From Phoenix dactylifera (Eukaryota; Streptophyta; Magnoliopsida; Arecales; Arecaceae): a stretch of DNA of 64,000 nucleotides. The notes beneath the pieces were generated by a model. The model had not been told where the DNA came from, made no database searches, and worked only from the letters and a program-made list of their open reading frames with translations. Made by a program: the position numbers and the translations under genes. The stretch lies in contig NC_052394.1 of the NCBI RefSeq assembly GCF_009389715.1, positions 22,260,899 to 22,324,898 of the forward strand, written 5' to 3'. Within the stretch, counting starts at the first letter, position 1. Each line of letters starts with the position of its first letter. Of this stretch, positions 1-64,000 are shown one piece after another.

Positions 1-871
1 TTGTAATTCCATCGAAGTTGATAATATAGATGCTGATTGTTGATGATAGAACATATGTAAGAAATCATGCTGAAATTTCTAGGATAGATTAACAATCTAA
101 ATACTTAAAAGCATGGATATATGGGACACACTAAGGTTAAGGCCTACTCATCTGGAGCAAGGTTTAAGATCTCCGATGAAGATCACTAGCCTAGTTAAAA
201 TAGGCCATAACTATCGAATTATAGTTCAGTGCTATAATCCCATTACAAAACGATTCAAGGCATTGCAAAACTATGAGGCAAATGGTAACCATATTTTGAA
301 TAATTTTGTTATTGTCATATAACCATGGCTTAAAGGTGCCATAGAACGTTATTACACTATATATCAACTGCTGTCAAGTCAAAAAATATTTTTTATTATC
401 ATCTGACTTTAGTATTATAACAAAAATCAAAAGCTATTATAACAGCATGTGATGGCTCATAACAGTCACATAAAGGAATTACAAAAACTATGAATTTGAG
501 TAATATTTGTATATAACAAATATTGTTATAGTTTATAAATACAATTTGATATTTAGCTTGCTAAATCAAAACCAGTATCAAACAAAAGACATTATGACTG
601 CTATATGATGCAGTTTTATCAGTCAGAAGTTATTTATGGTTAGAATGAAACTGAAACTGTCCCAAAGTTGTTTGGATGTGCGTTGCTTGGTCCACTTCGA
701 ATGACTACAAAGAACTTCTAAATATGTTATTGCAACAAACAACTGCCAATAAATGTAATGGATAATGCCAAACTATACTATACTGCGGACTGTATATGAG
801 TGAGTAATAGGTGTACATGCAATACATATAGAAGGAAATGAAAATATTAATCTGGTGTCCCAGTGTTGAAC
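1..871 (-). other. intron sequence of the HACD/PTPLA gene, no exon seen
   Basis: This stretch lies downstream of the sixth coding exon of the dehydratase gene on the minus strand. I looked for the next expected exon, which should begin with Arg-Tyr-Thr just after the TYLR motif, and did not find it, so it is probably off the left edge. The stretch is AT-rich and I see no other gene in it. Short open frames here match nothing I know. Confidence 0.6.
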
Positions 872-2293
872 CTGAGGTAGGTAAGCCATAATGGGCAAGT
901 TCCTGTGCAACTCAAAGCATAATGGGAGTATCTTATTACCTGGATTCAAAACAAGAAAGTCAACAAATTTAGGTGAAGGTATGATAGAAATATAAAATAG
1001 TGAAAAGTATGCGTTCAAAAATGAAGAGGAACAAGATAAGCTTGATCACAAACCATTTAAGGTGGGGCTCAAAATTTGCGAAGGGTGGATCCATATTGTA
1101 CCAAAAAAAGCAAAAGGAAATTGAGGGAGAAAACACAAAGCTATGCTTATCCAAACAGAAAGCAAACTTCAAATTATGCAATGATTCTATATATGCATAA
1201 AATTTGTTCCCTGACTTTACAGTGCAAACTAGACCTCAACGCATATTCTCTTTTATGAAATACATTTGCATGTCCCCAGGATTGCTTAACAATGGTTTTC
1301 ATGTCAAACGAATGAATGCTTACCAAATTTAACTGAAAATAATCAGTCTGCATAAAAGACCAAACTAGAAGATTAATACATTATAACATTACAACACACC
1401 TCAGTTATGCTCCATGCCATAAAGGTTATGAAAACTGATGGGAGATTCTGGACCTGCAAAATAAATATTTAACTGAAAGCTAGGTCTATAATATTGTATA
1501 ACTAATTATCATATCAAACACTAGCTCAAAAATATAAAAGGATCATTGGAAAAAGTTAAATAGGTTGTTCTTTAGATGCTCACGTGCATATAGAGTCACA
1601 TATGACTAAACCCAGCACAGATATCTACTAGAACAGGACGGGTTCTGTAAATACGAGAGGAGAATTCTACCTTCCATAGAATCGAAACGGTAATTTAAAT
1701 TGAAAAAAAAATAAGGAAAAGATCCTTCTTTTCCAATCAATGGGTTGATTTGTTAACTAAGCCCGACATAGACAGAGGAATTCATTTCCTGGTTAAAAGT
1801 GCATATAAATTCAGAACTACCAGAGAGAAAGAGAGAATGTTTGGCTTCCTTTAGTAAAGACAACATCATTCCTAAAAATTACCTCCGGAATCTGGCGAAC
1901 GATGGCCAGCAAGAAGTGAGTCCTCCCTCCCCATTGCATCAGGGCGAGCACCGCCCCACTGGAAACCAATCCTAATGGTCCCGAATAAGAGCTAAAATAG
2001 ATCAGAACAATAAAGAAACAGAACAACGCACTCGTTTTGATATGAAAAGAAACCCACCAACGGCCGCATGGATGACTTCCAGGAATGAAATTGTTTGCAG
2101 CAAACCTACCGAAATACGAGATTGATTTCGATTAGGAAAAAAAGGAAAAGGAAATGAATTGGGAAGGATTTGGGAATCGCTCACAGATGATATCTCCAGC
2201 AGAGGCGTATGCTCCACGGATAGAGTTGGTGGCGAGGACGCTGCCCAGAACCCTGGAGAGAGCGAGTGCCCTGTACATAAAAATGAAGAACGG

Positions 2294-2341
<48 letters not shown>

Positions 2342-2407
2342 GGAGGACCATCCGAGGCACTGGAGGGAGTTGTAGAAGACGAGATAGAGCTTGGAAAGTT
2401 GAGGCAT
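872..2407 (-). CDS. very-long-chain (3R)-3-hydroxyacyl-CoA dehydratase, PTPLA/PAS2B-like (5' part, six exons)
   Basis: This family carries out the third step of very-long-chain fatty acid elongation, dehydrating 3-hydroxyacyl-CoA in the ER membrane as part of the elongase complex. The exons I assign on the minus strand are 2349-2407, 2185-2270, 2058-2105, 1883-1971, 1400-1453 and 872-939. All have GT-AG borders and compatible phases, giving 134 codons plus two bases. The joined protein starts MPQLSKLYLVFYNSLQCLGW and then carries GAYASAGD, LLQTISFLEVIHAAVGLV, LMQWGGRTHF, ITFMAWSITEVIRY and WLTYLR. These are typical of the PTPLA branch (Arabidopsis At5g59770-like) rather than classical PAS2. 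The catalytic Tyr and Glu lie in the C-terminal half, outside the window. The ATG at 2407 fits the family N terminus. Intron 1 is 78 bp and mostly a CT microsatellite. The family call is firm; exon borders were placed by eye. Confidence 0.9.
2298..2338. repeat. (GA)n microsatellite in intron 1 of the dehydratase gene
   Basis: About 20 GA units. On the coding (minus) strand this is a CT run that serves as most of the intron and its polypyrimidine tract. Read through in frame it would encode Leu-Ser repeats. Confidence 0.97.
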
Positions 2408-3807
2408 CTGCTGTTTTCGTGGTGGAGAGAAGAGACCTGAGAAAGGGCGACAGAATAAATAGATTCATAATCGGCATAACGTTTGCCGTTTTATATGCTC
2501 CAAGATTTTGGCACATTCAGTTCGCATGATTACTCTTGGGATGACATCAAACATGCAATACAGATGGAAATTCTTGAAGTTTAGATACTAACCAGAGAAC
2601 TCGCATCCTTATTTAATATGTTCATATACTCTGTTTTTTTTTGGTAGAATATGTTCATATACTCTGATAGCCTAGTAAATACATTTGTTTCTCTTCCTCA
2701 AGCGTAACATGGAAAAAAAAGGGGGAAAATGATGATGACCTACGTCGCCTTTCCTTTCTGGCGTTCTTAAATATATGAAAAATAAATAGTAATCCGGTTT
2801 GGACATGACCTGGTCTAAGAGAATACCTAGACTCAGATTGAGCTCAGGCCTAGCAGGCCAGCCATGGGCCTGATTGGGCTTGGTCTAAGCGTTAAACCCT
2901 GGGCTGCTTTCAGGTTTGGTCTCAACTGGTTTATTCGCACTCTTGCCTACTAATCGCAACAGAAACCGAGTTTATATCCGCCAACGTCAACTCATAATCA
3001 AATATGCCTTATGGTAACTCAAAAAATCAAATAAATTTACCCGGCAATGTCCCTCCATGTTATATCCACCGATATTATCCTTTATATATATTTTTTATTT
3101 TTTATGAAAATGATGAAGGTTAGAGCCACTACACGCTTTCGCTATGGAGTGTAACCATTACTATATGTCTGTCGACATAATTTAAATACATTTGTGCGGA
3201 GTATGTGGCATTCTTTGCTTGTATGTTTACATTTTTCAAGCATAAATAATTGCTGCCATAACGATTTTTTTTTTTTGGTGCAATGGTGGTTCACACTCGA
3301 CGGATGTGAATGCCGCTAACAAGATCAGAAAATAAAAAACTATATAAAGGCACAGGTACTGCTACAGTAGTTTTAAAAAGGCTTTATAATGCACTTCTGT
3401 TCATTTTTCTTCTAGGACTTTTTATTTTTTTTTTTCAGAAAAAAAAAACAGCACCACGGGCATTATGCGGATACCATTCGTGGCCAGCGGCAGCATCTTT
3501 GCGACGCGTTCCTCTGGTACACTATATGGGCCACAAGGAAGCCGTGGCCCCATTTGGAAGGTCCTGTTCGGCCTGGTAGACTATATTTGGGCCGGACCGG
3601 GCTCCTCTCGAGATTTAAATCCCGGTCCATTCGCACCGCTACCCTGCAACCCCTGAATGATGAACCAAAAGTCAGGTACTCAGTTGCCGACATTAGTTCA
3701 AATACCTTCCGCCTTGTATAAAGCGAGGAGATGACTCCTACCCTCGCACAAACGGACAAGCCTCCCCGCACTCGATAGGTGGGGCGTCGAGGCTGACGCC
3801 GACGACC
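2408..3807. other. intergenic region between two head-to-head genes
   Basis: This 1.4 kb stretch separates the start of the dehydratase gene (minus) from the dapF-like gene (plus), so it should hold both promoters. I see no clear core element for either. It contains a 14-bp poly(T)-bearing insertion with a 19-bp duplication (2615-2666), a GGGCCTG/GGGCTTGG-rich stretch near 2820-2950, and poly(T) runs near 3265 and 3422-3435. No coding exon is recognised. Confidence 0.6.
2615..2666. mobile_element. minute poly(T) insertion with 19-bp target duplication
   Basis: The 19-mer AATATGTTCATATACTCTG occurs at 2615-2633 and again at 2648-2666, separated by 14 bp made of nine T plus GGTAG. A poly(A)-type tail between long direct repeats is what an extremely 5'-truncated LINE-type (target-primed) insertion on the minus strand leaves. 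The repeats are exact. Confidence 0.6.
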
Positions 3808-4312
3808 ATGGCCGTCTCCATCACCTTCGCTCCCTCGCACCCTTCTCTCCGCTCCGACTCCCTCCATCTCTCCACTCCCACAAACCCGTCCTCGTTCTCC
3901 GAAACCCTAGCTCTCGATCGCCGGCGGCTTCCATGAGCGTCGAAGCCCCAAAAAAGTCCCCCGATGCCTCTTTCTTGGATAGGAAGGACTCCGGCCTTTT
4001 CCATTTCGTCAAATACCAGGGTCTCGGCAACGATTTCATCATGGTTCGTGATGCGATCTCTCATTGTCCACCTCCGATTCTTGATTTCTTGGGCATGGAC
4101 TTCTTCTTGATCCGGTTCTTGTGGAGCTTATCTTATTAATATAGGTGGATAATAGGGATTCCTTGGAGCCTAGGGTTACTCCCCAACAGGCCGTGAAGCT
4201 CTGCAATCGGAATTTTGGGATTGGTGCTGATGGTGTAATCTTTGCATTGCCCGGGGTCAATGGCACCGATTACTCCATGAGGATCTTTAACTCGGATGAC
4301 AGCGAGCCCGAG

Positions 4313-6014
4313 GTAATCCGTTGCTTGGAGAATCTTTATTTGTTTCACACTCGGTCAATTTCCTCTTATGGCTGTAGATGAGAGTTTTAAGCAGCTTGAA
4401 GATGTGCTAATGGTTAGACAAGTCGAATTCTATGGAAAGATACACAATTTATAAGCAGAATAGACCATTCCATGTCCCATCTTTATTTCTTTTTGTTTTT
4501 CTTGTTATCTGTCTATATTGTTTATTAACTGCTTTCTATTTCACGTATGGGAGAAATTAACCTTTAAACAATTTTTGGTTATTGATTCTTGTTATAAAAA
4601 TGCCAGAGATCACTCGGCATATCACATCTCAGTTCACTGGTCCTCTGTGGAAATCAGTGATTGGCTGAATGGTACTGACCGAAACCATCTACACCCCATG
4701 TACCACACCAGTCCTGACTGCTACAATGGAACTGTGTGGTGGATAAAGGTAAAAAGTATAGATTTTTCTTATACATTTCAGGAACATCAGATATGCTTAA
4801 TCTGATTAAGCATGCAATGACATGCAGGTAAATCTTTTTTCATAAAGCATCATATGGAAGCTGGATGACATACAACTGTCTGTTTTCAAAGAAACTATAG
4901 ATTTTTTTTTTGTATGCTAAAACTGAAAAAAATGATAGAAAATGTTACAAGTGCATAATTTAGTTCCTTGTTTGGCTATTAGATGATTTTGGGTAAAAAT
5001 GAAATAAATTGTGGCCACATTTATTGTATGCAAATGGTAATGCATAATTTTTTGTCTCAAATGCATTAACCTAAAAACACATATGCATTTGCCACCCCCC
5101 CCCCCCCCCCACTCCCCAAATTAAAAAAAAAAAACACATACTCATACTGAAGCATGGACATCATTAAGTTAATATAATCTAAAAATATTATCCTTTTTTT
5201 ATTTTTATTTTTTTGGAGTGGGAACAACAGAAATCTTGTGGCTAACTTCTACATTGAGCCCCAAAGATGAATATAGTTCCCAACATAAATTGTCATCTTC
5301 TTCCCTCTTCATCTAGACTGCTTACAAGTCTAGGGGAATCAAAGGTGGCATACAAGATAGAGTAAAGATAGATTTATCTTTCTAGAATTCTGAAACTCTA
5401 TTTGGAACTACTGGATTCTTGAAGGTGAAAAATAGAACTTCAATATCAAGATGCATTAGATGCCAAAAATCGCACTTCTATTGTTACACCGGTACGAAGA
5501 AAACAGACCAACAAGAGATAACTTCCAATTTCATTCCTCATTGGTTTATTTAATGGTTTTGGTTAACACGAATAAAATACTTGTCTTGCCTCAAAGGGAG
5601 CACCTATCCATATCAAAAGCTCTGCTTGTTAGAAGTTACAGTAGGACACTTCTTTAAACTTAGGTCATCTAGAAATCTAGGTTTGGACTCCTAGTTCTAG
5701 GATAGTTGCACTTCAGGGACTACACTTTGCTAAAATAATTTTTGTTAATGTCATTAATTGCCAACCCTAAATAGCCAGGAGAAGATCTTGATGGTGATGA
5801 GTATGGTTATAGTCTTTGACTTTTCTTGGTTACAGATATTCATGCATATTAAACATTAATGTTCCATAATATCTACCTAGAGTACTTTATTTCCTTGGTT
5901 GATTCTCAACAAATTATGCAATGTAATGGACAATCAATTCATCATAATCTTCTCTTTCCATAGGTGGACGCATACTCGATAAGGAATATCTTTAACAACT
6001 TATAATTTCTATCA
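4313..6014 (+). other. intron-like stretch of the dapF-like gene lacking the expected middle exons
   Basis: This is 1.7 kb where the exons for the central DapF domain should lie. I read it for Met-Cys-Gly-Asn-Gly and the other conserved motifs and found none. It holds a poly(C) tract (about 5093-5110) followed by poly(A), and is otherwise AT-rich. Confidence 0.65.
5093..5110. repeat. poly(C) tract
   Basis: A run of about 17 C in the dapF-like intron, followed shortly by a 12-A run. Such runs are prone to length errors in assemblies. Confidence 0.9.
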
Positions 6015-6192
6015 TGCATTATGAATGTTGAATTGGAATGATTTTAGAAGCCTTTTTGAAGTATTAATTCTTGAGTAAGCCTTTTGAATTATGACTATAC
6101 AATGTCTTATTCTAGTCCTATACAGGCTTTGGAGGTGGATGACTTAAAGCTGGGAGATATTGGTCCAAAATTTGAGCACCATGAGATGTTCC
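6015..6192 (+). repeat. upstream copy of a 178-bp duplication flanking the LTR element
   Basis: This segment carries the 3' end of a dapF-like intron, the acceptor TCCTATACAG and the exon up to GAGATGTTCC, where the LTR begins. It matches 10321-10497 with only two differences that I can see: one substitution near its start and one T of homopolymer length. It has the splice acceptor but no donor, because the exon is interrupted by the LTR. Confidence 0.9.
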
Positions 6193-7750
6193 TGTTGGGG
6201 GAAAAAATGGACCACCCCACAAATACAATTAAAGCACCCAAATCTGACAGTGAGCCAAGCTCATAGGCCGAGCCGAGCTCAGAAGGCCGCCGAGCACAGA
6301 AGCTGCCGAGCTCATCCAGGCCGCCGAGCACAGAAGGCTGCCGAGCTTATCCAGGCTATCGAGCTCAGAAGACAGGCCAGAAGGCCGAGCACAGAAGCTG
6401 CCGAGCTCATCCAGGCCGCCGAGCACAGAAGCTGCCGAGCTCATCCAGGCCGCCGAGCACAGAAGGCTGCCGAGCTCATCCAGGCCGTCGAGCTCAGAAG
6501 GCTAAGGCCAGAAGGCCGAGCACAGAAGCTGCCGAGCCCATCCAGGCCGAGCTCATCCTGGCCGCCGAGCACAGAAGGAGCTCATCCAGGCCGCCGAGCT
6601 CAGAAGGCTAAGGCCAGAAGGCCGAGCACAGAAGCTGTCGAGCCCATCCAGGCCGAGCTCATAGGCCGAGCCGAGCTCAGAAGGCTGCCGAGCTCATAGG
6701 CCGAGCCGAGTTCAGAAGGCCGAGCACAGCAGGCCGAGACCAGAAGGCTGCCGAGCTCAGAAGGCTGCCGAGCACAGAAGGCTGCCGAGCTCAGAAGGCC
6801 GAGCACAGCAGGCCGAGCTCAGAAGGCTGCCGAGCTCATAGAAGGCCGAGCACAGCAGGCCGAGCACAGAAGGCCGAGCTCAGAAGGCTGCCGAGCTCAG
6901 AAGGCAGCCAAGCACAGAAGGCTAAGGCCAGAAGGCCGAGCACAGAAGCCGCCGAGCTCATCCAGGCCGCCGAGCTCAGAAGGCTAAGGCCAGAAGGCCG
7001 AGCACAGAAGGCTGCCGAGCCGAGCTCAGAAGGCTGTCGAGCTCATCCAGGCTGCCGAGCTCATCCAGGCTGCCGAGCTCAGAAGACTAAGGCCAGAAGG
7101 CCGAGCACAGAAGCTGCCGAGCTCATCCAGGCCGCCGAGCACAGAAGGCTGCCGAGCACAGAAGGCTAATCATAGAAGGCCGAGCTGACCTCAAAAGGCC
7201 GACCTCGTCTATATGCTGCGGCTATGCCCTGCAGCAGCCTCACTGCACCATGCTTTACTTGCCGGCCACGCCACGATATTTTGATCAGGAACCATACCCT
7301 GCTACGACTGTCAACGCCCCACTATTCCCAAGAATGTACTGCACTGCGCGCCACAAGCAAGCTCTGGCTACGCGCCATCTCCTCCCATGATGGGAACGGG
7401 CCATCCACGGCAACTCATTACTTCACATGCCCACGTCCAATCGTAACGGTAACCCATTAATTCGCCCAGTCACATCACAGGTAACCCTGCCACTCTTCCT
7501 ATAAAAAGGGAGGCTTCTTCCTTCCAAAAGGGGGTTTTTCGGACTTCTACATACAGTCCCTCTCATTCTCCAAAATTAAGCCCCCCTCTGACTTAAGCAT
7601 CGGAGGGCCGACGCCGAAAAAGCCCGGCCACCGGCTTCTTGCAGGTCTCCAGGAGGACGCCGCCCGCCGACAAGTCGCCACTCGCCACTCAGGCAACGGA
7701 GCTCCTCCCTTTCGGCCGACGGTCGCCCCCGGATCCAATTTCCAGCAACA
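6193..7750 (+). repeat. 5' LTR
   Basis: The LTR starts TGTTGG and ends CAACA. Its first part (about 6245-7190) is an array of variants of GCCGAGCTCATCCAGG and GCCGAGCACAGAAGGC units. A TATAAAAAG box is at 7500-7508, followed by a non-repetitive tail. Confidence 0.9.
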
Positions 7751-8364
7751 GTTGGCGCTAGAGGAAGGGCCCGAGTTGCGGCCATGAAACTAAGGAGCGG
7801 AGGAGTCTTTAACGCCTCTCAGCATCATGCTCCAAGTCCCAAACGCTCAGTCCAGAATTCACCACCAAGATCTCCGGTAGATCAAGTTCCACAAGTCCAA
7901 CTCGAGCACTTCGATGCGTTAGTGCAGCAAGTCCAAACGCTAGCCACTGCAGCCCAAGACCGAGCTCATGCAGGCTGCTGAGCTCAGAAGGCTGCCGAGC
8001 TCATCCAGAAGGCCAAGCTTAGCAGGCCGCCGAGCTCAGAAGCCCGAGCGCAGAACACCTCCTAGAAAATCGAGCCAAAGAAGGCCGATGCTGAACCAAG
8101 TCCTGAGGGACTTCGAAGCTCGAGAGCCATCAAAATATCTCCAAAAGGTACAGGACGCCACTTTGGCTTCAAATAATTTTAATATTTTATCTATTTTCAG
8201 GTCGGAGAATCCAAAAAACGACCTACGGGTATCTCTATCTCCAACGTCGCTCCGCTCCGAATAAGGGCGCACGATCGCCAACGAATGAAGTCCATCTCCC
8301 ATATGTCTCCAAGATCGGGTTCCCGACTAAGCTCGGATCCTCCAGTTAAAGGATTAACGTCATG

Positions 8365-8480
8365 CTCCATCGACTAATCGAGCTCGGCTCGATCTCCATC
8401 GACTAATCGAGCTCGGCTCGATCTCCATCGACTAATCGAGCTCGGCTCGATCTCCATCGACTAATCGAGCTCGGCTCGAT
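8365..8480 (+). repeat. four exact 29-bp tandem repeats inside the LTR element
   Basis: Four head-to-tail copies of a 29-bp unit that begins CTCCATCGACTAATCGAGCT and ends CGGCTCGAT. The unit contains the palindrome GAGCTC and the inverted pair ATCGAGC/GCTCGAT. It lies in the internal region, a few hundred bases before the 3' LTR. Confidence 0.95.
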
Positions 8481-8670
8481 CGCCAACAGACAAGGCCAAA
8501 GAAGGCCGCTGAGTCGACCTGAAGCACTTAAACTCCAACTGCATAAGAGGTACACTCTATTTAGCACGCACATCTCCATAGATATTTGGCTATATTATAG
8601 GATGATCGACGACTGGACTACTTCCTTCGCCCGAGCCAAAAAGCAGCTCGAACTCGGAAGTCGGGGGTAG

Positions 8671-10320
8671 TGTTGGGGGAAAAAATGGACCACCCCACAA
8701 ATACAATTAAAGCACCCAAATCCGACAGTGAGCCGAGCTCATAGGCCGAGCCGAGCTCAGAAGGCCGCCGAGCATAGAAGCTGCCGAGCTCATCCAGGCC
8801 GCCGAGCACAGAAGGCTGCCGAGCTTAGAAGACAGGCCAGAAGGCCGAGCACAGAAGCTGCCGAGCTCATCCAGGCCGCCGAGCACAGAAGCTGCCGAGC
8901 TCATCCAGGCCGCCGAGCACAGAAGGCTGCCGAGCTCATCCAGGCCGCCGAGCTCAGAAGGCTAAGGCCAGAAGGCCGAGCACAGAAGCTGCCGAGCCCA
9001 TCTAGGCCGAGCTCATCCAGGCCGAGCTCATCCTGGCCGCCGAGCACAGAAGGCTGCCGAGCTCATCCAGGCCGCCGAGCTCAGAAGGCTAAGGCCAGAA
9101 GGCCGAGCACAGAAGCCGTCGAGCCCATCCAGGCCGAGCTCATAGGCCGAGCCGAGCTCAGAAGGCTGCCGAGCTCATAGGCCGAGCCGAGTTCAGAAGG
9201 TCTAGCACAGAAGGCCGAGACCAGAAGGCTACCGAGCTCAGAAGGCTGCCGAGCACAGAAGGCCGAGCACAGCAGGCCGAGCACAGAAGGCCGAGCACAG
9301 CAGGCCGAGCTCAGAAGGCTGCCGAGCTCATAGGCCGAGCCGAGTTCAGAAGGCCGAGCACAGCAGGCTGAGCACAGAAGGCCGAGACCAGAAGGCCGAG
9401 CTCAGAAGGCTGCCGAGCTCAGAAGGCAGCCGAGCACAGAAGGCTAAGGCCAGAAGGCCGAGCACAGAAGCTGCCGAGCTCATCCAGGCCGCCGAGCACA
9501 GAAGGCTGCCGAGCTCATCCAGGCCGCTGAGCTCAGAAAGCTAAGGCCAGAAGGCCGAGCACAGAAGCTGTCGAGTCCATCCAGGCCGAGCTCAGAAGGC
9601 TGCCGAGCCGAGCTCAGAAGGCTGCCGAGCTCATCCAGGCTGCCGAGCTCAGAAGACTAAGGCCAGAAGGCCGAGCACAGAAGCTGCCGAGCTCATCCAG
9701 GCCGCCGAGCACAGAAGGCTGCCGAGCACAGAAGGCTAATCATAGAAGGCCGAGCTGACCTCAAAAGGCCGACCTCGTCTATATGCTGCGGCCATGCCCT
9801 GTAGCAGCCTCACTACACCATGCTTTACTTGTCGGCCACGCCACGACATTTTGATCAGGAACCATACCCTGCTACGACTGTCAACGCCCCACCATTCCCA
9901 AGAATGTACTGCACTGCGCGCTACAAGCAAGCTCTGGCTACGCGCCATCTCCTTCCATGATGGGAACGGGCCATCCACGGCAACTCATTACTTCCACACG
10001 CCCACGTCCAATCGTGACGGTAACCTATTAATTCGCCCAGTCACATCACAGGTAACCCTACCACTCTTCCTATAAAAAGAGAGGCTTCTTCCTCCCAAAA
10101 GGGAATTTTTCGGACTTCTACATACAGTCCCTCTCCTTCTCCAAAATTAAGCCTCCCTCTGACTTAAGCATCGGAGGGCCAGCGCCGGAAAAGCCCGACC
10201 ACCGGCTTCTTGCAGGTCCCCCGGAGGACGCCGCTCGCCGACGGATTGCCGTCCGCCAGTGTTCGCCGGAGCTCCTCCTCCTCGGTTCGCGGCCGCCCCC
10301 GGGTCCAATTTCCAGCAACA
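8671..10320 (+). repeat. 3' LTR
   Basis: Same start and end as the 5' LTR but about 92 bp longer, mainly through a different number of GCCGAGCTC-type units (array about 8723-9760). A TATAAAAAG box is at 10071-10079. Confidence 0.9.
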
Positions 10321-10497
10321 TACATTATGAATGTTGAATTGGAATGATTTTAGAAGCCTTTTGAAGTATTAATTCTTGAGTAAGCCTTTTGAATTATGAC
10401 TATACAATGTCTTATTCTAGTCCTATACAGGCTTTGGAGGTGGATGACTTAAAGCTGGGAGATATTGGTCCAAAATTTGAGCACCATGAGATGTTCC
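10321..10497 (+). repeat. downstream copy of the 178-bp duplication
   Basis: This repeats 6015-6192 directly after the 3' LTR, then continues into the rest of the exon (CCTCTCGTATTGATACAA) and a GT donor at 10516. This copy therefore holds the complete exon (10431-10515) with both splice sites. Confidence 0.9.
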
Positions 10498-10721
10498 CCT
10501 CTCGTATTGATACAAGTTGCTAAAATATTTTCTTCGATATTCATATTCTTTTTCTACATTGGACATTACTATGACTATTGAAGTCCTGTAAATAGTTTTG
10601 GATGTGTTCTTAGTGTGAAATCATAAGCTACTTGTTTTGTTTCTTGGAGCAGTCTTGGTTTAACTTTTTCCTTAAAAAAAAAATTCTTCGCACATAGTTC
10701 ATAATGAAATTAGAAAAGTTG

Positions 10722-10950
10722 ACAACTTGGTGTGCCATACCGACATGTACCGACTATACCACACCGTGCTGGTAAAGTACCGGTATGATACTGACTTTCG
10801 GTTCAGTATATGAGTTGAACTGGTCCATACCATTCCGAACCAAGTGGAATCACTCTGTACCTCGTATCGGTAAAATACCGGTATGCTACCGAATTGGTAA
10901 AGTACTGGTTACAGGTCGGTAAAGTACTGGTACTGTATGGGTATGCATCC
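10722..10950. repeat. GTACCGGTA-rich dispersed repeat
   Basis: A stretch full of TACCGGTAT, GGTAAAGTACCGG and similar words, in a dapF-like intron. Related stretches lie near 56025-56210 and 59845-60025. No ends, coding capacity or target duplication are clear. It looks like a degenerate dispersed repeat. Confidence 0.5.
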
Positions 10951-13754
10951 ATCATAATATGCGGTGTCTGATATTGCATTTAATTTTATTTCCATTTTAA
11001 TGCTTCAATGCTTTTGCATATCCTTTATTTTCTATAATGAGATTCTTTATGTGAGCAATGTTAACTGATCAGTGTAAGTAGGCATATTATAGTTCTCCGT
11101 CACATGCTTGACTGCATGCCTATCTGCAGCTGTTGTGGTTTGCTTTCATCCATAAAGGCTATGGTGGTGCTGTTCACCTTTGCACACACTAAAGAGCAGT
11201 AGCATATAGAATCCCTTTTTTGGTTTCCTTGATTGAATTCTTTGATCATCTATTTTGCAGAATTTGTGCAAGTCTTCTCTCGTTCACACCTAAAAATGCG
11301 TGTATGGGAACATGGTGCAGGTATTTCTCAGAGCTATTGTTTTCTATGTTCACGTGTCTCTGTGTGTGTGAGGGTGATTATGGTCTTTTATTTGGTTATA
11401 CTTCCTGAAGAGCAGAAATATTGTAAACCTTCTTGCATCTTGTCAGTTATGTTATTCAGCATAGGATTGCCTCCCTTTTCGGTTTCTAATATAATAGAAA
11501 CAGTATTTCATCCCAGCTCAGTTGTATGCCGTATTCTTTTGTATGTGGTTGAGTCAGGTAAATGGAGTTGCTTACAAATCATGCTTCTTAGTATCCTGAT
11601 TGTGGTCACAGTCTTAAAATCTGCATTACTCCCTTTTGTCATCATGTGATTGTGTTATGAACCAATTGGATGGTTAAATTATTTTTGAATGGCAGGAGCA
11701 ACTCTAGCCTGTGGGACCGGAGCTTGTGCAGTTGTTGTCGCGGCAGTTCTAGAGGGCCACACTGAAAGGGTATGTTCATATTACTCTGTGATCTTTACGT
11801 TGTTGCATTCATCTTATTCTATCTCGCATGTGCTTTTCCCATTCTCATTTATAACTCTATACTTTTGGTGAATGTTCTTTTGAACCAGACATGCATTGTT
11901 GATTTGCCTGGTGGGCCACTGGAGATTGAGTGGAGGGAGGAAGACAACCATGTTTACATAGGCCCTGCAGACACAGTGTTTTATGGATCTGTCCCCCTTT
12001 AGCTCAGCAATTTGGATTAGTTTCTAAGACCTTTGCTTCAAGAAGAGATGATAATGAGTCCAATTGAAAGGTATCTGAAGTATTATCTGCAACATGCATA
12101 TTAATGTCTCTAAACTGTCAGAAATTTTGTTACTTGTAATTTGCATGATGGCATGTTCTGTCTGGAGCTATAATCAGTTTGTCATAGCTAGTTTATGGAA
12201 TTCAAGGTCTGCACCTTCTCGCAGCTGATGTTGCTGTCTGATATGCTATTGCCGACATGAGAACATGGAGACATCAATTAATCCCTTGAAATTTGATATG
12301 CTATTTTCTGTAAATGATATGGCTGACTATGCATAGAAAAAGTAACCATACATGTTTGATTGCATGAAAATACTTTGATAGTTTAGATTGTCAGAGTTCC
12401 TTTTTGTTTTCTTTGAGTAAAACAGAGTTTGTAAAAGTCTAATAAAGTTATAACCCTTGATGTGGTTAAAAATTTAGCATATATAACAATTATTCTATTT
12501 ATTTGATCATTTTGTTATCTATTGGATTATCCCAGATCCTTCATTAGAAAACTTTTTTTTGCAACCAGCACTTATAGTTCTACTTCTTCAACTTATGCAA
12601 GTTGTCATCATGACTTGGAGTCAAATATTTCCTCTCCATTAGCTTGAGGACCACAATTAAAAATGCAATACTTTTGATTCCTTGGACAAAAGCCAGGTCA
12701 CAACTTGATTTAATCCTAGAATACATAGATACTGGGAGTCAGTAGATATTGGGGTTAATCAAATTTCTGTTGATTACTTCAACTTCATAATGACTAAAAT
12801 GCGAGCAATACCAAGATGCTAGGCATTTCTTATGTGAGCTGGTGCCAACTAATTTAATCATTAAATGCTAAAAGTTGTGTGACCTGGTTCATTTGATCGA
12901 ACACTGTCATATGATAAATATTTAAGGATTGAAGAGCAACGAGAAGAGGGATGGAGAATGGATAGGTGTGAGGAGAAAGAAGCAACAAACTTCTACTGTG
13001 TCTCCTAAGAAAGCCTATAATCAACCAATGTGACTCTCATTCCTCATCTTCTTGGGGCCAAGCTTCTGATTAGAATCTGTTGAGGATTCTTTGCAATATA
13101 CAAGAAAAAATGATTCATTAGAAATATTTTGCTTACATACAATACAAGAGAAGGTTTCAGAAAAATAAAAAAGAAAGCACCTCCAGCCCCCTTCTTCTTC
13201 CTTTCCAATCTTTTTGAACTTATTTCTTTAGATTTGACTTTCGATGTTTATTACTCTTGTGCTGGTGCATCTTTACAAGATTATTGAGTTGAACTCAAGT
13301 CACGGAGAATTCTCAAAGAGGCTCCCTCAATATAAACTAGTATGCTGGAAAGTGTAAATGTGCCTAATGTAGGATTTTCTGTAGCACCAACTTGGTAAAT
13401 CCAAGATAGTTTTGGCGGAAGAAATATGAAGTTGTAATTGGGCACATAGCTTCACAATATATAATGCGAAGCAACCTTTGTCACAATTCTATATACTACT
13501 ATGTTACGTTTTCTTTTTTCTTTTTTTCAGAAGAATTTATATATACTATCTTTGTCGGTAGTCTTTTTGAAACCTATTTTTCCTTCTCGATAGACCTTTG
13601 CATGGTTTAGCCAGGCCTAGCCTTAATTTTGAGAGTTAATTCATAAGCCCGAACCCAGCTTGACTGGCGCTCGAGCCTATAGGCTTCAACTTGAGCCCGG
13701 CCCAAGACCGACCTATCTCGACCCAACATACCGAGGGCACTATTCACACCATTA

Positions 13755-14160
13755 TTGAAAGGTGAGGAGGAAATGGTGAGGGTGAGGGGAGGGACGAGGA
13801 TCAAAGCAGAGGGGAGATGGTGACTGTGGAGAGGGCAAGATTGCGAGAGAGGAGGGAGAGTTCCAAGACGAGGAGGAAGAGGAGGCGGGGTATAGGAGGA
13901 GGAGGTGGCGGGCGTTGGCCTACTTGAACAGTGTCACGGTAGCCAAGTTGAGGGTAGGGGATCTGGATGTAGGGTTAATGGAGAACGAGAGGAAAGAAGT
14001 TTCAAAAAAAAGAGAGAATGGGACTCTGGGGAGGGGGCGAGAGAGAGAGAGAGAGGAGGGGGCAGATGGAGGTTGTCTAGTGGGGGTGGGGTGGAGAAGA
14101 TGGGGGCGGTACGAGAAGGGAGGGACATATTCTAGGGTCTCTCCCATCTCCTCTCCTTTC
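13755..14160 (+). repeat. purine-rich (G/A) tract
   Basis: About 400 bp in which the plus strand is very rich in GAGG, GGGAG and GAGA words, ending in a CT-rich run. Open frames on both strands are low-complexity by-products. It may be part of an old repeat. Confidence 0.6.
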
Positions 14161-14232
14161 TTTCCTTTCTTTTTCTTTTTTTTTTTAAATTTTTGATTCT
14201 TTAGAAGATATGTGATATTATTTTAAATATAA

Positions 14233-14234
<2 letters not shown>

Positions 14235-14287
<53 letters not shown>
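14235..14287. repeat. (TA)n microsatellite
   Basis: An uninterrupted TA run of about 53 bp just after the purine-rich tract. Confidence 0.97.
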
Positions 14288-14290
<3 letters not shown>

Positions 14291-15529
14291 ATTGCAATTC
14301 AAGGATGCATAAGTTCTCGCTCACAATCCATATAACAAGCTACACCAAGTAAGGAGTGTAGAACAATTACCTTATGAGGTATAACCACTTATCGACAGAT
14401 GTCGCTTTCCAGGGGAAATGCAAAAATTTAGTTGTATAGGTTGGGCTGATTTTGTTAGCACTTGATAAGATACAAAAGACTCTCTTAACATTTTCTAGTA
14501 TGTTTTGGTTGTTAGTAGATTCTCAAGTCAGGTCAAGGCAAACAACACACTAAAGGTTTTTAGGACTTTTGGGTTCATTACCATCCTCAGTGGCAAATCT
14601 TCCTTCAACAAGATTGTTTTTATTTTTTTTTTTAGTGTTTTAGAAAAGTGACTGTAATATGCAAGGTATTGCATAATACATATCTAGTATGCAGGCTACA
14701 TATATAACCGCATATAATTAAGGTTGGTATTTTTAACTATATAAATTTTTTAAAATATATGAACTAAAATAAAAAAATAATAATAATGATAGTAATTTTA
14801 GATAGATAATATCAATATTTGTGCTTATTATTTAATTGGTGCTTATTACTTAATATATAATATTACTAGCAATAATTATAACATAATTAAAACTCACATC
14901 TAAATTAAGCATCAGTTTGAACCTGCTCTATCTGCATATATCCACATAAGAGGGGCAATTTATCCATATGTTTGCCCCCCTAATCAATAGTAGCAATTTA
15001 TGAATTGACTGCAACCAACTCGAGTTAAACATGTTTAGCTTTGGCATAAATGGGTTCGGACCATAAGCATGTCTATTCGGTGTGACTCATTTATTAAATG
15101 TTCGGGTTTAGGCTTAAGAGTCTTAACCTATTTGACTCATTTGTTAGTTGGATGAAGTTGACATGGTTATGATTTGATTCATTTATGACTGTTTGTAAAC
15201 CTAATTCAAGCTGTTTATTGGACAGGTTATATGAGTCGAGCTAGGTTACCTGTTTAATAAATAATTGAATTTGATTTTAAAATTTTAACATGTTTAATAA
15301 GCCGGCTGAGATCTGGTTGATAAGAGTTTTGATGCAACTTGGATTCTGCATGCCCATAGCCGAACCGGTTAGACCTTTAACACCCCTACCCATGATGGAA
15401 GTGGGCCACATATAAGATGGCAAAATGCTAATTGGACGCCTGTTTAGTCCATATGCGGTACGGTTGCATATAATAAGTGCATATAGGCAAGGCAGTGCAA
15501 GAGACCACATCCATATATACAACTAGGAA

Positions 15530-16015
15530 TGTCAAATGAGCAACTTTTTCATGATCTAGCTCATGTTCGGCTCCTTTGGATAGTAAATGAACTGAGCTAG
15601 ATCTAGGCTTAGCTCATTTGAACTTGCTTCAATTTGGCCCCAAATATAAATTTATATAATATATATATAACATTTTGGCTAGCTTAATTTAATAATATAT
15701 ACACACACACACACACACACACTTTTTTTTGCATATTTACTATAAACTAACATAGGTTGTACAAAAGATGTATTTCAATTATAATATTAAAATTTAATTA
15801 AGATTATAGAGATTAAATTACATAGACTAAACAAAAAATTATGTAAATAAAGATCTTGAAATATCTTTAACCCTCATTGATTTTTTAAAGCAAGCTGTTT
15901 GCAAGTAGCTTGTGTTGGGCTTGAAACTAAATAAGTTGGTTTAAGCTTGGCTCGATCATAAAATGAGTTGAGCTTGAGCTAGGCTAGCTCATTCTATGTT
16001 CAGCTTGTTTGATCC
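15530..16015. repeat. GAGCTTGAGCT-type degenerate dispersed repeat
   Basis: This begins near GGAATGTCAAATGAGC and ends near TTGATCCCC. It is filled with AGCTCATTT/GAGCTTGAGCTAGG words, with an inverted flavour (AATGAGC near the start, GCTCATT near the end). It resembles dispersed non-autonomous repeats seen in many plant genomes. Exact ends are not clear. Confidence 0.35.
15701..15722. repeat. (AC)n microsatellite
   Basis: Eleven AC units, preceded by a TA-rich stretch. Confidence 0.95.
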
Positions 16016-17246
16016 CCTATATAACTACCTCATGCATCACATTTTAAAACACTACTTTTTTTAATATATATTCCATAATCATGGTTTGAAGATGGAAGAA
16101 GAGGGGGAACAAACTAGAATGAAAGTTGTTTAATGAATATATATAATGATGACATGCGCTATGATACAATTAATAGATTGATTGTTTTGACATCACAAAG
16201 AGATGGGAATAGCAAAAGCAATGCATAGAATTAGCATCTATAATAAAGTCATAATGAGAAGGCTTTTATCAAGGGTCATATTTGGGAAAGAAGAAAAAAT
16301 TGTATGAGAGAGCTTCAAGTCTCTCTCTCCCCCCCCCTCCCCCCTCCCAGCTTCCCCCCTCAAATATATAGGTTTTCTTATCAGTATCAATCTTTTAAAT
16401 AACTCAACCAATTTAGCCGTATTTGGTCAAACCAGTTACAGGGGCATTCTACTTTAATGTTTATTTTGTTTCTTAGAACTTGCTTGGATAGTATCATTGC
16501 TTGCCACTTATTCAGGGGGAACGATCTGATTCCAGATCTTAAGCAAGAAGATGTTATGTCATCTCTTTTTATTATATGGAGGATTTGAGTATTTTTGTTT
16601 GTTGATCCAAAGAAAAGGCAAGAGTGCAAAGAAAAATAGATTTGGAAATTAAGAATGTGACACCATTGAGTTAACGTTTATCAGGGTAGTAATTTGTTAC
16701 ATTTTCAGGGTGATGAGGAACTCAGGTACTGAGGGGTTTTGGGGCATTGCGAGTGACACTCTCTGAATCAGTAAATCTGCTTCGAGGTAAGGGAAATGAC
16801 AGATAAAGTTTTGAGGGATGGTATTTAGTGCAGAGAAGTGACATCCTATAGTAGTACTCAAAATAGTCTGTGGGATGAAAAAATAGAGATGGGGTTGAGT
16901 TTGTTCCATGTGGAGAAATCTTCATATTTAAAGGACTGGTATAATGTCTTGGTTTAAATCTTACTATTCTATATAAGACTCGGGAGGGGGAGTCTCCGTT
17001 TTGAGTAGATGCTGTAATTGGTTTATTACTTGTTCAAGTGAGAGACCTGTCATGCTTAATATGCACAGGCACGAAGGAGTCATCGTTACCATCTTCACCT
17101 TGCAGTTGGTTGACACATCTAGATGATTATTAGGATTAGTGTTCATAAGAAGGAGAAAAAAAAGAATCACAGGGTCCACATAGTCGCTGGCCATTGTGTG
17201 ATTCGTTCTCGCCAGCTCGTCCCTGAATTGGAGAGGATCCTAATCT

Positions 17247-17683
17247 TGTGAGGACCGATATAGGCATGTATTTAGTCCCACATCGGTTATTCACCGAGAA
17301 AATCTTGAGTACTTATAATTACGGAATTTCCAAAAATATCTTATGGCTAGCCATTTTGGGTGAGGTCCTGATTTGTGATAAATGGTATCAGAACGAACTC
17401 AGCCTATAGCCTATGTGGATTAGGGGACACTACAACACGAATTCATGAAGGCTGACCATGGGTCGATCGTGGTACTTGTGATTAGATTTGAATGAATTTG
17501 AACCCTTAGCCTGACGAGAATGTCAGGACTTGAACGGAGAAAGTTTGTGAGGACTGGTGCGGACGTGTGTTTAGTCCCATATCGATTATTCACCGAAGAC
17601 ACTTTGGGTACCTATACAAGACTAAAGAATCCAAAAAAATACCTTCCAGTTAGCCTTTTTGAGTAAGATCCTCGGTTGTAACA
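17247..17683 (+). mobile_element. TRIM (miniature LTR retrotransposon)
   Basis: Two direct repeats flank a short internal part: about 17247-17382 and 17546-17683, each starting TGTGAGGAC and containing TTTAGTCCCA and TTCACCGA. Directly after the first repeat is TGGTATCAGA, the standard primer site matching the 3' end of initiator Met tRNA. At 437 bp with no coding capacity this is a classic TRIM. It is old and degraded but structurally recognisable; target duplications are not evident. Confidence 0.85.
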
Positions 17684-17780
17684 AACCCAACTTTTATTTT
17701 TTTTATTTTAATATGGTGAAGTATAAGGTGGTATGCACAATTGGGTGCGCATATGCTTACAAGATGTGCACACATCATGT

Positions 17781-17812
<32 letters not shown>

Positions 17813-20800
17813 GTATCTCCGGGCACACGCATGGCATATACAATGAAAGTATGAATGCGTGGGACCTGCATGAATTTTCTGTCACCCACTTGTTCCCATA
17901 TAATAACAAGGGCAATCTGGCGTTGATGCCATTAAGATGAGTGGATCCACTTTTTCCCACTTCATTATATCTATTTGCAAAAAAAAAAGGAGGAAAGAAA
18001 GGAGGGAATCTAGAATCCTCTATTTGATGGGCATAAATTTGGATTTTCTTTATAAGGTTGCAGTATATTCACCATTTCTCATCAGTTATGGAGGATTTGA
18101 CAGTAGTCTATATGTGCTCCTTTTTGATTGAACAAAGCAGTAGTCTTCTGACATTTACTCCATTGCTTATCAAATGTTTTCATACCTAAGAGCCAACCGG
18201 AGGGAACAAAAGTAAAAGCTGCAGTTCAAATAAAATATTCTGGTTAAAATTCAAAGTATTGCCTGTTCAACCAAAATTCTGCATTCAGTATACCGTGCCT
18301 GACACCTGATTCTAATGGGCTATTTGGATTTGCCCATCATCGTGTCCAGAAGTGGCCCAATATATTTGGAGGCCTAAGGCTGTTTTATCTTTGAGACCTT
18401 CCTTGCAGTAGGCTGGTCTAAGGTAAACTCACAGGAGGGTTTTTTTTCTTCCATTTTGCCTTAAAGGCTTTTCTGTAGTGGGTCTTCTTTGGGCCGGAGC
18501 CTTAGGCGACCGCCTCAATCGCTTAAAGGTTGGGCCGGCCCTGATCGTATCCTCAAGTTCAAATTCACACAGCCAAAGCTTTCCAAACATCTCAGGCATG
18601 TGATTGACTTGTTGGCAGACACTATACTCGGCGCCAAAAATTGTGGTCATGTCAGAACAGCAATCTTTACTCCTCTTTTCGTGCAAATTGTTGTCCTTAG
18701 GATTATGTTGCACGATGTAATTGTCTAATTCATGTTTCGAATGCCAACTTTCGAGCACTCTATTCTATTTCTCTCATTGCTCTCCACTTTGTAGGCCCTG
18801 CTCTGTAATTGCGGGCTGCAGGATGGTCTCCTCCTTTTTATGGAAAAGAACTCAGATTGAGCGGGCACCAGGACCACCTCGTTCACTTACCTGTTATAGC
18901 ATTTATTAGTATCATCTAAAGGGCAATGACAGGATGACTACTACATTCAGCTGCATTTTCTGAGGATTTTGGTCGGTATGTTTATTGCATCTGTTAGGGA
19001 TAAATTCGAAAGACAGGCTTATCAGGTTGTTTAGCAAGATTCTGCAGCCATATGACCTGGAATGAAGGAGCTCGGTTGCACAGGAAGTATAGATACTGAT
19101 CGATTGTTTAACGTGAGAAATGCCACCAGGAAACCCAACTGCAGTCGCTATCAGGCTTCTCAGCAAACAGGTTCTTCAAGGGGTTGATTAATTCCAGATA
19201 GGGCTTGGGGCCATGGTTAAATGGAAGAAAAGAAAATCTTAAAACTATTCAGTAAGTTAGATACCGTAACTAATGTTCTTGAACATTATCTTTCTCCTTT
19301 ATTGGTTTGCTTACCATGTAATAAATTACATCAACTGTTGGAATACATTAAGGAACCAAGTCCTTCATGTGGCTATTAAATGGAGAGACAGTTGTGGTTT
19401 AAGTTCGAATTAGTGTTCTGGTTAGACGGATTAGATCAGTAGATGGCAGATGCAGAGAGTTTCATCTAATGCAGCATGTGAATCCTACGCACGGATCTTC
19501 TGTTTGGGCATCATGAGTGTATGAATATGGAAGTTATTGGTACAATGTCCAATAGAAGGCATGTCTTCTGTACATAAATACACAGGAAGTTGCATGAATT
19601 AGGGTTGTCATTGGAGATCGCCTAGAAGCAAAGAGCTTTGAAAAAGAACAAAATTTCATCGTTTTAATTTGCTTGTTTATGAGTTATCTCTGATAGTTAC
19701 TATTAACCCCTTGCGAAATCAAATACCCTACTCTGCAAGTGCAGTCTTAGTAGCGATTATGCGTATAGTTTGTCAGCCTGAGTTACAACTGTTAATACCT
19801 AAAGTCTTTTAGATAAACTGCTACGGAAGAACCTAGTGAAATCTACTAACACTTAAAGCTGCATTAGATAACTTAGCAAGTCAAAGATGGAAAATGACCA
19901 TATATTCTGCAGGATCCACGTAAAATAAATTTCCTGCTTTATTAACTCCTTGTGATGGAGAATTGTTTTGCAGCTTGCTCATCTGTGTGGCCACCTTCAT
20001 CCGTCATTATCAAATTGCAGATATCCCATTATTTTGATGCATGATGTTTTATTTGTTTCTTGTCGTGCTTGTTTCCAACTCTCTTTAGCATGTTTCTTCT
20101 TGCCCCATTAACGCTTAAAAGCCGGAGCCATCATTCGCCGAGAAAGAGTCACTATAAAATAATATGGGCTGATGGGATACGAGTAGCTGAGCACTAACCA
20201 AATTATTTTAGTTAGGAGATAAGAAGGGTATCAGGTGCGAGATCATTCGCAAAAAGCCTTTAGAGCGTGGCACCTCCTTATCATCTTCCTTTTATCTGCC
20301 CTATCTTAGCAGCCACTAATTTCTCATTTCAGACTTGCAAGACGCGCAACTACCGGCCAAACTAATCTCCCAATCTAATCCTTCTCTATCGAATAAGGCT
20401 GGAAACATTTCCTGTCACTAGCTAGAAAAGTTGAAGAAAAAGAGGTCACCCACTACTTGTGCCGACCCTCGCCTCCTCCCCACTCCCAATGCTGGATGAT
20501 TGGGAGGAAAAGAGAATGGAGCGAGGTGAGGGTCCATACATGCAAGCGACCTACGTCTGGAGGATTAACAGCCACATTAGTCGAGGTGAGAAGTCTTTAA
20601 ATCATTCTTTGCAGCCATGGAGAACCTTGTTTCATCTTTACAGTGAACGTTTTATTTTTAAGCAGTGTGTGTCGTTTCATTGCAGCTTGTCTCTCTATCA
20701 TGGATTGATTAATTAGACGGAATAGTTTTTGTAAACCAGCCCCTTTTTTTTCTTTTTCTTTTTTTTTTATGTGTGTGTATCTCTCTCTCTCTCTCCCATC

Positions 20801-22750
20801 TTTGCGTAGACATGCACAGCCCGTTGTATCGGAGTACAAGAATTCACGGAATAACCTTGGAGAGGAAGCATCAGAGTTCCACACAAGTTAACCGAAGTCC
20901 CTATGAACATATTCTCCATATATTTTAGAGCAAGGGATGAACCTTGTCATTGTAGGGGTTATGCATGGCTATCCAGTACTTGAGCCCAATTGTATCCTTT
21001 GCGCCAGACAAGGATTCATCCCCATTTTGCTTTGCAATCTATGTGGTGGATGAATGACAGCCGTTTGGAACATTTTGTGATCTGTGTAGTGGATAATCCA
21101 ATGATAGATTGGCGTGAAAAAATGTGTATCCTTCTTTCGCACAAAGGATAAAACACAACTAAATAAGGACTTCACTGGACTTTATAGAAAGTAGATAGAA
21201 CCAACTACCTTTGATGTATTATTAGGTCGTCTCTCCTGAATTTAAAGAAAAAAGAGAGAAAGAAAGAAAAGGGAACAAAGTTCTTTATTAAATATTATAT
21301 AAAATTAGCACTAGTTTTCATTATTTTCAAAATGAAATATAAAATTTATAGTCCATAACAATAGTTTATTTAGTTTTGAATGATGGGTGTGATTTGGAAG
21401 GCTAGCTTAATCTTTCTTCACTCTATTACTTAAAAAAAAAGAAAAAAGAATGATGGGTATGATTTCCCCCTTTGTTCATGTCTTTGTGGATCTAGGCCCA
21501 AGATTTTGTCGAGTGTTTTAACAAATTAACATTAGTTTTACCAGTAGGACTATTGTAACAGTGTCTCGATATAGTTATGTACAAAAATCATGTGGTTGCT
21601 TGACTTGCTCTTTTATGTTTTAACCAACCATGCTCGAACTATATCTAGGAATGGCAAAAATTAACCCATCTGAAAAACTTGACCCAACCCTATCAATTCA
21701 TGTCATGTTTTGTCATGAATTTTTCAGTTAGGGCCGGACATGAGTCAGATTTTTGACTCAGAATTTTAGATAGGTCAATTATAGATTAAAGTTTTGACTT
21801 TGGTTAGGTCATAAGGATGGAGTTCTATTTGGATCAAAATAATTTAGGTTGGTTTGATATTTTTTTTGATGATTAATCTTTTTTCTTGCTACTAGTTGTT
21901 TAAATCATTTTGAAAAAATTAGCCGGTAAGATTTATAAATAATGGATTTAACATGCTAGCTTAGATTTATTAGAATTGAGTCTTGAAAAATAGATTGGGT
22001 TAGGATTAACCGAGTGACCCGAAATGATATGTAGCTGGCCATGGTGCCAATCATGCTTATCTAGCCAAATGTGAAGAAATCCAAGCCAGACAGAGTTCGA
22101 GAGCCTCTGTACAAGCGTATGAGAGATCTTGATCCGAGATCAGATCATGTTGAGTATGGGTTAGGGTTTTGTATGTTGGTGTTCTTATTTGATCCAACAA
22201 ACCTGACCCGTTGCCACCTGAAAATCGATCCTTCCGAACTCACTCAAGGTCTCAATAAATCTTGATCGTTTTTGTTTAAAGTATGCATTCTTATGTGCTC
22301 ATATACACATGTAGAAAATGATTTAAATAATTTCTTCAGCAACTTGCTGTTCTGTTCAAATAAATACAACAAGAGTTCCTAATTCGTCATGAAGTTTTGG
22401 CTTTGAGCAAATGTTTTAAATTAATAGTAGGTTACTCCAATTTTCTCAAAGAAAAAACAAGTGACTCCAATAAAAGATGGCCTCTCAAGAACTTCCTCGG
22501 GCGACAAACCTCATAGCTGTAGAGACAACTGTTACACATTCCTTAGGAGGCAAATTAGTCTGGTTCGATCAAGTTCAGCACAGTAGAATATCTATCTTAC
22601 AAACACGCAATGGGCCTTACGACTAAGCATACCTAAATTTTACATGAGAAATAGCTCCATCCTACCAGAGGTTCTACTTCCCAGCCATTTCACATCTACA
22701 AACAAAAGGCCAAGAGAGAACTAAGTATAATAGCGCCAGTTACAAAACTC
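17684..22750. other. gene-poor intergenic region
   Basis: About 5 kb without a recognisable gene. It holds a TA microsatellite (17781-17809), a CT-rich run near 20780, a weak foldback (20464-20534), and degenerate repeat-like stretches near 18340-18560 and 21640-22260. The last part presumably includes the 3' UTR of the MYB gene. Confidence 0.55.
17781..17809. repeat. (TA)n microsatellite
   Basis: A TA run of about 29 bp just downstream of the TRIM. Confidence 0.95.
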
Positions 22751-23820
22751 TCAACTGTGATGGTAGTTAGGGACCAATAGGTCATGAACAGAAGGAAACA
22801 TCTTGAACTCTTCCTCATCTATCTTCCAGAGTGATTCAGGGCTATATTCCCACATAGGGGAGGGCATCGGAGGCCAGGAAGTATCGCAGACTTCATTCTT
22901 ACATCCCTCAAAGCTCAGCCCGCTGACTGCTTCAGAGGTTGCAATCTCATTCCAAATCTGATCCATGGAGTACCACCCCTTCGCACCTTCCTCCTCCACC
23001 ACAAACCCTGTAGTTACGCAGCAGCAACCACTGGCGCTATTAAGCTCGTGCTGTTCCAACCCAGCCTCCTCCGCTGGGGGTTCGCTTCGAGAGGGCGAAT
23101 TATAGGTCAGAGATGACGAAGATGATGACGGAGAGAGAGCGTTTCTCTTTCGCTCTTGGGCCTTCTTCCTCATATGAGTCCTCCAGTAGTTCTTGATCTC
23201 ATTATCGGTGCGCCCCGGGAGCTTTCGAGCTATGCGAGACCACCTATACAATAAGCATTGCTCGTCAAAGTCGTTCCTTATGCGGCAAGCCTATAAATGC
23301 ATGCCACTAGATGAAAGAAAAAGTTGTGGATGTGCACCACAAGAATCATCATCTAGGCGAGTTCATAAGAGATATAATTTTACTAATGGAACAGTAATAG
23401 ATGAGGAGCTAATCAAAAGGAGTTGTTGTTGTTGGGGAGTGTGAGATGAAGCATGGAGATAGATATCGAACCTATTTCCCCAGCGCGAATGGAGCTCGAG
23501 GATGAGGCGCTCTTCCTGATGCGTCATGCGGCCGCGCTTGAGACCGGGGTGCAGGTAATTAACCCAGCGTAACCTGCAACTCTTGCCTGTTCTGTTGAGA
23601 CCTACATACAACATTAAACCAGGCCGGGTTAAACGGTAGCGTCCTCCACCCCTCCTCACCGCCAAAGTAAGCCTACTTGTAGCCCCCCCCCCCTCAAACC
23701 TGAGACTTTGGCTATGAAATCCCAACGACGTTCCCCGAGTAAGCCCACAAAGCATACCAGTTGCAGGTCCTCCTTCTCCGTCCACGGGCCCTTTCGGGTC
23801 TCTTCTTTCACCGTCACCAT
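22751..23820 (-). CDS. R2R3-MYB transcription factor, MYB48/MYB59-like
   Basis: A nuclear DNA-binding transcription factor. Exons are 23700-23820, 23472-23601 and 22751-23243, with GT-AG borders and matching phases, giving 247 residues. R2 (about residues 11-62) has the Trp series W13, W33, W53 and the block [21 protein letters not shown]3 (63-113) has [20 protein letters not shown] and [20 protein letters not shown], then [10 protein letters not shown]. This combination is diagnostic of the small MYB48/MYB59 clade, linked in Arabidopsis to root growth, cell cycle, and potassium and nitrate transport. R3 lacks the first Trp, as usual in plant R3 repeats. The C-terminal half is Ser-rich then acidic. 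The start at 23820 gives [18 protein letters not shown], matching the family N terminus. Intron 1 (98 bp) starts with a G run; alternative splicing in the R2 region is known for the Arabidopsis relatives. Confidence 0.93.
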
Positions 23821-24655
23821 CGTCGTCGTCTCTCCTCCTCCTCCTCCTCCTCCTCCTCTCTCTGCACGGCCTTCAGAACTCCCTTTCCACCTCCACTTGG
23901 AAAGCAGCAGCCACTGCTTTGTCCTTAGACCACAGAACCTGCTCGCCTTTGCGTCCTCTCGTGATCTTTTTATAGGGAGTGACCTCCAGGGTCACGTGAT
24001 TTCACATGTTGGCTTGCTCCCTCTTTGTTTTCTTTACTTTTGGTGGGGGCTGAGTCACCAGCTCAGAAGCATGTGCAGTCCACGTGATGTGACATTGGCC
24101 TTCTTCTTTTTTTTTTTTTTTTCAGAGCTCTGGTTTGATTAGCATTTAGACAGTGTACTTAGCACTTAGCTATAGTACCACCTGGTGTGTAGGCATAACG
24201 ACCTTAAAAATAAGGTGCCTTTCATTCATTAGATCCTGATTGAGTGCTTCTGACTTCTGCGTCCTGTGTACATCCTAAATGATGGAAGGACATGAATGTG
24301 TAATTAAATATCTAAATAATAACATGTCTTTGTTTCTTGTAATGGTATACTGCATGCTATAAAGATGTTATTGTATTATTCGAGATTTCTGTGGTTAATT
24401 CACTGAAATGTAAGGTGATAACCCACTGTTAATTTTCTCAAAAAACAGAACAAAAGTGAAAAAAGAAAGAAAGAAAAATTATGGTTAAGCAGAGATTCGA
24501 CGGTGAGTGAATCAATCCAAAGATAGATGGCTCTTAAGGATTGATGGGAGAAGAAATTTCCATATAAAAATACAAGCCAGAGCCCTAAGATCCACTCTTC
24601 TTTGTTCTGGTTAATGCCTCAAGACTAAGCATAGACTAAAACTCATGGTCTCTCA

Positions 24656-24657
<2 letters not shown>
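23821..24657. other. upstream region of the MYB gene
   Basis: This contains the promoter and 5' UTR of the minus-strand MYB gene: a CTC/CCT repeat (about 23832-23860) close to the start codon, a poly(T) run near 24105-24122, and AT-rich DNA beyond. No other gene is seen. Confidence 0.5.
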
Positions 24658-24693
<36 letters not shown>

Positions 24694-24870
24694 GGCTAAG
24701 ATGGACAATTCGTACAATTCAAGTTCGAAATAATCAAAAAAAATCAAAAAATAACATATTCCAGAATGCCTCTAAGGCAAGCGTCCAAAATATAATCAGA
24801 GCGATGACCTACAAAAGAGGCCATTCTGTTCGCAGCTCCATTTGCCTTGTGATAGATGTGCCTCACAATA
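24658..24870 (-). mobile_element. 5'-truncated LINE (L1-like) 3' end
   Basis: A poly(T) run (24658-24691) is the tail of a minus-strand insertion. The minus strand next to it reads HIYHKANGAANRMASFVGH, which resembles the C-terminal RNase H region of plant L1-type LINEs (pattern H.....AN.AAD..AS.). Only about 200 bp are present, so the element is heavily 5'-truncated and non-coding. Confidence 0.65.
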
Positions 24871-24884
24871 AAGATTGAACTCTC

Positions 24885-25653
24885 TCTTATTCTTAGACAA
24901 TCACTATAGCAGAGTCGTCCTCAACTAAGAAGATACATTTCTCCACCTTGAAGCCATTCTATTGCATTAGTTTTGCCGTTAGTGACAGACTACCACTTTG
25001 GTGTAGTTCAGCGAATAGAGGGGTTAGTGTAGTAGGATCACGGTTTGGTAAGACTTTGGCGGTGATCTGGTCAGTAGTTTGCGGGGTTTATTACTTCGCA
25101 TTCCTTTTTTCTTTTTCAAAAGTTCACCGTAAGTTACAAGCAGTTCCTACCTAGGGATTAATCCTTGTCTCATTTTTGCTGAATGATATCCCCAACCAAA
25201 TACATGAAGGGCTCAAATAACACTAGGTTACCTGAGTACAAATCTCTTCCTTTAAGAAAATAATACATGATTGCTCAAATCTCATTTTTGGGCAATCACC
25301 GTAGCAGAGTCGCTTTCAACTAAAAAGATACATTTCTCCACCTTAAAGCCATACTATTGCATTAGGTTTGCTGTTAGTGAGACTACCACTTCGGAGCAGT
25401 TCAGCGAATAGAGAGGTTAGTGTAGTAGTATCATGGTTTTGGTAGGACTTTGGCGGTGATGTGATTTGTAGTTTGCGAGGTTTATTACTTCACATTCCTT
25501 TTTTTCTTTTTTAAAAGTCCACCGTAAGTTACAAGCAGTTCCTACCTAGGGATTAATCCTTGTCTCATTTTTGCTGAATGATATGCCCAACCAAATACAT
25601 CAAGGGTTCAAATAACACTAGGTTACCTGAGTACAAATCTCTTTCTTTAAGAA
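24885..25653. repeat. tandem duplication, two ~370-bp copies
   Basis: 24885-25258 and 25281-25653 are direct copies about 395 bp apart, roughly 90% alike by eye. Shared words include GATACATTTCTCCACCTT, GACTTTGGCGGTGAT and GGGATTAATCCTTGTCTCAT. Neither copy codes for anything I recognise. Confidence 0.9.
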
Positions 25654-28600
25654 CAAAATATATATATGAATTTTCATCCAGATACATTGTTTTCAGTACT
25701 TTTTATCTTTTTTTCTTTTTTTAACCTTTATAGGTCAGCAGCACTGTCATCAATGGCATTAGGTTAAAATAAAATCAACTTGGTTTCTTTCCCCAACCAT
25801 GTGGATAGATAGTTCTCCTACCCAATTGGTCTGATTAATTATAATGCAGCTATCATTTTGCCACAACATGATTATGCTTGCCGTCAAATACTAGATTAAT
25901 ATGAGAAGGTGGTTAAGGAGCACCATTTTACATGCAAGTGGCACAATTTAAACCAAAAAAAGGCTTGGCACCTTCCAAACAAGTCTTCACTGAAGCTTCT
26001 CGGAGGACATGGTAGTGCTTGACCCAGGAGGAAGCTACCCATTAGAGGAAAAAGATGCAACGTCTATTCATGGCAGAATATGTTACTGAATTGAAAAAGA
26101 AGTCTGGTCTTAGATGACCAGTCTCTCCTTGGACTGTTCCTTTCACCTTTGAGGCTGTGAAAAGCAAATGACTTTATACATCCACGATCAGTATGGGGAC
26201 ACACAAGAAATATGTTCTCGCAGTGCTTTGTTGGTCTAATACCATCATGCATGTAGACATTCACCACTCATGATTCTATCTTATGTTATATTAATTACTA
26301 AAATAGGTAAATATTGTCGCCCACCATGCACCGATGGAACATCATGCTTCTATGTAAGATCTCCCATACCTAATTCTGAACATAAATATATTTTGGAGAT
26401 GATATCACTCTATGTCACCAAAGTTGATCTAGCGACGTTATATAGCCAGAATAGGTCTTAGTGTTGAAGCAATAAGACTATGTGGTTCTCTTTGGGCCAC
26501 GCTACTTGGCTACTCTTCATCTCATTGTTCATATGATCTCAAGAAGCAAATAGTATGTCGTTGTGTGTGTGTGGACACTAAATCATATAGTAGATAGTTG
26601 TGGGAGATGATGTCTTCGTGATGTTGATGCATTCGCCGGCATCCTACGGTATCAAACAGGCCTCCTGCTAAAGGATGTCAGCCTTGGTTGCCTTCTTGAC
26701 CTGTATCGATCTCACTTGGATCATGAAGGGGAGGGGGGGAAGGCTAAGCCATCATGAGGTGGAGGTCACCAATTTGTGGCTTGTCCACTTGCACCTTTTC
26801 ATGCTGTTGTTCCCTTTTAGCCTTCTGGCTCCTCACTATTATTGTTGTATCGCATTAGCTGCTGTTATTTCTTTCTGTTCGTTTGGATGCCATGGGGAAC
26901 CCTTAGTTTTTTGTCATCAATGGGTTGGGGGAAAACATGAAGCATGGGGGATGTGGCAGGTTGCATTATGTGTACCTTGGTCGGTGGATGGATAGTTTTT
27001 GTGATGTCAAAGGCCATCAATTGCTTGTTTGATTCATGAGAGTAGCTGCAAATGGTTGTGCAGGACAAAGAAGAGTAAGGCCAATGGGTCAACTGGAAGG
27101 CAGTGATTTATTTATTGTTAAGTAGCTAGGAATTCACTGATTTGAATCCATCATATTGCAGTGTCTGGTTTTGGCCTTTGGAAGAGCTTTGCTTCAACCT
27201 ATTTGTTCTCATATATTTGGACCGTTTCACTATATCTGGATGCGTCCCTCCCTAAGCTAACGAGGGACACAAGTGTTGACCTGATGGAAAGGGTGGTAGG
27301 CCCAGTTGCCGTATAAAAAGGGGGCATCTGTGAAGCACATCTGACTTGGTTGCAACTCTTTTTCTTCCCTTAAAGATTCGTTATGAGATGCAATTTGGAG
27401 CTGACTGACCGACCCTAGAACCAAATTCTTTTGGTCTACAGGAAAATTATGTTTTCAAGAGAGGCATGATCAAAATGACTGCAGTATTCAACTATGTATC
27501 CAGGAGGATCACAGTAACAAATAGTTCCTCCATTATAACCTGAAGACTATTTTTAATTGTCCGTAATAAATAGTTCCTCCATTAAAAATAGTTCCTCCAT
27601 TATAAATAATTTAGCAATCCAGCATATTATCATTCAGAAAGATATGAACGAGCATAGTCCTTTCGAATGTCTATCAGTTTCCTTTGCTTGGTACACGATA
27701 TGAGAATGGTTAGAGCCTATGTTGTATCATTGTTGTTTTCGTTTCTATAGAAATTAGTAAAATACCATATAGAAATTGATGTTGAAGATAGCATTTGCGC
27801 AAAACTTTTGCTACTCGTAGCTTTTATTTTCACTCTTTTTCGAAATCCATTAACCTTTGTACCAAAAGTTAATTACAAAGATTTTACAAATAATTTTAGA
27901 AAACAAAATGGCTCTATGATCCACGTACGTCGTTCAATCTGGTTCATTTTTCGTCTTGAATTTTTGAAACCAGAAAAAACGAACAAAAGCAATAAAAAAA
28001 ACGGGCCCCTACTTTTTGTGCTCTCACAATATTTCTTTGCTTATGAAATGATGAGAACAAGATTAGCCTCGTAATGAATTGATTGTGGGCACAAGGCTCC
28101 TAAACCATTCGAGTACGCCATCACAAGAAACTTGGCCTTGTTGCAGTTCAATGGGATATCTCATGCGGCCCAGATTCGGACCACAATTTATTGTTAGTAG
28201 TTGGTGGCTGAGCTTTGGGCTTTTGTCCTGGCCAGCTACTCGACTGTTGAGTGGGAGCACAGTGAAGTGTCATGCGGGCCACAGAGTACACGACTCAAAC
28301 AAGAAAGTTCTGAAAGGCTGGAGAGCGTGATCAGGTTTCAGTGGAGAGTGGAGAAGAAAGATGGACACCCTAATCGTTGAATGGCTTTCAGATCAAGAAT
28401 CCAAACATGGCAGTCATAATTTGCTAAGACTATATCTCTTATTGTACGATACAGCTGTGGAATCTGATACTGAATCAAGAAAGCATCAGTAGCAATATAT
28501 ATGATAGGAAGTGGAAAAGTTTAAAAGCTGTTTTTGAGTAAAATTCTACTGCTCTGAGCACATGAGATTTATTTATCAAAAAGAAAGATTGCTGACTGCG

Positions 28601-28708
28601 ATCTGAGCCGAATTCAAGATTCTTTTTTATCTACATTTCATGAGCAAAGACACCAATTCCTTTTTTTGGTCCTGATGCTCCTTTGTTAACCATGCAGGCT
28701 CACACACA

Positions 28709-28775
<67 letters not shown>

Positions 28776-31204
28776 GGTGGCAGATGAACAAGATAGGTGC
28801 TTTTGTTCAGAAATAGAGTGTCTATCAAAATATGTAGTAAAAGATGGGTTGATTTCTTGATGTTAGAACGCATTCTCATTATAATAGATATTCATTCTTT
28901 TTTTGTTGAAAGCAATACAATATTTTCTAACAAGGTCGCTGCAATCTTGAAGCAATAGGTATGAAGGTAGTCTAATATCAATAATTAGCGATATAAGCAT
29001 TAGAAAGCTATGAAAAATGGGAGCCAGAGTGGAGCACTGTCTATATCAGATGACTCAAGAACTAAGGTTAGGCCTCGACAATTCAATGCAAGATAGAAGT
29101 CGCAACAACTTCAAACATCTCCTCAACAGTTGGAATCTCAAATTGACATACTTGAGGTAATGTCCATGGGATGCATTATTCCAAATTAAAGTTCAAGTCT
29201 GAGTCCGATCTGGCTCAAGCTTTACCCCAGATTGGAGCACAGCAGCAGACAGAGCCAAGTTCCAAGATTTTTCACCACACTTGCACGCGCATGCAGACTT
29301 TATGTCTTTTTCCAATGGAGCATGCATGCATTGCAGACTTTATCTCAATGGCCCAGTTTGTGCTGTCTGGCAAGCTGCAGCAGTGAGGAGAACTTGCACC
29401 GAGGCGAGGTAGGATTACTCGTATCCTTGGACCGTCTCTAGCACAATGGGACATTTGGCTTTCGAGCTAGCTTTGTGTCTCTTCAAGAAGAGCCCATGGA
29501 CCGGGATGGCGAGATCGAGAGGGATTTGGACCATGCATGGGTGTACTTTGATGCGACTTCCTGGCTGTAGCTGCCTGTAGTTTTACAGCCAGTAATCTCA
29601 ACCACATTTCTGAATTCTGGAAGCCCTTCAGGCTTTCTTTTCTTTTCTTTTTTTTTTTGTCACCGGAAAAGGGAAAAAATCCGTAGTTCTGAATACCTAG
29701 TTCTCTCAAGTTAAATCCTGGGGACTCTGCACAAAGTCATTCTACAGACCTGCACTCTGACTACGAAATTAAGAATTGACTTTAGAACAGTCAAAACAGA
29801 ATAGGGCTTCTTATATTGGACAAGGGGGATTCTCTATTAGTACCAGCTGGACTAACTTCAGACTTGAGACCTCAGGCAGTAGTCAACAGAGTCTACAGTA
29901 GCGGTAATTTGTAACTTTACACAAGCTATCATCAATGGAGCATAATTTTTGCACTACTATGATAGCCGCCACATCATCCATCTTGAAGGTGGATGGCTTT
30001 CATTTATCCCACGAACACACTTTTTAGTACGGTACGCAGCATGAGTGGGGATGAAGGAGTGCCATCATTTGCGCGATGTATAACGTGGTAGCTATTAGCA
30101 TAAAAGTAGCATCGATCCGCTTGTTAGCAATGTCATTGTTCCGAAAAGGCCTTCTCCTACATCTTTAGTTCTAAACTCATGTAACAGATTAAGTGTTCCA
30201 ATGTTTCCAAATGTTTGTTTAATGCCGGTATAGACATTGGCCTGTGTTCATCCAATCTCCACTTGAAATGAACATTGGACCTCTAGTTAAAACGCAGCCA
30301 TGTCATACTCCTCATTTACAGAGACAAAAGATCATGAAAGCTCCCGCACAAACTCGTGTGATGGCACAAAGCTGATCCCATTCTCTTTGTCCAGTATCTA
30401 GGTTAAGATTAGATCCACCATGACACCCATCATAATAGCCATAAAAGCTTCTTCTTATGTTAAATGTGTGAATAATATGTTTTTAATGAGAGCTGATGAT
30501 TTAGTCAAAAAAATGATAGCGGTTAAAATAGTAGCCATAATTTTGCATCTCCCTGCACCAAGACTCCATGTGTAGCGGCATTACCAAATAGCATCCTCAT
30601 TTTTTTATTATTTCTTACTATAACAGTCATTACAATAATCATTATCTTACTCTATGATAAACCTACTATCGATATAGAATCTTGGATAGGCTTCATAAGT
30701 CTATTCGTTGGACTTTGGAGTTAAAAAAAAACGTTCATTTCTTGTTGCCTAATGCCTATCTAATACTAGTTGACTCTTGCTATAATGGTGCTTGAGGGAA
30801 TTTTTTAGCCAAAAAAAACTTGATTGTTCTTTATTTGTTTCATTACTCATCCTTGGCTGTGCATTGGTCGTGCTTGTTTAAAAAATCGCATTAGTTGATC
30901 CATGAATGGTGGAAAAAATTGAATTGAAAACATGAAGTAGATAGGATCTGTAACTTGGATTAGATTATTTATTTTATATTAACTTGTTACTGTGATTCCA
31001 TGTGCTCATTCTGTTGGTTTCCGGTTGTCCGCCGAATCCCTTTTTGAATCCCACCGGCTCCTTGCTCTTTTCACGCTCTCCTCGTCCCCTGACCCTACTC
31101 TCCATCATTTATTCTTCTCTAATCCTATGTTTAAACTTTAAACGTTCACTCCCCCTGTTTACTCTCCTCTAACCCTCTATCTAAACCGTAAATTTTCGAA
31201 GACA
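25654..31204. other. gene-poor intergenic region
   Basis: About 5.5 kb between the tandem duplication and the SOSEKI gene. It holds a compound CA/GA microsatellite, a small cluster of AATAGTTCCTCCATTA repeats near 27517-27610, and AT-rich DNA. The last few hundred bases are the SOSEKI upstream region. No gene is recognised. Confidence 0.55.
28701..28773. repeat. compound (CA)n(GA)n microsatellite
   Basis: About 12 CA units passing directly into about 24 GA units. Confidence 0.97.
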
Positions 31205-34200
31205 ATGGCGGTCTCTTCGAGGGGAAAGAGCGAGCTTTGGGGTCAAGAGAGAAGGACGGCCGAGAGGAAAGCCTCGGTGGTCTACTACCTCTCGAGAGAC
31301 GGCCAATTGGAGCACCCTCACTTTCTGGAAGTCCCGCTCTCCTCCACCGAAGGGCTTTATCTCAGAGGTATCAGATCAGAAAAAGGAAAAAAAATGATTT
31401 TTTTTTTTTAATTTTGTTTTGTGCTTCTTTGCAATGGACATCTGATTTCGATTTACTGTTCGAATTCTAGATGTCATCAATCGTCTCTGCGTTCTCAGAG
31501 GGAAAGAGATGGCTGCCATGTACTCGTGGTCTTCCAGAAGGTAAATTCCAATCAAAAAATTTAATATAGAACTCACCTTTTTTTGGCTGTTTTGATGTTG
31601 ATTCGAATCGAAGTAATATTAAAGTTGACGCTTTTTTTGCCGAATGCCGAATCTCTCTCAATTCAGGAGATATAAGAACGGATTTGTGTGGTTCGATCTC
31701 TGCGAAGAGGACTTCGTCTACCCAATTCACGACCAAGAATACATTCTCAAAGGATCGGAGCTCTTCCACCTCGGTAACTCTTCTCCTACATCCGAGAAGC
31801 CTCCCGAAATCTCTAATTTCGTCCGAGACGTTTCCGATATTCCCGTCTCGAGAAGAAAGATGACGTCTTGGGACTCTTTCGATCTCAACGAGTCCACGGC
31901 CTACAAAAGCGAACCGACGGGTGTCACCGCCGTCAAATTCTCCGACGCCTCGACCCAGACCGACGGCCTGCGGCACGGGCGACGAGCTCCCATCGGAGAA
32001 GACAGGCAAGCGGAGACCGCGAATCCCGAACCGACGGAGCTCGGGACGGACGAGATCTCGCCTCCGCCGTCCCCCTCGAGCCCGGAGACGCTGGTGGCGG
32101 TGATCAAAGCCGACGGCCGGATCGTCGCGATACGCCCGGAGGATAGGAGTCATCGGACGGTGGGCGCCTGCCCGAAAGGGAGGGCGAGGGCGTCGGCGGT
32201 CCTGATGCATCTGATCTCGTGCGGCTCGATCTCGGTGAAGGAGCAGGGGATCTCGCTGGTGTCCCAGTACAGGGGAAGACTGCCGATGGAGGCCGTGTCA
32301 GGGCGCATGGGATTGGAGGACAAGAAGTATTTTAGTGGGAGTTTGATTGAAACGAGGGGGTTGGGAAATGGTGGCGTTGGAGAATTCACCGGCTTGAAGC
32401 GGTCGGCTTCCTGTAATGCTGCCAGGTAAGCACTCTGACTGCTCTGCCCTCTTGCACGTGAAGTGATGCCATGTTTTCCAATCTAATGCTCATTTTTCCG
32501 AAATATGTTTATGTTATTTCTCCTCGCACGTGATCACACATATTTGAATAAAAAAATAATTAGTGGTATGCCGCTCCAACATATCAGGGTAGAGTTATCA
32601 GAATCCGTGCGGATGTATATTTATTCCCACATCGATCATTCGTTGGATATATCTTGGGTACTTATATAAAATCAAGGAACCAAAATAATACCTTTTGGCT
32701 AGCCATTTTGGATGATGTCCTGAGTTGTTATAAATTGTATCAGAGTAGATACATCGCATAATCGATGTTGACTAAGGCCCTGTTTGGGGGAGCTGTTAGT
32801 AGTAGAGCTTTTGGAAGTAGAGCTGTTGGAAGTAGAGCTTTTTGAAGCAGAGCATTTATAAAAAGTTGTTTGCTGTTTGGTAACTACATCTCTAAAGTGC
32901 TGTGACACTTTAACATGTGTTTGGTAAACAAACTGAGAAAGTACTTTTGTGGGACAAAATAACCATAAAGGACATTACCAGTATTATATAATAGAGCATA
33001 ATAAAATATAATATGTATTAATACGTAAATATATGATATAGTATAATATTAATGTAATATAATATAATATTATTATAATATAGTACTATAACATTATGTA
33101 TTATAAAATAATAATTTAATATAATATTAAATTATTTAACATAACATATCAATGTATTATAATATAATATAATATAATATTATATTTATAGTATAATACA
33201 ATAATAAATATGTAAAATATTATAATTATTAGTGTAAATTAATTTTTCATCATTCTAATGACCATTTATCTCTCTAACAAATAGAGAGAAAGGAAGAAGA
33301 AGATTGAGAGGGAAAGGGAGAAAGGAAGAGGCAGGATAAGGTTTTTGGGGAAAAAAAGTGTAATTTAAATGGGGGTATTTTGGTCTAAAAAACAGCTTTC
33401 CGACAAAGCTAAAAACAGCATTTTCGGAAAGCTCCAAATTGGAGCTTCTCCCCAAAAGCTGTTTTCAGCTTCCCGCAAAAGCTGAAACAGCTCTCCGAAA
33501 ATTTTACCAAACACCATTTTTTATCTAAAAGTACTTTTGGAGGGCCAGAAAGTGCTTTTTGGCCATCCAAAAGCTCTCCCAAACAGGGCCTAAGAAACAC
33601 AGCAGCACGGATCTATTATGGTAGACCGATTATGGTGTTTATGATTAGATTGAATGGATTTAAACTTTTAATCTAACGAGAACTTCAGAACTTGAATGAA
33701 GAAGTATGTCAGAACCCGTGTGAGAACTCATATAATATTTTTCGGTTAGCTATTTTGGGTGGGGTCCTGAATTGTTATAGAAGTGGTATGATTGGTTGAA
33801 GTTTTAGGAGAGAAATGGTTGGATTGGTAGATTGATTAATGTGTCATCGGCAATCCCGACATCCGCTCCATAAATGAATGGCTAGAGCGAAAAATGCGAC
33901 CTTCATGTTCCTACAAGTAGACTAAATAAAAAGGCATTGCAATTGTTCATGTCATTGACAATTTTCGAGGGTATGACACCATGGAAAGACGTATTTTTGC
34001 ATGAGCCGCACATGTGAAGTGGGCCAATTATTTGATGTAAGTGAAAAAGTGAATATTTTAATCAAAAAAAAAAGTGAATATCATGCTTCATGTAACAGAT
34101 GTATCTGTGAGCGGACAAGTATACTATTATGCATACCTTGATATGACAATTGACAACTTAAAATATGGCATTCAAGTGCAGGAACACTTAAATAGTGTGT

Positions 34201-34419
34201 TTTTCTATTAGTTGCTGCTTGTTTTATTCTGCTGAATTTCATTTATTGATGAGATTGCAGTTTCTTGTAAATTTTGTGAACAGGACCTTAAGAATGGAAT
34301 TAAGCAAGGAAATCGAGGATGACCATGCCAAATGCATGCCCAGAAAGCCCAAGAGAGGGAAAGAAAGGAACCTGCCCATCACACGCGGCATACACCAGAG
34401 CAGAAGGATAAATGGTTGA
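31205..34419 (+). CDS. SOSEKI (DUF966) polarity protein
   Basis: SOSEKI proteins are plant polarity proteins that polymerise through a DIX-like N-terminal domain and mark cell corners or edges. Exons are 31205-31367, 31471-31540, 31667-32425 and 34284-34419, with GT-AG borders and consistent phases, giving 375 residues. The DIX-like domain (about residues 22-115) shows VVYYLSRDGQLEHPHFLEVP, EGLYLRDVINRL, MYSWSSRR, YKNGFVWFDL and HDQEYILKGSELF, all hallmarks of the family. The conserved mid-region LMHLISCGSISVKEQGISLV and a basic tail (MPRKPKRGKERN) are present. The middle exon is GC-rich. The ATG at 31205 begins just before the conserved domain, as usual. Its third intron (1.86 kb) holds a TRIM with a nested MITE. 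Which SOSEKI paralog it is cannot be told by eye. Confidence 0.95.
32596..33780 (+). mobile_element. TRIM in the SOSEKI intron, interrupted by a MITE
   Basis: Same family as the element at 17.2 kb. A 5' LTR (about 32596-32734) is followed by a degenerate TGTATCAGAG primer site. After a MITE, the internal part resumes (ATGATTAGATTGAATGG), then a degraded 3' LTR (from about 33707) with GGTTAGCTATTTTGGGTG. The element is broken and older than the MITE nested in it. Confidence 0.75.
32776..33590. mobile_element. PIF/Harbinger (Tourist-like) MITE
   Basis: The terminal inverted repeats are GGCCCTGTTTGGGGGAGCT and AGCTCTCCCAAACAGGGCC (18 of 19 matching). They are flanked on both sides by TAA, the 3-bp target duplication typical of Harbinger. 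The 815-bp interior is AT-rich (TATAATATAATA near 33000-33200) with subterminal AGCTTTT/AAAAGCT motifs and no transposase. It is inserted within a TRIM. Confidence 0.9.
34044..34081 (+). mobile_element. minute poly(A) insertion with 13-bp duplication
   Basis: AAAAAGTGAATAT at 34044-34056 is repeated at 34069-34081, separated by 12 bp (TTTAATCAAAAA). The insert resembles the TTTATCAAAA end of the LINE at 38.6 kb, so it may be an extreme 5' truncation. The A-rich context makes it less sure. Confidence 0.45.
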
Positions 34420-34720
34420 CCACCCTATAACTAGAACCAGATGATTCAGTTTGTAAAACTGATTTTCTTTTTTAATTTCTCGATCTTTAAAAGAATTATT
34501 TTGGATTTTGACATTCCAAATGATCATTTTAATAAAATTGAAGCTGTCTAGATTGATTTAGATATAGAACACTGATATATTTACCCAGTAATCTCCCCGT
34601 AGCTGGCATAAACCCAGTTTTTTGGTAATAAACATGTTAGGTAAGTGGTTTATTAGGAATTGAAATGCCAACTTTATGCCTAATAGTTTTGAAAAAAAAA
34701 ATCATGTGGTGAATAAGTTT

Positions 34721-35051
34721 TCTAACAATCCAAGAATTCACCCAAAAAGACTAGTAGAAAGATATTATTTAGATTTCTTAATTCAGTATAAGTACTCAAG
34801 ATCTATCCGGCGTCCTCGTTAAGTTAAAAGTTCAAATATATTCAAATTTAATCACAAGCACCATGATCGGCTCGTGGTCAACTCCAATACATCAATGCTG
34901 CAATGTCTCCCGATACCATTTCTAACAACTCATGATCTCATCCAAATGGGTAGCCAGAAGGTATTTTGGATTCCTTAGTCTTATATGAATATCCAAGATT
35001 TTCTCGGCGAATAATCGATGTGAGACTAAATACATAAGTTTTATGGAGACA
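34721..35051 (-). mobile_element. TRIM, minus strand
   Basis: Read on the minus strand, a 5' LTR (about 34920-35051, with TATTTAGTCTCACATCGAT) is followed by TGGTATCGGG as primer site. Then come a short internal part and a degraded 3' LTR (about 34721-34822, ending GGATTGTTAGA). It belongs to the same family as the elements at 17.2 and 32.6 kb. Confidence 0.75.
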
Positions 35052-35554
35052 GTTGAGTATCTCTGTGAATTGAACCCTTGCTTTGCCTTTGGAAAGCACC
35101 TTGGAGAGCATGGCATGCAGTTCTTTTGAGAGAGATTGTGTGGGAGAAAAAGAAACAGCATACCCCTTTGTACAAAAGAGAGCAACGATTGCTCTGCCTT
35201 ATAGTGTGTATAATGAGGTTTATGTTATTCTTATTCCTTTTTTTTTTTTTTTTTTGCCAAAAGGTAGTCTATAGTAAATAAGATCTTTCATTTAAATACA
35301 TACAAGTGTTGTGTTAACCCACCTATTCATATATGTAATCTGAAAAATGTTGAGTTTCTTCCATATATAGAGCTTCAAGAGCGGCGTCTACGCTGATGTT
35401 TATGCTTTAAAATTTGCTGTTCTTTTCTGAATTCATGGTTCAACATTCTTGACCATGGAAATTTTGGGCAGGAGTTTGCAAATTAAAAACCAAATCAACT
35501 AACTTATAAAGAAGTTCCACAAAAAGAGAGATCTAAACGCAATACGTACATGTT
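35052..35554. other. intergenic, includes 3' region of the zinc-finger gene
   Basis: About 500 bp between the TRIM and the stop codon of the ZAT-type gene. It has a poly(T) run near 35240-35256 (TTTTTGCCAAAAGG), perhaps another LINE tail. No gene is recognised. Confidence 0.5.
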
Positions 35555-36025
35555 CTACACGAATAACTCGAGCAAGACGCCATGAGAACCTTCTCTCGAG
35601 CAATCATCCTCCAAAGGAAGCACGTTCAGGTCCGGCATGGATTTCTCCACACCAGCTTTCTTCTCTGGAAAAGCCTCGCTCGGGGGCTTATGCCGCCGCA
35701 TGTGACCGCCCAGAGCCTGGCCCATGGAGAACCTCTGGCCGCAGATGGAACACTGGTGGACGTTTGTCTTCAACGTCGAGCCCTTCGTCGGAGCAAACCC
35801 CAGGCCTTGGAGTCTCGGCTGCTTGTGGCTCGTCCGATGGCCTCCGAGTGCCTGGAACGACGAAAACCGGCGACTGCACGTCTTGCACTCGAACACACCA
35901 TCCTCCGTCTTTGTCCTCCTACGGATCTTCTCAGGCTTATTACCTCCACAAGAGAGCGATAACAAGAGATTGGCTGTCTTCATGGTATCCGTCTCTCCCT
36001 CCTCTTCTGTTCTCAAGCGCTTCAT
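35555..36025 (-). CDS. C2H2 zinc-finger repressor, ZAT11/ZAT12-like (C1-2i type)
   Basis: An intronless gene of 156 residues, as usual for this family of stress-responsive nuclear repressors. Two Cys2-His2 fingers carry the plant-specific QALGGH core. Finger 1 has C47, C50, H63, H67 (FQALGGHRTSH) and finger 2 has C92, C95, H108, H112 (GQALGGHMRRH). An L-box-like LLLSLS lies at residues 20-25, a basic stretch (KIRRRTK) at 33-39, and an EAR repression motif DLNVLPLEDD at 132-141. The order L-box, two fingers, C-terminal EAR is the ZAT layout, and the small size fits the ZAT11/ZAT12 group. It lies tail-to-tail with SOSEKI, and a TATA-like box lies about 60 bp upstream of the start codon. Confidence 0.96.
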   Translation of the reverse strand: MKRLRTEEEGETDTMKTANLLLSLSCGGNKPEKIRRRTKTEDGVFECKTCSRRFSSFQALGGHRTSHKQPRLQGLGFAPTKGSTLKTNVHQCSICGQRFSMGQALGGHMRRHKPPSEAFPEKKAGVEKSMPDLNVLPLEDDCSREGSHGVLLELFV

Positions 36026-36082
36026 ATTAAGCTCGAAGCCTTAGACTGCAAGTTAATGTCCGAATAACAACCCCCACGGATA

Positions 36083-36092
36083 CATATATATA
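36083..36092 (-). promoter_or_regulatory. probable TATA box of the zinc-finger gene
   Basis: TATATATATG on the minus strand, about 60 bp before the start codon at 36025, which implies a short 5' UTR. Confidence 0.5.
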
Positions 36093-38582
36093 CCCGGCGG
36101 AAACCGACGTAAACTTTGTTACGTTCACGTCACGTTCCAAATCCATCTTGATTCTTCGGCAACAAGTAGGGCTGTTTGGAATCAGGACTGCCCCGAGTCC
36201 GATTACACTGCTGGTACGTGCACGTTTCCCGTGTGGACGGGCTTAATGAGTTCGACCACATTTTCGAAGAAGCTTCCGGTCTCTTGAATCTGAGGTCTGG
36301 ACCAAGCTTGACAGGATTAAGGAATCGTTCGGGCAATTTCTCGACACCCGAGAAAACGCGGCGGAGATGCAGTATTAATTATCCTGTATTTGATTGGGTC
36401 ATGAGCTAAATGGATGGATGCTCTTCATTCACTATTTAGTTCAAAAACATTTAGAAAAATTAGATAAAAAAGGTAGATGAAAAAGATGCCATTGTCCATC
36501 CATCTTTGTCTAACAATTTACATCCTTCCAAATTGGAAATATACAAACAAGGATGTAGAGAGCATGTGAAGGGCGGATTTTTAAGTTGGCAAAATTAACT
36601 CTCATTAATTTTTTTGTCAAAATTCTAACACTTCTTTATTTTTTTCGTGCATTTTATTTACACATATTTTTTTTATTTATTTTACCTATACTATTAACCC
36701 TATACCATTAATTTCATTACTAGTTGCTTTAATTTTAGTACATAATTTCTATAATTATAAGTAAATAATTGGAATTGCTTCTATTTTACTATGTATATGT
36801 GCAATTTTTTTAGTTAACTATTTATATAAAATTAATTAAATATGTAAATTAAATTATAAATTAATAAGTTATATAAATAAGTAAAATATATAATTAAATT
36901 AATTCAAATATAACTAATTTAAAAATTATTTATTTAATTGAATTAAAGTAAAATTTAATATTTATATAATTTTTTATATAATTATAAATTATAAAAATTA
37001 TAAGTTTGTATATTTCCCAATTTTTTAAATATAAATAAGTGTTATAAATCGATAATTGTAATATTTTTTTATTAAAGGGTAGTTTGGTAAAAATGTTATA
37101 TAAATACTATTCATCCTTTCTTTCATTTCTGAGGATGGATGGAAGACTCATCCATCCTCTCCTCTATCCATCTCTCATACCAAATAAAAGATTATAGTGG
37201 ACGGCGATACCAGGGAGACTACCGCAATCAATCTATATGAATTGCCAGGATATTGAAGAGAGAATATGATGGTAAGAGATTGGAAAATAGACTGGGTCAG
37301 TGACCATTTTTCCCTCCCTTTTGCGTTGTGCGTTCTTGCAACTAGATTCAAGTCAACGGAACCATGTCAATTATAACACGAGTGACTACCAAGAAAAAGC
37401 AAAGTAGGCATAACTACTGCCAATGTCTTGACATAGAAACTCTGAAGCCACGTTGAAGAACGGCTCGAATGAGTTGGAAAAACACCAACCGCTTTAGTGG
37501 GGTTTCAGTGACTTTTCCAGATACCAGCAGGAATAGCCCGAAACTTGCAGCACCGCACAACGGGTTTAGTTTAGGTCAAACCCAACCAAACTTAAGTACT
37601 TAACCCATAGTAAAAGGCACATTGTTTGGTCTGCAAACACCGATCTTAATTCAAGCCAGATTGGATTTAGGTTGAAGGCAAAGGCATCCTGGCTCGACCT
37701 GAATCTGACCCAATTTTGATCTTCTGCAGCCATCCTATAATATTAATATGCGGACCGATCAGAAGATTCTGAACATAACTTTTCATATAATATCTCCTCC
37801 ATCAAATCAATAATTTTTAACACTAATAAAGATAGAAGCGATTCAAATATCAATAATTAATTATTATCTATTTTGAGATGAAAAGGTAATGCCTGTTGAT
37901 AATTCAATAAGAAATTGGTTATGAAGTATCAAGTTCTTTTAAGTATACTACAAAATGGGATTAAAGTTATTGAACCATAATTATTTTTATCTTTAATTTA
38001 TTTTTTAGAGTTAGGACGTGAATAATCTTTGTCTAAATTGGTGGAGGGCATGATTCCAATCCAATTCATCAACACCCGGTGACTTTAGCATCCTCATGAA
38101 TTCTGAGCATGGGAAATGGTTTCTCCAACAGGAGTTGAGCCAGTTGGGCTGCCCCGGTTTAGACGTTAACCTTAATCATTACCTAAAAAGGAGGTGAAAG
38201 AAGGTGGACTCACTAACAGGTGCTTGATAACAACTTTAACCCGTTAGTTTTTGGAGTTGTATGCAAGTGACATTGCATGGATAAAAATTATAGTGATATT
38301 TACAAGTATAATTGGCTAGATTTAGCAAATACAAAACAATTTCCTCACACCTACTGCTATGCATTATGGGCGACTTGAAGAGTTGAACATGTATTTCCAC
38401 CAAAAGAAGGCTTGAACATGCATTTATATTTATGCTACTGGACCTTTTTAAAGTCTCGAGGTTCTTCATGTCAAGTGCTAAGAACATGCAATGCTTGTTA
38501 AATCGTTTGATCTTCTAATGCAATATTGGCCAATCACCCAACAAAGGGACGCATGGTATGTGGGCACATGAGCTGCATGTTT
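36093..38582. other. AT-rich intergenic region
   Basis: This includes the promoter of the zinc-finger gene. A very AT-rich core (36590-37080) is bracketed by GGATGGATG-like words near 36411 and CATCCATCC-like words near 37150, with TTTGATTGGGTCATGAG and CTCATACCAAATAAAAG at the outer edges. That could be an old MITE (about 36390-37190), though the terminal match is poor. No gene is recognised. Confidence 0.4.
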
Positions 38583-38785
38583 CTTTCTTACTTTTTTTTT
38601 TTTTTTTTTTTGATAAAAACGGTATTCATATAGCTCTTACGTGGCTACAATCTGCCAAGTCAGAAGAAATAAGATGATAAAAGAAAAATAAAATCTCAGC
38701 AGTACTAGTCCAAAGAATCGCTCCGGTGTACCGAGTAACATAGGAGGCAATCCAGTCTGCAGCTCTATTCGCCATTTGATACACA
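38583..38785 (-). mobile_element. 5'-truncated LINE (L1-like) 3' end with target duplication
   Basis: A poly(T) run (38592-38611) marks the tail of a minus-strand insertion. The minus strand reads HVYQMANRAADWIASYVT, which resembles the C-terminal RNase H region of plant L1 elements. CACATGAGCTGCATGTT on the left and CACATGCGAGCTGCATGTT on the right look like target duplications. About 200 bp of the element remain. Confidence 0.75.
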
Positions 38786-39777
38786 TGCGAGCTGCATGTT
38801 GATGTACCGTGCTTCGTATCTTATGCATCTCGAAGTCTAATTTAGTCTCCAGTTGAATTGAAGGTAGGCATCATCCACTAGAGCAGGTCCCATGAACTTC
38901 GTTCCAACATCGGCATCCCACCAGCCGCACCCACAGAAAGTCCCGACAAAGCCCATCAGAAGCCCGGAAAACGTCTATGGATCCATGAGCCAGCCCAATT
39001 GCCCATCCAACAAATAAAACAGAAAATCCAGCAAACTCACACCTGCCACGTAATGAACTCGGCGGTAAAATGTAAAGAACATTGCACCTGTTTAGCATCC
39101 GTTCGTTGTTTTAGTAATTGGTATGCCGACTATTCATTGGATCCCGTCCCTCACCAAAATACTCTTTTACTGAAAGAGAGACGACTCCAAGATATACCGC
39201 ACCTCAATAACTTCCCTTTTGATTAAGATTAAAAAAAAAAAAAAAATCACTTTACCACACTGCTCTCTTTCCCGCTCGCAGGACCAGCGCTGCCTCCATG
39301 ACCCCTGCCATGGGGACTGAGACAGTGAATGATCCTGGGAAGCAGCAACTTTTTAATTGACCAAAAATACTCTCCATCCATAGTACCAAAGTTCCTCATG
39401 ACCCTCTCTTCGACGCACAAAGCCACCTTTACTGACCAATTACACAACCATGAGAATAAGATGGTATGATAAGATGAGGGTCATTTTGTCATTCAAGCGC
39501 CTTCTTTGCACAATTCTATAATTTAATAGATAATAATCCAGGATTGACCCATACTGACCCTTGATCAACCAGGGCCTACAGCTAATCCCAATTCCAGATC
39601 CATTTACAAAAAGCATTAATCAACTGAGCCCCTTCTTCCATGATTTTGCACACAGAATACATTTTGGAATGGTTTGGTTATATGCTTCATACCAAGCAAC
39701 TTTGCGTTCCCAAAAACTCCAAATCCAAGTCTCCAGAGGCTACAAAGTACAGACCCCCCTCTTTGGTTCCTCGCCTG

Positions 39778-39812
<35 letters not shown>

Positions 39813-40272
39813 TTGGTGCGCTGCCCCCATGACAAGTTCTCACCCACATGTCCTCGTTAGATACTCATCCGACATCTGCTGCTCTCGAGCCATTTCAAAT
39901 CCGCACCCATCCATGAAGCCTTCTTGCATGCTGTAGAACACCAACAGCAGCGCACCACTCGCCAGCTACAGCATTCTCTCTCCTGCTAATCGTACCTCCT
40001 CTACTTCTCTCCTTCCCTCGCTATAACCAGCCTTGCATGCCTCTTTTACCACGACCTATATCGCCTCCTAACTGATCTCCCTTTCCCTCTCTCTCGCTGC
40101 GATTTTCCTTCTATCATAAGGAATTTGCGCAGGGAATTTTGGGCCTTGACTTACTCTCCTGTCTCCAGTTTGTTTTCTAGTACTCTTTGCTCTTTTTCTT
40201 GGCCGAGGGTCGGTGGGCTCTCCGAGATCGGGTGAGTGGGTGGGTGGTGGTGGTGGTGGTGGAGGTGCGAAC
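38786..40272. other. intergenic, upstream of the ALP1-like gene
   Basis: This contains a CT microsatellite (39781-39810) and pyrimidine-rich DNA (CTCTCTC near 40085) that probably belongs to the promoter or 5' UTR of the downstream gene. Open frames here are short and match nothing I know. Confidence 0.5.
39781..39810. repeat. (CT)n microsatellite
   Basis: Fifteen CT units in the upstream region of the ALP1-like gene. Confidence 0.96.
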
Positions 40273-43200
40273 ATGGGGCCCATTAGAGGGTTCCGGAAGA
40301 GGAAGAGGGCCGAGAAGAAGGCCGAGAGGTGCGCCGCCGCTGCGTCGATGGCGTCGGGACAGGGAACTGGTGATTGGTGGGATGACTTCTCGAGAAGGAT
40401 TACAGGTTTATCTCTCTTCCCACTTGTTCTTGCTTGCTCTTCTTTCTTATGGATGTCTTATCTTGCTGTGCCACTGTTTTTTTATACCTTTAGTTCTTGC
40501 AATTAACGGCGCCGAATGGATGATATTGTAGTTCGTGGATTTCATGTATTTTGGGTTGTTAGATTCGGTAATGTTTTTTTTTTTTTTTTTTTTTTCTGTC
40601 ATTTTAGTTTGGGTCCTGAATTAGATGTTTGTGCTTTCTTGATTACGTGTGACGCAACAGATATTGTATGAGTACTGCATCACAAACCTCAGTGTTATTT
40701 AACATTTGGGGTGATGGCTTTCCATAACAAAAGTTGGATAGCAAGGAGTGATCTTCTTAGATTGAATTATGTTCGCGTCCACGATACTTATTAGGTTTTC
40801 ATAGGTGGGTTAACACGTTTTGCTTTACTTTTTTGATCAAATGTGATTGAAGTCATATATGATGAGGTCCCAGAAGGGAGATATTTTTGGATGTGGATCT
40901 CCTACTCTAAAGTTGCAGTTGTCAGATAATGTGGATGCTTGTTATCGGATTTGGTTGATGTTGTTAGACGCAATGTTTAAGCACTTCTATTTTTTTGCAT
41001 TGTATCAGATCTTAGAGGTGCATCCTTAATTGTTTGAATGATAAATATAACCAAGTTTTCCTTATTTTGCTCGTTCATTTGTTTGTTAGCGAGATGGTAG
41101 CTTATTATGGTAGCGTTTGGAACTTGATGCCCAACATTCTTCAAGTGGAAGCCATGATCTCTGTGGAGATTGTTTGAAAGGTCCTTCTGCTCATAATGCT
41201 CGGACTGCGCAACATGACAAAATTTTGAAGACCTCAGGCCCAATCACAGCAAATGAGAGGACAAGAAGTTCAACAGATGAATGAGTTTATCACATTAGAC
41301 TTGTTTTGTTCCTATTGACATAAGCCACTGTTGCAGGGTAGGTTCAATGATAATTGAAATGATCAAGCGGCTTTCTTCAGATGCTGTTTTCTCTACCAGA
41401 TATCTTCAGGAGTATAACAAACTTACATGTTTTTCTTTCTTCTTGTTCCTCTTTAAGTTTTGATTTGATAACTCTTCTTCATACTAAAAGTTTCTTTAGG
41501 TTATGCTAAATCTTAATCATGAATAAAGCTTACTAATTTTTTGGGTTTTGTTCAAATATTTCTTGAAACCATGGTTGATTTATTGGTGTGTCGAAGGAAA
41601 GGGATTTAGCATTACTTTAATACCCTAGAGATGAATGCTAGTTTGATAATTTGAAAGGATTATCAAAACTTTCAAAAATTTGAAAGAAAGTTAAAAATAC
41701 ATGGGCAAGCATGATGACCTTTTATGTATAATAGAAAGATGTTTGTAATAATAATAACGTGAAGAAAAACAAGACTTCTGATGGGATATTTTGCAAATTT
41801 GATTTAGAAAATTGCCATATTTCAGATAAGTTACTCTAAGACTCACTATCCTATAATTTATCAATCTTGAAAAGTACCACCGTGCACGTAGAGACTAACA
41901 TCAATGTTTCTAGGAATTGCCTAAATTAAATCAGAAAAAATGAAATGTAGATTTCTTTGAGGTGATTTCACTGAAGCTTCCTAACCTTAGAAAGTAAAGG
42001 AATCAAATAAACATTGGAAAACTCCAACATTTTTTTGATAATCTTGGCCCATGGCCTCATGTATGTTGGATGTCCGTTAGGAAACAAAAATCCTGTTTTA
42101 CTGGTGCACTCAGCCATCAAATATTTTGCTATCTAAAACATGTTCTTGAGTGTATATTTTGTCCTCCTTTCACACTTTCATTAGGAGTGAGGTATGTACC
42201 AGCATGCTTGGTTTGTTTGTAGTATCTAGCAACTAGATGTAGAAACAAAACCACTTACACTCTTCTTGCCAAAGGTTACATGCACGCTTAGTCTTTTAGT
42301 TCTCTTGCTATGTATTGAGATATGATTGTTGAAGAGATTTACATACAACTCTTTGTTTCAGCATCATCTTTAGAATCATTGCCGTTGCCATGCTATCCGC
42401 GGGTTGAGATAGGTCTTTTGTGCCTAGTTCATGCCTTATGTAGGCCAGTGTACTGGGCAATATATCTCATAGTGCTATGGTGGTGGTTTTGCTTTATTGT
42501 TTCATTTCCTACTCAGTGTTGCATTTGATGCTTCCACTTCATTGTATCATTTTTTTTCCCACTTTTATCACCACAATTTGTTGCTTCAAGTGTTCAACAG
42601 ATCCAATTCTTTAAACAATTCTTTGACATCTTTAAAAGAACTCTGCATCAGAGGGGAGGTTGCAAGATGAACTGGACTGGTTGAATTCTAAGGACTATGC
42701 AGATTTAGCTTGTCTACTCATTTTTGGTTTATCTAACATTTGAATGTTCTATATTTGTTCTTCAAGTTTAAGGTCAAGTATATCATTTTTCAGAAGTTTC
42801 AGAAAAAAATGTCTCTAGACTCTCTACCAAGATTAAGCATTTGTTTGCTGCTTAAGTCCCATAATCATTTTCCTGATGATACCCATACCTTGGAAATTCA
42901 TCTACTCTTTGATTTTTTTTTTTGTTGTTTTTTTGTTTTTTGCCTTTCTCTTGCAGATTCTATCACATATACTGGAACAATAGCGTGGTAGTGTTCCATC
43001 CCCGATGAAGATTGGAACTTTAGCTCCTTAACTGAGAATGTCCTGATAATCATTGAATAATCATAGATCGATTAATTATTGGTTGTGGTTGTTTGGTAAT
43101 GAAATGCTAGATATATGGATCGCTTGGAATCTTGGGCAGTAGACAGAATTATTAGGTGATGTCTGGACATGCTTTAAGTTTTGACGTCAAGGTGTCCGTG

Positions 43201-44142
43201 CCAATAATTGAGATATTGGAGAAAAACATATCTCCCCTGATTCTCGGAAAATCATATGCACTGATTAGAATCATATTTGTGAAAGGAATCTTGTGCATGT
43301 ATAGGAGAAATATGTTGGGAAGCAAAAGAAGATTTATTTTTTGAAATAACTATTTTGAAAGAACAATTTCTGATTCCAACATTGTTCAGCAGATTAAATG
43401 ATGATTTGTGCACTTACAATTATAAATTATAGAGATCACAAATGTCTGTATGCCCCAAAATATCCAAGTAGTACAATGAATGTTTTTTCAGATAAGACAT
43501 GTTCTGTTATATTAGAATGCCAACTAGCATTTTGCGTCTATAGTGGTTGATTAGGCTTTTTTCCATTAATTATACTAATTATTGCTCTCAGTTTGTGAAT
43601 GAGAAGTATTTGTCATTTGGATAGATATGTGAAACCATGTATGAACTTTTAAGCTGAACATTAAAGTTAAAAAAAAAAGTGGAATACTAAATACAAATTA
43701 AATAGCAATATCCATATTTAACTGATGAAATTAGTTTAATAGATCTAGTATGAAAAGTGTTAAACATAAAAAATGTAGATCTATTTGATCATGTGGAACT
43801 AGTAGATATATGAGTTTAAGACTGGAAAGATACATAACATTGGCTGTTATGTTTCATGTTTTTGCTATTTGGGCATATTTACTATTTCCTGTTATCTGAT
43901 ACCATTAATGGACAAGCCATACTCTGCACCTACATTTTCCCTTAGCTAACGCCATTCATACTTATGAAGTACTATGTTTCAGTTAGTCAAGCCTTAAACA
44001 AACATTCCTTCCACAGTCTCCATCTAGAGTCTTCTTTGGTTCCTCTACCTCATGTCCTATTTTCAGCTTTTTCTGCACAACTTTGTCTCCTCTCTTTATT
44101 GAGTCCTTTCATATTCATTATGGAAGATAGTTTTCTGTCAGT

Positions 44143-44173
<31 letters not shown>

Positions 44174-47100
44174 TTGATATGCTGTAAGTGGAAAAACCTA
44201 GTCTTCTTCTACCATACTAAGTTCTGTTTTTGAGTTGTTCAAGGAATTTTCTAGATTTTAGATGTTTTAATGGTGTAAAAGGGTTAACTTTTGTCTCTGT
44301 ATTAAAGGGTCTGATTTTCCTAGACACGGGAAGGCCAAGCAGAGTGGAGCTCCAAATTTTGTCGTAGGGTTAGAAAATAGGGGAAGAACTAAACCAATCA
44401 TGTTGGAAGTGATCAGGAAGACTTTGGTAAATCTTAAGTGGTGTTTACGTTGAGAGAATTTTCAGCTATTCCTATTTAATTTGTCATCTTGCAAACAACA
44501 TCTGTTCCAATATCTAATTGTATATCATATAACAATATATTGAATGTTAATTATCAATGAAAAAAGTATAATTCTCATCTACATAACGTGTAAAATAATC
44601 TAATGACTTCAACATGCATGACATAATATATTGCAATTGTTGGTATTTTTTACCAAGGAAAGGAGCTTTTGTCTTTTTAACATTTGATTGCTGTCCTATT
44701 TTGTATACCCCATCAATCTTTTTGAATAAGACAATACCAAACTCAAAAGTAGAAAATCAGACATCAAAAATTCAGTATCTATAGTATCTCTTATAGAACT
44801 TACTCTGATATTTTCCATCCGTTGCTTAAAATCATAAATTATCTATGGACATAAGGTCTATTGCTATCAATTACACAAGCTAGGGCACTAAGATTATATA
44901 CCTTTTTATGGTCCACCTTCACTTGATTAAATAAGTTCTTTATATTTATATTGTTTCTCCCAGAATAAGGGATGCCAAAATTGATATTTGGATCGGTATC
45001 TAATTCATGTTCGGTCAAGAACCCTTGTTTGAGTACATCATTCCTTAGGGCTTGCCATTGTTTTATTCCAAATCATGATCAACAAGTTTTGAGACTTGGG
45101 AGTGCAAGATCTTATTAGGGTGTGAACATGATGATCAAGGTTCCAAATCCTATGCTAACACACTGAACTAGGGCCGAATCCCCCCTATATAAATCCTAGA
45201 ATACAGAAGATGTTGCATATTCAAGTGCGTTGCCTGATGTTGCCATAGCCAAAAACATTGAAGATCGAACTAATTCAAGGAACTGAAATCAAGATCTCCA
45301 AGATCTCCAAAAACATTGATCCATACATCTCCAAGATCTGAATCAAATCCTTGAAATGTTGATGCAAAGCTAAACTGGCTTAACAATGATCCAATATATG
45401 TAGAATGTCATTGAGATGCGACAGAAATGGAATGGCACAAGATTAATATGCCGGCCTAAAGAAGCATTGACCAAACTATGAGAGGGCGAAGATGGTGAAG
45501 TCTTTGACTCTGCAAGATGTAGGCCTTATGAAACACCATGGAACCTATAGAAACCTTGAGGAATGGCAAAGATGGGAAATGACAAGCAAGAATAAGTAAA
45601 TTTTATTGTTCCATATTGTAATTGATCAAAGTATCCTACTGTAAACTAGAGCACTAGGTACAAAGCGGATTCCACAAATTGGCAAAGTGATACATTCCAA
45701 TACCTACATAAACCACAAAACTATTGGAAGAGCAAAAGAGATCAAACATCAATTACAAGACAAAACATGTGGATCTCTATAATTGAGCATAATGGGAGCA
45801 TAAAAGGTCAACATCATATGCTAAATTGCTTTAAGCTATACAGGAAGCTTTTGGAATCATGCAAGAAGTTCTTCAGTAAATTGGTATCATCAAGTTCATA
45901 CTGAAGCATCATACATAGTTTCCTGTCTTAGGATCAGATTTTTATCTTGTTTCTTCGTGCAGGAAAGGTGCAGGTTAGCTTGTCCATGACTAAAGAAGCT
46001 CTCCGTTCCCACTTCCTGCTATTAGAACTTACAAGTAGAGAGTATCTGGGATAAAGTAAGATAGGAAGAAAAAGGTTTTCATGGTGATGATAGCATCAAA
46101 AGGCATTCTGCATTTTCACGCGACCTATTGGTGCATTTATATTGATGGTGTATCTTTCACGCTTGTGCAAACTCCTAGAGAGGAGCTTCTATATAATATT
46201 CAGTAATGCAGCCCAGATGTTATAGTTTCAAAAATGAATTTCTGTCAAGCTGTGGGAAAATGAAGGCTGTTTATATTGGATTTATTTGGTTGTAGCTATC
46301 TTAAGTAAAATCACTTGAATGGAGCAAACTTAATCTGACTCTGGTTATCTAAGTCAATATTATGAGTTGTTTACTATATTGGTATTGGGAAAATTTTAAA
46401 TCTGTAAATAAACATGTAGAAGTAATTTCAGCAACATCTTGTGGGGTAATTGAATGGATTAAATCCCAGTACAATAGCTTCTATTGTAGTGGAAATTTGG
46501 CGATCCCGGAGTAACTTGAATGAAGTATTTGATGTACTAATGTATAGAAACAAAATACTTAAGATATAGTGCATGTTTTGGGTTGTACATTCACAACTAC
46601 TTCATTAACTATTGATCGATATGGTGATGCACCATTCACTAGAGGTTATGAACTAACCTTGTGCATCAGCATATTAATACTAGTTTCTCAGTTCTTCTCA
46701 ACTTGGCAAAACTAACCCATTTTAAGATAACGGGGTATGTTTTACTTGTATGGTTAAAATTTAAATTCCCAGAAAAAGAAAAGGCTAGGAAATTTATGAT
46801 GTATGAATTGCCTCCAGACCATGGGATGGTTGAATCATCTTCAGCATTAGGTCTCATTCTTCAACACATGCAGGCGAGGATTCTTTAGGTGTTGATAGTA
46901 CAAGTGCGCACCGCAATGCTTGCTTATTTTAATTGGAGAAAGGTGTATGTTACAAAACTGCTTCTTAGTTTGCACTTCTTGAATGATGATTCTGGGCATA
47001 AAGTTGCTTGAAGTGAAGTTACAACATTGAGGCTTCAGCATGTAGGTGTCCATTAGTATCTCAATTGAGTAGTTTTTTACATTTTAGAGCTATAGATGTT

Positions 47101-49330
47101 GAGTGAGGGTAGTAGAAGCACTGGTTTCACAGGTTTCAGCAAGCTCCAAAACCTACGCACCATGATCAGTTGAATGCTATTGTGGGAATGCATCAGGTTT
47201 GGTCTGTTTGGATCATGTTAGATTCATTGCACGTCAAAGAAATCCCAGTCCGGATCTAACTAATTCATAATCAAGTTGCAAAAAATGGACCCCTGAAGCC
47301 ATATGTTTTATATGGACCCACAATATATAGAGAGCATGACAAATCCAAACCAGTATCTTATCCAACTTTACATATAGGCTGTACGTAGTCAATATGTTAT
47401 AAATGATTACTACCATGGTGTTGACACCATAGGTCCATATGTACATTACATAAGGTTCTTTTGTGCTTTATGATTTCTATTTCTTCTATTCAAGTGGCTT
47501 GTTATAAGAGACAGGCAGGTATGCCATAGCCTCTAACAGTCATCACCATTGTTTTAGGGCTTTCTCTGAGTGATATAGCAAAGCAGTCTTCAGCAGACAT
47601 CACCGACTATCGCAACTTTCTAGCAGAACATCTTGATGCTAATACTGTCTGCTTCCAGTATTCTAGTTTAAGGTCGGTGTCAAACATTGCAGCCCTTACT
47701 GGCGTCTCTTTTTCATAAAATTTAAACAACCTTAATTAGCATAACAAAGAGATGTGTTTGCATTGGTGTAACATACACAAGATTGAGATAAAATCAGGAA
47801 TGACTTCAGCAGTTTACATCAAGGAAATGGTTCTGACTCCTTGTCTCAAATAGAAACCAATGAAAAAGAAATTTACTAGCAGCACGTAGCATTAAAAGGT
47901 CCATTCTTAATACTATTGTAGTTAACTAGCGGCACAAGTATACATTTGCTTTAACTCATTTCATGTGACTGGTAAAAAGTTCAGTTGTATGTCCAAACTT
48001 TGAATATAAAGTGCTTTCTTCATGTCCTAATGGGGATCTAAAATTCGCAAATTTCAGTCATCTACTTCTCAATGGAGGCACCATGTTTTCTATCGCTGCT
48101 AAATTTATCTTATTTTTTGTGCTTGTGTTCTTTCCCACTGCACCTGGTTGTCTTTACATTTTGGTGATGAGTCTTTGCAGTGACAATGGAATTTATCTTT
48201 AATATGAAGTTTCTGATAAACTTTGAATCTTCTCGAACCGTTGTGCTACGAGTTGATGATTCTTCCCATCAATTGTTACTTTCTCAGGACCCTTATCTTT
48301 ATCAAAAGAACCAAAAAGATTTGAGTCTGTCTTCAAGATCTCAAGGAAGACCTTCAACTACATATCCTCATTGGTGAGGGAGGACTTGATGGCAAAGACA
48401 ACTAACTTCACATTCACAGATGGAAAGATCCTGTCTGTGGATGATCAAGTAGCTGTTGCTCTAAGAAGGTTGGGTTCTGGTGAGTCGCTACTGAATATAG
48501 GAACATCCTTTGGGATGAACCATTCGACTGTCTCTCAAGTGACCTGGCGATTTGTGGAGTCTATGGAAGAGAGAGGACTTCACCACCTCCGATGGCCCAA
48601 TTCTGAAGAGATGGAAGTTATAAAGTCCAGGTTTGAGAAAGTCCGGGGTCTGCCTAACTGCTGTGGTGCCATTGACACCACCCACATCATGATGTGCCTG
48701 CCTTCTGTGGACTCCTCCAACAAAGTGTGGATTGATTATGAGAAGAATTACAGCATGGTCCTGCAGGCCATTGTGGACCCTGAGATGAGGTTCCGGGACA
48801 TTGTCACTGGCTGGCCCGGTAGCATGAATGAGTTACTCGTGCTTTACAGCTCAGGATTCTACAAATTGTGTGAAAAAGGCGCAAGGCTGAATGGAAAAAA
48901 GATGGAGCTTTCAGAAGGTTCAGAGGTGAGTGAGTATATAATTGGAGATGCCGGCTTCCCCCTCCATCCCTGGCTTCTTACTCCTTACCAAGGGAAGGAC
49001 CTTTCAGATTCCAAAATTGAGTTCAACAAGCGACACTCTGCAACCAGAATGGTGGCACAGAGGGCATTGGCAAGACTGAAGGATATGTGGAAGATTGTTC
49101 AGGGGGAAATGTGGCGACCTGATAAGCATAGACTGCCAAGAATTATTCTCGTTTGTTGCTTGCTTCACAACATAGTCATAGACTTGGAAGATGAAGTGAC
49201 GGATGAGATGCCGTTGTCTCACCACCATGACACCCGTTACAAGCAGCGATATTGTGATGCGGGGGACAAGTTTGGAGTTGAACTGAGGGATAAGTTAACT
49301 CAATACTTGTCTGGTAGATTGCCGACCTGA
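40273..49330 (+). CDS. domesticated PIF/Harbinger transposase, ALP1-like (At3g55350-like)
   Basis: Two exons, 40273-40405 and 48288-49330, joined in phase across a 7.88 kb intron, give 391 residues. Exon 1 encodes MGPIRGFRKRKRAEKK...DWWDDFSRRIT and exon 2 continues GPLSLSKEPKRFESVFKISR, exactly the layout of the plant ALP1-like host proteins. A helix-turn-helix-like region (about residues 97-137, VALRRLGSGESL) is followed by the DDE nuclease fold: GAIDTTHI (first Asp, D174), GWPGSMNELL (Glu at 226 where active transposases have Asp), GDAGFPLHPW, and MVAQRALARLK (Gln at 302 where active enzymes have Glu). The conserved RLPRIILVCCLLHNIVID follows. Lost catalytic residues, a long intact frame and family-wide conservation point to a host protein. 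The Arabidopsis relative ALP1 acts with Polycomb complexes; the same role here is an inference. Confidence 0.92.
40406..48287 (+). other. 7.9 kb intron of the ALP1-like gene
   Basis: AT-rich with no exon or gene I recognise. It holds poly(T) runs (near 40569-40595 and 42909-42922), a TTTA microsatellite (44141-44175) and no clear complete transposon. Its length is unusual next to the other introns here. Confidence 0.65.
44141..44175. repeat. (TTTA)n microsatellite
   Basis: About eight TTTA units inside the large ALP1-like intron. Confidence 0.95.
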
Positions 49331-52300
49331 AATGATTATTCAACTGCTTCTCTTTAATTTCTCTTTTATATACCCAAAGATGGGTATTGATGGATGATGA
49401 GCTTTAATTCATCTTTCAATGCTGAGTTCAGTGGTTAAGTGGCACTCAAGCTCTCTATATCCTATTCTGGCCGCTTCCATTCAATTGTCATAGTGCTGGA
49501 ACTACAGTAGTCAAATACACGAGCGCTGTGCAAAATTCTGTTAATGACTATCATTTATATGAATGTTAACAATTTGAAAACAATCGTCACTTTTAGCAGG
49601 GAACTGTTCTTAACTTCACTTTCTTGTTGTACCTTCTTTTTGATAAAATCATAAACTTTACTGTAGGCGGTGCTATGGTAGACGAGAAAGATTTTTTTTT
49701 TTTTTGAACTGTTTTCAAGTGGAAGACAGTCTAGTTTGATTGTGCTTGCCCTGTTAGCTGCCCTAGAACATCAATAACTGCAACCTAAGTTCTCTCATTT
49801 AAGAGTTTTCATTTGCCCTTGAACATCAATATCTCAAATCCTCAAATTTTGAGATGTTACTAATTTTTGGACAAGCAAGAATTTAGAGGATTTGAAGCCC
49901 AATTATTATGGCTTTTGGCAGTAGCTAACAAACTCTCAGATGGATGATGAAGCAGGAACTGGAAAGTGGAAGGAGGAGCCAGAAATTTCATTTGAGCAAA
50001 TTTTTTATGTGCAATTGCCAAGGATTTGACAAGTTAAAAATTTAAATTGAAGGGGTCAGATATTCGTTCTTTACATTTAAAATCCTCACGTACTTGCTCC
50101 ATTTATGATGTATGTTCGAATCCAAATGAAATTGTAGTCACATATGTGCTAGTTGGGAGGTCCAAAGATCAAGCATACTTAACCAAGAAAAGAAAAGAAA
50201 ATTATGGGTCTTCAGGGTATTGCCTAATCTGCCCGATTAAAATCATAAGAAGTTCCGCGTCACGTACGCATATCATAATTCATGAAATAATGCTATTCTG
50301 TATTTATAAAATTAAATAGCACTTTATGGACAATTGAATAATGCCATTCAACTCATCTGCAATTCACGTAGAGATGAGAAAAATATATGACTTTTTGCAA
50401 GCTCTTCATGGTTCTAGAATCTTCGTCTTCACCGTTACGCCAGAAACGCTGGAAAGTAGAATTTCCATGAACCCGACACTACGTTCCCCAAGGTGCCTCT
50501 TTATAGTTTTAGCGCTTTTTTTTTTCCTCTATTCACTGCCTCCAGCATGGCAACAGCAACACTAGTCATCATCGTCCAACTGGGCTTATCTTTCACTAAC
50601 CTGAGGACACATTCTAACTAGAACCGTCCTGAGCAGGCATAGATTGAGGATCTCATCGACTTGCCCTGTTGTAAGGTGGAGAAGTCTATTAATTATATCC
50701 TCTTCCGGTATGGAAGAGTCGAGTATGTTTAGAGATTGATCCCCATTCCTCAAGAAGTACGCCGCCGCATGATGACCTCGGCTAATTCCTTCCTTAAAAT
50801 CCTGAGGAGTTGGTTAGATAGGCCTTAACTCAAACTCGGAACGGTTATGGCTACACATGTTGGCTACCACATTTAGATGGTCAGAAATACTTGAATCTTA
50901 GAGCAATATTAGAATTTTAATTTAAAAAAAAAGTTAGATTTTTTTATCCCTTAAATTTTAGTTATTTTAAATGCTTTAACATACTTTTTATGAGGCGCCT
51001 CTTTCAGAAGAGCTATGACTCTTCAAAAGAAAATAATAGTTTTCAAAAAGATACAATGTTTCCGAAACATTTTGTGTCCTTGGAACCATCACGTCTCTTT
51101 GGTCATCCAGACTAATATAAATCAAACACATCTCGATCCCTCTCTCATTCACTAGTGCTTTGTCTCATCTTAAGAGTTTCTTCCACTGATAGAGTTCTTC
51201 CGCTCTTAAAATTTTTCTTCTTTTTATCTTTTTCTTTTTTTGGATATCTGAAGGAGTCGGTCGAGTCAAGTCTCCCCAAAAATTATGTTCGTTAGAGGAG
51301 GATCAGACTGAGCCGGGTTGTTGTACTTTGAGGATGAGACGCCGTAGACCCACACATAAGGGGGCAAATCATATTCTTAAGGCAGTATGTATCTTATGCT
51401 TTGATTCAAGCAAAGTCTTTTCAATCTTTTGAATTTATTTTAGTATATTATTTTTTATAATACTATTCTATAATAACAATATAGCAATTTTTAGGCTCTA
51501 TTTTCCAACAAGCAGTCCACCGTTGAGGATAGTCCTAAAGAGGGCTCGGGTGCAGATTGCTGAGATCATCCATGCAGGTCCTCATGGAGAGCTTATAATA
51601 GCTCGAGGCATCTGGAACTCTACTTCTGCTCTTGTAGCGTCTCGAACAATGCTTATTCGTGGAAAATCCCACCCTTGAGTTTTCTCGAGGTCAACTTTGA
51701 TTGATGTGTGATGGATCATGGCAGGAATGGTGGAACAGGCTATGATTAGAGACTTGAACTCCAAAATTGTGGCAGCGAAAACCTGATCTTCGATATCTCA
51801 ATCTTTGGAGCATAGTTGAGGATTATTTAAACTTGCCTCAACCACACCCGATGTATTTTAGGAGCCGACGCCATTTTGAGAGCCGACGCCATTTTGTGTT
51901 AGAAGGTTACTCAGCCATGGTTATTGATTGATACAAGGACATACGAGAAAAGTATCTATCCATCCTCTACTTGGGGGCATCTGGAGTTTGACGAAAAGAT
52001 GCATTTTTTTTGGGATGAGGCATATCTACCAAAAGGTGAATGAAACCGTGAACTGAATAGCTTCCTTCATGGCTGATGACTCCAATGGAGTTCTCTGGAC
52101 CTGTAAGACACAATTGCCAAAGGTTTTTCAAGATCTGTTATTTTTTAATTTTCTTAGATGCATTCATATCAAGAGAAGTGTGAATCGGCCGTTTGTAGCG
52201 GGTAAAAAAAACAATGGACCAGATAAGCTTGTAGATACGAGGACACGAGCCAAACGGTTGAAACATGCAACAAAAAGTGACAGGTCGTGAAAATAGAGAT

Positions 52301-52822
52301 AAGCTTGGACTATGAGCATGGCAACCGACAAGAGCACACATAATTGATAATGCGAAAGGAACTCAAAAGAAAGAGCAACATCCAAGAGTTGCATAAAGCC
52401 GGGGCAATAATATCCACATCAAAAGACTGTTCGCTACTTTCATGCAAAACTACTAAATGGCGAAAAGAAGCTTTAAACAATTCATCTGATCAAATTTCCA
52501 TCAATGATTATAAAGATGCATAATTATGAACTAAGAAAGGGACCAAATAAAATCATACGAGAAAATAAGTCCACCCAAAAGTTTCCATTTAGTGCCACTT
52601 AATTATTCCAACGCTTGATTGCTGCAAGCTCACCTTTTCTTAGGGAGTTATCAACAACAGTTGTTACGCCTACATAACCAGCCACCATGCCCACCATGCT
52701 CATAACATCACTTCTGATACTAACTGGAATCAATTGATTGATCGAGACAGTACAAAATAGGTGCATTTTACATGACCATTGACTATTGATAAAGGCTAAA
52801 ATATTTGCATCTTGCCACTGCA
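49331..52822. other. intergenic region between two convergent genes
   Basis: This separates the 3' end of the ALP1-like gene from the 3' end of the minus-strand coatomer zeta gene. Parts near 50580-50880 and 51240-51600 look like old repeat remnants, but no ends or domains are clear. No gene is recognised. Confidence 0.5.
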
Positions 52823-54429
52823 TCACTTGAGAAGAGATCTTGCCAAGTGTTCACGTGCTGTGGCAAGGGCCTGGGATATAGTCTGCAGACAGAAGAGCAC
52901 ATCTAGTTTAGATAAAGTGAACTAAAAGCCATCCAATTTGACCAGAAAATGAACTAGATCGGTGAGATAGAAATTCATTGCACCTGCTCAGTAAGTGATC
53001 CTGCACTGTCCAAACCACTGGTGGCAACTTTTCCCGCAATTACACTTCCCTCTGTTTCCAAAATGATCCTGCAAGACCACAAATCAGAAAATAAGTTATT
53101 GCATGAGCATATTTTGACTATCAGAAAAAATTCTAGCATCACATCTGCTGAAGCAGCATGTAAAGCTACACATTCAAAATATGAGTTTGTCCCATAACAA
53201 TTCGATCTCAATAGCAGAAAGGGCTATAATCTTTAATCAATCATGATGGATTGGTTACAAAGATGTTGCTTTTCTAAAATTTGAATGAAGAGCATAAATA
53301 GCACAAGTACGCCACTTATATAGCATGGTTAGGACATCCTATTGGACATTCTTATGCCAGATGGATCCAAGCCTCTCTCAGTTACCACACTTGCATTTCT
53401 TTCTTTTTTTAAATAGGATTATTGAGATACCCAGGGGAATGCTCATATCTAGCTCAGGTTTTATATTATTTTAAAAGCTATTTTCCGGTATTCTTGTCAG
53501 CTCTAATTAGCATGCTTCTCCAACCAAACTGTTGATAAGTTTACAAGCTTTCATTCTACCTTTTCACGCAACTAGATTGTTAGTATTCACAGGAACACAT
53601 AGGTCATAGATATAATAGGTCTAATAAACACTGATTGCACATAAAAGTTTTAAGGAGGTACCCTCTATCCACAATTTCATCAAGGCATAGAAGGATCAAA
53701 TCCAGATTCTCAAGTGCTGACTTCTTGTCCACATTGTTTCTGGAATAAGTGAGATGCAGTCCAGACATTAATAAGCAGAAGACTGCCAGCTTATGAGGCA
53801 AGCAACTACATTCAAAGAGGTAAACAGTAATAGCAACTAGCAAAAACCTGAGAAGAAGCCCAACTGCATCAAAGAATCCCTGAAGAACTGCCGCCAAGAT
53901 GAGCTCATTTTCATCATCTCCTCCAATAAGAAAAAAATGAAGGTCCTGAATGAACTTGTAGACAACAATGTAACCATCGAACATAACTATCTCCGCTGTA
54001 CATGATGAAAATGGGCAGCATCAGTAGCATGCAAAAGGAACACCATTCTCAGGTGTACTTACATTGTTAGAAAATAGAATATTAGAACACACGATAAAGC
54101 AAATGATACAAGAGTATCATTCATTTAATAAAAGGAGAAGTTAATTCTTGTACATTTGGTTCACCGTTAATAGAGCAAAACACCCTCGTGTTATTACAGA
54201 AAATGAATATAGTGGAGTGATGTAAATCTAGACTACAAACATGACAAATCATGCATAAACTTCTAAGTACATGCACCAAATCCCTTCCAACATAACAATC
54301 CGAACCAATCACTTCAAGGCAACTAGCTTGATAAGGGAAAATATGCAGACCTGTGAAATACTAGGCAATTTTAAGAAAAAGAATGGATACGTCATCATGG
54401 AGAACAGACCCCCCCCCCCCCCCCCCCCC

Positions 54430-54462
<33 letters not shown>

Positions 54463-57400
54463 TCTCTCTACTACTACTACTACTACTACTATCAAAATCC
54501 TTCTCTAGCAAATTTTGACCTCTGGGAGGATAGCAATTCGACCAAAGGGGAAAAAAAAAATCACCCTAAACAGTTATCCATCCATCACCTGCCTGTGCTT
54601 CTCTATTACAAGCAATACATTTGTGTGTTGGACATTATGCCTCTCACTTTTAGCAACTTCTTATAGTTGTCATTGTCTAGTTCTAGTGCTAGCAAGAAGT
54701 TTAAGGCCAACTCGATGTCAAGCATAAGGTGTCAATATATGTATGTATCATGTCAGCTAAGTACAATCAAGGTAAAAGAATTAACTACCAAGTTAACATA
54801 CTCACCAGTTCGGGTCGGATGGCACAAACTGGCATTGACCCATTTCTTATTCCTAGAAGTCCTCACACATGACTGACACAGCATGGCACAATGCAAATAC
54901 AGTACCAAGACATGACCGGCATTCACCACAAGTGCAGCCAATTAATGATTTTCTCCTCGCATCTAACATTCCTTACTGTTAGGACATTGTTCCGAATATA
55001 GAAGTCTTTCAATTTTGACACAGTCTATACCAATAGCTTGTTAGTCATTCTCTTGAGAGGAATGAAACCTGACTAGCTAATTGACCTGATATACTAATAC
55101 AAAGATATTTATTCCATTGAGGTGTAATTTACATCGGCTGCCCAAATGATCATTGAGGAGCAATTTATTTTTAGTACCTAAGTGACATGGTGCATATAAA
55201 TTAACTCACCTCGAGTGATTTGGCCTCAAATTTAACTCTACATCTTCGCTGCTCAAAATTTCAAAGATGGGTGCTGCTTCTCATATTCGACTATGTACCT
55301 TTCTTCAAGATAACTTCACCTCAAATTAACATAATCACTTCAAATTGGAATGGCTACTAAAATATACACACCTCAAGTTGGCTTTCAGTTCTATGTGGTG
55401 TTGTCACCTCTAGAAGGTGTCCACTCCAAATATTTCTTCTTTCCAAGATGGACTCGGATAATGTAAGCTGGTCTCCTGAGTAATCTGTCTCTAAGAGACG
55501 AGATTGAAACAGATAAATGCTCCATGCTTACTTGCTCCTGGATCTTCATAAGATACAAAATAATTTTGCCTCGAGTAGATAAACATCATCCAACTTAATA
55601 GATAGGCCTTATCTTGTGCCTCCATCCTCATCATCATGCACCTCTTAACCCTTTTTGCTCCCATGAATCATTGTAGGCATCTATATTGTTGCATAGGCTT
55701 CTTTCCTTTATATAGAGAGGACTTAAAGATAAGAATGGAGGCGTAAGATAAGGCCGATCTGTTAAGGCACATGAGATTTACCTACTCGAGACAACATTGT
55801 CTTGCATTTGGTTGAGAAAGTGGCAAAGATCCAAGAAGCGGATAATTACTAAGCATTTATCTGTTTCAATTTCTTCTTTCTTTAGAAGCAGATTATCTCA
55901 AGAAGCAAGTATAAATTACCCAATAAGGGTACATCTAGAAACGAAGAAATATTTGGAGTGGACCCCAAAGGCTAGATGATGTTTGAAGCAACATCCCCTC
56001 GAGGCAAACCCATCTTGAGGATTATATACAAGGTTTGTCATACCGGTCGATATCGCAATGTACCAAGCATATCATGCCATACTAGTACTAAACTAATACA
56101 CCATCTCATACCGTACCGACACTCGGTACGTCTCGCCATCTTGTATTGTATCACGTATCGACACTGTAATAGGATGGTACTGATACGGGGTCCGATATCG
56201 AAATTGCAGACCTTGATTATATATCAAGAGGCAGTTCCAATTAGAGATGAACATATTCATTGCCTTCAAACGAGGTTACATAGCTCAAACTTGAGAGGCA
56301 GCACCCATCTTAGAAATTTTAAGCACCCAAGAAACAAAGTTAAGTTTGAGGCCAAATCACTTGAAGCATGAGTCAATTTATAAACACCGCATCACAGCAT
56401 CTAACAAAAATTGCACCTCAATAATCATTTGAGCACACAACATAAATTATACCTCAACAAAGCACACCTTCCTCTCTGTCCAAAGACAGAAACAATTACA
56501 TTAGTATGAGGGGATTTATCAGCTTTCACCATACCTTCCTTTTAACAAGCCATGTGCAATGCATGTGCCAAGTGTTGGTATAGCCTTACATAAGTCCTCA
56601 GGTTGTATAACAATCGCCTTATTCTTTGTACTTCTGGCAAGTAACTAACTTATCCATATCAATAACCTTCTCATAGAAAGTTCATCCTCAGCCATGTTCT
56701 CAGTGCTACTCTATATCAATTATACCTTTGGGCAAGCTATACATTACTGAACTACCATTGCATGTCTATGCATATGCTAAGTTGCTAACACAACATAGTA
56801 TCATGACCTTGATTTCACCAATTTCATCCAGTTGGTTTCATGCTCATTTTGCACACATTTTTACTGGGCTTGTAGACTGAATATACCATTACTAACTCTT
56901 AGCCTTTATATTATCTGAACTTATTCATTAACCTTCATGAGTCAACTTGAAGATCCAATTGATGGACAAGTGCTAGATAACTTTTGGCAGTGCATCTGTA
57001 TTTTCCTTCAAAGTAGTGTCCTTCAATCCATGTCAGAAACCACATTAATGTACGAAATTGGGTTTACAACATGGCCAACAATAGCTTCTATCTAGATTTA
57101 CCCACTGTTCTCTAGATTTCACACCCATATATTCAAATGTTCAGAATAGCAAATCCGACCTGGCTCAAGCAAAGGCTTTACTAGATTTTGCCGTCATTAT
57201 AGTTACAAAATACAAAACATTACTGTTTAAGAATTCAACAGGGCTTCAAATCTCAAGCATACCGGCCTGCACCTTCAGAAACTGGTACCCAGCACCCCTT
57301 CAAGTTAGTTCCTATGTGAACAGATCCTGCCCCTACAGGGCACAAATAAACTGCACATCACAGGCTCAAAGTGTGTTTGCACTCCTTTTCTTTTGTTTTG

Positions 57401-60400
57401 CTACCAATCAGTACCCGGTGTAGCTTACGTACATATGCAATATTATCATACTTTCCAAGAAGTAGTTATGAAGCCATACTGCAACATTTAGAACCTTGAT
57501 CCACAATCCCCTATAGCTGTAGTTGAATGAGATTTCCAATGGAGAAGGCAAGGTGGGGCTTCTTGTCAAGTCTGCAAATATCTGCTAATCTTCTTCATGT
57601 TCCCACATCGTCAACAACTTCATTTCCTTATAGTAATCAAAAGTGATTCCTTAATTTTCCTACTTATATTATGAAACAGCCTTACAAAATACTTTCAGTT
57701 CCATGGCTCCATTTGTGTAATTTGACAAGGAGAAAAGCATATAGTCATTATTCATTTTTGCAAAATAAATATTTCATGCTACTAGTTCACCTAATGATCC
57801 ACATCATGACTCAATGATTTATCTTTACAATCAAGAGTCAGCCACAAGACAGCCCACCTTTTAAATCTGAGTGGGTCCAGCAATGATATTGCTATATTCA
57901 AATGATGGCTTGGGCAAGAGTGGGATCAGCTGGATGATCTGGTGTGCAGATCCTCTAACTTACTCTCCACAATTCATGGTTGATGGTAGGCACAGGCTAC
58001 CAGTGCACATGTTGTGTGCCTCTTTCTTTGAGCCTATATACAAATTAATTCAGTCATCCCATCATTGTTGCATAAGTGAAAAGTTCCATCACCAAATGTC
58101 GCAAGAAGGCTAAGGAATTGGTATTTTCATCAACAAATGCATGCATTTATTTGGTTTAAAGTGGACAGGTCGTGATTGATAACTAACATCCATACCATAG
58201 CAAGTTTTTCATATTTGATATAGATATAATTTTTAGATTACCCTTAGTGCTAACCTAGAAATGTTCATTCTTTCATATGTTAAGCTGGCCAAAATTTTAC
58301 TTCTACTTGAGATTTAAGCATATTAAGCTATGCATGAAAAAGTGGCATGCTACCATAATTAGAATAGGTTATTATATAAGGGGTGATGACATGCATAAAA
58401 CTGGTTAACCTTAGCGACAAAATAAGAGACAAGCAAGCATACATCTGGTCTGCAGTTAAATCTAAGATCGTTTGCATATCACCTTCATTTCGAGCATTTG
58501 TTTTCTGAGTCTTGGTAAAGACAGATTTCTCAAATGCCAATTTCGCAGAGTGTGTTGACCAGTCATCTGTATAGTACTTGACAGCTACACGTTTCCCTTC
58601 AGAGTCAAGGAGAAGAATACTTTTAACTGTTGGGCAGGACTCCTGCATGCACAAGAAGGTCATCAAAAATATTTAAAGAACATGCACAAAACAATCTGTT
58701 CAGCAAATCGGAAGACATGATCCCAACATTTCAGAAGAATAAAATACATGTAGCGGGCTCCTCAATTATTCAGAAAAAAAGCTATTTTCCACCACTCTTG
58801 GATGAGAAGGCATTCTTTCAGTAACTATTTGTTGGGCTAGGCATTATCTGTCATATATTATTTTTTGTTTCCCACCTGGGATCATCTCTTACATGTTTGA
58901 AAATTTACTATTAAAGATTAAAGAACTTGTACTATTGAACATTTCAGTCAATGAAGTAATACAGCAATATAAGAGCATATTGATCTTTGTACGATAAGAA
59001 CAGTTGTGTAAAAAATATTAATAAATTGCTAAAAGATATTTAAACAAAGAAAACATGATAAAATATCACAACATTAAGACCGGGTTGATGATATTCCTGG
59101 TTGTTAATGCAACAGTATGTCATATTGCAATTCTAACATAACATATGTTTATGTGAATAAAATAGTTACAAAAATATAACCAAGAAACATATTGGTAACA
59201 TAACATATTGTCATAAACATACATAATTTGATACTTATGAACGATTATGACATGAACAAAGAAATATTGATTAATAAAGCACACAAAAAGGTAGCTAATG
59301 ATGGTCTGAGGCAACTCTTGTTTGGAAATTCACCACACCAACATTGAAAAATGTTGCTCAGGCTCAGCTTAGGTTAATTTTTGAGCAGTGATGAAAGGAG
59401 AGAGTGTGAAATGGATCGGTTGTCAGGAATTCTTGGAGAAAAAAGAGGCATATAAGTGTAAGAGACCAAGTTAAGCACCTAGGTAGAAAATTTCATGTAT
59501 CAAGCTTTTATCAATATAGGCAGGTCATGCTATCAGAAATTCTTGTAATATAATTTAAAAATATTATTAATGCATTTGATGATTCGAATGCATTAAATGT
59601 CTTGCTTTTGCCAGTTACTAAAGGACCAGAATAAATTCCTATTTGAGATAAAGCAAAGAGATTTCTTGACAGTTTAACCCAACTAAAAACAAAGATTAAG
59701 CAATTCCAATTACCGTACCTTATAGTTTTGAGAGAAATATGTCGCCAATTTGTCATCCAATGCTAGAGCAAAGCACTTAAAATTTCTAGCTCCTTCCAGT
59801 GGGATAAAGTCTCAAACAGTATTTTAAGCACCATATCAGGTGGTGCAGCGTGTGCTGTTGCCAATAAGATACCAGTACCAGTACAGGGCTCAACACACCC
59901 CTCGTACAGATGCATGGGACTATATGCTATACAAGCTCCAACAATATGTCATATGTCAGTACAGGGGCATAACATATTACATCATATTAGTAAGTTCCAG
60001 TGTGGGGCCCAATATTGATAATTTAAACACTGGTCTTAAATAAGAAAGAAAATTTATCTCAAAAAATTGATTTTGTTATGTAAATTCCTGATCTGGATTA
60101 GAGGCCATATAATTCTAATAAGAGATTATTGTGGCACTTTCCACCGTCATGTACTATTTCACACACTAAACTTAAAGAGTCCATTAACCTGTCAGCATTT
60201 TCTTGATATCATTAAATATGAATCCAACATCACCTATCAATAATACTTGGAACTTTGCGGATGAGAACCCGACCACCAATAAGCCAAGGTTCACGATCAC
60301 TCTATTATCAGCGCACCCTCTGCAAAAGATCTTGGCTGCCATTGCGTACTGCTATCTTTGCTATCTCAATTTCCTAATCCACAGACAAAGCATTAAATTC

Positions 60401-60900
60401 ATCAATACATAACCTACTCAACTCCTGTTTACAAGTGAAACACTCTATAATTCCCGTCAATAATCCATTTTCGCGGCCCATTATTAGATTTCCCCTCCTT
60501 CCTAACCTTCTTTCATTCTTGAGAGCAAGGACTTCGATTTCCTTCCTCAGAGTTGAAGCCTTTTTGATGAAAATGCTGGTAGAACCATCCAAATTGATTA
60601 ACATTGCACCTCCAAATCATCACTTGACCGCCACATTCTCAAGTAGCCTACCCACCAAGATAAACTAGGGTTGTCCGGTTCTTCAAACAACTAATCTAGG
60701 GTTATCCAGTGATCGGAATCTTTCTTGCGCCATCTATCACTTTTCTCTAAAGACATCGCTGATTCTAGAACGATTAATTGTTTTAAAAAAAAAAAACCTA
60801 CGTGCACAAGGATTACGATTATTATGCTCAAATAACAAGAATTACGAGCAAGAAACGGCTACAAAAAGAACTGCGACCGAGGAGATTGTGAGATTACCAT
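52823..60900 (-). CDS. coatomer subunit zeta (zeta-COP)
   Basis: A small subunit of the COPI coat that drives Golgi-to-ER and intra-Golgi vesicle traffic; it pairs with gamma-COP in the adaptor-like subcomplex. Six coding exons with GT-AG borders and consistent phases are 60898-60900, 58483-58642, 53848-53995, 53662-53739, 52984-53068 and 52823-52882, giving 177 residues, the family's normal length. The protein reads [110 protein letters not shown] and [19 protein letters not shown]. This is the complete longin/sigma-adaptin-like fold. The first exon contributes only the ATG. Introns 1 (2.25 kb) and 2 (4.5 kb) are large. All family landmarks are intact, so the gene looks functional. Confidence 0.95.
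54409..54492. repeat. compound (C)n(TC)n(CTA)n microsatellite
   Basis: About 22 C, then about 20 TC units with one interruption, then seven or eight CTA units. Confidence 0.95.
56025..56210. repeat. GTACCG-type dispersed repeat
   Basis: Words such as CATACCGTACCGACACTCGG and ATACGGGGTCCGATATCG occur here, in a coatomer zeta intron. It is related in style to 10722-10950. Confidence 0.45.
58643..60897 (-). other. intron 1 of coatomer zeta
   Basis: This 2.25 kb intron begins immediately after the ATG. It contains a stretch with AGATACCAGTACCAGTACAG near 59868, perhaps another member of the GTACC-type repeat (59845-60025). An open stretch on the minus strand near 60374-60604 matches nothing I know. 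Confidence 0.6.
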
Positions 60901-63900
60901 TCAGAGATCGCCGCCCGGAGCAAAAGAGTTCGGATCCTATCACTCGAAACTGGAGGGAGAAGAAAAGGCGAGTGACGAGCTAATAATCGAATAAAATATG
61001 GCCCGAACCTAAAGGGCAAAGATTTCTTGGAAAATCTGATGAGCTGGACAGCCGTCAGGACATAACCCGTCTGATGGAAGTCGGACGGCGCGATTTAAGG
61101 GGAGGAGAAGGTTGTTGACCTCCTCTCTGACCGCGACCCACTTAGACCGGTGGGTCCGAGCGGCGTTGACGTAGACAAGGCCCGGCCCATGACGCTCTTC
61201 TCGACTCTGGACACACCATGTTGGGCTGGCCCAGGACATAGGATTCTTGTCGAAAATTATATGACTTTTACTACAACATGAGAATATAACATAGCAAGGC
61301 CAACTAGTATACTAGGAGAAAAACAACCTAAAATGTGATGTCTATGGGTGGATAGGTTTCTTAATTAGAACTCCTCGGCAACCATTTTTAGGGAGGACCG
61401 CAGCGATAATAGAAGAGATATGAAAGAACCCGAAGCTCGGATTGGAAGCAATTGATGCAGGCAAGTAGTTGCTAGGGAGCTCATAGTTGCAACTGACTCA
61501 TGGTTTCAAGCTTAAGATATATATTATGATACCTAGTGTCTACATTGTAACTAAGTAGACTTTGGCACATTCGAGTCATGTGATTTATTCAATAACAAAG
61601 AGCATTGGTCGATGGTCGTGACCTATTAATTAAGATTGTTTGCCATAGATTTGATAAATTTACTCCTAATTTTATTTTATGTATATACTCTCTTTTGAAA
61701 GAGTATTATTCAATAAAATATATTTTTTTAGCAAAATAGTAAAATAAGAGATTATTAATTAATCATGTGGTTCATCAAGAGTTGGCTCATGATGTTGGAC
61801 TCCTAGGAAGCCTTGAACAATGGCCCGGTAGAGACATTAGCTAAGATTTCAATTATTCAACATAGTCGAGGTTGATTGTTTTCAATTTTGAAATATAGTT
61901 GGTGTAGATTGAATAATTCGAGCTTATGACTTGGACTTCTGCCCAACCGTAATGCAGCTTTTAGAAGGATAAGTTTTGGAGTGAAAAATATTTCAAAGGA
62001 AGATAAAATGAATTGACTGGAATACCAAGATTATTATGTTTTTAATAATTAAAAAAAAGCCAACGAGACGGACTTCAGTTGTTGACAGGTCAAAATTTGA
62101 TTGATTGCATTGGTGAGTTTGGTGGGAAGAGGTAGGTTCAGACGTTTAGAAAATTACAGCATAGTTTATTAATTGTCATTGGTTTGCAAGATGGTCTGTT
62201 TCATGCTTGAGCTATAAGTTAACGAAGTGAGTGATTTTGTTTGCATTGACTTAGGCAACTTGATGTAGCATGAAAAGTATTGCCCGTGTGAAGGAAGGTT
62301 TAGAACTACCAAATAGCTAGGACTTTTCAATACTTTGGTAGTTCTAAACTTCCTTCACACAAGCAATAGTTTGACCAATACAAACTGATATACATCATAT
62401 ATGATAAACAATATCCATACAATTTTGACCTTCCTAGCTACCTCCTTAGATTTTCTTAATAAATAAATCATCAAACCAGTGCCAAAAAAGACTTCCCAAT
62501 TTTGAATTATCTATATTAGCTGAGATTTCAATACGTCGCATCTGATATACCAGTTGTATTTTAGAAAATATTAGTGTTTTCTAAAAAATTTCTATCTTCC
62601 ACCGCAGCCGATCAAGATCCCAGTCCATCTTACTTGATTGCCAAGATAATTGAAATGTCAATTTTTAAAATACTTGCAAAATATGAAGCAACAGTGTACA
62701 TGCATGATTGAGCCACATTAATATAAAGGACAATTAGGTCTCAGTTTTTGATTGAGCCATCTCATGTTAGGAAGAAGACAAGCCACTTTCCATGGCGTAA
62801 GTTGGCAAAGGGACTGCACCAATCTTAGCAGCCTAGATGTGAACATTTGTTCTTCTGATGAGGACTAGAAGCAGACGGATTGGAACTGCACTCGTCTGGC
62901 TTTTCCATCAAGGATGCATTATTGTATGGAAGCAATAGGCACTCATTTTGACACGTTGATGCCGCCCATCACGCCCTTATCCTTTTAACATGAGTTTCAC
63001 TTGAAGAAGCTCCTCTCTAGAAGCTGGTAGCCATTACTAGAACTAACAGGAAGGGCACGCGTCCATATTATTTTGACAATGTTAATGGCGTAAGGGAACC
63101 AAGATTCTTGAAGTGATGACTGATAACGAGATGAATATAGATATGGAATCATTTGTCTGGCCAAATAAGAAAGTTGGAGGCATGTTAAAATCTCAATTGA
63201 TGTATACCAATTGACACTAAATGCAGTTCTAACCATTAAGATAATACGAGAAAATTTTTAAAAAAAGTATTAATTAGGGCCAGTATTTTTCACATAAATT
63301 GTATTGGTTATTAGTTTGTATGGAAATGATATCTTAAATGAGATGGATATGGTAATTTAAAAATGGTGAGACTTGTTTGAAGATGATATCTCCTTTGCTC
63401 CAGCCTTGGAAGAGAAGGGAAGTGAAGCCAAAAAAAGCGTGGCTCAATCAGCACACGGATGCAAAACTAACCAAATCCCATGACGGGATCAGTTCCTTAG
63501 CTCTATCCCTTTCAATGTGATGCCAAGGACGGTTCTGAAAAGAGTAGTGAGTAAGCATTCTTATCCCTAAAGCAACAAAGCCAAAATGGCTAGCTGGTGA
63601 TACATGTAGATGTGTGCAAGCAAAACCTCATCTTCCGTGTTTTGACTTTCCAAGTAGTTTCTCAACCAAGTAGTGTCATCAAAGCAATAACAACAACACT
63701 CTTGTTACATAAAGAATTAGCTGCCTTAACTATATGGACAACTTAGTTATACCCTCACTATTCTAGGAAAACTACTATTTTCTCTCTGACTTTATGCACA
63801 TCTACATCTATATGATACTAGATTCAGGTTAGGTATTATAAAATGGGATGTTCAACCTGTTATATATGTGTTCGATGCAAGACATCCGAATGCACCGGCG

Positions 63901-64000
63901 ACTAAATGGATGGAAAATTTTGAATGATAAACTAGGAAGTGGTTAACCGGCCGACGTCCACATTAAACCAGTACTCTATCTACTAAACTACTTATAAGTC
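60901..64000. other. upstream region of coatomer zeta and intergenic DNA
   Basis: The first 300 bp are GC-richer and probably hold the promoter and 5' UTR of coatomer zeta. The rest is AT-rich, with a strong short inverted repeat (62279-62367). No gene is recognised up to the right edge. Confidence 0.55.
62279..62367. repeat. short near-perfect inverted repeat (hairpin)
   Basis: The arms are about 34-35 bp (62279-62313 and 62334-62367), with a loop of about 20 bp. They share GTGTGAAGGAAG and TTTAGAACTACCAAA, with one bulged base and two adjacent mismatches. It could be a small foldback element or a microRNA-like precursor. There is no coding capacity. Confidence 0.85.

Follow-up and report, generated by a model that had tools for sequence, protein, structure and literature searches.

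The question raised by this locus is how an LTR retrotransposon in Phoenix dactylifera came to lie between two copies of a stretch of its host gene some 178 bp long, rather than between the 4-6 bp target duplications expected of canonical integrase activity. The first-pass annotation of the window (the whole stretch of DNA analyzed here, 64,000 nucleotides of contig NC_052394.1) had remarked on this departure from a short target duplication, which sibling elements with 5-bp duplications confirm, and had placed the two copies at 6015-6192 and 10321-10497, at the LTR borders. Alignment recovers the same coordinates; the description of the copies as exact repeats does not hold, as 176 of the 177 aligned bases match, with one substitution (6016 G / 10322 A) and a 1-bp indel in a T run. 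Because 176 of 177 aligned bases are identical, a chance origin of the duplication is excluded. The copies form a direct duplication bracketing a non-autonomous element of 4,128 bp (6193-10320), with the following parts:

6015..6192, + strand: left copy of the duplication (178 bp), with an intron end, its acceptor, and 67 bp from the start of the DapF exon (85 bp); base 6016 is G, the paralog base
6193..7750, + strand: 5' LTR, TGTTGGGGG...CAGCAACA, with a U3 rich in repeats
7751..8670, + strand: internal region of 920 bp, with a gag-like start only (by eye against the relative L049) and a purine-rich end before 8671
7753..7769, + strand: primer-binding-site-like stretch, TGGCGCTAGAGGAAGGG, preceded by the 2-nt spacer GT
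8671..10320, + strand: 3' LTR, with an ordinary (B type) end
10321..10497, + strand: right copy of the duplication (177 bp), with one derived substitution at 10322

At both borders, complete LTR ends abut the host sequence directly, without filler. No 5-bp duplication is present at these borders, where the last five bases on the left are GTTCC and the first five on the right TACAT; 177-178 bp are duplicated instead of 4-6 bp, and this long duplication of host DNA stands beside at least one normal LTR end, as in aberrant integration. The right junction is ambiguous by 2 bp, CA being common to the LTR end and the sequence before 6015, while the left junction has no comparable overlap. There are no Ns near the locus, and querying the 773-Mb assembly (2,391 contigs) with the duplicated stretch returned only its two copies and a paralog on contig C12.

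The two direct LTRs with TG...CA ends identify the element as an LTR retrotransposon. The stretch following the 5' LTR, a putative primer-binding site common to sibling elements, and the purine tract preceding the 3' LTR are of a suitable kind and position. The element lacks coding capacity for pol, with an interior of just 920 bp, and is akin to a gag-bearing relative, L049 (Pfam Retrotrans_gag, E=3.6e-13). The one interior frame that was scanned, window 7592-7981, had no Pfam match at E<=0.1; a Pfam TRH match of an LTR reading frame fell below its cut-off and was taken for a composition artefact. The gag start in L049 (L049:3-1004, minus strand; G000:C153) is similar to the beginning of the interior in the window element, and L049 is possibly an autonomous partner. 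Four identical 29-bp tandem units occupy 8365-8480 in the interior; several siblings have overlapping matches there, and the number of units seems variable. The family is multi-copy, with 2,733-2,941 first-look candidates per search, of which 40 were scored each time.

The paralog on C12 (L047) provides the order of the locus before insertion. It aligns with the joined flanks at 78% identity (398 of 513 columns, with 29 gap columns, 24 of them in a single gap in the intron part) and carries the stretch once, uninterrupted at both junction points; we accordingly regard a single copy as the ancestral arrangement. Where the left copy has G at 6016 the paralog reads G as well, so that it is the right copy that carries the derived base (10322 A), two positions from the LTR. 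Window and paralog also differ between two other shared blocks, where ~6.4 kb in the window (12156-18608) face ~0.5 kb on C12 (L047:7501-8024), a contrast in length that appears to be another insertion or deletion difference. Elsewhere in the window, a 356-aa open frame at 48260-49330 matches DDE_Tnp_4 (E=1.3e-31) and may be a transposase-like or domesticated transposase gene, and direct repeats with 395-bp spacing lie at 24885-25663, their second copies 86% and 95% identical.

By sequence similarity, the host gene is that for chloroplastic diaminopimelate epimerase, a gene of lysine synthesis. The duplicated exon and the next exon, hand-joined as a peptide, match the chloroplastic diaminopimelate epimerase 3ejx (E=3.1e-21); Pfam DAP_epimerase also matches C3 at window 4139-4312, ~1.9 kb upstream of the duplicated stretch, and C12 upstream of the paralog. 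The two exon copies are:

6126..6192, + strand: truncated exon copy, 67 of 85 bp, whose frame enters the LTR
10431..10515, + strand: complete diaminopimelate epimerase exon, 85 bp, with a GT donor at 10516-10517

The earlier reading of the duplicated content as an intron end, an acceptor, and most of an exon is thus sound, as is the claim that the downstream copy keeps the complete exon with its donor. The acceptors are identical in the two copies (AG at 6124-6125 and 10429-10430), and the donor after the right exon reads CAA/GTTGCT as compared with CAG/GTTATT in the paralog. A complete exon stands downstream of the element because the duplicated stretch spans the splice acceptor together with most of the exon; the element may behave as plain intron sequence. 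With identical acceptors, however, either may be used; as judged from the reading frame, splicing to the left one would carry translation on into the LTR, to a stop at 6264-6266.

Sibling elements establish what is usual for this family. Among 17 siblings, a small sample picked by similarity, 12 have an exact 5-bp target-site duplication (TSD), four match at four of five bases, and one is unreadable; no long flanking duplication was observed in the 16 that could be read. Eleven of these come from pairs found with the 3' LTR end, retained from 14 stretches after removal of the paralog (L047), a rearranged copy (L045), and a stretch in which only one LTR end matched (L046); all 11 have an exact 5-bp TSD. 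A border check of six further siblings gave one exact 5-bp TSD and four matches at four of five bases, the right border of C16:629600 not being found. For the first eleven, 600 bp of flank were inspected per side, except for 306 bp on one side of L044; for the other five readable siblings, 400 bp were inspected on the left and 300-306 bp on the right. Two of the siblings, L035 (C6:5.06 Mb, minus strand) and L036 (C6:6.08 Mb, plus strand), look like copies of one insertion, as they share the TSD ATTTT and their flanks; with their opposite orientation and separation of ~1 Mb, the pair looks like an inverted duplication or an assembly duplicate. The siblings on C524 and C615 also look like one insertion.

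Whether the two LTRs descend from one cDNA bears directly on the number of insertions at the locus. In a FastTree phylogeny over 7160-7645 with 25 distinct rows, the two window LTRs are sisters, with local support of 0.943; rows were drawn from copies matching nearly all of 9730-10320, of which 39 were found and 16 removed as identical repeats, the 25 including both window LTRs. The U3 arrays of the two LTRs align with a score of 1614, as compared with 525 for the next best among the 22 other LTRs compared. However, the mismatches between the LTRs are unevenly distributed, with 17 in 100 positions over the last ~105 bp and 41 in 1433 in the body (Fisher p=4e-8), and the excess corresponds to a tract of another subfamily:

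7648..7745, + strand: foreign tract at the 5' LTR end, of the A type subfamily, as at C153 and C13:4571818; limits set by eye, ~7545 to ~7780

While the 3' LTR end is 93-97% identical to siblings over the full query (40 candidates scored), the 5' LTR end resembles the C153 pair (93-94% over 7560-7750, 40 candidates scored; 91-92% over 7648-7735) and C13:4571818 (85 of 88 positions match), whose LTR bodies are just 62-65% identical to the body of the window element. The interior just past the 5' LTR is again of the ordinary type, 88.7-97.3% identical to ten siblings and 71% to L049. For the mixed end (7430-7750), other full-length matches reach 90% at best (40 of 2,941 candidates scored). As percent identity by itself does not reveal the type of an end, twelve further LTR ends, 10 of them from the list of 2,941 candidates or near, were aligned in addition to an earlier end alignment that showed 15 of the tree copies. 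Two of the twelve combine an A body with an A end. The other 10 have a more or less B-like body (83-94%), and their ends are of a third kind, at similar distances from A and B (75-83%; L062-L069, L072, L073). In none of the 12 does an A end follow a B-like body, and the window's combination of body and end did not recur among the other LTR ends that were aligned. Bodies and ends have thus been reshuffled in this family, which seems to exchange LTR ends repeatedly. Conversion between different elements is reported to occur in plants, though more rarely than conversion within an element (PMC7251063). We read the tract at 7648-7745 as a local conversion event in an element that was inserted once. 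A single cDNA is favored because, apart from ~100 bp at the end of the 5' LTR, neither LTR has a closer relative than the other in the set compared; the mosaic nature of that end leaves some doubt.

The age of the duplication relative to the insertion can be gauged from the same LTRs. The two copies differ by one substitution in 177 positions. Counting all LTR mismatches (41/1433) predicts 5.1 differences in the duplication, for which the probability of finding 0-1 is 0.038; leaving out CG/CHG transitions (20/1433, the denominator including such sites) predicts 2.5, with P=0.29. Duplication and insertion may be of the same age, or the duplication is possibly younger, through a later event or conversion between the copies.

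Taken with the borders and the paralog, these comparisons make it probable that the locus records the uncoordinated integration of one non-autonomous LTR-retrotransposon cDNA, which produced the 178-bp target duplication. One LTR end would have been joined by integrase at 6192/6193, and the other attached 178 bp upstream, at the position matching 6015, through integrase or through end joining by the host; the intervening 178 bp would then have been filled in, or copied from a sister or homologue, yielding a 178-bp rather than a 5-bp target duplication. We infer a single event, with the abnormal join presumably at the second of these ends. Of the origins proposed in the first-pass annotation, the data are best fitted by a widely staggered break or by repair of a break through copying. 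The divergence of 1/177 between the copies, compatible with that of the LTRs once CG/CHG transitions are set aside, counts in favor of uncoordinated integration. Counting against it, the foreign 5' LTR end is a sign of recombination that one clean insertion does not predict, and the count of all mismatches makes the duplication look younger than the LTRs. The completeness of both ends also weighs against it, the abnormally joined end in HIV often being truncated. The element may have had a hybrid parent that we have not seen, since ends of a third kind occur on B-like bodies (10/12) and ends have been reshuffled in the family. The 2-bp CA at the right junction is a faint hint of end joining; retention of cDNA end nucleotides there was ruled out, the GT spacer being absent. 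A nucleosome-spacing origin of the ~178 bp was dropped, as published lengths (13 to 450 bp in HERV-K, 273 bp in XMRV) have no common size.

The discovery that the two LTR ends belong to different subfamilies led us to weigh whether two insertions of the same family, on different alleles, occurred at 6015 (TSD TGCAT) and at 6192 (TSD GTTCC), with a subsequent crossover leaving a mosaic element flanked by 178 bp. Such a history would account for the differing pentamers at the borders, the uneven divergence of the LTRs, and a 5' LTR end from another subfamily in a family where other combinations of body and end exist. It also requires two hits 178 bp apart, and against it stand the sisterhood of the LTRs outside the tract and their common U3 array, which has no like in the 22 other LTRs compared; moreover, the mixed end finds only a 90% full-length match among the 40 scored of 2,941 candidates, and a B-like body with an A end occurs in 0 of the 12 further ends. 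With the LTR bodies sisters and the hybrid parent unseen, we lowered our estimate of this history and regard it as unlikely.

A similar footprint would be left if the cDNA had been captured where the target was already broken, whether with long 5' overhangs or through two opposite nicks, and host repair had filled in the gaps with no role for integrase at the target. Vaughn and Bennetzen, in 2014, are said to have ascribed tandem duplications at rice insertions to patch-mediated break repair, and the CA at the right junction would suit such a process. However, an unprocessed cDNA end would be expected to carry a GT spacer, and both ends of the palm element are in TG...CA form without one; we consider break capture quite improbable. 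Least credible, at a very low probability, is an assembly artefact through a mis-resolved repeat or through the join of two alleles that the first-pass annotation had entertained. The T-run indel could be a read error, but the locus contains no Ns, the copies are told apart by the substitution at 10322, and an artefactual join would need to coincide to the base with the end of an LTR. A join of alleles is unlikely because an ordinary insertion allele would not contain the junction from an intact LTR end to base 6015, and because the genome search found only the two copies and the C12 paralog.

The locus shows how an element may insert into an exon and yet leave a complete one in place, and from this a testable prediction follows as to which exonic insertions persist. 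Wide-stagger integration could conceivably serve LTR elements as an exon-sparing route, in which, provided that the duplicated stretch spans a splice acceptor, an exonic hit becomes a longer intron and the gene survives, though we hold this generalization to be doubtful; were it true, long-duplication insertions should be enriched among LTR elements lying against exons. Annotation that requires a TSD of 4-6 bp would score the palm element as lacking one, and long-duplication insertions in plants may be under-counted.

For ordinary plant LTR retrotransposons, a published survey restricted to elements with TSDs of 4-6 bp gives 5 bp in 87.2%, 4 bp in 11.6%, and 6 bp in 1.2% (PMC6911290); owing to that restriction, longer TSDs would have gone uncounted there. 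The palm insertion involves the same kind of element and, in principle, the same flank structure, with a TSD of 178 bp instead. A limited look at the literature met no plant LTR element with a TSD of 100+ bp, and we do not claim that there is none. Closer parallels come from retroviruses. In XMRV, where the norm is 4 bp, one of 15 integration sites (provirus C-3) is reported with a 273-bp duplication ascribed to uncoordinated joining (PMC2857682). C-3 resembles the palm locus in its long direct target duplication at the LTR borders; it differs in that a retrovirus integrated in cell culture and one of its LTR ends lost 5 bp, whereas the palm element has both ends complete and lies in a plant genome assembly. 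For HERV-K (HML-2), TSDs of 111 and 250 bp, with empty sites confirmed by PCR and sequencing, are described, and of 451 putative TSDs, those of eight listed loci are longer than 10 bp; the authors also weigh later rearrangement as an alternative (PMC5488345). These too are germline LTR elements with near-identical flanking duplications in the same size range, though they comprise a human solo LTR and a truncated provirus, while the palm element is a non-autonomous plant element with two LTRs within an exon. When HIV integrates under integrase inhibitors or with mutant integrase, host duplications of hundreds or thousands of bp are reported at the end that the host places (PMC5041404). The likeness lies in one end placed by integrase and the other by the host, with duplications often of hundreds of bp or longer; unlike the palm element, whose ends are both complete, these events were induced in culture and the abnormal end is often truncated. 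By comparison with these systems, the palm case is unusual and fits a kind of event known from retroviruses, with the added feature that the copied stretch leaves a whole exon.
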